From Litorilinea aerophila (GTDB taxonomy: Bacteria; Chloroflexota; Anaerolineae; Caldilineales; Caldilineaceae): a stretch of DNA of 40,335 bases. The notes under the pieces were generated by a model that saw only the letters and a list, made by a program, of their open reading frames with translations, made no database searches and had not been told where the DNA came from. The translations under genes and the position numbers were made by a program. The DNA is taken from the NCBI GenBank assembly GCA_945897075.1, contig CAMDEX010000019.1, positions 1-40,335 of the forward strand, given 5' to 3'. Numbering within the stretch: the stretch's first letter is position 1; each line of letters begins with the position of its first letter. Shown here one piece after another: positions 1 through 40,335 of the stretch.

Positions 1-78
1 GCCCCTACAAATTATCTGAAAAACTATATCCAATTCTGAACCGCTACAGAATGGACAGCACAGCGATATGAGTAAGAT

Positions 79-465
79 TCAGTTGACCAGCGCCACCGCC
101 TCGATCTCGACCAGCGCGCCCAGAGGCAGCGCGGAAACCTGCACAGTGCTGCGTGCGGGTGGCTGCCCCGTAAAGGCTTCGGCATAGATTTTGTTGACAG
201 TGGAAAATTCGGCGATGTCGGTCAGAAAGATCGTCGTCTTGACAATCCGCTCCATCCCCGACCCGGCCGCGGCCAAAACCGCGGCCAGATTGGACAAGAC
301 TTGACGGCTCTGTTCTTCGATACCCAAACGAAGTTGGCCGGTCAACGGATTGATACCGATCTGACCAGAGGTAAAGACAAACTGTTCGGTTTTTACTGCT
401 TGGGAATAGGGGCCGACCGCGGCGGGAGCTTTTTCGGTACTAATGATTGTTCGATTCACAAACAA
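79..465 (-). CDS. ridA: RidA family reactive imine/enamine deaminase
   Basis: A 128-residue protein of the usual RidA (YjgF/YER057c/UK114) length. It carries the family signature near the C-terminus, PPARSTVQVSALPLGALVEIE, whose Arg (about residue 104) and the Glu of the IEAVA segment line the active site. The N-terminal segment APAAVGPYSQAV and the middle FTSGQIGINPLTG are also typical. The family hydrolyses reactive 2-aminoacrylate and related imines made by PLP enzymes, as a cytosolic trimer. The start is a TTG at 463-465, because no ATG is in frame; a GTG two codons further in is the alternative. The ribosome site is weak (GTGAGA). The gene lies downstream of mreB with a 230-bp gap, so co-transcription is uncertain. 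Confidence 0.93.
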   Translation of the reverse strand: MFVNRTIISTEKAPAAVGPYSQAVKTEQFVFTSGQIGINPLTGQLRLGIEEQSRQVLSNLAAVLAAAGSGMERIVKTTIFLTDIAEFSTVNKIYAEAFTGQPPARSTVQVSALPLGALVEIEAVALVN

Positions 466-663
466 ATCTCACATAATGACTCAGTGCGCTGTTCGGACTG
501 CAACAAACAATTTCCAGCGCATCGCGTAAGAAAGAAGCGGCTCGGCAAGGGTTGTGGGGATTGCCAAGCACGCCGCGATCAATTGTATTTCAACCTACAT
601 AAATTGTCAAACGCCGAACCGCGAAAAACAACGAAACATCTGCGTTTGTCATCCGATTCCAAT

Positions 664-695
664 ACGGGTTGCGGGTCGCGCAACTCGCAACCCGT
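664..695 (-). repeat. Inverted repeat of CGCAACCC words after mreB
   Basis: Arms of 10 nt (664-673 and 686-695) pair perfectly just past the mreB stop codon. There is no T-run, so it is not a classic terminator. The CGCAACTCGCAACCC words recur at 12042-12075, 13058-13092 and 17118-17140. Confidence 0.6.
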
Positions 696-1709
696 CTATG
701 AATAAACCGTCGGCAGACTGCGCCGCATAATTTCGTAATTTTCCAGCGCCTGTCCCGCGCCCAGGGCCACACAGGCCATCGGGTTTTCGGCTACATAGGC
801 CGGCACACCGGTCTCGGCGGTGAAGAGGCGTGCGATGTTGCGCAGTTGCGCGCCGCCGCCGGTGATGACCATCCCCCGGTCAATAATGTCCGCGGCCAAT
901 TCGGGCGGCGCTTTTTCCAGGGTGGCGCGCACAGTGCTGACGATGGCCTGTAGCGGTTCGCTCATCGCCTCGGTCACTTCGGCGCTGGTGATCTCAATCG
1001 TCTTGGGCAGGCCGTTGACCTGATCGCGCCCGCGCACCTCCATACGCCGCTCTTCTTCCAGGGGCAGGGCCGAACCGATGGCGATTTTGATCTCTTCGGC
1101 GGTCTGATCGCCGATCAGCAGGTTGTATTTTTTGCGGATGTAGCTGGTGATCGACTCGTCCAGGCGGTTGCCGCCCACGCGCACGCTGCTCCACACCACA
1201 ATATCATACATCGAAACAATGGCCGCCTCGCTGGTGCCGCCGCCCATATCCACCACCATATTGCCTGTGGGCGTGCCGATGGGCAAGCCAGCGCCGTAGG
1301 CTGCGGCCAGGGGTTCGGGGATGAGATAGGCCGCGCCCGCGCCGGCCTGCATGGCCGCGTCGTGGACCGCGCGCTCTTCCACGCTGGTCACGCCCCGCGG
1401 CGTGCTGATCATGACTCTGGGTTTGAAGAGGGGGTTGAAGCGGCCAACAATCGCTTTAATGAAATAACGCAGCATCGCTTCGGTAACGACAAAATCGGCG
1501 ATGACTCCATCGCGCATGGGGCGGGCCACTTCGATGCTCTCCGGCGTGCGCCCCAGCATATCGTAGGCTTCGTGGCCGACAGCCACCATTTTGCTGTCGC
1601 GCGCCCGGATGGCAACCACAGAGGGTTCGTGGAGAACAATGCCACGCCCGCGCACATAGACGAGGACGTTCACGGTTCCCAGATCGATGCCAATTTGCTT
1701 TTCAAACAT
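696..1709 (-). CDS. mreB: Rod shape-determining protein MreB
   Basis: A 337-residue actin-fold ATPase of normal MreB length. The phosphate-1 loop [13 protein letters not shown] lies at residues 7-19, the phosphate-2 loop [15 protein letters not shown] near 155-170, and the adenosine motif [11 protein letters not shown] near 290. MreB polymerises under the inner membrane and guides peptidoglycan synthesis along the cell wall, so the organism is probably rod-shaped or filamentous. No mreC or mreD is next to it; the gene appears to be a single transcription unit with its own strong promoter. The ATG at 1709 is supported by the conserved [13 protein letters not shown]-terminus. Confidence 0.97.
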
Positions 1710-1783
1710 GAAATGCTGATTCCTGACCGGAATTGCCAGACATACAAAGCTCCACGGCCAAAGCCGTGCAAGACTGACACTTC

Positions 1784-1812
1784 ATTATAGCGGTGTGGGG
1801 AAGAGTTGACAA
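1784..1812 (-). promoter_or_regulatory. Sigma-70 type promoter of mreB
   Basis: On the minus strand TTGTCA (1807-1812) and a perfect TATAAT (1784-1789) are separated by exactly 17 nt. The predicted 5' UTR is about 65 nt and holds a small hairpin, CACGGC/GCCGTG at 1753-1768. Confidence 0.8.
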
Positions 1813-1858
1813 ATCGCTTGTATGCGCGCAGGGTTTATTTCAGGTGGGGCGAATGTGT

Positions 1859-1925
1859 ACCTTCCGGGAAGGGGTCAAGACCAGAGTGAACCTGCGCTCA
1901 TCTCCCTGACCCCTTCCCGGAAGGT
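1859..1925. repeat. 19-bp perfect inverted repeat after the GH3 gene
   Basis: The arms 1859-1877 and 1907-1925 are exact reverse complements (core CTTCCGGGAAGGGGTCA), separated by 29 nt. The element sits between the GH3 stop codon and the mreB promoter. It could end GH3 transcription, but it has no U-tract and looks like a mobile or REP-type hairpin. Confidence 0.75.
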
Positions 1926-1937
1926 CGTTGGCCGCGG

Positions 1938-4900
1938 CTATTCTGTCTTCAATTGCAACCAGACCAGCGGAATCAGCATCCCAATAAAGACGACCGCAGC
2001 CGCGCCCCAGGGATACAAATTCAGTTGCAGCCAGGTGCCGCCGGGGATCAGCCCGATGCCGTAGAGAATATAGACAGCCCAGCCGGTGAAGGTAGCCCAG
2101 AGCAGGCGATAGACGAGCATCGGGCGGGGCATGACACGCACCAGAACGACGAGAAAGAGCGCGAGTACGACGAGTTGGGTGATGGCAACCACGGCCAGCG
2201 TCAGCAAGGTGACACGTGCGGTGGGCTGGGGCGCGGCTACCGGTTCGCTGACGATGGCGGGCGTAGGTTGTGGGTTGGGAGTCGCCAGCGCGGTTGCTGT
2301 GGGCGGGACTTCGGTGGGCGGGTTGAAAATGTTGATCTGGGCCAGGTCCTGACCGGCCTGAATGCTGACCGATATTTTTGTGCTGAGCAGAGCGTCCACG
2401 CTGGAGGCTGTGATGTTCAGGGTTCCGGGCCGTTCCAAAGGCACGGCGATGCGCGCCATCCCGTCCGTCGTCGCCACCGGCTCGGCGGGCAGGGCCAGGT
2501 CTGCGTCGTTGTAGATCAGACGGAAGCTGACATTTGTGCCATCCGGCGCAGGATTGCCATTGCGATCCACAATCGGCCCCGCCTCGATCTCCAAGATGTC
2601 GCCGATGGCCACATCGGCCTGCAGGCTGATCTCGCCGCTGCCGGTGCGGTTGGCTACTACTTCTTTGTTCAGAATTTTCAGTTCGATGCGCTGTTCCGGG
2701 TCCGGCTCCAGCCGTTCCAGCAGATTGCCGTAGCGGGTGCCGGGCGCGTTGACCGGCGGCGCACCCGTTGCCGGCACGGCGCGAAAGAGCGCGCGCACCG
2801 CGGCTTCCAGAAATGGCTCGGTTTTGCTGTAGATGCCCAAATAGGCCGCCAGTTTGCTGATTTCAGTCGAGTCCAGATAGTAGGGCGCGTTGAGGGCAAA
2901 GACGACCACCCGCGCCCCCAATTGGTCGCTGCGCAGACGCAGGAACTGTTTGACCGCGTCGCTGTACTCGAAGCGGGCCACATCCACATCCGACATGGCG
3001 AAGATCAGCCAATCAGCTTCTTCGATGGCTGTGTCCAGCGCCGCGGAGAGATCCGGTGCGGCCGCGTCGCGCAGGAATGCACTCAACTCCTCAAATGTAT
3101 AGCTGATGATATTGTCAGGCGAGAGTTGGCCGGTGGCCTCGGGTCCGTAGAGCCGCAGAATGATTGTTTCCAGCGCCTGGGGATTGATGGCGCGCACAGG
3201 CATACACTGCGGGCATTCGGCCACCTCTCGGCTGTCGGTAAAGATGAGCAGCCGGTCCGTGGGTTGGGGCGCTTGGGGGAGAGTATCGCTCAGCCCCTGG
3301 GGGTCCGGGTAGAGGATCGTCAAGGCATCGCGGGCCACCTGGCCGATGAGCGCCTGGGCCTCGTCGCGGTTTGAGCCGCTGAGTACCCGCAAATGCTCCG
3401 GGCGCACCAGCACATCGGCCAGACCGATGCGAGCGGTCGTTTCCCCCGCGGCGGGCGCATAGAGACGAAACTTGAGACGCAAAATCCGGCGCAGCGAATC
3501 GTCTACCCTGGACGCAAAGTCGGGGTCGCGCGTGTAGAGATCGCGAAAGAAGAGAACGGTCTCTTTGATGTTGTTGCGCGCATCTTCCCACTCATCCGTC
3601 AGGGAAAAGCGGGAGAGATAGAGCAGATCGTTGCCGGCCAGAAAAGCGTCCAGTGCGATCTGTTTGCGTTGGAAGCGCTCCAATTTGGGGTCGTAGTAGC
3701 GGCGCACAGCGGGCAGCCCCAGCGCGTCGCTCATCACCAGACCGCCCTGCGCCCGCCAGCCAACAAACTCCTCCAGGGCCAGAATCGTACCCAACTCTGT
3801 GGCCAGACTGATGGGTGGTGTGCGCTCGCGGCTGCCCTGGAAACTGCTGTAGCGGATGTGGCCGGAGATCAGCCCTTCGGTCATGGCCGGGTCGCCGTCG
3901 CTGCGCAGGATGGCCGATGAGTGGATAGTCACGCTGGCGAAGGGCAGCAGATCCGTGCGCCGCAACTCCTGCAAACTCTTTTGGATGGTCGCCACCTCCT
4001 CATCCGGGCGGCGGTCGGTGCCCCCCTGACCGGGGAAGTGGGAAGCCAGCGTTGCCACGCGCTGGTTGCTGCCCTCGTGGATGCCGCTGATGTAGGCGCC
4101 TCCCAATTTGCCAACCCAATAGGGATCTCCGCCATAACTTTGCACACTCAACCCCGCACCCAAATCCGGGCGGGGCTGCTCCAAGACATCTAACCCCGGC
4201 CCCAGGAGCAGATTGACACCAACCGCGGCCAGCTCGCGTCCAGCCACCACCCCCACGCGCTTGACCAACGCCGGGTTCCAGGTGGCACCCAGCGCCATCT
4301 GCGAAGGGAGCGTTGTAAAGCCCTGGCGCAGGCTGGTGTTGAGCAGATCGTCGCCCATCTGTTCAACACCGACCAGCAGGGGAATTGACTGGGAAACCCG
4401 CTGAAAGATGCCCAGATTTAGCGTCTCTGGCTCGCGCAGCAGCGCGGCGGGTGGACTGAGCGCCTCTTCCGGGCGCAGATAGACGCCGTAGGCCAGGGCT
4501 TGCAACTGATTGGTCAGGATCGCCACCTGGACCGGCGTGTCGGTGCCGCTCACATTGCTGAAGTTGCGGTTCTCCGGGCTGAGCACCAGACCACCGATCC
4601 GGTACTCCTGGAGCAGCTCGGCGATGTCGCTGTTGGCAGCCGTCTGGTTGCCCTGAAAGTCAATCACGAAGAGTTGGCCTACCCGGTCAGCCACACTCAT
4701 CGCCTCAATCACCCGGTCAATCTCCTGCGTGAGCAGGTCGTCTGGGCCAGGTGTGGGCGTAGGCAGGGGGGTGGAGGTGGCTGTGCCCGGTGTGGCCTGG
4801 GCGGTCATTGTCTGCACAGCCTGGGCCGTGGCTGTGGCGATAGCCCGAAAGGTTTCGGTGATCGAAGTGGTGACACGCAGGGAAGGCGTGGCTTCTTCCA

Positions 4901-5099
4901 GGCCCTGGATGTTGTCCAGCGCGGCCGGGGCAGGGGTCGGCGTGGGCGGGAGTTCCTGGGCCAAGAGGGTCTGGCTGGGTTGGAGAGCGGAGAGCAACCA
5001 GAAAAGAAGACACGCCAGCCCCAGACCAAAAAGGAGCAGGCGGTGTCTGCGCGTCTGCGCGTAGATAGGGAGAAAGGGCGAGGGTTCGGATTCGTTCAT
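1938..5099 (-). CDS. Membrane-anchored GH3-family-like protein with Ig-like domain
   Basis: A 1053-residue protein. It has an N-terminal signal anchor (about residues 20-46), Pro/Thr-rich linkers (TPTPAPA, PLPTPTPGP), a GH3 N-domain of the NagZ type (about 130-550), a second alpha/beta domain (about 560-800), an Ig-like beta domain (about 830-930, with GNPAPDGTNVSFRL) and two or three C-terminal membrane helices. GH3 NagZ enzymes cleave N-acetyl-glucosamine from wall fragments. The nucleophile motif is present as VMSDALGL (Asp near 458). The NagZ substrate loop KHFPGHG...DSH is altered to SHFPGQGGTDRRPDEE near residue 354, losing the Lys and the later His, so activity or substrate is uncertain. 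The location should be the outer face of the membrane. The ATG at 5099 sits directly behind a strong promoter. Confidence 0.85.
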   Translation of the reverse strand: MNESEPSPFLPIYAQTRRHRLLLFGLGLACLLFWLLSALQPSQTLLAQELPPTPTPAPAALDNIQGLEEATPSLRVTTSITETFRAIATATAQAVQTMTAQATPGTATSTPLPTPTPGPDDLLTQEIDRVIEAMSVADRVGQLFVIDFQGNQTAANSDIAELLQEYRIGGLVLSPENRNFSNVSGTDTPVQVAILTNQLQALAYGVYLRPEEALSPPAALLREPETLNLGIFQRVSQSIPLLVGVEQMGDDLLNTSLRQGFTTLPSQMALGATWNPALVKRVGVVAGRELAAVGVNLLLGPGLDVLEQPRPDLGAGLSVQSYGGDPYWVGKLGGAYISGIHEGSNQRVATLASHFPGQGGTDRRPDEEVATIQKSLQELRRTDLLPFASVTIHSSAILRSDGDPAMTEGLISGHIRYSSFQGSRERTPPISLATELGTILALEEFVGWRAQGGLVMSDALGLPAVRRYYDPKLERFQRKQIALDAFLAGNDLLYLSRFSLTDEWEDARNNIKETVLFFRDLYTRDPDFASRVDDSLRRILRLKFRLYAPAAGETTARIGLADVLVRPEHLRVLSGSNRDEAQALIGQVARDALTILYPDPQGLSDTLPQAPQPTDRLLIFTDSREVAECPQCMPVRAINPQALETIILRLYGPEATGQLSPDNIISYTFEELSAFLRDAAAPDLSAALDTAIEEADWLIFAMSDVDVARFEYSDAVKQFLRLRSDQLGARVVVFALNAPYYLDSTEISKLAAYLGIYSKTEPFLEAAVRALFRAVPATGAPPVNAPGTRYGNLLERLEPDPEQRIELKILNKEVVANRTGSGEISLQADVAIGDILEIEAGPIVDRNGNPAPDGTNVSFRLIYNDADLALPAEPVATTDGMARIAVPLERPGTLNITASSVDALLSTKISVSIQAGQDLAQINIFNPPTEVPPTATALATPNPQPTPAIVSEPVAAPQPTARVTLLTLAVVAITQLVVLALFLVVLVRVMPRPMLVYRLLWATFTGWAVYILYGIGLIPGGTWLQLNLYPWGAAAVVFIGMLIPLVWLQLKTE

Positions 5100-5106
5100 C
5101 CGCCCT

Positions 5107-5136
5107 ATTGTACCCGTGTCAGAGGAGCGGCGTCAA
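5107..5136 (-). promoter_or_regulatory. Promoter of the GH3 gene, leaderless transcript expected
   Basis: TTGACG (5131-5136) and TACAAT (5107-5112) are 18 nt apart. Transcription would begin about 6-7 nt after the -10 box, at about 5100, one base before the ATG. There is no room for a ribosome-binding site. Confidence 0.7.
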
Positions 5137-5150
5137 ATGAAAGGCGCAAA

Positions 5151-5753
5151 CTACTGACGCGTGAAGAGCAGATTCGTCAACAGCCCCAGCCGGTCCAGCG
5201 TCTCGTAGGCGTAGTGGCGCACCAGCGGGTTGCTGTCTTCCAGGTGGTGATAGAGGGCAGGCGCGCTTGCCAGCGTGCCGATGCGGTGCAGAGCCGCCGC
5301 AGCCCGCACCCGCACGCCTTCGTGTTCGCTGTTGAGCGCACCGGCCAGGGCATCCACCGCCGCGTCGCCACACTGGGAAAGGGCATCTGCCGCGCTCTGG
5401 CGCACCAGCCCGTCGTCGTCGGCCAGCAGATCGGCCAGGCGGGGCAGCAACGGTCGCACGGCTGCGGGATGGCGCTGCTGCAGACCGGCCAGGGCCAGCG
5501 CAGCCACCGCACGGAGGGCGGGATTCGCGTCTTCCAGACAGGCAACGACGGCCGGGATCGCTTCTTCGTCACCCAGCGCGGCCAGCCCGCGCACGGCCCA
5601 CCAGCGCCCATCGCCGCCGCGCTCGGCCAACGCCAGCAGACGGGGCATATCCGCCGGGGAGAGGAGGGCAACCAGCGACTCTGCCTTTTCGTCATCACCC
5701 GCGGCCAGCGCAGCCCGGAAGCGTTCCCAGTGGCTCTTACCGGTGGATTTCAT
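5151..5753 (-). CDS. HEAT-repeat protein, third gene of the STAND operon
   Basis: A 200-residue, all-helical protein made of about five HEAT/PBS-lyase-type repeats. Each has a pattern like AIPAVVACLEDANPALRAVAALAL, with conserved Asp/Asn-Pro turns and Arg-Ala-Ala helices. Such solenoids bind proteins; no catalytic motif is visible. I chose the ATG at 5753 rather than an upstream start at 5783, because it overlaps the stop codon of the preceding gene as ATGA, a typical sign of translational coupling. The protein therefore belongs with the coiled-coil protein and STAND NTPase upstream. A role as adaptor or effector platform is inference. Confidence 0.85.
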   Translation of the reverse strand: MKSTGKSHWERFRAALAAGDDEKAESLVALLSPADMPRLLALAERGGDGRWWAVRGLAALGDEEAIPAVVACLEDANPALRAVAALALAGLQQRHPAAVRPLLPRLADLLADDDGLVRQSAADALSQCGDAAVDALAGALNSEHEGVRVRAAAALHRIGTLASAPALYHHLEDSNPLVRHYAYETLDRLGLLTNLLFTRQ

Positions 5754-6427
5754 AGGTCTGAACCCTTTGCCCTCCGCACCCAAGCGGTCATCGCCCGCCA
5801 GACCGCAGCCAGGGCTTCTTCCAGATTCACCTGCTGGCCCAGCTCCAACTCCCCCTCGTAAGAAAGAAAAAAGGGAAGCAGGGGCAAGGTAATCTTCAAT
5901 CTATGCAACGCATCCAGCCCCGGCACGCCGAGCAGTTCCTGAGCCTGCCTCACGACAGCCTGCGCCGCCGGGTCAGCCATCTGCGCGTGGCCCAGCGCTT
6001 CTTCAATGACGGCCAGATGGCGATCCAACTCGTCGGCGGCCACCGCGCCGCTCGCCAGCACAGCCAGAATCTCCTCAGTTAGACGGCGCTCCTGGCTGTC
6101 CAGGCGGGCTAGCAGAGATGCATGCAACGTTCCAATGGCGTTTTCCAACTGGGCCGAGAGCGCGCCCTGGCCCGCGCGCACATCCGCAAAGCCCTGGCCC
6201 ATCTGGGCCTGCAACCGGCGCAACTGTTCTTCCAGCGCGGCCACCTGATCCGGCAGCAGTCTGTGCCGCTGCTCGGCCAGCGTGCGCGCCAGGGCCAGGG
6301 CTGCCTCTGCGCCGCCGCCGCTGATGTTGACGACGACTGGCTGGTGGCCCACCGCAGAACCGATGGCTACCCCGACCTGATAGCTGTCGCCGCTCCGTTC
6401 CGCTTTGTCCGATGAGGAATTTGTCAT
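5750..6427 (-). CDS. Coiled-coil partner of the STAND NTPase, unknown family
   Basis: A 225-residue protein not matched to a named family. Residues 19-41 hold a glycine-rich beta-type motif (AVGHQPVVVNISGGGA) closely resembling one in the neighbouring NTPase. A long amphipathic coiled coil follows (about 45-150, with EEQLRRLQAQM and DSQERRLTEEI). The C-terminal part is a short globular region (PLLPFFLSYEGELELG). The ATG at 6427 is preferred; the extra residues of the longer frame, beginning at 6466, come from the low-complexity repeat and are unlikely to be translated. It overlaps the HEAT gene by ATGA and lies just after the NTPase. It may be the signal-transducing or effector subunit of that system, which is inference. 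Confidence 0.8.
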   Translation of the reverse strand: MTNSSSDKAERSGDSYQVGVAIGSAVGHQPVVVNISGGGAEAALALARTLAEQRHRLLPDQVAALEEQLRRLQAQMGQGFADVRAGQGALSAQLENAIGTLHASLLARLDSQERRLTEEILAVLASGAVAADELDRHLAVIEEALGHAQMADPAAQAVVRQAQELLGVPGLDALHRLKITLPLLPFFLSYEGELELGQQVNLEEALAAVWRAMTAWVRRAKGSDL

Positions 6428-6448
6428 CGCAGATTGCCTCCAACTCGT

Positions 6449-6495
6449 CATCACCCAATCACCCAATCTCCCAATCTCCCAATCTCCAATCCCTA
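6449..6495. repeat. CCCAATC low-complexity repeat
   Basis: Five to six imprecise copies of ACCCAATCTCCCAATC fill the gap between the NTPase and its partner, running up to the NTPase stop codon. The same word family (complement GATTGGG) recurs at 12724, 25009, 27797 and 30546. Confidence 0.85.
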
Positions 6496-9400
6496 TTCCC
6501 CCCGCGCCTGCGCCAACTCCGCCCGCAGATCCGCCAGCCGGGGCGCGTCCGGTTGCAGCGCGGCCGCGGTCGCGATGGCGACGGCGGCTTCATCGAGACG
6601 GCCCAGTTCGATGAGCGTCCCGGCCCGGTTGCGCTGCCACATCGCAAAGCCGGGCTGCAAAGCGCAGGCCCGTTCAAAGGCGGCCAGGGCCGCGGCTTTG
6701 TCGCTCGCGTCCAGAGCGTTGCCCAGCGTATTGTAATCCGCGGCCACCCGACCGCGCAGCGCGGCCCAGTCAATGCCGGGCAACTCTTGCGCTTCAGCGG
6801 CCAGGAGTTCTTCGCCCAGCCGGGTGATGGCCTGCCACTCGTCCGGCGTGGGCTTCTCCGCATCTGCGGCCTGCAGGCGCGCCTGATAGTCCTGCACTGT
6901 CTGGGCAAAGGCGGCCAGCCTGGCCCGATCCCCGTCAGAAAGCGCAGCGGCCGCGGCGGTCTGTTGCAGTTGGCGGAAAGCAGCCAGGCGCACGGCCAAT
7001 GCTTCGGCTTCGTCGTCGTGGCCCTGGGAACGGGCCTGGGCGACCAGCGCTTCTACACGCTGGGCGAAGGGTTCTTCCATCTCCGTGGGCAGGGCGCGGT
7101 AGAAGTCCAGCATCTGCTCGCTGTCTGCGATGCGGGCGAAAGCAGCCAGCAGGCCGGCCAGCACAGTTTGTGCCATCGCCTCCAGGTTTTGGGAGGCTTC
7201 CCCCCGGTTCTCGGCCAGAAAACGCAACCGCCGGTATTCCTCACGCATCCCATCCACAACCGGATGAGCGGCGTAGCCGCTGCTATCGGCTACGGCGAAG
7301 GCAGCTTCATACTTTTGGAGCGCCTGGGCACTGTTTTCTTGCGATGCCTCCAGCCGCGCCTGGCTGACCAGCGTATTGATCAATCCGCCCGGTTCCCGTT
7401 CCAGTTGGTAGAGTTGCAGCGCGGCGTCGTAGTGCCCCCGGGCCGCCTCGATATTCCCCAGTCGTCTCTCCAAATCCCCCAGACTCTTCCGGGTGTTGGC
7501 TGTCCCCAGACGATCCTGCTCTGCGGCAAAGAGGGGCAGGGCGGCGTCGTAGTGCCCCCGGGCCGCCTCGATATTCCCCAGTCGGCTCTCCAAATCCCCC
7601 AGACTCTTTCGGGTGTTGGCTGTCCCCAGACGAGCCTGCTCTGCGGCAAAGAGGGGCAGGGCGGCGTCGTAGTGCCCCCGGGCCGCCTCGATATTCCCCA
7701 GTCGGCTCTCCAAATCCCCCAGACTCTGAAGGGTGTTGGCTGTCCCCAGACGGCTGCCACTGATAGCAGCCGCGTCCAGTGCGCTCTGCAACCAGTCGCC
7801 CAGCTGTGTGATGCGACCGCGGTTGCGCATAAAATCGGTCAATACCCTGACCAGTTGTACTGAACGCGCTGGGCTATACTCGTTGCACCAGGCAAAGGCG
7901 TTTTCGATCTGCGCGAACTCCGCTTCTACCTGGTCATCACGCCGGGGGGAAGCATCGTAGCAGGCCTGGGCCAAGGCCAGGTAGTGGTCGGCGTGGCGCT
8001 GGGGGAGGCGCAGACGTTCTTCCTCGTCCTGCAGGCTGAGGGCGTAGGCGCGCAGAATGGCGTGCTGTTGCCAGCGGCTGCGCTGCGCAAAGCCGGCCAG
8101 GGATTGATCGGGCGCAAAAGCCACCTCCTGCGCCAGCCCCAGCCCGTCCAGGGCCAGCAAAAATTCCTGGGCTTGGGCGTCGTCGATCTGCCAGAGGGCC
8201 GCGGCGGCCGCGTTGTCGAAGTCGGCCTCCTGGGCAAACGCGCCCAACCCGCGCAACCAGCCCTGCTGCTGTGGGCCGCGGCTGCCCTGGCCCAGCAGGT
8301 CATAGCTATAGCCCAGGGCAATCTCCACTTCGCTCACCCGCTCGGCCTTGTCCATACGCGGCAGATCGCCAAAGCCCCGGCCTTCGCGCACCCGCTGCAG
8401 AATTTCGTGCCCGGTCTCGGCAAAGCGCTGGCTGCCCCGTGTGTGCAGGGCAGCCCCGGCCAGGTTGAGGGCCTGGGCGTGGCAGCCCAGCCCCTGCGCC
8501 ACCTGATCGGCCAGATCGTCGGGCAGACCGGGGGCACGCTCTTGCAGGAGCAGGCGGGCGTCCTTGTCGCTCAGCACATCCAGCCGCTGAATAGCCTGCG
8601 GGCTGCGGGCCAGGGCATAGGCCACGTCGTAGTCGCGGGTGGTGAGGAGGAGGGCGGCTTCCGGCGGCGCGGCCGCGGCCAGTTCTGCCGCCACCTCTTC
8701 GCTCCACACGTCGTCGCACACAATCAGCAGACGCCCGTGGCCGGCCAGCAGCCCCTGCACGGCCTGCGGGCTGAGCATACAATTCTCCAGCAGCTTCTGG
8801 GCCTGGATGGGGTCGGCGTAGGCGTGGGCGGCCAGACTCTGCAATTCAGCGGCCAGATCCGTTTGCGTGCGTTTGGCAGGGCCGACAGTCAGCCAGATGA
8901 CGCCGCCCGGATAGTCGTCGGCGTGGCGGGTGGCATACAGCGCGGCCAGGACAGTCTTGCCGATGCCCGCCATCCCGCGCACAGCGGCCCGGTCCGCGCC
9001 GGCGGGGGCTGCGCCTTTGCCCACCAGCGCGGCCGCCTGTTGCCCGGCCAGGCGGCGGTGCAGTTCGGCCAGTTCGCTCTCCCGGCCCACCGCGCTCTGC
9101 GCCAGTGCGGGGCGGGTCTGTTGCGGTCTGTGCCAGCGCAGGGCAATCTCGCCCACATTGACGATATTGAAGACGGTTGCCCCCGGCCCGATGGCGCTGT
9201 TGACGGCGCTGACGACAGTCAATTGTTGCCCGCGCTCCGGGACAACCGCGCGCTGCTCGGCCCGTTCCAGCCAGCCGCTGTGGGGCTGCTCCTGCCAATC
9301 TGTGGCGGCCGCAGCCCGGCGCAGGGGGCCGCCGGCGCGCTGGCGCATGGCGGCGTTCCACAGGGCCAGGCGCGCGGCCAAACGTTCGGCAGCCGGGGCG

Positions 9401-10056
9401 TCGTTTTGCTGGCGGGCCGCTTCCAGCAGTTGTTGCAGCAGGTTGCGGGTGTCGTCGGTCAGCAGCAGCGCCCGTTCGCTCTGCAGAAGCGCTTGCGCGT
9501 CACTGTCCTCGGCCTGGAGGAAGGCGGCGACGGCAGCCAAAAGGGGATTCTCTTGCATCTGGCGGGCAGCGTCAGCCAGCCCACGCGCCTGGGCCAGTTC
9601 CTGGCGCAATTGGGCGTAGGCAACGGGGATGCCCGCTTCCCGGCACTGTTGCAGCAGTTGGATGTGGAGGGGAATCTGTTGGTTGTCCGGGTTGCCCAAT
9701 TGGAGCAGGCGCAGGACTTCGGCGGCTTCGTCACCCAACAGGTCGGGCGCGTCGCGTAGATACGCCTCGGACGCGCCCCAATCGGGCGTCTGAATCCAGG
9801 CGATCAGTCGCTCGCCCAGCCGTTCGGCCGCGGTCTGAGCCTGAGCGAACAGATCCTGCATCCCACGCAGACTTTCCAGCAGTTCCCGGCGTTCCTGCCA
9901 GTGGGCGGGTGGGGTCGGCGTGGCCGCAATGCGCCGGTCAATGGCGGCCAGCGTCTCGTCGGAGAGGAGCGCGTCCGGCTCTGCGGCGATGACGGAGAGA
10001 GCGTCTTCCCCATCCGGGGCGGCCAGGAAACGCTCCAGCAAAGAAAAATCGGGCAT
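6493..10056 (-). CDS. NB-ARC STAND NTPase with TPR repeats (NLR-like)
   Basis: An 1187-residue multidomain switch protein. Residues 1-260 are helical and unassigned, possibly an effector or adaptor region. Residues 280-300 hold the beta-type motif AIGPGATVFNIVNVGE. The NB-ARC core follows: P-loop GMAGIGKT near 362, Walker B LLIVCDDVW near 442, sensor LLTTRD near 470, and a GLPL-like GLGCHAQALNLAG. A winged-helix region, then TPRs (about 765-890) and more helical repeats (to 1187) complete it. STAND proteins oligomerise on ligand binding through the repeats; bacterial members act in immunity, cell death or regulation. The ATG at 10056 is chosen for its GGGGGAG ribosome site 7 nt upstream; the frame's earlier start at 10080 lies inside a palindromic repeat. 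Confidence 0.92.
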   Translation of the reverse strand: MPDFSLLERFLAAPDGEDALSVIAAEPDALLSDETLAAIDRRIAATPTPPAHWQERRELLESLRGMQDLFAQAQTAAERLGERLIAWIQTPDWGASEAYLRDAPDLLGDEAAEVLRLLQLGNPDNQQIPLHIQLLQQCREAGIPVAYAQLRQELAQARGLADAARQMQENPLLAAVAAFLQAEDSDAQALLQSERALLLTDDTRNLLQQLLEAARQQNDAPAAERLAARLALWNAAMRQRAGGPLRRAAAATDWQEQPHSGWLERAEQRAVVPERGQQLTVVSAVNSAIGPGATVFNIVNVGEIALRWHRPQQTRPALAQSAVGRESELAELHRRLAGQQAAALVGKGAAPAGADRAAVRGMAGIGKTVLAALYATRHADDYPGGVIWLTVGPAKRTQTDLAAELQSLAAHAYADPIQAQKLLENCMLSPQAVQGLLAGHGRLLIVCDDVWSEEVAAELAAAAPPEAALLLTTRDYDVAYALARSPQAIQRLDVLSDKDARLLLQERAPGLPDDLADQVAQGLGCHAQALNLAGAALHTRGSQRFAETGHEILQRVREGRGFGDLPRMDKAERVSEVEIALGYSYDLLGQGSRGPQQQGWLRGLGAFAQEADFDNAAAAALWQIDDAQAQEFLLALDGLGLAQEVAFAPDQSLAGFAQRSRWQQHAILRAYALSLQDEEERLRLPQRHADHYLALAQACYDASPRRDDQVEAEFAQIENAFAWCNEYSPARSVQLVRVLTDFMRNRGRITQLGDWLQSALDAAAISGSRLGTANTLQSLGDLESRLGNIEAARGHYDAALPLFAAEQARLGTANTRKSLGDLESRLGNIEAARGHYDAALPLFAAEQDRLGTANTRKSLGDLERRLGNIEAARGHYDAALQLYQLEREPGGLINTLVSQARLEASQENSAQALQKYEAAFAVADSSGYAAHPVVDGMREEYRRLRFLAENRGEASQNLEAMAQTVLAGLLAAFARIADSEQMLDFYRALPTEMEEPFAQRVEALVAQARSQGHDDEAEALAVRLAAFRQLQQTAAAAALSDGDRARLAAFAQTVQDYQARLQAADAEKPTPDEWQAITRLGEELLAAEAQELPGIDWAALRGRVAADYNTLGNALDASDKAAALAAFERACALQPGFAMWQRNRAGTLIELGRLDEAAVAIATAAALQPDAPRLADLRAELAQARGE
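7421..7752 (-). repeat. 120-bp tandem TPR-coding repeats
   Basis: Nearly three copies with an exact 120-bp period, differing at only a handful of bases. Each encodes a 40-residue TPR unit of the form SLGDLESRLGNIEAARGHYD. The near-identity at DNA level points to recent duplication or ongoing homogenisation. Confidence 0.92.
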
Positions 10057-10075
10057 GGGCGGGTCTCCCCCGTGG

Positions 10076-10093
10076 CGCAAGCTGTCAGCTTGC
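10076..10093. repeat. CGCAAGCTGTCAGCTTGC palindrome
   Basis: A near-perfect palindrome in the 5' UTR of the STAND gene. The same 18 bases occur at 24390-24407, upstream of the HAD gene. Confidence 0.75.
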
Positions 10094-10112
10094 AGGAAAT
10101 CTGTTCGCCAGG

Positions 10113-10141
10113 ATTGTACCCCGTAAGACGAAGGGGCGCAA
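10113..10141 (-). promoter_or_regulatory. Promoter of the STAND operon
   Basis: TTGCGC (10136-10141) and TACAAT (10113-10118) are separated by 17 nt. The predicted start near 10106 gives a leader of about 50 nt containing the palindrome at 10076-10093. Confidence 0.65.
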
Positions 10142-10206
10142 GCAGGGGAAAAGCGGCTGTACTGCCCAGGTGGGAATTGCGGTAGTCATCGGTCATCGCC
10201 CGACAA

Positions 10207-10236
10207 TTGTTTATTCGGCGTGGGGCGTGCTACAAT
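10207..10236 (+). promoter_or_regulatory. Promoter of the GT2 gene
   Basis: TTGTTT (10207-10212) and TACAAT (10231-10236) lie 18 nt apart. It is divergent from the STAND promoter 70 bp away. The long leader carries the GGACGCAGA repeat. Confidence 0.5.
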
Positions 10237-10268
10237 TGCGCGCTTGTATAGCGTGTGACACAAAGAAG

Positions 10269-10350
10269 ACAGGGACGCAGATTTTTATGATCTGCATTGA
10301 TCTGCGCTGATCTTTGTTTCATTTTTTTAATCTGCGTCCGCTTTTGTCCG
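10269..10350. repeat. GGACGCAGATTTTT inverted repeat family, copy 1
   Basis: GGACGCAGATTTTTATGATCTGC pairs with TTTTTTAATCTGCGTCC downstream. A related, longer copy lies between atpA and atpG (33572-33724). The rest of the 307-bp gap between the divergent genes contains the two promoters and no further gene. Confidence 0.75.
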
Positions 10351-10363
10351 TGTGAGATGCTCG

Positions 10364-11332
10364 ATGCCACAGCCCTTCAACCAGCCAACCCAACTGCCCC
10401 AGGCGTGGCGACAGACGCCGGTGACGGTCGTCATCCCCACCTACAACGAAGCGGAGAATCTGGCCGCGATCAGCGAAGCTGTGTTGGGGCTGCATCTGCC
10501 CAGTCTGCGCCTGCTGGTTGTAGACGACAACTCGCCGGATGGGACAGGGCAGATCGCCGACGAGCTGGCGGCCCGTTTCAACCGGAACGGCGCAGCGCGT
10601 ATGGGCGTTCTGCATCGCGTGGGCAAAGGCGGTCTGGGCACGGCTTACGTGGCGGGGATGACCCAGGCCCTGGCCGAGGGCGCGGAATTTGTGGTGCAGA
10701 TGGACGCGGACTTTTCCCACTCCCCCAGCTATATCCCGGCAATGCTGGGCGTCATCCTCGCCACCGGCGCGGATGTGATTATCGGCAGCCGTTACGTGCC
10801 CGGCGGCTCCCTGGACGAGGGCTGGAGCTGGTGGCGGCGTTTTCTGAGTTGGTGGGCCAATCTCTACAGCCGTACACTGCTGGGTATTCGTGTGCGCGAT
10901 ATGACAGCGGGCTTCAAACTTTGGCGGCGTGCGGCGCTGCTGGAGATCGGTCTGGAAAATATCCGCAGCAACGGCTACATCTTCCAGGTGGAGATGGCCT
11001 ATCTGTGCGAGCGGCTGGGCTACCGCATCATTGAAGTCCCCATCCATTTTGAGGACCGGCGCATCGGACACAGCAAAATGGACATTCCGGTCAAGCTGGA
11101 ATCGGCCTGGCGGGTGTGGGAACTGGTGTGGCGGCACAGAAAGCGAAGAAGCGTTCAAGCGTTCAAACGTTTGAACGCTTCCCCGCTTGAACGCTTCTTC
11201 GCTTCTTCGCTCTGGTGTTCCACCGTATATGAAACGTCGCCCCGATCTGCTCTCTCTACTTCTGCTCATTCTCCTGCCCCTGCTCTGGTTTGGGCCGGTG
11301 CTCTTTACGGGCAAGACGCTGCTGCCCTATGA
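10364..11332 (+). CDS. GT2 glycosyltransferase, polyprenol-phosphate mannose synthase-like
   Basis: The frame encodes 322 residues. Residues 1-250 match dolichol/polyprenol-phosphate mannosyltransferases: [24 protein letters not shown], the DXD-type [20 protein letters not shown], then [17 protein letters not shown]. It would transfer a sugar from a nucleotide donor to a lipid carrier at the inner face of the membrane. Known enzymes of this type end near the WELVWRHRK segment. Here the frame has no stop there and runs through an inverted repeat and on into the next gene in another frame for 104 nt, so the last 70 or so residues look acquired. I chose the ATG at 10364 over a GTG at 10352. Confidence 0.88.
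11141..11204. repeat. Nested inverted repeat of GCGTTCAA words
   Basis: Outer arms of 21 nt (11141-11161 and 11184-11204) are perfect reverse complements. A 20-bp palindrome (11159-11178) is nested between them. The element sits where the GT2 domain should end and removes both its stop codon and a ribosome site for the next gene. Confidence 0.85.
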
Positions 11333-14300
11333 CAACCTCTACACTTTTGAACCCTGGCGCTCGCTCCAGCCGGGGCTGATCCCCCACAACAATCTGCTCA
11401 GCGATCTGGTGTTGGAAAACGCGGTCTGGAAGCTGCACATCCAGCGCACGTTGGCAGGCGGTGAAATTCCCCTGTGGAATCCCCAGATTTTCACCGGTAT
11501 CCCCTTTCTGGCCGCGGGCCAATCCAGTGCGCTCTATCCGCTCAGTATTCTCTTCTATCTTTTGCCCCTGGACGCGGCCTACGGCTGGTTCACTGCGCTG
11601 CAACTGGCGCTGGCGGGCATCAACGCTTATCTGCTGGGACGGGCGCTGCGTCTGCGCCCGGTGGCCGCGCTCTACGCCGGGGTCGTCTTTCAGTTCAGCG
11701 GCTTTCTGATCGTCAGCGTCGTCTTTTCGATGGTCATCGCGGCGGCCGCCTGGCTGCCCCTGCTCCTGGCGATCATCGAGCAGATCATCCGCAAGCAGGA
11801 GGAGAAGGGCGCGGCCAGCTTCCGGCCCATCCCCTATCTGATCGCGGGCGCGGCGGTCATCGGTCTGACTGCCCTGGCCGGCCACCCGGAATTTTTCTAT
11901 TACACACTGCTGGTCGCCGGGATGTACGCCGCGGCCCGGCTGCTCATCGCGTGGAGACGGATAGCGACGCAGAGAAATCTCCCGCAGAGGCGCAGAGACG
12001 CAGAGGGGGAGACGGCAGACAGCGGACAGCGGACAGATAGCGCAACCCGCAACCCGCAACCCGCAACCCGCATCACAAAACTCGCCGTCTGGCTGCTCGT
12101 CCTCGCTTTGCTCGGCGTCGCTTCCGGCGCAGTGCAGATTTTGCCTCTCTTTGAACTGGTCAACCTGAACTTCCGGGAGGGTTCCGCTTTTTACGATCAG
12201 GTGGTGGGCTGGGCCTGGCCCAGCCGTCACATCCTCACATTTTTCCTGCCCGACGTTTTCGGCAACCCCAGCCATCACGTCTGGTTCGACCTGTGGAATC
12301 TGCGTTGGGTGCCGGCGACGGTCAACGCCCTGGGGGAGAAAACGGACACAATTTTCTGGGGCATCAAAAATTACGTCGAAGGCGGCAATTACGTCGGAGT
12401 GTTGACGTGGCTATTGGCGGCTGTGGGAGTTGCAAGTGGCATGTGGCAGGTGGCAATGTCTCGCCGCGACCAGTCGTCCGCCGTCCGTCGTCCGTCGTCG
12501 GCCCTGCCACCTGCCACTTTCCACTTGCAACTTGCCACTCCCACCTTTCTATTCGCCGCACTTGCCCTCCTCTCGCTTCTCTTTGCCTTTGGTACGCCAC
12601 TCTACGCCCTGCTCTTTTACGGCTTGCCCGGCTGGAATCAGCTCCACAGCCCTTTCCGCTGGGTCTTTCCCTTCACGCTCAGTATGGCGGTGCTGGGGGG
12701 GATTGGGCTGGAGCAACTGCTGCGATTAGGGATTGGGGATTGGGGATTGGGGATTGGGCGGTTGCGCGTCACTGCCAAATATCTACTATCTAATATCTCG
12801 ATTTTGTTCGTGGCCGCAGGCATTGCCCTCCTCTCAATCGTCCTTGCGAGCTATTTCTTCCCCGCCCCCTTCCTCGCCCTGGCCCAGCGGGTGATTGACG
12901 GCAGCGATCTGGCGCGTATGGCCTTCGCCGATGGCCGGATGTTCTGGGGCTACCAGAGTGTGGGGCTGCTGAAACTGGGCACGTTTGCGACGTTAAGTGG
13001 TATTGTCGTCTGGCTGCTTAGACGACGGACGACGGACAACCGACCGCAGACCGCGCAATTCGCAATTCGCAACTCGCAACTCGCAACTCGCCTCGGCGTC
13101 TTCGCTGTAGCCATCGTCTTCCTCGATCTTTTCGCTGCGCACGGCACATTCAACCCGGCGACCGATCCGGCCCTCTCGCCCCTGCGCACTGTGCCGCCTG
13201 TCGTGCAATTTATCAACCAGCGCGAGGGACGGACGACCGACGACGGGCGACCGACGACGGAATACCCAATATCCAATATCCAATACCCTCCCTGGCGTTT
13301 TACGACGTTTGATCTCCCCGGTGCCAAAACCTTCAACGCCAATGTGGGGATGTATTACGGCTGGCAGGACATCCGCGGCTACGATTCGATCATCCCCAAG
13401 CAGTATGTGGCGCTGATGAGCCGCATCGCCGACCAGCGCGGCGAGCTGCTCTACAACCGCATCGCGCCCCTCTACGCAACGGGTATCTCCCCCTTCGGCC
13501 TGAACAATCCGCTGATCGACCTGCTGGGCGTGAAATACGTTTTTTCTGAGCAACCTATTCCCGATGTGGCGGGGTGGATGGAGATTTACCCCCACCCAAC
13601 CTCCCCCACTGTGGGGGAGGGGCAGAATGCGCTGCGTGTTTACGAGAACAGCGAAGCCTTTGCACGGGCTTTCATCGTCCAACAGGCGCTGGTGACGCCC
13701 GCGGACCGTCAGCCGATACTGGAGATGGACTTGCGCCGTTTTGTCTTTATCGAGGAGACGCCCGCCGATGCCAACGCGCTGATCCCCGCCAGCCCGCAAC
13801 TGGCCGAGGCGACGATCAGCCGCTACACCGCCAACAGCGTCTTTGTGGATGTCAACCTGAGCGACCGGGGCTGGCTGGTGCTGGCCGACGCCTATTTGCC
13901 CGGCTGGAAAGCCTATCTGCGCCCCTTTGGCGGCGGCGAAAATCAGGAAAGCGAACTGCCCATCTACCGGGCCAATGGCAGCCTGCGCGCGGTCTATCTG
14001 CCCCGCGACGGCCAATGGACGGTGCGCTTTGTCTACAGCCCGCTGAGCTTCAAACTGGGACTCTACATCAGCTTTCTGGCCGGGATGACCGGGCTGCTGC
14101 TGCTGCTCTGGTGGCTGTGGGGGCGCTACTACCGCCCGGCGGATGCGGGCGATGAAATGGGCACCGTCGCCAAGAACTCTCTCGTACCGATGGGATTGAG
14201 TCTCGCCAACAAAGCGATTGACTTCGCCTTTGCGATGCTTTACGTGCGTCTGCTGGGGCCGGAAGGGACGGGGAAATATGCCTTTGTGGTGGCGGTCTAC

Positions 14301-15659
14301 GGCTTCTTCGAGATTGTGAGCCGCTACGGGCTGGGCACACTGCTGACCCGGGACGTGGCCGCGCACAAAGAACAGGCCAGCCGCTATCTGACAAATGTAC
14401 TGGCCCTGCGCACGCTGCTCTGGCTGGCGAGTCTGCCCGTGCTGGCGCTGGTCACGGGCGGCTACTGGTTTACCGGCAGCATCGGCGTCCAGGAAATCCA
14501 GGCCATCGCCATCTTTGGCGTGGCGATGCTCTTCGCCAACTGGGCCGACGCCTTCAGCAATCTCTTCTATGCCTACGAAAAGATGGAATATCCGGCAGGG
14601 CTGAGCAGTGCGGTGGCCCTGCTCAAGGTGGCGCTGGGTGCGCTGGTACTGCTGCTGGGCTGGGGATTTGTGGGGTTGGCCGGTGTCAGTCTGCTGATGA
14701 ATCTCATCCAACTGCTCTGGCTGGTCGTGCTGGTGCGCCGGACTCTCTTGCGCCCCGTCTGGCGTTGGGATTGGCCGTTGCAGCGCTGGATGTTGGGCGA
14801 GAGCGGCCCGCTGATGCTCAACCACCTGCTGGCGACGATCTTCTGGCGCATTGACCTCTGGATTCTGCGCCCCCTAGCCGGGGCCTTCAGCGTGGGCATC
14901 TACAGCGCATCGCTCAAGTATTTGGACGGGCTGAATATCATCCCCAGCACCTTCACCTTCGCTATCTTCCCGCTGATGAGCCGCTACGCCAAGCGCGAGG
15001 GGGAGGGGCTGCTGCGCTCGTATGTGCTCAGTCTGCGCCTGCTCCTGCTGGTCAGCCTGCCCCTGGCGTTGACGGTCACCGCGCTGGCCGAGCCGCTGAT
15101 CTACATTCTGGGCGGCGCAGAATTTCTGAATGTGCCGGATACTGTCATCCTGCTGGGCCGGGAGATCAGCTACCGGGGCGGTTCGGCCCTGGCTTTGCAG
15201 GTGATTATCTGGTCCATCCCCATCGGCTTTGTCAATTCTGTGACCCAATACGTGCTGATTGCGGTCAACCAGCAGCGCTACCTGACCTGGGCTTTCATTC
15301 TGGGCGTCGTCTTCAATGTGGTGGGCAATCTGCTCGTCATCCCCCGCTTCGACTACATCGGCGCGGCGCTGGTGACAATTCTCTCCGAGTTCAGTCTGCT
15401 CATCCCCTTCTACTGGAGCGTGCGCCGCCATGTGGGGCGGGTGGCGTGGGGCGATCTGCTCTGGCGGCCCGTCGTCGCGCTGGGTGGGATGGCGGCGACG
15501 ATCTACGGGCTGACGGGCGCGGGTCTCTCCGTCTGGCTGGCGGTGGGGACGGGGTGGATCGTCTACGCGGCGATCTTCGCTCTGCTTGGCGGCTTGCGCG
15601 GCGAGGAGATGGCGCTGGTGGCGCGGGCGCTGCCACTGGGGCGCTGGTGGCGGGGCTGA
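11229..15659 (+). CDS. YfhO-like membrane protein fused to a Wzx/MurJ-type flippase
   Basis: A 1476-residue protein with over 20 membrane helices. Residues 1-960 resemble YfhO-type proteins (GT-C-like): [33 protein letters not shown], many helices, then a large soluble part ending in a helix ([18 protein letters not shown]). From about residue 975 ([13 protein letters not shown]) it becomes a polysaccharide flippase: [20 protein letters not shown] and [10 protein letters not shown] are typical. The two parts are normally separate proteins; the reading frame through the junction is uninterrupted. The GT2 upstream suggests lipid-linked glycan assembly and export. At least five low-complexity stretches lie in frame in the YfhO half. 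The ATG at 11229 begins a typical membrane anchor but has no visible ribosome site. Confidence 0.85.
12006..12078. repeat. In-frame low-complexity insert 1 in the fusion gene
   Basis: Tandem GACAGCGGACAGCG followed by CGCAACCCGCAACCC. It codes for a Arg/Thr/Gln-rich loop between membrane helices that has no likeness to the rest of the protein. A preceding stretch (11975-12005) of GCAGAGGCGCAGAGACGC words may belong to it. Confidence 0.8.
12436..12545. repeat. In-frame low-complexity insert 2 in the fusion gene
   Basis: AGTGGCATGTGGCAGGTGGCAA pairs with CCACCTGCCACTTTCCACTTG downstream, enclosing GTCCGTCGTCCGTCGTC tandem words. The coded loop is Ser/Arg/Pro-rich. Confidence 0.8.
12724..12805. 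repeat. In-frame GATTGGG repeat (insert 3) in the fusion gene
   Basis: Four GGGGATT units at 12724-12759 code for [11 protein letters not shown] short AATATCTACTATCTAATATC word repeat follows at 12778-12798. The G-tracts fit a G-quadruplex motif. Confidence 0.8.
13019..13096. repeat. In-frame low-complexity insert 4 in the fusion gene
   Basis: GACGACGGACGACGG and ACCGCAGACCGCG words followed by CGCAATTCGCAATTCGCAAC units, falling between two membrane helices. Confidence 0.8.
13222..13290. repeat. In-frame low-complexity insert 5 in the fusion gene
   Basis: GGACGACCGACGACGGGCGA words followed by ACCCAATATCCAATATCC words. The same CCCAATA words occur in the gap at 27928-27952. Confidence 0.8.
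13600..13620. repeat. CCTCCCCCAC palindrome inside the fusion gene
   Basis: Perfect 10-nt arms around a single T. The coded segment is [12 protein letters not shown], an apparent loop in the soluble part. Confidence 0.7.
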
Positions 15660-15660
15660 G

Positions 15661-15721
15661 AAAAGAAATGCCACCAGGCACTTTCAATAGTGTCTTAAAG
15701 CAGGCCCAACTGAAGGAGTAG
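15661..15721 (+). pseudogene. Remnant of hicA toxin (C-terminal 20 codons)
   Basis: In frame 2, directly after the flippase stop codon, the sequence reads KEMPPGTFNSVLKQAQLKE and then TAG. This matches the C-terminal end of HicA mRNA interferases, whose usual form is KE(I/L)PxGTLxSILKQAGL. The N-terminal two-thirds, with the dsRBD-like fold and catalytic His, is absent: the large gene upstream abuts it. The hicB gene follows 3 nt after the stop codon, in the normal hicAB order. The fragment still supplies the AAGGAG ribosome site for hicB. No start codon and no promoter are visible for it, so it is a dead toxin gene. Confidence 0.7.
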
Positions 15722-15724
15722 TCT

Positions 15725-15937
15725 ATGCAATATATGGTTATCATCGAAGAAGGTGAAAGCAGTTACGGGGCTTATGTGCCCGACTTGCCCGGTTGCGTTG
15801 CCGTTGGTGACACACGAAAAGAAGACTTAACGCTGATTCAAGAGGCTATCGTCTTGCATTTGGAAATGTTGCAAGAAGATGGCTTGCCCGTACCCCATCC
15901 GCACTCAGTCAGTGAATACGTGGCGGTATTTGCATAA
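15725..15937 (+). CDS. hicB: HicB-type antitoxin, orphaned
   Basis: A 70-residue protein of the HicB/UPF0150 family, with the family's partial RNase H-like fold: MQYMVIIEEGESSYGAYVPDLPGCVAVGDT, then a helix EDLTLIQEAIVLHLEML and the end LPVPHPHSVSEYVAV. HicB binds and blocks HicA; longer forms also bind DNA, but this one has no separate DNA-binding domain. The ATG at 15725 follows AAGGAG with good spacing. Only a stub of hicA remains upstream, so the antitoxin has no local toxin. It may be retained by chance or protect against HicA encoded elsewhere, which is inference. Confidence 0.88.
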   Translation: MQYMVIIEEGESSYGAYVPDLPGCVAVGDTRKEDLTLIQEAIVLHLEMLQEDGLPVPHPHSVSEYVAVFA

Positions 15938-16014
15938 GGCAAGCAACGTGAGATACTCGTATCCCATCGGATGGAATTCAGAATTACCCGCAAAGGCGTT
16001 GCGCGGGTGGTATA

Positions 16015-16806
16015 CTATCCCTCTCCCACCGCCCCATCCAGCGATGGCCGCAGCCGCCAGATCAGATAGAGCGGGGCCAGCGCCAGGACCGTCAACAGCG
16101 CTTCCACACCGGCGGCGCTTGTATAGCGCAGCGCCAGCAGCGCCACGCCGTTGAACGCGGCGTGGAGTAGCATCGCGGCGAGGACCGGACGGAAGGTGCG
16201 CCGCAACACGCCCAGCAGCACGAGCAGGGAGAGGCCGATGTGCAGAACGATGGCAATGGCCCGCTCCCAGATGCTTAAGAGGGGCAACAGCCAGGTCAGC
16301 CCACGCACCGCATCGAGTTGGGCTGTCACCGCTGCGGCCTGCTCCGGGGCCATCTGCCCCAGTTGGGCCAGCACCTGATCGGCCATCAGCAGCAGGACGA
16401 TATTGGAAATGGCCGTGCCACCTACAAGCAGAATCGCCTCGATCCCGCCGTGGCCCACGCCGTAGAGCAGCCCCTCTTTCCAATCGCGCACACCCTTGGC
16501 CGCCCAGCGCAAGATGAGATAGCGCGCGCCCTCCTCGAAAAGGCCGGAGGTAAGGCTGAGAACGACGAAATTGACCCAAAAGAGCAGCGCCGCGTCCCAT
16601 TTCTCGGCGTAGGGGTTGACCAACGCGGCTGTGCCCAGAAGCAGTGGGATGCGCAGCAGTTGGGAGAGGGGAAAGGTCAGGCTACCCCAGCCCAGACTGC
16701 TCCAGGCCGCGCCGTAGCGACGGCGAATCCAGAGGGCCAGAAGCAGCGGTCCGACCAGAACAGCAATCAACTGGAAAATGAGCATTCCAAGCACAGATGT
16801 GTTCAT
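16015..16806 (-). CDS. YhfC-family intramembrane metalloprotease-like protein
   Basis: A 263-residue protein with seven or eight membrane helices. It shows the motifs of YhfC/CPBP-type membrane proteins: FEEGARYLILR near residue 90, GVGHGGIEAILL near 118, a His in IVLHIGLS and another in LLHAAFNGVALL near 225. In these families the Glu and His residues inside the membrane are thought to bind zinc. The biological substrate is unknown. The ATG at 16806 follows AGAGGAAG at suitable spacing. It stands alone, convergent with hicB. Confidence 0.82.
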   Translation of the reverse strand: MNTSVLGMLIFQLIAVLVGPLLLALWIRRRYGAAWSSLGWGSLTFPLSQLLRIPLLLGTAALVNPYAEKWDAALLFWVNFVVLSLTSGLFEEGARYLILRWAAKGVRDWKEGLLYGVGHGGIEAILLVGGTAISNIVLLLMADQVLAQLGQMAPEQAAAVTAQLDAVRGLTWLLPLLSIWERAIAIVLHIGLSLLVLLGVLRRTFRPVLAAMLLHAAFNGVALLALRYTSAAGVEALLTVLALAPLYLIWRLRPSLDGAVGEG

Positions 16807-16853
16807 CGGGAGCTTCCTCTCTGAGGTTGTGTGAAGTACTGATATTCAGTGGA

Positions 16854-16925
16854 GCGCAGACGGCAGACCGCAGACGGCAGACCGCAGACGGCAGACCGCA
16901 GACCGCAGACCGCAGACGGCAGACT
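16854..16925. repeat. CGCAGACGGCAGAC tandem repeat
   Basis: About five imprecise 14-bp units (CGCAGACGGCAGAC) with shorter 7-bp subunits. Related words occur inside the fusion gene and at 22232-22281. It lies in the 372-bp gap between the YhfC gene and the sigma gene; the rest of that gap holds a hairpin (16966-17011), a promoter and a CGCAAC-rich leader. Confidence 0.9.
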
Positions 16926-16965
16926 ACCCTCTTCGATTATACGGCATCCTTACAGGCGATGCAAA

Positions 16966-17011
16966 GCGCCGGGGGCTTAGCATACTTCGACCAGAAGTCC
17001 CCCCGGCACTT
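16966..17011. repeat. AGTCCCCGGCACTT hairpin family, copy near the sigma gene
   Basis: GCGCCGGGGGCT pairs imperfectly with AAGTCCCCCCGGCACTT. Relatives lie at 22849, 24462 and 29424. Confidence 0.6.
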
Positions 17012-17046
17012 GTTTTGCCCCAACGTGAAATACGCCCGGTGCGGGC

Positions 17047-17076
17047 TTGCCCAGAACAATCGCCTATGCCTATAAT
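17047..17076 (+). promoter_or_regulatory. Promoter of the ECF sigma gene
   Basis: TTGCCC (17047-17052) and a perfect TATAAT (17071-17076) are 18 nt apart. The predicted leader is about 95 nt long. This looks like a housekeeping promoter, not an autoregulated ECF one. Confidence 0.6.
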
Positions 17077-17178
17077 GGGTACAGTTGTTTCTCAATTTCC
17101 GTCAGCGAATCCGTCGCAACTGCAACCCGCAACTCGCGATAACCGCGTAACCAATTGACCCAAAAGGTGTTCTGATCT

Positions 17179-17871
17179 GTGATTGACAATGAGCGTGTGG
17201 TGGGCGAAAGCAAAGTGAAGCCCGTGGCCGACAACCGGCTCTCTCCCGCTGCTCCGGAAGCCGGCAGTGATCCGGTTTCGTCCCAGCGAGCAGCCGAGGC
17301 CCTGCTGGTTCTAAAGGCCAAGCGCGACGCCAACGCCTTTGGCCTTCTCTACGAACGCTATGTGGACCGCATCTACGCCTACATTTACAACCGGGTCCAC
17401 AACGGGCAGGAAGCCGAAGATCTGACCGCCCGCACCTTTTACCGGGCGCTGGCCAAGCTGGACAGCTACGAAGATCGGGGGCTGCCCTTTTCGGCCTGGC
17501 TCTACCGCATCGCCCACAATCTGGTCGCCAACCACCACCGGGACAACAGCCGCCGCCAGTTTGTGCCTTTTGACATACTCAACCTGGCCGGACGCAAGCA
17601 GAACGAACCGGAAGAGGTGATTGCCCGCGAAGAGGAGCACGAAACCCTCTGGCAGGCCATCGAGCGGCTGCCTGCTGAACGCCGCGATCTGCTGATCTAC
17701 AAATTCAGCAACCGGCTCTCCAATCTGGAGATCGGTGAACTGATGGACAAGAGCGAAGGCGCGATCAAATCCCTCTATTTTCGGACACTGGCCGCGCTGC
17801 GTAAAGAATTGAAGGGCTACGCTTGGGGAAGGGAAGATGCGGATGAAACAGGGGAATCACAACACGACTGA
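17179..17871 (+). CDS. ECF-subfamily RNA polymerase sigma factor
   Basis: A 230-residue protein. Region 2 spans about residues 50-115 (FGLLYERYVDRIYAYIYNRV, then DLTARTFYRALAKL and SAWLYRIAHNLVANHHR). Region 4 spans about 155-215 (LPAERRDLLIYKFSNRLSNLEIGELM and GAIKSLYFRTLAALRKEL). The N-terminal 40 residues are a variable extension. It directs RNA polymerase to an unknown regulon. The start is a GTG at 17179; no better start is in frame before region 2. The next gene overlaps it by 35 nt and encodes a membrane protein that is the likely anti-sigma factor. Confidence 0.93.
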   Translation: MIDNERVVGESKVKPVADNRLSPAAPEAGSDPVSSQRAAEALLVLKAKRDANAFGLLYERYVDRIYAYIYNRVHNGQEAEDLTARTFYRALAKLDSYEDRGLPFSAWLYRIAHNLVANHHRDNSRRQFVPFDILNLAGRKQNEPEEVIAREEEHETLWQAIERLPAERRDLLIYKFSNRLSNLEIGELMDKSEGAIKSLYFRTLAALRKELKGYAWGREDADETGESQHD

Positions 17872-18382
17872 TGGCTATTGGCAATGGTCCGCGCGGCTGA
17901 GCGAACGCATCCCCCACGGCTGGCTGGAAAGGGCCGGGTGGTTGGCTGCCGGGGAGAGCGACGCCCTGGACCCGGCAGATGTGCTGGATGCCCACGCCCA
18001 GCTTCTTGTCGCCAGTCGATCCCAGCCCTTCAAACCGGTGCCCTATGTGGCTGCGGACGCCGACGAGCTTACTGTTTTGACCCATCTGGCCGGGCGGGTG
18101 GCCTATACAGTACGCCCTGCCTATCCATCGCCCCGCTTCCGCAAGGAGCTACGCCAGGCTCTCCTCTCCACCCACCGCCAACAGGCCGCCCAGCGCCGCA
18201 TCTTTGCCCATCCCCTCTTTGAGAAAGGGGTGGTGGATCGTTCGCTGCTCGAACGGCTGGAGATCAACTCGCCCTGGTTCTGGCAGATCGCGGCGGCTCT
18301 CCCGCTGCTGATCGCCATCGTCGCCATTCTCTGGCGCTATACCCGCCGACCCACAGCGCAGACAGAGAAGTTGGCGGCGTAG
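17837..18382 (+). CDS. Membrane protein, candidate anti-sigma factor
   Basis: A 181-residue protein with no recognised family. About 145 residues are soluble and, by topology, cytosolic. One membrane helix follows near residues 147-167 (FWQIAAALPLLIAIVAIL) and then a short basic tail. It overlaps the sigma gene by 35 nt and is co-transcribed. The size, single helix and position fit an anti-sigma factor, but no zinc-binding HXXXCXXC motif is present. The segment RFRKELRQALLSTHRQQ is amphipathic and could face the sigma factor. Two ATGs (17837, 17843) are possible starts. Confidence 0.75.
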   Translation: MRMKQGNHNTTDGYWQWSARLSERIPHGWLERAGWLAAGESDALDPADVLDAHAQLLVASRSQPFKPVPYVAADADELTVLTHLAGRVAYTVRPAYPSPRFRKELRQALLSTHRQQAAQRRIFAHPLFEKGVVDRSLLERLEINSPWFWQIAAALPLLIAIVAILWRYTRRPTAQTEKLAA

Positions 18383-18404
18383 ACCGCCGTCCGCCGTCAC
18401 CCTG

Positions 18405-19031
18405 TCACCCTGTCATCTTCATTCCCCGCCCCAGCGCATCGAACGCCTCTATTCTTGCCTGTGCTGCCGGGCTGTCTGGAAATTCGTCGGCAAAGAGCGA
18501 CCAGATCATCGTTCCTTCGGCTTTGCCCTGGGGCGTCGTGCGCCGTCGGCGCAGGGTGGCTTCGTGGGTATAGCCCAGCTTGCGCGGCACAGACGCGCTG
18601 CGGATGTTGTTGGGATCACAGCGAATCTCCACCCAATCCACCCCGTGAATGGCAAAGGCAGCCTTTGTCAGCGCCGCCGCGATCTCTGTCGCCAGTCCCC
18701 GGTTGATATAGGCTACGTGAATCCAGTAGCCGATCTCCAGACAGTTGCCCTCGTCCCGCTTGTGCAGGCCGCTGCCGCCGATGACCGCGTTTTCGTCCCG
18801 GTTGAAGATGCCGTAAATATAGTCTTCATCTTTGTCGAACGCGGCCCGCGCCCCGCGTAGAAATGCAATCCGTTCGTCCAGACTTTTCGGTTCCCCCGCG
18901 GTCCAGGGCATCCACTCGCGCAGATGCGCCAGGCTGGCCTCCATCGCCGCGCTGAGCGTAGGCGCATCCGTTGGCTGCCAACAGCGCAGGGTTGTGCGCT
19001 CCGTTTCGATGCGATAGGCCGGTTTTCTCAT
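18405..19031 (-). CDS. GNAT acetyltransferase, RimJ/RimL type
   Basis: A 208-residue protein with the RimJ/RimL layout. TERTTLRCWQPTDAPTL opens it, IFNRDENAVIGGSGLHK forms the central strands, and EIGYWIHVAYINRGLATE contains the acetyl-CoA loop (RGLATE). VEIRCDPNNIRSASVPRKLGY closes the fold. It would acetylate an amino group on a protein or small molecule; the substrate is unknown. The ATG at 19031 overlaps the stop codon of the metallophosphoesterase gene as ATGA, so the two are translationally coupled. The long extension upstream in the same frame is a shadow of that neighbour. Confidence 0.9.
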   Translation of the reverse strand: MRKPAYRIETERTTLRCWQPTDAPTLSAAMEASLAHLREWMPWTAGEPKSLDERIAFLRGARAAFDKDEDYIYGIFNRDENAVIGGSGLHKRDEGNCLEIGYWIHVAYINRGLATEIAAALTKAAFAIHGVDWVEIRCDPNNIRSASVPRKLGYTHEATLRRRRTTPQGKAEGTMIWSLFADEFPDSPAAQARIEAFDALGRGMKMTG

Positions 19032-19972
19032 GCGTCGCCCCCTCGGCCGCTTCCCTGCAGGTTGATTGTGAAATCGTGCCAGGCCGGGTCGGGTGTGCGC
19101 CAGTCGGAACCGGCACCGGCTGTGCGGCTGCGTTGAGAGAGTTCGGGTAAGGGCAGGGGGCGGTACTGGACGCGCAGAGAGGTGGGCGTCAGCGTCAGCA
19201 GCAGCCAGCCCAGCGGGAATTGAATCAGCGAGGGCGTGACGACAAAGCGCGCCGGCTGGTCGCCCACCATCACCTCCTGCGCGTCCAAAATGTGGGCGTG
19301 GCCCTGAAAGACGGCCCGCACGTTGCCGTGGCGGGCGCAAATCTCCAAGACCGCGTCGCTGTTTGCCGTGGCGTAAAGCGTGCGCCAGGGCTGGGGATTG
19401 GCCCAGGGATGGAGCAGTTGGTGGGTGAAGAGAATCACTGGCCGCCCGCCCGCTTCAGCCAGGGAGCGATCCAGCCGCGCCAATTCGGCGTCGGCGATCC
19501 AGCCGTGGGTGGGGTCTTTGGGCAGGGCAGCCAGCCGCTGCTCGTCGCTGTGGCCCTGGCTGTGGAGAAAGACAAGGCGGGCCACCCCCGTATCAACCGT
19601 TCGCCCCAGGCGAGGAGCCAGCCCCAGCAGCCCTTCGCAGAAGGAATAGTCATCTGACGCGGCGGGGCAGTCGTGGTTGCCGGGCACGCCATAAAATTGG
19701 GGCGCGGCGGCGCGCAGGTCGCGGTTCAAGCGTTCCAGCGCGGCGTAGAAGGCCGCGTGCGGCATCTCAAATGCGCCGCCGCCGCAGGTAAAATCGCCCA
19801 AATGGATCAAAATGTCTGGCGACTGGGACTGAACATCCTCTAAAAACGCTGCGTAGATGGCTGCAAACGAGGGCTGGAGTTGCTCTTGCTCCCCGCCAAA
19901 GGCGCGGGTTGCACCCGGCCAGGCGTGGGTGTCGGTCATCAGTGCGATGCGTATAGGGTGTGTTGGGTTCAT
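19028..19972 (-). CDS. Calcineurin-like metallophosphoesterase
   Basis: A 314-residue protein with the complete metal-binding set: DTHAWPG near residue 14, HLGDFTCGG near 58, GVPGNHDCPA near 97, FTHQLLHP near 182, and FQGHAHILD near 222. The family cleaves phosphomono- or diesters with two metal ions. The residues after 250 (PLPLPELSQRSRTAGAG) are less conserved. No signal peptide is seen, so it should be cytosolic. It is the first gene of a two-gene unit with the GNAT gene. Its substrate cannot be told from the sequence. Confidence 0.88.
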   Translation of the reverse strand: MNPTHPIRIALMTDTHAWPGATRAFGGEQEQLQPSFAAIYAAFLEDVQSQSPDILIHLGDFTCGGGAFEMPHAAFYAALERLNRDLRAAAPQFYGVPGNHDCPAASDDYSFCEGLLGLAPRLGRTVDTGVARLVFLHSQGHSDEQRLAALPKDPTHGWIADAELARLDRSLAEAGGRPVILFTHQLLHPWANPQPWRTLYATANSDAVLEICARHGNVRAVFQGHAHILDAQEVMVGDQPARFVVTPSLIQFPLGWLLLTLTPTSLRVQYRPLPLPELSQRSRTAGAGSDWRTPDPAWHDFTINLQGSGRGGDA

Positions 19973-20009
19973 TGTTGAAGTGTTCCTGGTAAAATCGGGA
20001 AAAGTTTTT

Positions 20010-20062
20010 AGAACACGGATGACAGAATTTACGGATTTGCTCTGCGTAATCGGCGTTCATCA
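20010..20062. repeat. AGAACACGGATGACAGAATT repeat, single copy
   Basis: The 29-bp unit at 20010-20038 differs by few bases from both arms of the inverted repeat at 23482-23630. The remaining gap sequence (20039-20084) contains CTCTGCGTAATCGGCG words of the same style and no gene. Confidence 0.8.
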
Positions 20063-20084
20063 GCGTCCAAAAATTTTCTTGGAA

Positions 20085-20930
20085 TTATTCTGAAAACCAG
20101 CGGTTTTCCAATGCGTTCAGAAAACCTGTCGTCACAAAATCTGTCAGCGCAGACTCAATCTCTTCGTGTAGTGTGTAGGCTGCCAAAGGCAGCGCGATGA
20201 CGTAAGGGTTGCTCTCCAGGGCAGCGCCTACGGCCAACAGGTCGGCCCCCTCCCCCTGCATCTGGCGCAGCGTCACCCCATCCACCAACACCCCGTCCGC
20301 CGCGCCGTTGAGCATCGCCTCGACGGCTGCCTGGGGGCTGGGAAAGGTGAGACGCTGGAGGGTGGGATCGCCGCGCTGTAATTTACGGGCTGCCGCGTCG
20401 CCGGCGCTGCCCCACTCCACCGCCAGCCGTTTCCCCGCCAGATCGTCCACGCCCCGGATGGGGGACTCTTTGCCAACGGCCAGCCGTACCCCTGCTTCGA
20501 AATAGCTGCTCGAATAGCGCAGGTCTTCGGTCAAGCGGGGATCATAGGGCAGTGCGCTGACGACGCTATCTACCTTCCCGGCCAGGAGCGCATCGGTCAG
20601 CCCGTCAAAGCCGATGGCAACGATCTGCACCTGCGCCCCCCACCGGGCCGCGATAGCCTGGGCCAGCTCCACATCGAAGCCGGTGGGCTGGCCCGCTCCG
20701 TCCAGCAGGTCAAAGGGCGGAAAACTGGGGTCCATCCCCACCCGCCAGACGCCGCTCTGCTGGATTCGCTGCCACGTCCCGTCCTCGCTCGTCAGAAAGT
20801 AGCGATTGATCCACCCAAACGCAAGCAGCCCGACGATGACCAACGCTGCGCAGGCCAGAAGCAGGTGTTGCTGGTGACTTGCCAGGTTTCGGAAAACCTG
20901 GCGGGTTTGGCGCTTGCACAGGCTATTCAT
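20085..20930 (-). CDS. Membrane-anchored amino-acid-type solute-binding protein
   Basis: A 281-residue protein of the SBP_bac_3 family. It begins with a membrane anchor (about residues 22-42, LLLACAALVIVGLLAFGWI). The binding domain shows WRVGMDPSFPPFDLLD, TGFDVELAQAIAARWGA, DSVVSALPYDPRL and VEWGSAGDAAARKL. Relatives bind polar amino acids for ABC import. No permease or ATPase gene is nearby, so it may serve a distant transporter or act as a sensor. The ATG at 20930 overlaps the stop codon of the upstream glycosidase gene as ATGA. A palindromic repeat is embedded near the N-terminus and codes for RQVFRNLAS. Confidence 0.87.
   Translation of the reverse strand: MNSLCKRQTRQVFRNLASHQQHLLLACAALVIVGLLAFGWINRYFLTSEDGTWQRIQQSGVWRVGMDPSFPPFDLLDGAGQPTGFDVELAQAIAARWGAQVQIVAIGFDGLTDALLAGKVDSVVSALPYDPRLTEDLRYSSSYFEAGVRLAVGKESPIRGVDDLAGKRLAVEWGSAGDAAARKLQRGDPTLQRLTFPSPQAAVEAMLNGAADGVLVDGVTLRQMQGEGADLLAVGAALESNPYVIALPLAAYTLHEEIESALTDFVTTGFLNALENRWFSE
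20883..20902. repeat. CCAGGTTTCGGAAAACCTGG palindrome inside the binding-protein gene
   Basis: A 20-bp element with near-perfect symmetry inside the first 20 codons. It looks like an intergenic palindrome captured by the reading frame. Confidence 0.6.
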
Positions 20931-22096
20931 TGAGCCTCTCTGACGCCCTGGGCATAGCCCTGCACTTCCCAATAGATCGGCTTCGGCTCGAAATCTGTGC
21001 CGACAAATGTGTAATGGTCCTGGTAGCTCTTGGCATCCCAGGGGTAGCGAAAGGCCCACAGCGCGATAGCATCCAACCAGGGCCAACTGGCTGCCAACTC
21101 ATAGGCACGGATGGTGTTTTCAATGCGCCGCGCCGCTGTGACTGAACGGCTCCAGCGGGGGTGATCGTTCCAGCCGCTTTCGGTGATGATCGCCTGTTTG
21201 TGGCCGTCGCCATTGCGCACCATCAGGCCGCGCGCCAGTTCGGCCCGGCGGAAATTGACTACCTGCGGGTCGGGCGGGTCGTCGGCGTCAAAGCTCCAGC
21301 CGTAGGCGTGGATGGCCAGACTATCGAAATAGTCGGCGGCCCCGGCGTCGTACATCCGTTGTAAATAGATCAGATCATCCATCCCCCATTCGCTGCCGGG
21401 TGGGGCCAGTGTGGGGGCCAGCGCCCCAGCCAACACCTGCACATCCGGGTTGGCTTGCTTGAGCATAGGATAGACAATTTTCAACAATTTTGTATAGCTT
21501 TCTGGGTCTACGGGCCGAAATCCCCACTCCTGGCTCAGGTTTGGTTCGTTCCACAAAATGATGTGGCGGACCTGCCCCCGGTAGCGCGCCGCGAAAGCCG
21601 CGGCAAATCGGCCAAAATCGGCGTACTGCGCTTCGTCCAGGTAGAGGGGGAGCGTATCCTGCGGTCGCGCCCATTCGGGCACAAAGCCCAGGCGGGCGAT
21701 GACCGTCAGCCCCTGGCGGTTGGCGTGGGCGATCACAGCGTCCGGGTGATTCCATGCGAAGCGCCCCGGCTCTGGCTCGTAATAAGCCCAGGGAAAATAC
21801 TCGACGATCCAGGGCGCGCCCATTTCGCGCACCATCTCCAGGCTGCGTTTGATTTTCCACTCCTCGGCCTCGTCGGTCAAGCGGGTGTGAACGCCCATCT
21901 TCGGGTTGACGGTGACGACCGTCTGTTGGGGGCCAAGCGCCACCGCGGGCAGCAGTGAGCGAACAAAAAAGTAGAGTGTTGCCAGAGCAAGCAGCAGCGC
22001 CAGGCCGACGGCGATACGGGATGCAAGGGGACGATCCCGCAGGAGATCAGAAGTTCCCCGTATCCGGGCAATGAGAGTTGATTTTTCGCTGTTCAA
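20927..22096 (-). CDS. Membrane-anchored clan GH-A glycosidase-like protein
   Basis: A 389-residue protein with an N-terminal membrane anchor (about residues 27-50) and a TIM-barrel domain of the GH39/cellulase type. The acid/base Glu sits in HIILWNEPNLSQEWG near residue 185, and the nucleophile Glu in AIITESGWNDHP near 300. Strand-end features such as VIARLGFVPEWARP and DSLAIHAYGWSFD fit. It probably acts on a glycan outside the cell; the linkage cannot be told. The only start in frame is a TTG at 22096, which lacks a strong ribosome site, so the true start is uncertain by a few codons. It is coupled to the solute-binding protein downstream. Confidence 0.82.
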   Translation of the reverse strand: MNSEKSTLIARIRGTSDLLRDRPLASRIAVGLALLLALATLYFFVRSLLPAVALGPQQTVVTVNPKMGVHTRLTDEAEEWKIKRSLEMVREMGAPWIVEYFPWAYYEPEPGRFAWNHPDAVIAHANRQGLTVIARLGFVPEWARPQDTLPLYLDEAQYADFGRFAAAFAARYRGQVRHIILWNEPNLSQEWGFRPVDPESYTKLLKIVYPMLKQANPDVQVLAGALAPTLAPPGSEWGMDDLIYLQRMYDAGAADYFDSLAIHAYGWSFDADDPPDPQVVNFRRAELARGLMVRNGDGHKQAIITESGWNDHPRWSRSVTAARRIENTIRAYELAASWPWLDAIALWAFRYPWDAKSYQDHYTFVGTDFEPKPIYWEVQGYAQGVREAQ

Positions 22097-22231
22097 AGTA
22101 GGTTTGGGGGCACTGGCGGCATTCGAAGGATGGAAGACCGGCTCCTCTCAGCCGTGCGTTGGCTTCTCCCGGCACAGGCGGGTCGGGTGGATGGCGCTCT
22201 CTTGCCAGGAAAACCCAACCTACGACCACCA

Positions 22232-22281
22232 GCGGTCGGCGGTCGGCGGTCGGCGGTCGGCGGTTCGTTGTCTGCGGTCTA
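22232..22281. repeat. CGGTCGGCGGTCGG tandem repeat
   Basis: Five 7- to 8-bp units (GGTCGGC) followed by GTTGTCTGCGGTCTAC. It follows the stop codon of the coiled-coil gene. The rest of the gap (22097-22231) holds no gene. Confidence 0.85.
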
Positions 22282-22287
22282 CTGATT

Positions 22288-22827
22288 CTACGTCCTGCTT
22301 GGGCGGCTGGCAACCGGCGCTGCGGGCGCGGGGGCCGGGGGGGCTTCTTGGCGGCTCTCCTCGATGGCCTGAATCCCATTCTTGGCCTGCTGCAGCACAC
22401 CGGCCAATTGACCCACCAACTGTTGCAACATGTCCACCGTATAATCTTCGGCGTCAAGAATCAGTGCATTGGCCTGGTCTCGGCTGCGTATGACCAGACG
22501 TTCGGCCTCGTCCCGGCTCTGGGCGATAATCCGTTCGGCTTCGCGCTGGGCTTCCTGGGCTATCGTGTCCCGGTTGATCATCTCCAGGGCGTGTTGCCGG
22601 GCCTGCTCGACAATCGAATCGGCTTCGCGGCGCGCATCGTCCAGAATGCGGTCACGCTCTGCCACCATCCGTTCGCTCTCTTTGATGGCGCTGGGCACGC
22701 TGATGCGCATCTGGTCGATCAGCCGCAGGCATTCCTCGCCGCTGACAACCAGCGAGGCGCTGAGCGGCAGCCGATAGCCGCGGTTGAGTACTTGCTCCAG
22801 TTGATCTACCAGTTGCAGGATTTCCAT
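22288..22827 (-). CDS. Coiled-coil protein, DivIVA/AtpF-like, next to coaD
   Basis: A 179-residue protein that is mostly a charged coiled coil from about residue 45 to 150 (AERDRILDDARREADSIVE and EAQREAERIIAQSRDEAERL). The N-terminal 40 residues (MEILQLVDQLEQVLNRGYRLP) resemble the start of proteins found beside coaD in Chloroflexota. The C-terminal tail is Ala/Pro-rich. Such proteins are often labelled as ATPase subunit-like by the coiled coil alone; a role in cell envelope or division is a guess. The ATG at 22827 follows GAGGGAACGG. It is separated from coaD by a hairpin repeat. Confidence 0.82.
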   Translation of the reverse strand: MEILQLVDQLEQVLNRGYRLPLSASLVVSGEECLRLIDQMRISVPSAIKESERMVAERDRILDDARREADSIVEQARQHALEMINRDTIAQEAQREAERIIAQSRDEAERLVIRSRDQANALILDAEDYTVDMLQQLVGQLAGVLQQAKNGIQAIEESRQEAPPAPAPAAPVASRPSRT

Positions 22828-22848
22828 TCCGTTCCCTCAAGTTATCCG

Positions 22849-22905
22849 AAAGTCCCCGACACTTTGTGGTATGTCGGCTCGCTGGGACAGAAAGCGCCGG
22901 GGATT
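22849..22905. repeat. AGTCCCCGGCACTT hairpin family, copy after coaD
   Basis: AAAGTCCCCGACACTTT pairs imperfectly with AAAGCGCCGGGGATTTT. It starts right after the coaD stop codon, in a place where it could act as a weak terminator for coaD. Confidence 0.7.
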
Positions 22906-23466
22906 TTAGCCGTGGTGGGTCAGTTTGCTGCGGGTTTTGGTGACACTCTTCTTCGCTGGCGGATTGGTGCCGGGGAGATCAGCCCGGTTTTCGGCCAATC
23001 GTTGCGCCATGGCCTGGGCGATGGCCGGTTGCACCCAGGACGAGATATCCCCATGCAGTCCAGCTACTTCCTTAACGATTGTCGAACTCAGATAGATATA
23101 CTCTGTACTGGAGATCAGACAGCAGAGTTCGATCTCTGGGGCCATCTTCCGGTTGGCCAGACCGATCTGGGATTCAAACTCAAAATCGGCCAGGTTGCGC
23201 AGACCGCGCACGATGACCCGCGCGTCAATCGTGCGCGCACATTCTACCGTCAAACCCACAAAAGGGACAATTGAGCAATTCGACAGGTGAGCCAATGCCC
23301 CACGCACGAGAGCCACCCGTTCTGCCGTGTTGAAGAGCAGCTTCTTGGGCGGCGCATCGTAGACGCCGATCACCAGTTCATCAAAAATGGAGGCGGCCCG
23401 CTGGGCAATGTCTATGTGGCCGTTGTGGATGGGATCGAAGGTGCCGGGATAGAGTGCGCGGATCAT
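22906..23466 (-). CDS. coaD: Phosphopantetheine adenylyltransferase (coenzyme A synthesis)
   Basis: A 186-residue protein. It transfers AMP from ATP to 4'-phosphopantetheine, the fourth step of coenzyme A synthesis. The nucleotide-binding motif [15 protein letters not shown] at residues 5-19 and [13 protein letters not shown] near 90 are diagnostic, as is [11 protein letters not shown] near 127. The C-terminal 25 residues ([19 protein letters not shown]) extend beyond the usual 160-residue length and are basic and probably disordered. The ATG at 23466 follows AAGGAG at good spacing. Confidence 0.97.
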
Positions 23467-23481
23467 TGGCTCTCCTTGGGT

Positions 23482-23630
23482 AGAACACGGATTGCAGAAT
23501 TGACGGATTTGACCTTGATTTTACTGCAAAAAGCTCTTGCAGCTACTGATGAACACTGGTTCTTCTCTGTTAATCGGGAACGCGGAATGATAGACACAAG
23601 CAAATCCGTCAATTCTGTCATCCGTGTTCT
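23482..23630. repeat. Large inverted repeat with AGAACACGGAT arms
   Basis: Arms of 29 nt (23482-23510 and 23602-23630) match at 27 positions as reverse complements, with a 91-nt middle of no coding potential. A related single arm is at 20010-20038. The element fills the gap between coaD and the HAD gene. Confidence 0.85.
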
Positions 23631-23633
23631 CTA

Positions 23634-24287
23634 TTAAAAACAGGCGAACAGTTCTGTCGGCGTCAGATCGGCCAGGGAGTCAAGGCGCAGGTCGGCCTGG
23701 GAAAAGTCGGAAAAGCGGGTGACGCTGTTGGGCACAACCAGACAGCGCAGACCCGCGCCTTTGGCCGCCAGCATCCCTGTACGCGAATCTTCGATGGCCA
23801 ACGTCTGGTCAGGATGTGCCCCCAGCGCGGCCGCGGCCAGCCGGTAGAGGGCCGGGTCCGGTTTCACCCGCTCCACATCGTCCGCGGTGCGCACGGCCTG
23901 GAAGTGGTGGCGCAGCCCCAGCCGGGCCAAATTGCCTTCCACCCAATCCCGTGACGAACTGGAGGCCACGGCCAGCCCGATCCCGGCGGCCTGGGCTGCG
24001 CCGATCAGCGCCTCCACACCGGGCATAGGCGGCTGCTGTTCGATCAATTCCAACACCCGTTTGCGCCGAGTCTGGTGGGTGGCAATCCGATCCAACACAG
24101 CGCCGGTCTGCCGTTCCAAAATGGCGAAGGGGTCAAAGCCCACCGGTGCGCCGCCCACACACTGAATCCAGACATCCAGCGTCAGTTCGCTGCCGTGGGC
24201 GTCGAAAATTTCCTGCCAGGACTGGTAGTCGGGGCCTTCCGTCTCCAAAATCGTGCCGTCAAAATCAAAGACAATCGCTTGTAACAT
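23634..24287 (-). CDS. HAD-superfamily phosphatase/phosphomutase-like
   Basis: A 217-residue protein of the beta-phosphoglucomutase/phosphoglycolate phosphatase subfamily. Motif I is FDFDGTILETE (nucleophile Asp near 8), motif II lies in LAVASSSSRDWVE, motif III has the Lys of RVKPDPALY, and motif IV is LAIEDSRTGMLAAKGAG. The helical cap (residues 15-85) is of the type that selects the sugar or acid phosphate. The substrate cannot be read from the sequence. The ATG at 24287 follows CCCGGAG. It is a single gene flanked by repeats on both sides. Confidence 0.9.
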   Translation of the reverse strand: MLQAIVFDFDGTILETEGPDYQSWQEIFDAHGSELTLDVWIQCVGGAPVGFDPFAILERQTGAVLDRIATHQTRRKRVLELIEQQPPMPGVEALIGAAQAAGIGLAVASSSSRDWVEGNLARLGLRHHFQAVRTADDVERVKPDPALYRLAAAALGAHPDQTLAIEDSRTGMLAAKGAGLRCLVVPNSVTRFSDFSQADLRLDSLADLTPTELFACF

Positions 24288-24307
24288 TCGGTACTCCGGG
24301 ATGATTG

Positions 24308-24378
24308 AACCACAAAGTCACAAAGACACGAAGGAAAAAATTCTTGCTTTTCTTTGTGTCTTCGTGTCTTGGTGGTTG
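24308..24378. repeat. ACAAAGACACGAAGG imperfect inverted repeat
   Basis: AACCACAAAGTCACAAAGAC and its downstream counterpart CTTCGTGTCTTGGTGGTT form a long imperfect hairpin upstream of the HAD gene. It probably lies in that gene's leader. Confidence 0.8.
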
Positions 24379-24389
24379 ATTTCATGCGC

Positions 24390-24408
24390 CGCAAGCTGTC
24401 AGCTTGCG
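24390..24408. repeat. CGCAAGCTGTCAGCTTGCG palindrome, second copy
   Basis: Shares 18 bases with the element at 10076-10093. Confidence 0.75.
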
Positions 24409-24461
24409 TTACGTATTTTTTAGGCCAGTTCTTCATACACTGTCGAACGCCACGGGGGATG

Positions 24462-24545
24462 AAAAAGTCCCCGGCACTTTCTTTCTCAGCGAGCCTGTAG
24501 GTGAAGTTCCCGCCAGCGCAGTGCGTGAAGTGCCGGGGACTTTTT
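24462..24545 (-). terminator. AGTCCCCGGCACTT hairpin after hemW, terminator-like
   Basis: Perfect 18-nt arms (24462-24479 and 24528-24545) enclose a 48-nt loop and begin at the hemW stop codon. On the minus strand the distal arm ends in CTTTTT, so it could terminate hemW transcription. It is also the best-preserved member of the hairpin family. Confidence 0.65.
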
Positions 24546-25862
24546 TCAGGCCAGGAAAGCGGCGAAGACCTGATTGCCCAGCATCAGCCCGCGTTGGGTC
24601 AGGTAGACCCGTTCGCCGTCCATCTGTAGCAACCCCTGACCGTGCAGCCGGGCCAACTCAACGGCAAAAATATCCTCCATCTCCACGCCGTGACGACGGC
24701 GGAAGCGCGCCCGGCTCACCCCCTCCTCCACCAGCCGCAGCCCCAGCATCATCGTTTCCCCCATCGCGGTGCGACCGTCAATCTCCTCCCAGAAATCAAC
24801 CACCGACTCGCCCGCCTGCGCACGGGCGATGTAGCCCGGCACAGGCTTGCGGTTGCTCCAACGCAGACCCACCCCGTCTGCTGTAGGCGTAGCCGTGGGA
24901 TGGGCAAAGGGCAGCCGCAGATGGCTGTGCGCACCCGGCCCCACGCCGATATACTCCTGGTTGCGCCAGTAGAGGAGGTTGTGGTGGCAGGGGAGCGGCG
25001 ATTGGGGACTGGGGACTGGGGACTGGAGACCTGGGGTGTCGTTGCTTTCCGATCCCCAATCCCCAATCCCCAATCCCCTTCTTGCCCAATTGGAAACCTC
25101 ATACTGTTTGTATCCCGTCCCCGCCAGCCGGGTGATGGCCGTTTCGTATAGTTCACCGGCCAGATCGTCGTCAGGGGCAGGAACGCGGCCCGTCTCGACC
25201 CAATGGAAGAGGGGCGTCTCTGGCTCGACGATCAGACTGTAGAGGCTGAGATGTTCGGGGGCGAGGGCGATGGCTTTTTCCAGGGTGGCGGCCCAGACCG
25301 CGGGGGACTGGTTGGGCAGGCCAAAGATGAAGTCCAGGTTGATATTCTCGAAACCCACGGCGCGGGCCGCGGCGTAGGCACGCGTCACGTCATCCACCGA
25401 ATGGATGCGCCCCAGAAAGGTTAACTCGTCCGCGTCGAAACTCTGCACACCCATACTCAGCCGGTTGACGCCCAGCCCGACCAGCCCGGCGAATTTGGCC
25501 TGATCGACTGTGCCGGGGTTGGCCTCGCTGGTGATCTCGCAGCCGGGGGCGAGGCGAAAGCAACGCTGGATCGTCTCGAAAATCTGCGCCAACTGGGGCA
25601 GGCTGAGGACGGTGGGTGTGCCGCCGCCCACAAAAATTGTACGAATCGTGCGCCCGTCGATCCGCTCTGCCCACATCGCCAATTCCACACAGAGCGCGTC
25701 TACATAGCTCTGAAAGAGATTGTCCAATTTCGCATAGGTATTAAAATCACAATAGGGGCATTTCTTTTCGCAGAAGGGGATGTGTACGTAGATCCCCAGC
25801 GGCTCATCCGACACTCTATCTTCGCTTTTCTGCGCGTCTCCGCGCTCAATCTTCTCCATCAT
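24546..25862 (-). CDS. hemW: Radical SAM heme chaperone HemW
   Basis: A 438-residue protein of the coproporphyrinogen-III-oxidase-like family. The radical SAM cysteines are in IPFCEKKCPYCDFNTY, followed by TIFVGGGTPTVLS, SEANPGT and RLSMGVQSFD. These are HemW traits; HemW hands heme to respiratory proteins and does not itself act as the oxidase. The C-terminal HemN-type domain is present (RTAMGETMMLGLRLVEEGV). Between VSNWARRG and CHHNLLYWRN, adjacent in other HemW proteins, there are about 28 extra residues coded by the GATTGGG repeat. Possible starts are ATG 25862, ATG 25859 and GTG 25814; the first follows GGCGGAGA. Confidence 0.92.
   Translation of the reverse strand: MMEKIERGDAQKSEDRVSDEPLGIYVHIPFCEKKCPYCDFNTYAKLDNLFQSYVDALCVELAMWAERIDGRTIRTIFVGGGTPTVLSLPQLAQIFETIQRCFRLAPGCEITSEANPGTVDQAKFAGLVGLGVNRLSMGVQSFDADELTFLGRIHSVDDVTRAYAAARAVGFENINLDFIFGLPNQSPAVWAATLEKAIALAPEHLSLYSLIVEPETPLFHWVETGRVPAPDDDLAGELYETAITRLAGTGYKQYEVSNWARRGLGIGDWGSESNDTPGLQSPVPSPQSPLPCHHNLLYWRNQEYIGVGPGAHSHLRLPFAHPTATPTADGVGLRWSNRKPVPGYIARAQAGESVVDFWEEIDGRTAMGETMMLGLRLVEEGVSRARFRRRHGVEMEDIFAVELARLHGQGLLQMDGERVYLTQRGLMLGNQVFAAFLA
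25009..25080. repeat. In-frame GATTGGGG repeat inside hemW
   Basis: CGATTGGGGACTGGGGACTGG and, 40 nt later, CCCCAATCCCCAATCCCC pair as an inverted repeat within the reading frame. The length leaves the frame intact. Confidence 0.88.
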
Positions 25863-25898
25863 TCTCCGCCGCCACTCGCAACTCGTCATTCGCCACTC

Positions 25899-26612
25899 TC
25901 AACGGTTGTCCAGACGGAAGCCGTGGCCGCGCACAGTGACGATATAGCGGTATTCGGCGTCGCATTCTTCGATGCGTTCGCGCAGACGGCGCACCAACGC
26001 GTCGATGGCCTGCTCGCTCACCCCTTCGCCGCTGGCTTCCGGCCAAACGATATTGATGATGGCTTCCCGCGTCACCACCCCGCCGCCCGACTCCCAAAGG
26101 GCGTGCAGAAGACGGTATTGGTGCAGGCTGAGGGGCGGGTCAATCAGTTTGTTGTTGACCCAGACCTGACGGGTTTCCATATCCAGCCGCAGCCCCGGCA
26201 GATTCTCATCCAGGTTGAGGGGCGCGGTGGCCCCGGCGTCGACAAAGGCTAGTTTGAAGCGCAGGGCAATCTGAATTTCGTCGCCGTCTTCCAGCCGGGC
26301 TACACCGACGATCTCTTCGCCGTTGATGTGTGTGCCATTTTTCGATTTCAAGTCTTCGATGTAATAACTCTCATTTTCCCAGAAGATGCGGGCGTGGCTG
26401 CGGCTGACCTGGCGATCGGGCAGGGGGATGTCGCAATTCTCCTCGCGACCGATCAGCAACTCCTCGTCCCGGTGGAGAGGCCAACGGCGGCCTGCTTCCG
26501 CGCCGTGACGCAGGATAATCATCGCGCTTTCCCGATGGGCAGCGGGGCGGGCGGCCTGTTGCGGGGCGACGAGGTCTTCGGTGACTGAGGTTTCGCTCAT
26601 TGGTTCATTCAT
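25899..26612 (-). CDS. FHA domain plus OmpR-type winged-helix regulator
   Basis: A 237-residue protein. An FHA domain spans about residues 30-115: [25 protein letters not shown] and [14 protein letters not shown] carry the Arg, Ser-His and Asn that read phosphothreonine. A winged-helix DNA-binding domain follows, about 140-235 ([35 protein letters not shown] and [13 protein letters not shown]). It is therefore likely to turn Thr phosphorylation into transcription, with the Ser/Thr kinase encoded divergently beside it as the obvious source. The domain order is the reverse of mycobacterial EmbR. The ATG at 26612 is preferred; ATG 26600 is the alternative. Confidence 0.9.
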
Positions 26613-26630
26613 CCACTTTCGCAATACGTA

Positions 26631-26663
26631 GTATAATGCAAGCCAGGTGCGCAAGCATTATAC
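26631..26663. promoter_or_regulatory. Mirrored -10 boxes between the FHA regulator and the kinase
   Basis: GTATAATGC and GCATTATAC form a perfect 9-nt inverted repeat with a 15-nt spacer. Each arm contains TATAAT, one on the plus strand (26632-26637) and one on the minus strand (26657-26662). The -35 regions are poor. The two start points would fall within about 6 bp of each other, so the promoters should exclude one another. The repeat could equally be an operator for the FHA regulator. Confidence 0.6.
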
Positions 26664-26700
26664 CGAAGAAGCCGTCTGTTGGCTAGAGGAACTTTGTACA

Positions 26701-27747
26701 GTGGCTGCTTTGTTGGAAAAAGGCGTGATCCTGCGCGAACGCTACGAGATCGTCCACCTGGTGGGCCAGGGCGGGATGGGCGCGGTCTATCAGGCCAAAG
26801 ATTTGCGGCTGGATGGCCGTGTTTGCGCGCTCAAAGAGATTTTGCCCGAATTGTTGCACGGCATGACCGATCCCAACCAGCCGCTGGACCAGACGATCGA
26901 GCAGTTTTACCAGGAAGCCAGCGTTCTGGCCCGGCTCGATCACCCCAATCTGCCCAAAGTATCGGACTACTTTTCCGAGATCGGGCGCGAATATCTGGTA
27001 ATGGATTTTGTGGCGGGGCGGGATTTGCACGACATTCTGCTGGAAAGCAAACAACACAATACGCTCTTGTCCGAGTCACAGGTCTTGGAGTGGGCTTCGC
27101 AACTCTTGGATGCGCTGGACTATCTGCACAACCAGACGCCGCCTGTGCTGCACCGGGACATCAAACCCAGCAATATCAAAGTGACACCCCAGGGGCGTGT
27201 GAAGCTGGTTGACTTCGGGCTGGTGAAAGTATTGCAGCCGGACGACACCCGTACAGTAACGGTCGTGCAGGGGCGGGGCACGGTGGCCTACACTCCGCTG
27301 GAACAGTACGGCGGCGACACCGGGCATACCGATGTGCGCACCGATATTTACAGTACAGGGGCAACCCTCTACCACCTGCTGGCGGGTCAACCGCCCAAAG
27401 ATGCCAAAGAACGCTTTCTCCAACCCGGCTCGCTCACGCCTCTGCGCGAGATCAACCCGAATCTTTCGGCGCGCAGCGAGCGGGCTATCTTCCAGGCGCT
27501 GGCGATGCACCCGGACGAACGCCCCCGTGACGTGCGTGAACTGCGCCGTCTGCTCTTCGGCACGACGAGTTCGCTGGGCGACGCGCCGGCGTTGATGCCC
27601 CGCCTCTCTTGGGGCGAAGTTCTGCGCCAGAACCGTCTGCTCATCGGTGCCACGGCAGCGTTGGTTGTGACAGCGACGCTGCTCAGTCTGCTCGAACCGC
27701 CCATCGCCGGCATGTGGCTCGGTGGCTTTCGCTTTGGGGGGCTGTAG
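26701..27747 (+). CDS. Ser/Thr protein kinase with C-terminal membrane helix
   Basis: A 348-residue Hanks-type kinase. In order: glycine loop [17 protein letters not shown]-binding Lys in [10 protein letters not shown], catalytic loop [13 protein letters not shown], Mg-binding VDFGLVKVL, and activation/P+1 segment [20 protein letters not shown] with several Thr residues. A membrane helix near residues 313-332 ([18 protein letters not shown]) anchors it with only a short tail beyond. No extracellular sensor domain is present. I chose the GTG at 26701, which follows GAGGA at 10 nt; a GTG at 26647, 10 nt after a TATAAT, would give a leaderless form 18 residues longer. Its substrate is probably the FHA regulator next door. 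Confidence 0.92.
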
Positions 27748-27785
27748 GGGCGGCGGTGGAAAGTTGCAGGTGGAGAAGGGCGGCT

Positions 27786-27955
27786 CGATTGCCATTCCCA
27801 AGTCTCCAATCCCCAATCCCCACCTTTGGCACAATCTGGCACTCTTTTGCCTGGACACGGCAGCCGTTTGTGTCGTAGAGTAGAACTACAACGGATGTAG
27901 ACAAGAACGGATTCGTAATCTGTCGGAATACCCAATAACCCAATACCCAAATATC
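27786..27955. repeat. Low-complexity gap after the kinase gene
   Basis: CCAATCCCCAATCCCC words (27797-27822) and CCCAATAACCCAATACCC words (27928-27952) bracket about 100 nt without a gene. No certain promoter was found for the next gene. Confidence 0.75.
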
Positions 27956-27967
27956 CGAGGAAAACCC

Positions 27968-28906
27968 GTGGAAACTGTCGTCAAATCCCCTACCCGAACC
28001 GTCATCATCGGGCTGAACCATCCCTTTGTCATCATCGGCGAGCGCATCAACCCCACTGGGCGCAAGCGGTTGGCCGCCGAAATGCAGGCAGGTGACTTTA
28101 GCCGGGTGGTGGCCGATGCTCTGGCCCAGGTGGCCGCCGGCGCGCACATTCTGGACATCAACGCGGGCGTGCCCAGCGCCATCCCCCAAAAGATCGAGCC
28201 GGAACTGATGATCCGGGCCGTGGAGATCGTCCAGTCGGTGACAGACATTCCCCTCTGCATTGACAGCAGCGTCGTGCCTGCCCTCATCGCCGGGCTGAAG
28301 GCGGCCAAAGGCCGACCGATTGTCAACAGCGTCACCGGCGAGGAGGAGCGGCTGGAAGCGATTCTGCCGGTGGTGGCCGAATACAAAGTGCCGGTCATCG
28401 CCATCAGCAACGACGAGCGGGGCATCAGCTACGACGCTAGAGAGCGTTTTGCCATCGCCAAACGGATTGTAGAGCGGGCCGCTACCTACGGCATCCCGCC
28501 GGAAGATGTGATTATTGACCCGCTGGCCATGCCCGTAGGCGCGGTGGATCAGGCCGGGCGCACCCTTTTTACAATCGTGCGTATGATCCGGGAGGAGCTG
28601 GGCTGCAACACAATGTGCGGGGCCAGCAACATCAGCTTTGGTATGCCCAACCGGCCACTGCTCAACGCCACTTTTATCGCGATGGCGATTGCCGCGGGGA
28701 TGACCTGCGCCATTACCAACCCGCTGGAAAAGGAGATTCGCCACTCGATCTACGCCGCGGATGCGCTCAACGGCAATGATGAATCGTCCATGCGCTACCT
28801 GGCCGCCATGCGCGGGGCCGAGAGTGCGGGTGCAGAGAACAGCGGCGCGGGGGATCGCCGGGCCGAGCGGGATGCGCGACGCAGCGCCCGCCGCGGGCGT
28901 TCCTGA
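27968..28906 (+). CDS. Methyltetrahydrofolate-corrinoid methyltransferase-like (pterin-binding)
   Basis: A 312-residue protein with the DHPS-like TIM barrel of AcsE and the pterin domain of MetH. Evidence is IIGERINPTGRKRL at residues 22-35, AAGAHILDINAGVPS, LCIDSSVVPALIAGLKAAKG, PIVNSVTGEEERLE, VIIDPLAMPVGA and CGASNISFGMPNR. Such enzymes move a methyl group from methyltetrahydrofolate to a corrinoid protein, in the Wood-Ljungdahl pathway or a related one-carbon route. No corrinoid protein gene is nearby. The last 30 residues (GDRRAERDARRSARRGRS) are basic, repetitive and probably disordered. The start is a GTG at 27968 with GAGG upstream. Confidence 0.88.
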   Translation: METVVKSPTRTVIIGLNHPFVIIGERINPTGRKRLAAEMQAGDFSRVVADALAQVAAGAHILDINAGVPSAIPQKIEPELMIRAVEIVQSVTDIPLCIDSSVVPALIAGLKAAKGRPIVNSVTGEEERLEAILPVVAEYKVPVIAISNDERGISYDARERFAIAKRIVERAATYGIPPEDVIIDPLAMPVGAVDQAGRTLFTIVRMIREELGCNTMCGASNISFGMPNRPLLNATFIAMAIAAGMTCAITNPLEKEIRHSIYAADALNGNDESSMRYLAAMRGAESAGAENSGAGDRRAERDARRSARRGRS

Positions 28907-28940
28907 AGAAGTTCGACTTTTGACAAAAGTCGAACTTCTT
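28906..28940 (+). terminator. Hairpin terminator after the methyltransferase
   Basis: Perfect 17-nt arms (28906-28922 and 28924-28940, core GAAGTTCGACTTTTG) overlap the stop codon and end in CTTCTTTCC. The U-tract is short, but the stem is long. Confidence 0.75.
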
Positions 28941-28976
28941 TCCTGCGAACTTTGTTGCATTTGCGCCTGTGAAAAT

Positions 28977-29005
28977 TTGCGCAATGTGCAGGCGGCGGGT
29001 ATACT
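28977..29005 (+). promoter_or_regulatory. Promoter of the ATP synthase operon
   Basis: TTGCGC (28977-28982) and TATACT (29000-29005) are separated by 17 nt. It follows the terminator and precedes the AtpZ/AtpI-like gene. The predicted leader is about 85 nt. The STAND promoter has the same -35 box and spacing. Confidence 0.7.
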
Positions 29006-29098
29006 ACCTGCGCGCTTCTGCAAAATTTGAAGCCTCTAGCCGATTGTGTGAGTGGCAGTCATGGAGTTGCTTTGGCTGCTGACAATCAGGAGATGTTT

Positions 29099-29422
29099 GT
29101 GCCGTCCGCGCGTATTAACATTTGGCGACTTACTGTGATTTTTGTCGTGAGTGCTGCCATTCCATTGTCGATCGGTCTTGGCGTTGATGCGCTCTTTCCA
29201 TCATCGCTCTCGATGTTGATGGTGGCTGCGATTGTCTCGATTCCGGTTGTTGCTTTTGTTGTCAGCCGGGCTGTCTTGGCCGAAATGGGGCGGGTGATTC
29301 AACTCATCGCTCCTGTAGAAGCCAATCAATCGGAAGACAAGAACCCACGAGACGACCAGACTGTCGTACTGGACCAACTTCAGCCAGAAGAAGCTGACCG
29401 TTCGTTGGTTCGCCTGCTCTGA
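29099..29422 (+). CDS. Small membrane protein, AtpZ/AtpI-like, heading the atp operon
   Basis: A 107-residue protein with two membrane helices: WRLTVIFVVSAAIPLSIGLG and MLMVAAIVSIPVVAFVV, joined by VDALFPSS. This layout, including the G-x-x-x-D turn, is that of AtpZ/AtpI proteins, which help assemble the c-ring or handle Mg2+ for F1Fo-ATPase. The identity rests on this pattern and on position before atpB; the sequence itself is divergent. The C-terminal 40 residues are acidic and soluble. The ribosome site AGGAG (29088-29092) touches the ATG at 29093 but is 6 nt from the GTG at 29099, so I prefer the GTG. Confidence 0.65.
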   Translation: MPSARINIWRLTVIFVVSAAIPLSIGLGVDALFPSSLSMLMVAAIVSIPVVAFVVSRAVLAEMGRVIQLIAPVEANQSEDKNPRDDQTVVLDQLQPEEADRSLVRLL

Positions 29423-29423
29423 A

Positions 29424-29512
29424 CAAAGTCCCTGGCACTGCACGAAGCGGGATGCCTGAAACTTTGTTTACAGGCCCGCTAGGGAGAGAAAGTTCCAGAA
29501 ACTTTTTCATCC
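29424..29512. repeat. AAAGTCCCTGGCACT hairpin family, copy before atpB
   Basis: AAAGTCCCTGGCACTGC and AAAGTTCCAGAAACTTT flank a hairpin-forming middle. It is degenerate compared with the copy at 24462. The last 60 nt of this gap hold only the atpB ribosome site. Confidence 0.55.
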
Positions 29513-29575
29513 CTCGCCGCGCACTGAGCAAACAGGGAACTAATCCGTAATTCGCTTGATGAGGGGGTATAGCCA

Positions 29576-30544
29576 GTGAAAAAACTTGCCGGATTCTTCA
29601 CAAACCTCGTTCAGAATCCCCGCCGCCGTAACATCACTTTGGGCGTGATTGTTCTCCTGGTGGGAAGTATCATTCTCAAGCCCTTGATGTCTTCGCCCCA
29701 CGTCTCTCTGGCCGCGGAACCGCTGCTGGAGAATGGCCCCGCCTGGTTCACCAATGCGCTGTTGACCACATTCATTGTGGATATTATCCTGATCATTTTG
29801 GCCCTGGCGACACGGGCCGGGTTGAAGGATGGCGTCCCCAGCGGTCTGGTCAACTTTATGGAGATGGTGATCGAGGCGCTCTATGGCCTGCTGGAAAATG
29901 TGGCGGGCAAGAATGCCAAGCGCTTCTTCCCCATTGCGGCGACCATTTTTCTCTTTGTCATCATCAGCAACTACTCCGGGCTGATCCCCGGTGTGGGCAG
30001 CATCGGCATCTATCACGGGGCCGAGAAGACAGATGGCGGTCATGGCATTGTAATTGACCAGCAGATTGTTGCTGCCGATGAAAAAGTTGCCTTTTCCCTC
30101 TTCCCCGCGGAAGAGGAAGGCCACGCCAAACTGGTGCCCCTCCTGCGTGCCCCCAGCGCTGACCTGAATGTAACCTTTGCCCTGGCTCTGATTACGATGG
30201 TGATGGTACAATACTACGGCATCAACGCTTTGGGTGGCAAGTATTTCAAGAAATTCTTCAACTTTGGCGGCAAGGGTTTTATGGGGGCCATCTTCGGTGT
30301 GGTTGGTATCCTGGAACTCATCTCCGAAATCGCCAAAATCATCAGCTTCGCTTTTCGTCTTTTTGGCAATATCTTCGCCGGCGAAGTGCTGCTGGCGGTC
30401 ATGGCCTTTCTGGTCGCCTTCCTCCTGCCCATGCCTTTCTATGGGCTGGAACTCTTCGTCGGTTTTATTCAGGCCTTTGTCTTTATGATGTTGGCTGTGG
30501 TCTTCTTCTCAACGGCGATGGTTGGTCACGACGACCACCACTAG
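29576..30544 (+). CDS. atpB: ATP synthase Fo subunit a
   Basis: A 322-residue membrane protein that forms the proton half-channels. The essential Arg is in [18 protein letters not shown] near residue 260, followed by the last helix pair [25 protein letters not shown]. An N-terminal helix ([11 protein letters not shown] region) and an inserted segment near 145-185 ([13 protein letters not shown]) precede it, making it longer than the 270-residue E. coli protein. The start is a GTG at 29576, with GAGGGGG 8 nt upstream. Confidence 0.96.
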
Positions 30545-30545
30545 T

Positions 30546-30899
<354 letters not shown>

Positions 30900-30965
30900 G
30901 CTTTCGTTCATTGGTGCTGAAGAACGTCGCCCAACCGGCGACGCCAAGAAATCGGGAGGTACATT

Positions 30966-31478
30966 TTGGGCGAAGTACTTGGACAACTTGGCATTAGTGG
31001 CCCTCTGCTGCTCTCGCAGATCGTCAACTTTGTCATCCTGATGGTGCTGTTGCGTCTCTTCCTCTACCAGCCGGTTTTGGGTATGCTGGAGAAGCGCAAG
31101 GAACGCATTGCCCAGAGCCTGAAGGATGTCGAACGCTCTTCCAACGCTGCCGCCGAGGCAGAGAAGGAACGGGCGAAAATTTTGGAAGAAGCCCGTCGCG
31201 AGGCGCAAGAGGTGCGTGCCCAGTCGGCGCGGGATGCAGAACGGATCGCACAAGAGATTCGCTCCCGGGCCGATCAAGAGGCAACCGACATCCGCATGAA
31301 AGGCCAGGCTGACGCCGAGGCCCAAGTGCAAACAATTTTGACCGACGCCAAGAAGCAGGTCGCTGATCTGGCGATTGCCGCCACCGAGCAATTGTTGGGG
31401 CGGGAATTGCAGAATCGATCCGAGCAAGAGCGCTTTGTGAATGAGTATCTGGCGCAACAGGGCGGGAGTGGCAAATGA
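30966..31478 (+). CDS. atpF: ATP synthase Fo subunit b
   Basis: A 170-residue protein with an N-terminal membrane helix (residues 10-32, [21 protein letters not shown]) and a long charged coiled coil that forms the stator stalk. The [15 protein letters not shown] segment is typical of the family. The start is a TTG at 30966, chosen for a GGGAGG ribosome site 6 nt upstream and the absence of any ATG before the helix. It overlaps atpH by ATGA. Confidence 0.96.
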
Positions 31479-32005
31479 GCACACAGCGCATGAAAGCCGA
31501 CCGCTATGCGCAGGCTATTCTGGAAGCGATCGTCGAGCAATGGCAAGAGACGCTCGCTTCTGTCGCTGATGCGCTGGCGCAAGGCAACACCCTGGCGACA
31601 TTGAACGATCCCAGCCAAGACCTGGACGGACGCTTGGCCCAATTGGGCAAGCTGCTCCCGGCCGGCTCTTCCGCCGAGGTGCGTAACTTCCTGCATATGC
31701 TTGCCCAGGAAGGCGATCTCAATCTGCTCGCTGCGGTGAGCGCCGCGTTGCGCGGCAGCCTGAGTGGTCAGGCTGCGCCGCAAGAGGCGGAGATCGTCAG
31801 CGCGGTGGAATTGGGCGAGGCGGAGAAGAACCAATTGCGCCAGCAATTGACCGCCAAGCACGGCGATGGGCTGGTCTTTGTCTTCCGCGTGGACCCCGCT
31901 TTGCTGGGTGGTCTGCGTGTGCGCGTAGGCGACAGTCTGATCGACCACACAGTAGCCAGCCGCTTGACTGCCCTGCGCGAGGTCATCGCCTCGACGGTGC
32001 GCTAG
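31475..32005 (+). CDS. atpH: ATP synthase F1 subunit delta
   Basis: A 176-residue protein. The N-terminal helical bundle ([19 protein letters not shown] and [19 protein letters not shown]) and the C-terminal [22 protein letters not shown] motif are diagnostic. It joins the b stalk to the top of F1. It overlaps atpF by 4 nt and is 32 nt from atpA. Confidence 0.95.
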
Positions 32006-32037
32006 TCGCAACCTGACTTCGAAGGAGAGGGACGCCC

Positions 32038-33564
32038 ATGGCGATTCGTACGGAAGATATCACACAGGACTTTACTGCTTTACTCAAAAAGCAGATTCTC
32101 AATTTTAAGCCGTCCCCCCGCCAAGTGGACGTGGGCGAAGTGGTCGAAGTCGGTGACGGCATCGCCATTATCTCTGGTCTGCGCGGCGTTATGTCTTCGG
32201 AACTGGTGGAATTCACCAAATCCGGCGTCGTGGGGATGGTTTTGAACCTGAACGAGGATACGGTCGGCGTCATCATTATGGGCGAGTATACGTCCATCAA
32301 AGAGGGCGATCTGGTGCGCAGCACGGGCCGCATTGCTTCGGTGCCTGTGGGCGACGCGCTGATCGGCCGTGTGGTCAACGCCATCGGCCAGCCCCTGGAT
32401 GGCAAAGGCCCGATTGACACGGACAGATTGCGCAATGTGGAGCGTATCGCCCCCGGCGTCGTCACCCGCAAGTCGGTGAATACGCCCGTGGAAACCGGCA
32501 TCACCGCCATTGATGCGCTGATCCCGATTGGCCGCGGCCAGCGCGAGTTGATCATCGGTGACCGGCAGACGGGCAAGACCGCGGTTGCCATCGACGCGAT
32601 TATCAACCAGAAGGGCAAGAACCTGATCTGCATCTACGTCGCCATCGGTCAGAAGCAATCAACCGTGGCCCAGGTGGTGCAAATTCTGGAAAACAACGGC
32701 GCAATGGAGCATACGATTGTGGTCACGGCTTCCGCCTCCGACCCCGCCGCGCTCCAGTTCCTGGCCCCCTACGCCGGTACTGCGATGGGTGAGGAGTTTA
32801 TGGAGCAGGGCCGGGACGCGCTGATCGTCATTGACGATCTCTCCAAGCACGCCCAAGCCTATCGCCAGGTCTCCCTGTTGCTGCGCCGCCCGCCCGGACG
32901 TGAAGCTTATCCCGGCGACGTTTTCTACCTGCACAGCCGTCTGTTGGAACGGGCCGCGCGCATGGATCCCGAATTTGGCGGCGGCAGCCTGACGGCTCTG
33001 CCGATCATCGAAACCCAGGCCGGTGATGTTTCCGCCTACATTCCGACAAACGTGATTTCCATCACCGACGGCCAGATTTTTCTGGAAAGCGATCTCTTCT
33101 ACGCCGGTATTCGCCCGGCGCTGAATGTGGGTCTCTCCGTGAGCCGGGTGGGTAGCTCTGCCCAAACCAAAGCCATGAAACGGGTGGCCGGTCGTCTGAA
33201 GTTGGAGTTCAGCCAGTTCCGCGAGCTGGCGGCTTTCGCCCAGTTCGGCAGCGATCTGGACGCCTCCACCCAGCGCCAATTGAGCCGTGGGCAGCGTATT
33301 CAGGAGATTCTGAAGCAGCCCCAGTACCGGCCGATGTCTCTGCACCACCAGGTCTTCAGCCTCTTTGCCGTGACCAACGGCTATGTGGACAAAGTGCCGG
33401 TGACACAGGTGAAGAAGTGGGAGTCCGATCTGCACGCCTTTATGGATGCCAGCCATTCTGAGATCGGCCAAAACATTATGCGCACCGGAACGCTGCCTGA
33501 TCAGAGTGTGGATTCCCTGCGTCTGGCCCTGGATGACTTCAACAAAGGTTGGAGCGCCGGTTAG
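32038..33564 (+). CDS. atpA: ATP synthase F1 subunit alpha
   Basis: A 508-residue protein with the non-catalytic nucleotide site: P-loop GDRQTGKT near 175 and [16 protein letters not shown]. The conserved block [32 protein letters not shown], read near residues 340-370, carries the arginine finger region. The ATG at 32038 follows GAAGGAGAGGG. The 508-residue length matches the family. A 183-bp repeat-filled gap separates it from atpG. Confidence 0.98.
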
Positions 33565-33571
33565 AACTGAT

Positions 33572-33724
33572 AAGAGGCGGACGCAGATTTTTATGATTTG
33601 GATTGATGCGCGCTGATTAGAACACAGCCCCGGAAATAGAACGCGGATGACGCGGATTGGGCTGATCAATGCGGATTAGAAATCTGCGTAAATCTGTGGT
33701 TTCTGCGTAATCTGCGTCCGCTTT
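33572..33724. repeat. GGCGGACGCAGATTTTT inverted repeat between atpA and atpG
   Basis: GCGGACGCAGATTTTTATG near the start pairs with AATCTGCGTCCGC at the end. The middle carries TAGAACGCGGATGACGCGGATT words related to the 23482 element. It is a relative of the copy at 10269. Confidence 0.85.
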
Positions 33725-33747
33725 TCGGATTGAGAGGGAGGGGTCTC

Positions 33748-34617
33748 TTGCCCAGTACACGAGAAATTCGACGCCGTATCCGTTCTGTCAAGAACATCTC
33801 CCAGGTCACAAAGGCCATGGAGGCGGTGGCTGCGTCCAAGATGCGCCGGGCGCAGAATCAAGTCTTGGCGACCCGCCCCTACGCCAAAAAGGCCCAGGAA
33901 GTTCTGAGCTATATTGCCCGGCTGAACACCACCGAAGGCGGTCTGGACGCGCTGATCAACGAGCGGCCCGTCATTAAACGGGTAGGAATCCTGCTCGTCA
34001 CCGCAGACCGGGGGCTGGCGGGCGGTTTCAACGCCAATGTGATTCGTATGGCGGCCCAGTTCATCCGCAAACAGCGGGCCGAGGGCAAAGAGGTGGAAGT
34101 GGTGACCGTCGGGCGCAAGGGCCGCGATTGGCTTCTGCGCTACGATCCGGTGGTGCGGGCCGAGTTTATGGGGCTGGGTGACACACCCACCACCAACGAC
34201 ATTGCGCCCATCACCCACATTCTGCTGGATGATTACCGGTCCGGTCGTGTTGACCAGGTATATGCCATCTATACAGATTTTGTCAATACCCTTGTGCAGC
34301 AGCCCGTTGTGCATAAACTGTTGCCTGTCACGCCAGCCGAACCGTCGGTCTCGATGGCCCCAGACTATATTTTTGAGCCGAGTCCTGAAGCTGTTTTGAA
34401 CGAAGTGCTGATCGGTTTTACCGAAGTGCAGGTTTTGCAGGCTGTTTACGAATCTTCAGCCAGCGAGCATTCGGCCCGTATGGTGGCCATGCGCAACGCC
34501 ACCGAAGCCGCCAACGAATTGGTGGATGACCTGACCCTGCGTTACAACAAAGCCCGCCAGGAAGGCATTACGCGCGAATTGATGGATATTGTGGGTGGGA
34601 GTGTGGCGGTAGATTGA
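33748..34617 (+). CDS. atpG: ATP synthase F1 subunit gamma
   Basis: A 289-residue protein forming the central rotor. The N-terminal helix begins [35 protein letters not shown], read over two conserved blocks, and the C-terminal helix has [20 protein letters not shown], both diagnostic. The start is a TTG at 33748 with GGGAGGGG 5 nt upstream; an earlier TTG at 33730 in the same frame would swallow this ribosome site. The usual length is about 285-295 residues. Confidence 0.96.
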
Positions 34618-34640
34618 TCCGTCAGCCCGCCTTGCCCTCC

Positions 34641-34702
34641 GAAACGTGAAACGTGAAACGTGAGATTACCGCCTGTTGTTCACGTTTCACGCATCACGTT
34701 TC
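34641..34702. repeat. ACGTGAAACGTG inverted repeat between atpG and atpD
   Basis: GAAACGTGAAACGTGAAACG pairs with CACGTTTCACGCATCACG 20 nt later. A relative lies between atpD and atpC. Confidence 0.85.
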
Positions 34703-34743
34703 TGTCCCGATGACAGTCTCTAATGTTAAGTGGTGATGCGTAG

Positions 34744-36198
<1,455 letters not shown>

Positions 36199-36230
36199 AT
36201 CCCTGACTGCTGTCCCTTGTGTTCTCGGAC

Positions 36231-36289
36231 TGAAACGTGATGCGTGAAACGTGAGATCAGTCGAGGACAATCACGTTTCATGTTTCACT
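36231..36289. repeat. ACGTGAAACGTG inverted repeat between atpD and atpC
   Basis: TGAAACGTGATGCGTGAAAC pairs with TCACGTTTCATGTTTCA. It is the second copy of the family found at 34641. Confidence 0.85.
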
Positions 36290-36324
36290 CGTCTGGTTGT
36301 CTCTAGCCACGAGGATATATACGT

Positions 36325-36762
36325 ATGACCATTCAAGTCGAAATAGTCACTCCCCGCCGCGAGTTGTTCAGCGGCCCCGTGCAGATGATTACGCTGCCTG
36401 GTGTGGAAGGGCAGATGGGTGTGATGGGCCAGCACGCGCCGCTCTTGACGACGCTGAACATCGGCGAAATTATTCTGCACCGGCCCGGCGAGGAGCCGGA
36501 CTATATCGCTGTCACCGGCGGTGTGGTCGAGGTGCGCCCGGATAAAGTGATCGTCCTGGCCCGCTCGGCGGAACGGGCAGAGGAAATTGACATTGCCCGC
36601 GCCGAGGCGGCTCTGCGCCGGGCCGAAGAATCACGCCACAACCAGCCCGCCGAAGAACGTCGTCCGGTGGAGCTGGCCCTGCGTCGCAGCCAGGTACGCC
36701 TGAAAGTGGCCCAGCGCCACCGTCCGCGCCGGCCGGGGATGGGTCTTCACGAGGACGCGTAG
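36325..36762 (+). CDS. atpC: ATP synthase F1 subunit epsilon
   Basis: A 145-residue protein. The N-terminal beta sandwich has IVTPRRELFSGPVQMITLPGVEGQMGVMGQHAPLL, read over two blocks, and YIAVTGGVVEVRPDKVIVLA. A two-helix C-terminal domain (about 95-145) follows, which in other species regulates the enzyme. The sequence ends in a basic tail (RHRPRRPGMGLHEDA). It is the last gene of the operon; a clear terminator lies 38 nt downstream. Confidence 0.96.
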   Translation: MTIQVEIVTPRRELFSGPVQMITLPGVEGQMGVMGQHAPLLTTLNIGEIILHRPGEEPDYIAVTGGVVEVRPDKVIVLARSAERAEEIDIARAEAALRRAEESRHNQPAEERRPVELALRRSQVRLKVAQRHRPRRPGMGLHEDA

Positions 36763-36800
36763 AGCGTGGGGCTTGTCCGTCGAGTTGTTTACAATGAAAG

Positions 36801-36830
36801 GCCGGATTCCGCTAAGAATCCGGCTTTTTG
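36801..36830 (+). terminator. Rho-independent terminator of the atp operon
   Basis: GCCGGATTC (36801-36809) pairs with GAATCCGGC (36816-36824), with A-T pairs below the stem and TTTTTGTTTC after it. Confidence 0.95.
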
Positions 36831-36869
36831 TTTCTCTGCGGGTACTACCCAGGCTACCAGACCAGTGAG

Positions 36870-36921
36870 CGCAGATTGAGCGGTGTCCTTGAGCTTTGTC
36901 GAAGGGTAGCCGAGTCTGCGC
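36870..36921. repeat. CCTTGAGCTTTGTCGAAGG repeat in a small hairpin
   Basis: GCGCAGA and TCTGCGC enclose the near-palindrome CTTGAGCTTTGTCGAAG. It lies beyond the antitoxin gene's 3' end. No gene is seen from the terminator to 36990. Confidence 0.5.
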
Positions 36922-36989
36922 GGCGTATCGAAATCAAGCGAACGGTTACTGGCGAAAACTTTGTTGACAGTGTAAGCCGATGGTCACAA

Positions 36990-37274
36990 TCAGACCAGGG
37001 CAATATGCAGCCTGCGGCCCAACGCGGCCGCCGCCTTCCCCAATGTTGCCAGTGTTGCCGACTCGCTGTCAAAATCCAGTAGCCTGTCTACCGCTGCCCG
37101 GCTTGTAGACATACGGCGTGCCATCTCCGCCTTAGATAGCTGCTGTTCTTCCATCAGTTTGGCAATCTGATATGCCAGCACGCGCTTCACTGCGACCGCT
37201 TCCGCTTCGGCGAGTCGTCCTTCTTCTTCCAGAAAATCGTCCAGGCTGCTACCCAAATGCTTTTCATTCAGCAT
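36990..37274 (-). CDS. XRE/HigA-type antitoxin
   Basis: A 94-residue protein. The N-terminal 30 residues are acidic (SSLDDFLEEEGRLAEAEAV). A helix-turn-helix follows (IAKLMEEQQLSKAEMARRMSTSRAAVDRLLD) and then TLATLGKAAAALGRRLHIALV. This is the build of HigA-type antitoxins that pair with RelE/HigB-like toxins, bind their own promoter, and lie after the toxin gene. The ATG at 37274 overlaps the end of the toxin remnant; an upstream GTG at 37286 is less likely. The toxin next to it is broken. Confidence 0.88.
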   Translation of the reverse strand: MLNEKHLGSSLDDFLEEEGRLAEAEAVAVKRVLAYQIAKLMEEQQLSKAEMARRMSTSRAAVDRLLDFDSESATLATLGKAAAALGRRLHIALV

Positions 37275-37468
37275 CGCACATCCCACAGACCCGCCTCCAG
37301 TTTACGGATCAAGGGCATACCCAAAGGCTAGCCATACTGCGCAGTCTTCAGGTCATCGCCGATGATCTTCCTGTCTTCTGGTGGCAGCGCCTTGAGCCAC
37401 TCGCGCACAGGTTCGTTGCCTGCCGTCGTTCGGTAGAAGATCACCCGCAAGCGTGCTTCATCGCTCAT
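37268..37468 (-). pseudogene. Broken HigB/RelE-like toxin gene
   Basis: From the ATG at 37468 the frame reads MSDEARLRVIFYRTTAGNEP, VREWLKALPPEDRKIIGDDL and KTAQYG, then TAG (37328-37330), then PLGMPLIRKLEAGLWDVRC and TGA. This is the N-terminal half of the phage Gp49-like/HigB toxin family, in which the sequence YGWPLGMPLIRKLEAGLWEVR is usual, so the TAG stands where a Trp (TGG) codon belongs. The C-terminal 40 or so residues that carry the catalytic basic residues are missing as well. Two lesions make it a pseudogene. It keeps a good promoter that now serves only the antitoxin. Confidence 0.8.
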
Positions 37469-37474
37469 ATCGGT

Positions 37475-37503
37475 AATGTATCACAATTGGTACGTTTTGC
37501 CAA
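37475..37503 (-). promoter_or_regulatory. Promoter of the higBA-like locus, leaderless
   Basis: TTGGCA (37498-37503) and TACATT (37475-37480) are separated by 17 nt. The expected start point coincides with the ATG of the toxin remnant at 37468. Confidence 0.65.
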
Positions 37504-37657
37504 GAGAGGAAGTGGGCAGCGCAGGGGAGAGGCCATGCCTGACACCAACTACCGGGGAAGTCCACCAAACTTCACAATCGAAGCCGAGGCTACTCCCGGT
37601 GGGTGGTTCGTGAACCTGTCGCTTTTACGCATATTGGGCGGCTGGCGTTTTTCTCTT

Positions 37658-39031
37658 TCAAGGAGTGGGTATGCCTTGCCGTGCATTATCCAATGCCGTT
37701 TTGCACCATAAAAATTGCGACTGCACATCCAACTTCACCCCTTCTTCGAGTGCAGCGATAGCGGAAGCGAAATCGCCTTTCTTGGTATAGGTAATACCCA
37801 TAACACAATAGGCATAGGGAGATGGGTCCAAGCTGATGGACTTTTGGTAATCGGCAATAGCTTCGCTGAATTTGCCCCCATCCGCATAAACATTGCCACG
37901 CCCAACGTAAGCACCGGCGAAGTTTGGGTCAAGCTCAATCGCTTTGCTGTAGTCGGCAATTGCCAAATCGTACTGGCCCAGTTCCCTGTAGGCACTACCG
38001 CGAGTGAAATAGGCATTCTTATACGCTAGGTCAAGCTCAATCGCTTTGCTGTAGTCGGCAATTGCCAAATCGTACTGGTCCTGTCCCCAGTAAGCAATAC
38101 CGCGATTGAAATAGGCACCCTTATCCGTTGGGTCAATCTCAATCGCTTTGCTGTAGTCAGCAATTGCCAAATCGTACTGGTCCTGTCCCCCGTAGGCACT
38201 ACCGCGATTGAAATATCCTTCTTTATGCGGGTGCAGGTTTAACGCTTCACTATAATCGGTAATTGCCAAACCATATTCGCGACTCCAGACATAAATATTA
38301 CCGCGCCACATGAGGGCTTCCCATGGATTGATGGCACCCGTGCCGGTTTCACGGGCACTATCAATAGCCTGCGTAAAAAACTTCTGGGCAATTTCTGTTA
38401 CGCCCAGTTGAAATTGCATCATCCCCAATGCAAAAAAGGCGGTATAACCAACCTGGGCCGGAATTTCCCGAGTAAAACGGATGACAAAGCTTTCTGGGGT
38501 AGCCAGGCTGAACTCGGGCGATTTGGGGTTGGCCAACCTGATTTTATCTTTATCCAGCTCGATAGCAGGTTCAGCCCCAATCTGGTCGTACCAACCCCAA
38601 ATCAAGAGTGTAGCGCCGTAAGCTTTTAGCACCCGATGGGCCTCGGCAGTGTCTTTTATGGAAACGTGATACTGCTCTACGCGTAATTTAATGTTTTGCC
38701 CCGGTAGTTTTTCCGTAATCAAATTGTAGATGCGCTGGGCGGGATCGATATTTACTCTACTACCAGCCCGGTTGTCGAAATCGGCTATGACAAGAAGGGT
38801 CTCATCGGGCGAGGCGACGGAGAAGGCAACGGGCGTGGAAAGAGGACTAGGCGTAGGCAGCAGCGACGGACCCACTGAGATGGCTAAACCCGTCAGCACA
38901 AAACCAATAGCAATAGAGATTGCTCCCACAACCAAAGCCCAACCGGGTATTTGAATAATCGCCTGGAGAACATTCTTGACGATACCACCCTCTTTGGCAG
39001 TGATGTTCTGTGAATTTTCAGAGTCAGACAT
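37658..39031 (-). CDS. Membrane-anchored TPR protein
   Basis: A 457-residue protein. A membrane helix spans about residues 30-53 (GWALVVGAISIAIGFVLTGLAI). A Pro/Ser-rich linker follows, then a domain near 75-190 (LLVIADFDNRAGSRVNIDPA and ATLLIWGWYDQIG) that resembles the N-terminal domain joined to TPRs in TolB/adenylate cyclase-like proteins. Six or seven TPR units fill 205-445, with the pattern YDLAIADYSKAIELDP. The domain topology puts the repeats outside the membrane. Base composition is less GC-rich than in the neighbours, hinting at transfer. The start codon at 39031 is 25 nt from the end of the upstream gene, so the two form one unit. Confidence 0.87.
   Translation of the reverse strand: MSDSENSQNITAKEGGIVKNVLQAIIQIPGWALVVGAISIAIGFVLTGLAISVGPSLLPTPSPLSTPVAFSVASPDETLLVIADFDNRAGSRVNIDPAQRIYNLITEKLPGQNIKLRVEQYHVSIKDTAEAHRVLKAYGATLLIWGWYDQIGAEPAIELDKDKIRLANPKSPEFSLATPESFVIRFTREIPAQVGYTAFFALGMMQFQLGVTEIAQKFFTQAIDSARETGTGAINPWEALMWRGNIYVWSREYGLAITDYSEALNLHPHKEGYFNRGSAYGGQDQYDLAIADYSKAIEIDPTDKGAYFNRGIAYWGQDQYDLAIADYSKAIELDLAYKNAYFTRGSAYRELGQYDLAIADYSKAIELDPNFAGAYVGRGNVYADGGKFSEAIADYQKSISLDPSPYAYCVMGITYTKKGDFASAIAALEEGVKLDVQSQFLWCKTALDNARQGIPTP
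37937..38240 (-). repeat. 102-bp tandem TPR-coding repeats
   Basis: Three near-identical units with a 102-bp (34-residue) period share TTTGCTGTAGTCGGCAATTG. This is again a sign of recent unit duplication. Confidence 0.88.
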
Positions 39032-39056
39032 ATCCCCTTCCTCATCAAAAACTTTC

Positions 39057-39512
39057 TCACTTCTTCTTGATTTGCTCTACGTCTTCGATCACGCCTTTGT
39101 TTTTGGCTGCAATAGTTTGTCGTCCACCGCCTTCCAGGGTTTGTTTTGCGGCAGATATACGCCCCTCTTTGTCAGCAATAATGCTTTGAATCGCATCTTG
39201 TCCACCCAACAACTCAGTCAATTCATGCGCAAAACTTGGATTCTCCCTCAAACAGGCCGTCAAATCTTCAATGGCAATCTCTTTCCGTTTGGGATCGTCG
39301 GGTTTCCGCGCCAATGTATCCACAACACTCTTGGCTTGAGGGTGTGACGTTAGTTTTTCCCAGACGCTCTGACCAGTGTGGGCAGCAACTTCACCCGTCT
39401 TTTTACCGATCGTTTCCGCCATCTTCTTGCCAGCACTTTGACCCATTTCCAACAAAAATGGAGCCAAGGCGGATATGGCCGCAGTAGCAATCAAAATCAT
39501 ATCAAATGGCAT
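39057..39512 (-). CDS. Small membrane protein paired with the TPR protein, unknown family
   Basis: A 151-residue protein, not assigned to a family. It has one N-terminal membrane helix (MILIATAAISALAPFLLEM) and a basic helical region (AGKKMAETIGKKTGEVAAH). A globular middle follows (IAIEDLTACLRENPSFAHELTELLGG). The Gly/Gln-rich end (ISAAKQTLEGGGRQTIAAKNKGVIEDVEQ, read over two parts) looks beta-prone. The ATG at 39512 follows GGAG at 9 nt; the longer frame starting at 39545 is less likely. It is co-transcribed with the TPR protein downstream, which suggests a joint complex at the membrane. Confidence 0.75.
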   Translation of the reverse strand: MPFDMILIATAAISALAPFLLEMGQSAGKKMAETIGKKTGEVAAHTGQSVWEKLTSHPQAKSVVDTLARKPDDPKRKEIAIEDLTACLRENPSFAHELTELLGGQDAIQSIIADKEGRISAAKQTLEGGGRQTIAAKNKGVIEDVEQIKKK

Positions 39513-39593
39513 ATAAATTTCTCCTTTACCGAAACTTTGCCGCACAACCCCAAATCTAATTTTTTAACGACTTACGTCGTACTCTGACTAATT

Positions 39594-39693
39594 CAGTTGT
39601 CCCCATTCTACCCCCTCCTCACCCGCCTGTCAAGCAGTCGAAAAGTGATCCAACGACCCGAAAACGCCTCACACCACTCTCCCCTTCGTTTAC
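39594..39693. repeat. Direct repeat A (100 bp)
   Basis: Begins CAGTTGTCCCCATTCTA and contains CTGTCAAGCAGTCGAAAAGTGAT. It is about 80 percent identical to repeat B (40154-40256) in the same orientation. Confidence 0.85.
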
Positions 39694-39723
39694 GATTGTT
39701 CAGGCTAGGGGCTGGCCGGGGCA

Positions 39724-39831
39724 CTACGCCAGCGGATCATCCAGCAACTCCACATACCCGGCGTCGCCGTGAACGCGCAGGCGCTGGCCCGTGCGAATCC
39801 GTTTGTCTTCATGATGTGGGAACGGCCTCGG
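39724..39831 (-). pseudogene. C-terminal scrap, PEP-utilising mobile-domain-like
   Basis: An open stretch of 35 codons ends RIRTGQRLRVHGDAGYVELL, DDPLA and TAG. The GQRLRVHGDAGYVELL pattern resembles the very C-terminus of PEP-utilising swivelling domains. A stop codon lies just upstream in frame, and no start or ribosome site is evident. It is probably the end of a deleted gene; the family call is tentative. Confidence 0.35.
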
Positions 39832-40096
39832 CTAGCTCGATTGGTTCGCCTACCGTCCAGGCGTACACGACAACCGGGTCCAGATCGATATTGTTGGGCC
39901 AGCAGAGAGTGCCGTGGTCTACAAAAACTTGCTGGAAGAAGGCGCGTTGCGCAAGCGGGGCAAAGTAGCCTGTGAGCGATAGATGTTTAGTTAGCTGTAA
40001 ATAGCTCTTTTCCCCGTTGGTGAAGCGTACCTCCAGTACGAATTCTGGTCGTGCAATGACCTGAAATACTTGATGTATTGGCGCAGGTCGGATCAT
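39809..40096 (-). CDS. DUF2442-domain protein
   Basis: A 95-residue protein with the DUF2442 pattern: FVLEVRFTNGEKSYLQL, GYFAPLAQRAFFQQVFVDHGTLCWPNNIDLDPVVVY, read over two parts, and an acidic end. DUF2442 proteins often pair with DUF4160 proteins in toxin-antitoxin-like loci; their function is not established. The ATG at 40096 follows GAGGAG at 7 nt and overlaps the stop codon of an upstream reading frame as ATGA, so a partner gene once preceded it. That partner is cut off by repeat B. Confidence 0.82.
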   Translation of the reverse strand: MIRPAPIHQVFQVIARPEFVLEVRFTNGEKSYLQLTKHLSLTGYFAPLAQRAFFQQVFVDHGTLCWPNNIDLDPVVVYAWTVGEPIELAEAVPTS

Positions 40097-40167
40097 GGTG
40101 CGATCTCCTCTGGTGGTAGATGTTGCTCGATGCGTCGCCAGTTAGAACCGAACCAGTTGTCCCCATT
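40094..40167 (-). pseudogene. C-terminal scrap of the gene upstream of DUF2442
   Basis: The frame reads FGSNWRRIEQHLPPEEIAP and ends in a TGA that overlaps the DUF2442 start codon (ATGA). It loses its identity at the edge of repeat B, and a stop codon lies inside the repeat. It is not assigned to a family. Confidence 0.35.
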
Positions 40168-40256
40168 CTACTCTCCCCCACACCCACCTGTCAAGCAGTC
40201 GAAAAGTGATTCCAACGACCCCAAAACCTGCTCATATCACTCTCCCACTCCTTTAC
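40154..40256. repeat. Direct repeat B (103 bp)
   Basis: Partner of repeat A, starting CAGTTGTCCCCATTCTA. The last 80 bases of the window after it hold no gene that can be seen. Confidence 0.85.
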
Positions 40257-40335
40257 ACTTCTCACCCCCTTCACCATCGCCCCCCAAAGCCGTTGGCCTT
40301 TCTACCCCAAATCAGGTATCCTATTCCTACCGGCG

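Follow-up and report, generated by a model that had tools for sequence, protein, structure and literature searches.

G-rich heptamer repeats are already known in bacteria, and so are convergent pairs of them in Xanthomonas. The GGGAATC repeats of Xanthomonas and the GGGGA(T/C)T repeats of Nostoc are described as spread genome-wide and mostly intergenic, with an intragenic share of 7–11% in Xanthomonas and about a third in Nostoc; close convergent pairs number 70 and 75 in two Xanthomonas genomes and are few in Nostoc (Rehm et al. 2015, PMC4692102). The TAACTGA repeats of the Beggiatoaceae consist of one word, lie mostly near start codons, and form 169 direct sets and one indirect set (PMC4679880). 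A study of short satellites in prokaryotes places Chloroflexus aurantiacus among the satellite-rich bacteria and suggests a local origin by duplication errors (PMC6749651). Repeats inside genes have been described in other systems as well. The Rickettsia palindromic elements are a family of 105–146 bp inserted as a unit (PMC2229807), and the fast-evolving tandem repeats of Borgs, which are extrachromosomal archaeal elements, occupy both gaps and ORFs, often those of membrane or extracellular proteins, the ORF units being direct repeats whose lengths are multiples of three (PMC9879509). In yeast, template switching between the arms of inverted repeats homogenises the arms and changes the protein, as described for 39 genes (PMC8604942).

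In this work, we have analysed a window of 40,335 nucleotides, contig C19 of a genome (G000) whose assembly is listed with 8.8% contamination, together with a sample of 439,607 nt (440 kb, about 7% of the genome) and with related genomes. Our results show that heptamer repeats form a system spread through G000 and some of its relatives, the nearest named of which are mostly Caldilineaceae. The element that we take as basic, called here a dipole, would consist of G- or purine-rich tandem heptamers, a short spacer, and C- or pyrimidine-rich tandem heptamers; many arrays stand alone.

Results

Repeat sites in the YfhO half of a fusion gene

The window carries a gene in which YfhO is fused to a polysaccharide flippase, with six low-complexity repeat stretches (sites A–F) in the YfhO half. 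The repeat features of the window are:

11141..11211, no strand assigned: inverted repeat in the gap between the GT2 glycosyltransferase gene and YfhO (GT2-YfhO gap), purine-first (AAGCGAAG.../...CTTCGCTT); dipoles of other words occupy the same gap in relatives
11229..15659, + strand: YfhO (PF09586)–polysaccharide flippase (PF01943) fusion gene, recognised by its Pfam domains, its ORF and near-full-length matches in relatives
11983..12072, + strand: site A, CGCAGAGG three times (11983-12006), GACAGCG words (from 12018), CGCAACC 4.6 times (12041-12072)
12428..12539, + strand: site B, absent from the earlier annotation, TGGCAGG-type words, GTCGTCC (12473-12499), TGCCACT/TGCAACT (12505-12539)
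12724..12758, + strand: site C, GATTGGG five times
13021..13091, + strand: site D, GACGACGG words (13021-13035), then CGCAATT/CGCAACT (13054-13091)
13228..13288, + strand: site E, GACGGACGACCGAC, then AATACCC/AATATCC (13261-13288)
13600..13620, + strand: site F, CCTCCCCCACTGTGGGGGAGG palindrome, within a 30-nt insertion
24546..25889, - strand: HemW-like gene (radical SAM and HemN_C domains), with an in-frame heptad dipole at 25003-25036 and 25052-25078
30546..30623, no strand assigned: dipole of GATTGGG (5.9 times) ... CCGCTCCCCAATCC, overlapping no called gene
34641..34690, no strand assigned: GTGAAAC dipole (GTGAAACGTGAAACGTGAGA, variable loop, TCACGTTTCAC), overlapping no called gene

The words that a first-pass annotation of this DNA had named in the YfhO half are found where it had placed them. 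The likely start of the fusion gene is ATG 11229, the listed ORF (11187-15659) opening at TTG 11187. All the repeat sites lie in a single open frame of 1490 codons, and no internal stop was found in the orthologous matches to the gene among the matches listed, in agreement with the earlier claim that the repeats keep the reading frame. The YfhO-flippase fusion is common to the orthologues, and 19 of the 32 named loci related to the gene are labelled Caldilineaceae, the remainder mostly Anaerolineae or Chloroflexi. The orthologue alignment takes in 22 of 30 loci, those left out being eight broken or partial matches. The repeats of the YfhO half are far above chance: runs of period 7 or 8 cover 174 nt of it, where 300 synonymous-codon shuffles gave 2.4 nt on average and never more than 37 nt, and 0 nt of the flippase part. 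At site B the first and last arrays are complementary, and a GACGACGG-type word lies on the reverse strand at 12485.

The first-pass annotation had set the repeats in loops between membrane helices. This agrees with the AlphaFold2 model of the product (mean pLDDT 67.5) for sites A–D, predicted at connections of hydrophobic helices and partly overlapping helix ends, but not for sites E and F, which the model puts in the beta-rich C-terminal part and not between membrane helices. Stretches with pLDDT below 50 lie within the connections at A, B, D, E and F.

Two further observations concern the window. The glycosyltransferase ORF of the window (10352-11332) reads across the inverted repeat of the gap (11141-11211) and, in another frame, into the start of YfhO; the glycosyltransferase stop codon lies ahead of or inside the GT2-YfhO gap in the eight relatives compared. 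Loss of this stop, and with it a longer glycosyltransferase in G000, may be due to the dipole. Two long tandem repeats, with periods of 120 and 102 (96% and 90% matches), occupy 7416-7752 and 37927-38215; these periods, unlike heptads, are whole codon multiples.

Loop lengths in orthologues

The repeats had also been read as inserts in an otherwise shorter gene, with alignment proposed as the way to find insert-free forms. At sites A–E the alignment gave instead unrelated sequence of broadly similar length in the heptad-free relatives: in the repeat-free orthologues outside the genus (13 of 22) the median lengths of loops A–E are 39, 27, 29, 34 and 19 residues, against 37–74, 35–40, 26, 21–31 and 15–29 residues in five genus members. 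Since the loops at C and D are no shorter without heptads, nothing was added there, and a slight lengthening is possible at A, B and E. Insertion of a discrete unit at A–E is rejected on these lengths. Site F, with 13 residues in all five genus members and 3 in all 17 other aligned orthologues, appears as the sole clean insertion among A–F, of 10 residues. Identity in the loops is 0.49 against 0.86 in the rest of the protein within the genus, and 0.29 against 0.72 in the heptad-free relatives. Heptads occur in YfhO of 8 of the 22 orthologues, a distribution that needs 4 changes on the tree, at least 3 of them forced by well-supported branches; this gene has several times gained or lost its repeats.

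Seven and three have no common factor, so that a heptad array is read as one and the same cycle of seven codons whichever the frame, and what a gene then needs is a total length of 3n and the absence of a stop. The consensus word is open on the sense strand in 35 of the 37 period-7/-8 arrays in called genes (0.78 for a random heptamer at 60% GC); among 59 intergenic arrays, both strands are open in 37, a single strand in 19 and neither in 3. A total length in multiples of three would be enforced by selection.

Heptads across the genome

Period 7 accounts for 119 of the 202 exact tandem runs in the 440 kb (5 in one Markov-1 shuffle), followed by period 8 with 37 (3) and period 9 with 15 (3), and 48 different heptamers are behind the 119 period-7 runs. 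Strict period-7/8 arrays number 112: called genes contain 42 of them and have 10 more at their edges, and the other 60 are intergenic. Their density per 100 kb is 66.6 in intergenic and 12.0 in genic DNA, heptads thus being under-represented in coding DNA; these densities are inflated, since contigs C7–C9 of G000 and the stretches of G017 and G020 were picked on earlier hits there. Genes were called by codon usage on 20-kb pieces, and a few carriers are weak or edge-cut (e.g. L072:1-787). Arrays are carried by 17 of the 328 called genes; 9 have at least two and the fusion gene has 8. The units in genes are mostly of 7 nt, also of 8 and 14 (14 in one of 21). Nine carriers looked up in Pfam are a HemW-like radical SAM gene, a second radical SAM gene (its C-terminal domain Elp3-like), a DUF3417/phosphorylase, a UDP-glucose dehydrogenase, a molybdopterin oxidoreductase, a second YfhO, two PMT-type genes (one matched at the curated cut-off only) and an O-antigen ligase (Wzy_C); from the Pfam domains and motifs we take the first two to be HemW and Elp3-like. 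In the DUF3417/phosphorylase (L078:160-2721), a conserved enzyme with an array, the heptad-encoded stretch stands directly before IAYFSAEFGLH.

Exact copies of GGGGAYTGGGGAYTGG number 391 in G000 (overlapping copies counted; reversed control 0). Among 11 genomes, G006 has 395, G017 370, G004 4, and G007 and G019 none; 36 of 199 genomes of the class carry any. Many G000 words lie outside the GGGGATT/GGGGACT/GGGAATC consensus. The first-pass annotation had held that the gene contains the same words as the intergenic gaps. This is true of GGGGATT, which the 440 kb contain as 38 exact double copies, 14 of them outside called genes, but for the other words it is rather a class of words that gaps and gene share: double copies outside called genes are 1 of 4 for CGCAACCC, 1 of 3 for CGCAACT, 0 of 2 for GACGACGG, 0 of 1 for CGCAATT and 0 of 1 for CCAATATCC, while the full CCTCCCCCAC palindrome is outside in 0 of 2 and its half in 1 of 7. 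The coding and intergenic lists have 12 words in common. Related repeats do exist elsewhere in the genome, being spread through the whole sample.

Other repeats accompany the heptads. A REP-like fixed palindrome family, GTAGGGGCGCTGCTTGCTGCGCCCG, with GTAG at one end (L063:2175-2271, L065:11244, L071:5790), is distinct from them and has many hits in G001. In G017, heptad arms flank apparent intrinsic terminators, with a GC-rich stem and a T run (L134:2559, L140:16534, L143:8866), and TCGAGTATCGTGTATCGAGTAT arms recur around different cores.

Polarity of paired arrays

We compared 107 pairs of adjacent arrays from 7 genomes: the G-first order is found in 81 and the C-first order in 7, and 19 are flat. 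Because G-first/C-second is its own reverse complement, this order holds on both strands. Non-complementary pairs are equally polar (41 G-first against 3, summed over five sets), so that the polarity is not a by-product of hairpins. It should not arise either from the hit-based choice of stretches alone. In inverted repeats with arms of at least 18 nt the 5' arm is purine-rich in 49 and purine-poor in 10. With 310 arrays oriented G-rich, a G-skew (up to +0.35) fills the 60 nt upstream, a C-skew follows from 20 to 100 nt downstream (down to -0.29), and beyond it the skew is about zero, a profile that is that of the dipole; downstream of 133 isolated arrays the C-skew is weak. A complementary partner lies within 250 nt of 53 of 148 arrays, against 59 of 1480 random controls.

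Turnover of words between species

The words of congeners differ in the GT2-YfhO gap and in the loops of YfhO, the second YfhO, HemW and UDP-glucose dehydrogenase. The end words of site A are CGCAACC in G000, CGCAATT in G006 and G005, and CGCCCCT/CGCAATT in G001, with no clear array in G002; at site C the loop length is constant over five congeners and the words have changed. In G000, G001, G002, G005, G006, G017 and G020 the gap contains paired arrays in purine- or G-first order; they are of several word types, one of which is shared by G001 and G002, and no paired arrays were seen in this gap of the relative at L212. In HemW, the dipole occupies the loop between YEVSNWA and CHHNLLYW. Before CHHNLLYW a G-first dipole is present in 5 of the 6 genus members in which the gene was found, and it is degenerate in G004; within the genus its words differ, and mostly its lengths too. 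Elsewhere the loop has 13–22 residues and no heptads in 15 relatives, and five to seven in G013 and G017. The HemW matches L103 and L104 (of G002 and G001) show one internal TAA each in the search listing; as neither frame is interrupted in the heptad loop, the TAA lies elsewhere. The UDP-glucose dehydrogenase dipole, compared in genomes other than G006, is present in G000, G001, G002 and G005, while G004 has a short loop and G017 the right half alone.

At three sites of constant length, words were replaced in register: same-phase differences are in excess at period 7 (28 against 14.9 expected, 153 against 95.1 and 20 against 9.2), as judged by permutations that, here and for the arms below, treat related species as exchangeable. 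Periods 5, 6 and 8 show no excess and period 9 a weaker one. Word sharing, compared by regular expressions that caught some sites in only some genomes, is 0.258 for the same site across genomes (63 pairs), and 0.090 for different sites of one genome (137 pairs) against a background of 0.087 (541 pairs). Genome-wide homogenisation of words was thus not found at intragenic sites, yet whole-genome counts differ strongly, GGTGGCAG having 111 copies in G000 and 0 in G001 and G005, and GCGAATT 2 in G000 and 51 in G006. The complementarity of arms is 0.100 within an element (n=49) and 0.049 between species (n=308; permutation P 0.0002), the gap of two species (L191, L203) taking in the first YfhO codons in this test. 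The arms change together mainly at the gap, B, D and HemW, and not at A, E and the UDP-glucose dehydrogenase site.

Discussion

We propose, with a probability of about 0.55, that the replication machinery makes the dipoles in place, in DNA under weak constraint, and goes on rewriting them there. Strand slippage would homogenise the units within an array; the polymerase would stall at a G-rich template arm, and the nascent strand would fold back on the G-rich arm just made and copy it, by quasipalindrome template switching. A stall would follow the first arm in the G-first order alone, which would explain the polarity of complementary pairs, and the non-complementary ones may be older pairs whose arms have drifted apart. 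Arrays in genes would survive where loops tolerate almost any sequence, and a benefit to the protein would not be required. The spacers of 39 dipoles are unrelated (a common substring of at least 8 in 3 of 741 pairs, against 2.07 expected); together with words that are shared by site and with the joint change of arms, this favours making and rewriting in place over moving. The first-pass annotation had suggested an active process that makes or moves the repeats; making, in gaps and in genes, is upheld by words that differ between congeners, and moving as units is not.

Several results sit less well with rewriting in place: hints of amplification in trans, arms that do not change together at three sites, few complementary partners, the weak C-side at isolated arrays, the excess at period 9, and the lack of decay from inside to outside, no difference having been found between inner and outer copies where the newest were looked for at the dipole centre (0.359 against 0.366, P 0.41). 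The GTGAAAC dipoles, too, have a constant design, 3 of 18 loops sharing TCACACGAC at differently flanked loci, with 9 of the 18 fetched for being convergent pairs; similarity in 53 of 153 loop pairs is inflated by arm bases in the captured loops and is unused as evidence. Given this constant layout and the genome-specific word counts, part of the set probably arose with some copying in trans. In-place rewriting also gives no reason for a unit size of seven bases.

The alternative closest to the first-pass annotation is in-frame insertion of mobile palindromic elements, like the Rickettsia palindromic elements or RAYT/REP, followed by their decay. The dispersal of copies in their hundreds, the lineage-specific words of these copies, the common layout of the GTGAAAC dipoles and their shared loop 9-mer, the clean insertion at site F, the presence of GTAG-led palindromes and of Y1 transposases in 30 of 41 genomes would all suit such elements, which we nevertheless consider unlikely, because the 39 spacers are no more alike than shuffles, loops A–E are broadly as long without repeats, and words follow the site and not the genome. 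The GTAG at one end of a fixed palindrome that marks GTAG REP/RAYT was not seen in heptad dipoles by eye. Nor do Y1 counts visibly track abundance: G020 has one weak Y1 hit and 321 GGGGAYT copies, and for G016, with seven Y1 hits, the comparison is with 17 first-look candidates to the HemW query, against 432 in G000. No clear relation to a Y1/RAYT agent emerged from these counts.

Polarity and spacers would also follow if a polymerase extended both 3' ends of a double-strand break with G-rich heptads and the ends were then joined. The G-first/C-second order would follow by construction, non-complementary pairs would be covered directly, and short unrelated spacers would fit. Against this speak the absence of any sign of newer copies near the centre, the joint change of arms within an element and, in a search for candidate enzymes that covered Ku and Y1, the absence of Ku from 41 genomes (of 14 control genomes, Bacillus subtilis alone scores), on which Ku-dependent end joining was rejected; we regard two-sided extension as improbable. 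We give equally little credit to selection on the protein or the mRNA for useful heptad loops, hairpins or G-quadruplexes. Such selection would be consistent with the recurrence of YfhO heptads in several lineages (8 of 22 rows, 4 tree changes) and with the nature of the carriers, which have at least four hydrophobic segments in 7 of 17 cases against 24 of 246 (P 0.0014), an enrichment uncorrected for the greater length of the carriers (median 626 against 343.5 aa); on the other side, neither words nor peptide are conserved, as the loop identities above show, and like arrays occur in gaps and in unrelated enzymes. Over a mobile element we favour a local mutational process, which we infer to combine slippage with hairpin template switching.

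A bolder idea, which we offer tentatively, is that a lineage-specific, direction-aware DNA synthesis, a "heptad writer", might turn weakly constrained stretches of gaps or genes into G-first/C-second dipoles. If this is true, it would be a fast, local and frame-compatible way of inventing loop peptides, and the polarity rule would be its signature, extending to the convergent pairs of Xanthomonas. What appears to be a mutational process writes new peptide into loops of conserved enzymes, with the frame kept open. The polarity rule, the joint change of arms and the inheritance of words by site narrow the mechanism, and the origin of heptamer repeats becomes testable.

How does this system compare with those already described? 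In open-licence PMC papers we found no report of polarity in non-complementary pairs or of intragenic word turnover. We saw neither inverted pairs nor polarity in the text on short satellites in prokaryotes, from which the word "inverted" is absent (PMC6749651). The repeats of the Beggiatoaceae are likewise heptamer arrays with a patchy distribution across phyla (PMC4679880). As with the Rickettsia palindromic elements, palindromic DNA lies here in frame in conserved protein genes; in contrast to what is described for that family, there is no shared spacer, the GTGAAAC dipoles being a partial exception, and repeat-free loops of similar length exist at A–E (PMC2229807). Borg repeats, as described, differ from ours, whose units of 7 bases are not divisible by three and are paired G-first (PMC9879509). 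In yeast, as here, the arms of one inverted repeat become alike, although the events described there are at ordinary short inverted repeats, and the present system has many tandem heptad arrays (PMC8604942). The closest likeness is to Xanthomonas and Nostoc. The account of these genomes gives one word family for each, whereas we find 48 words, and polarity in non-complementary pairs and the replacement of words at fixed loops within conserved genes belong, as far as that account goes, to the present system; the seven-base unit, tandem units far above chance and the word GGGGATT/GGGGACT are common to them and to G000, and the close convergent pairs of Xanthomonas have the same order as the G-first pairs described here, no divergent ones having been seen in that account (PMC4692102).
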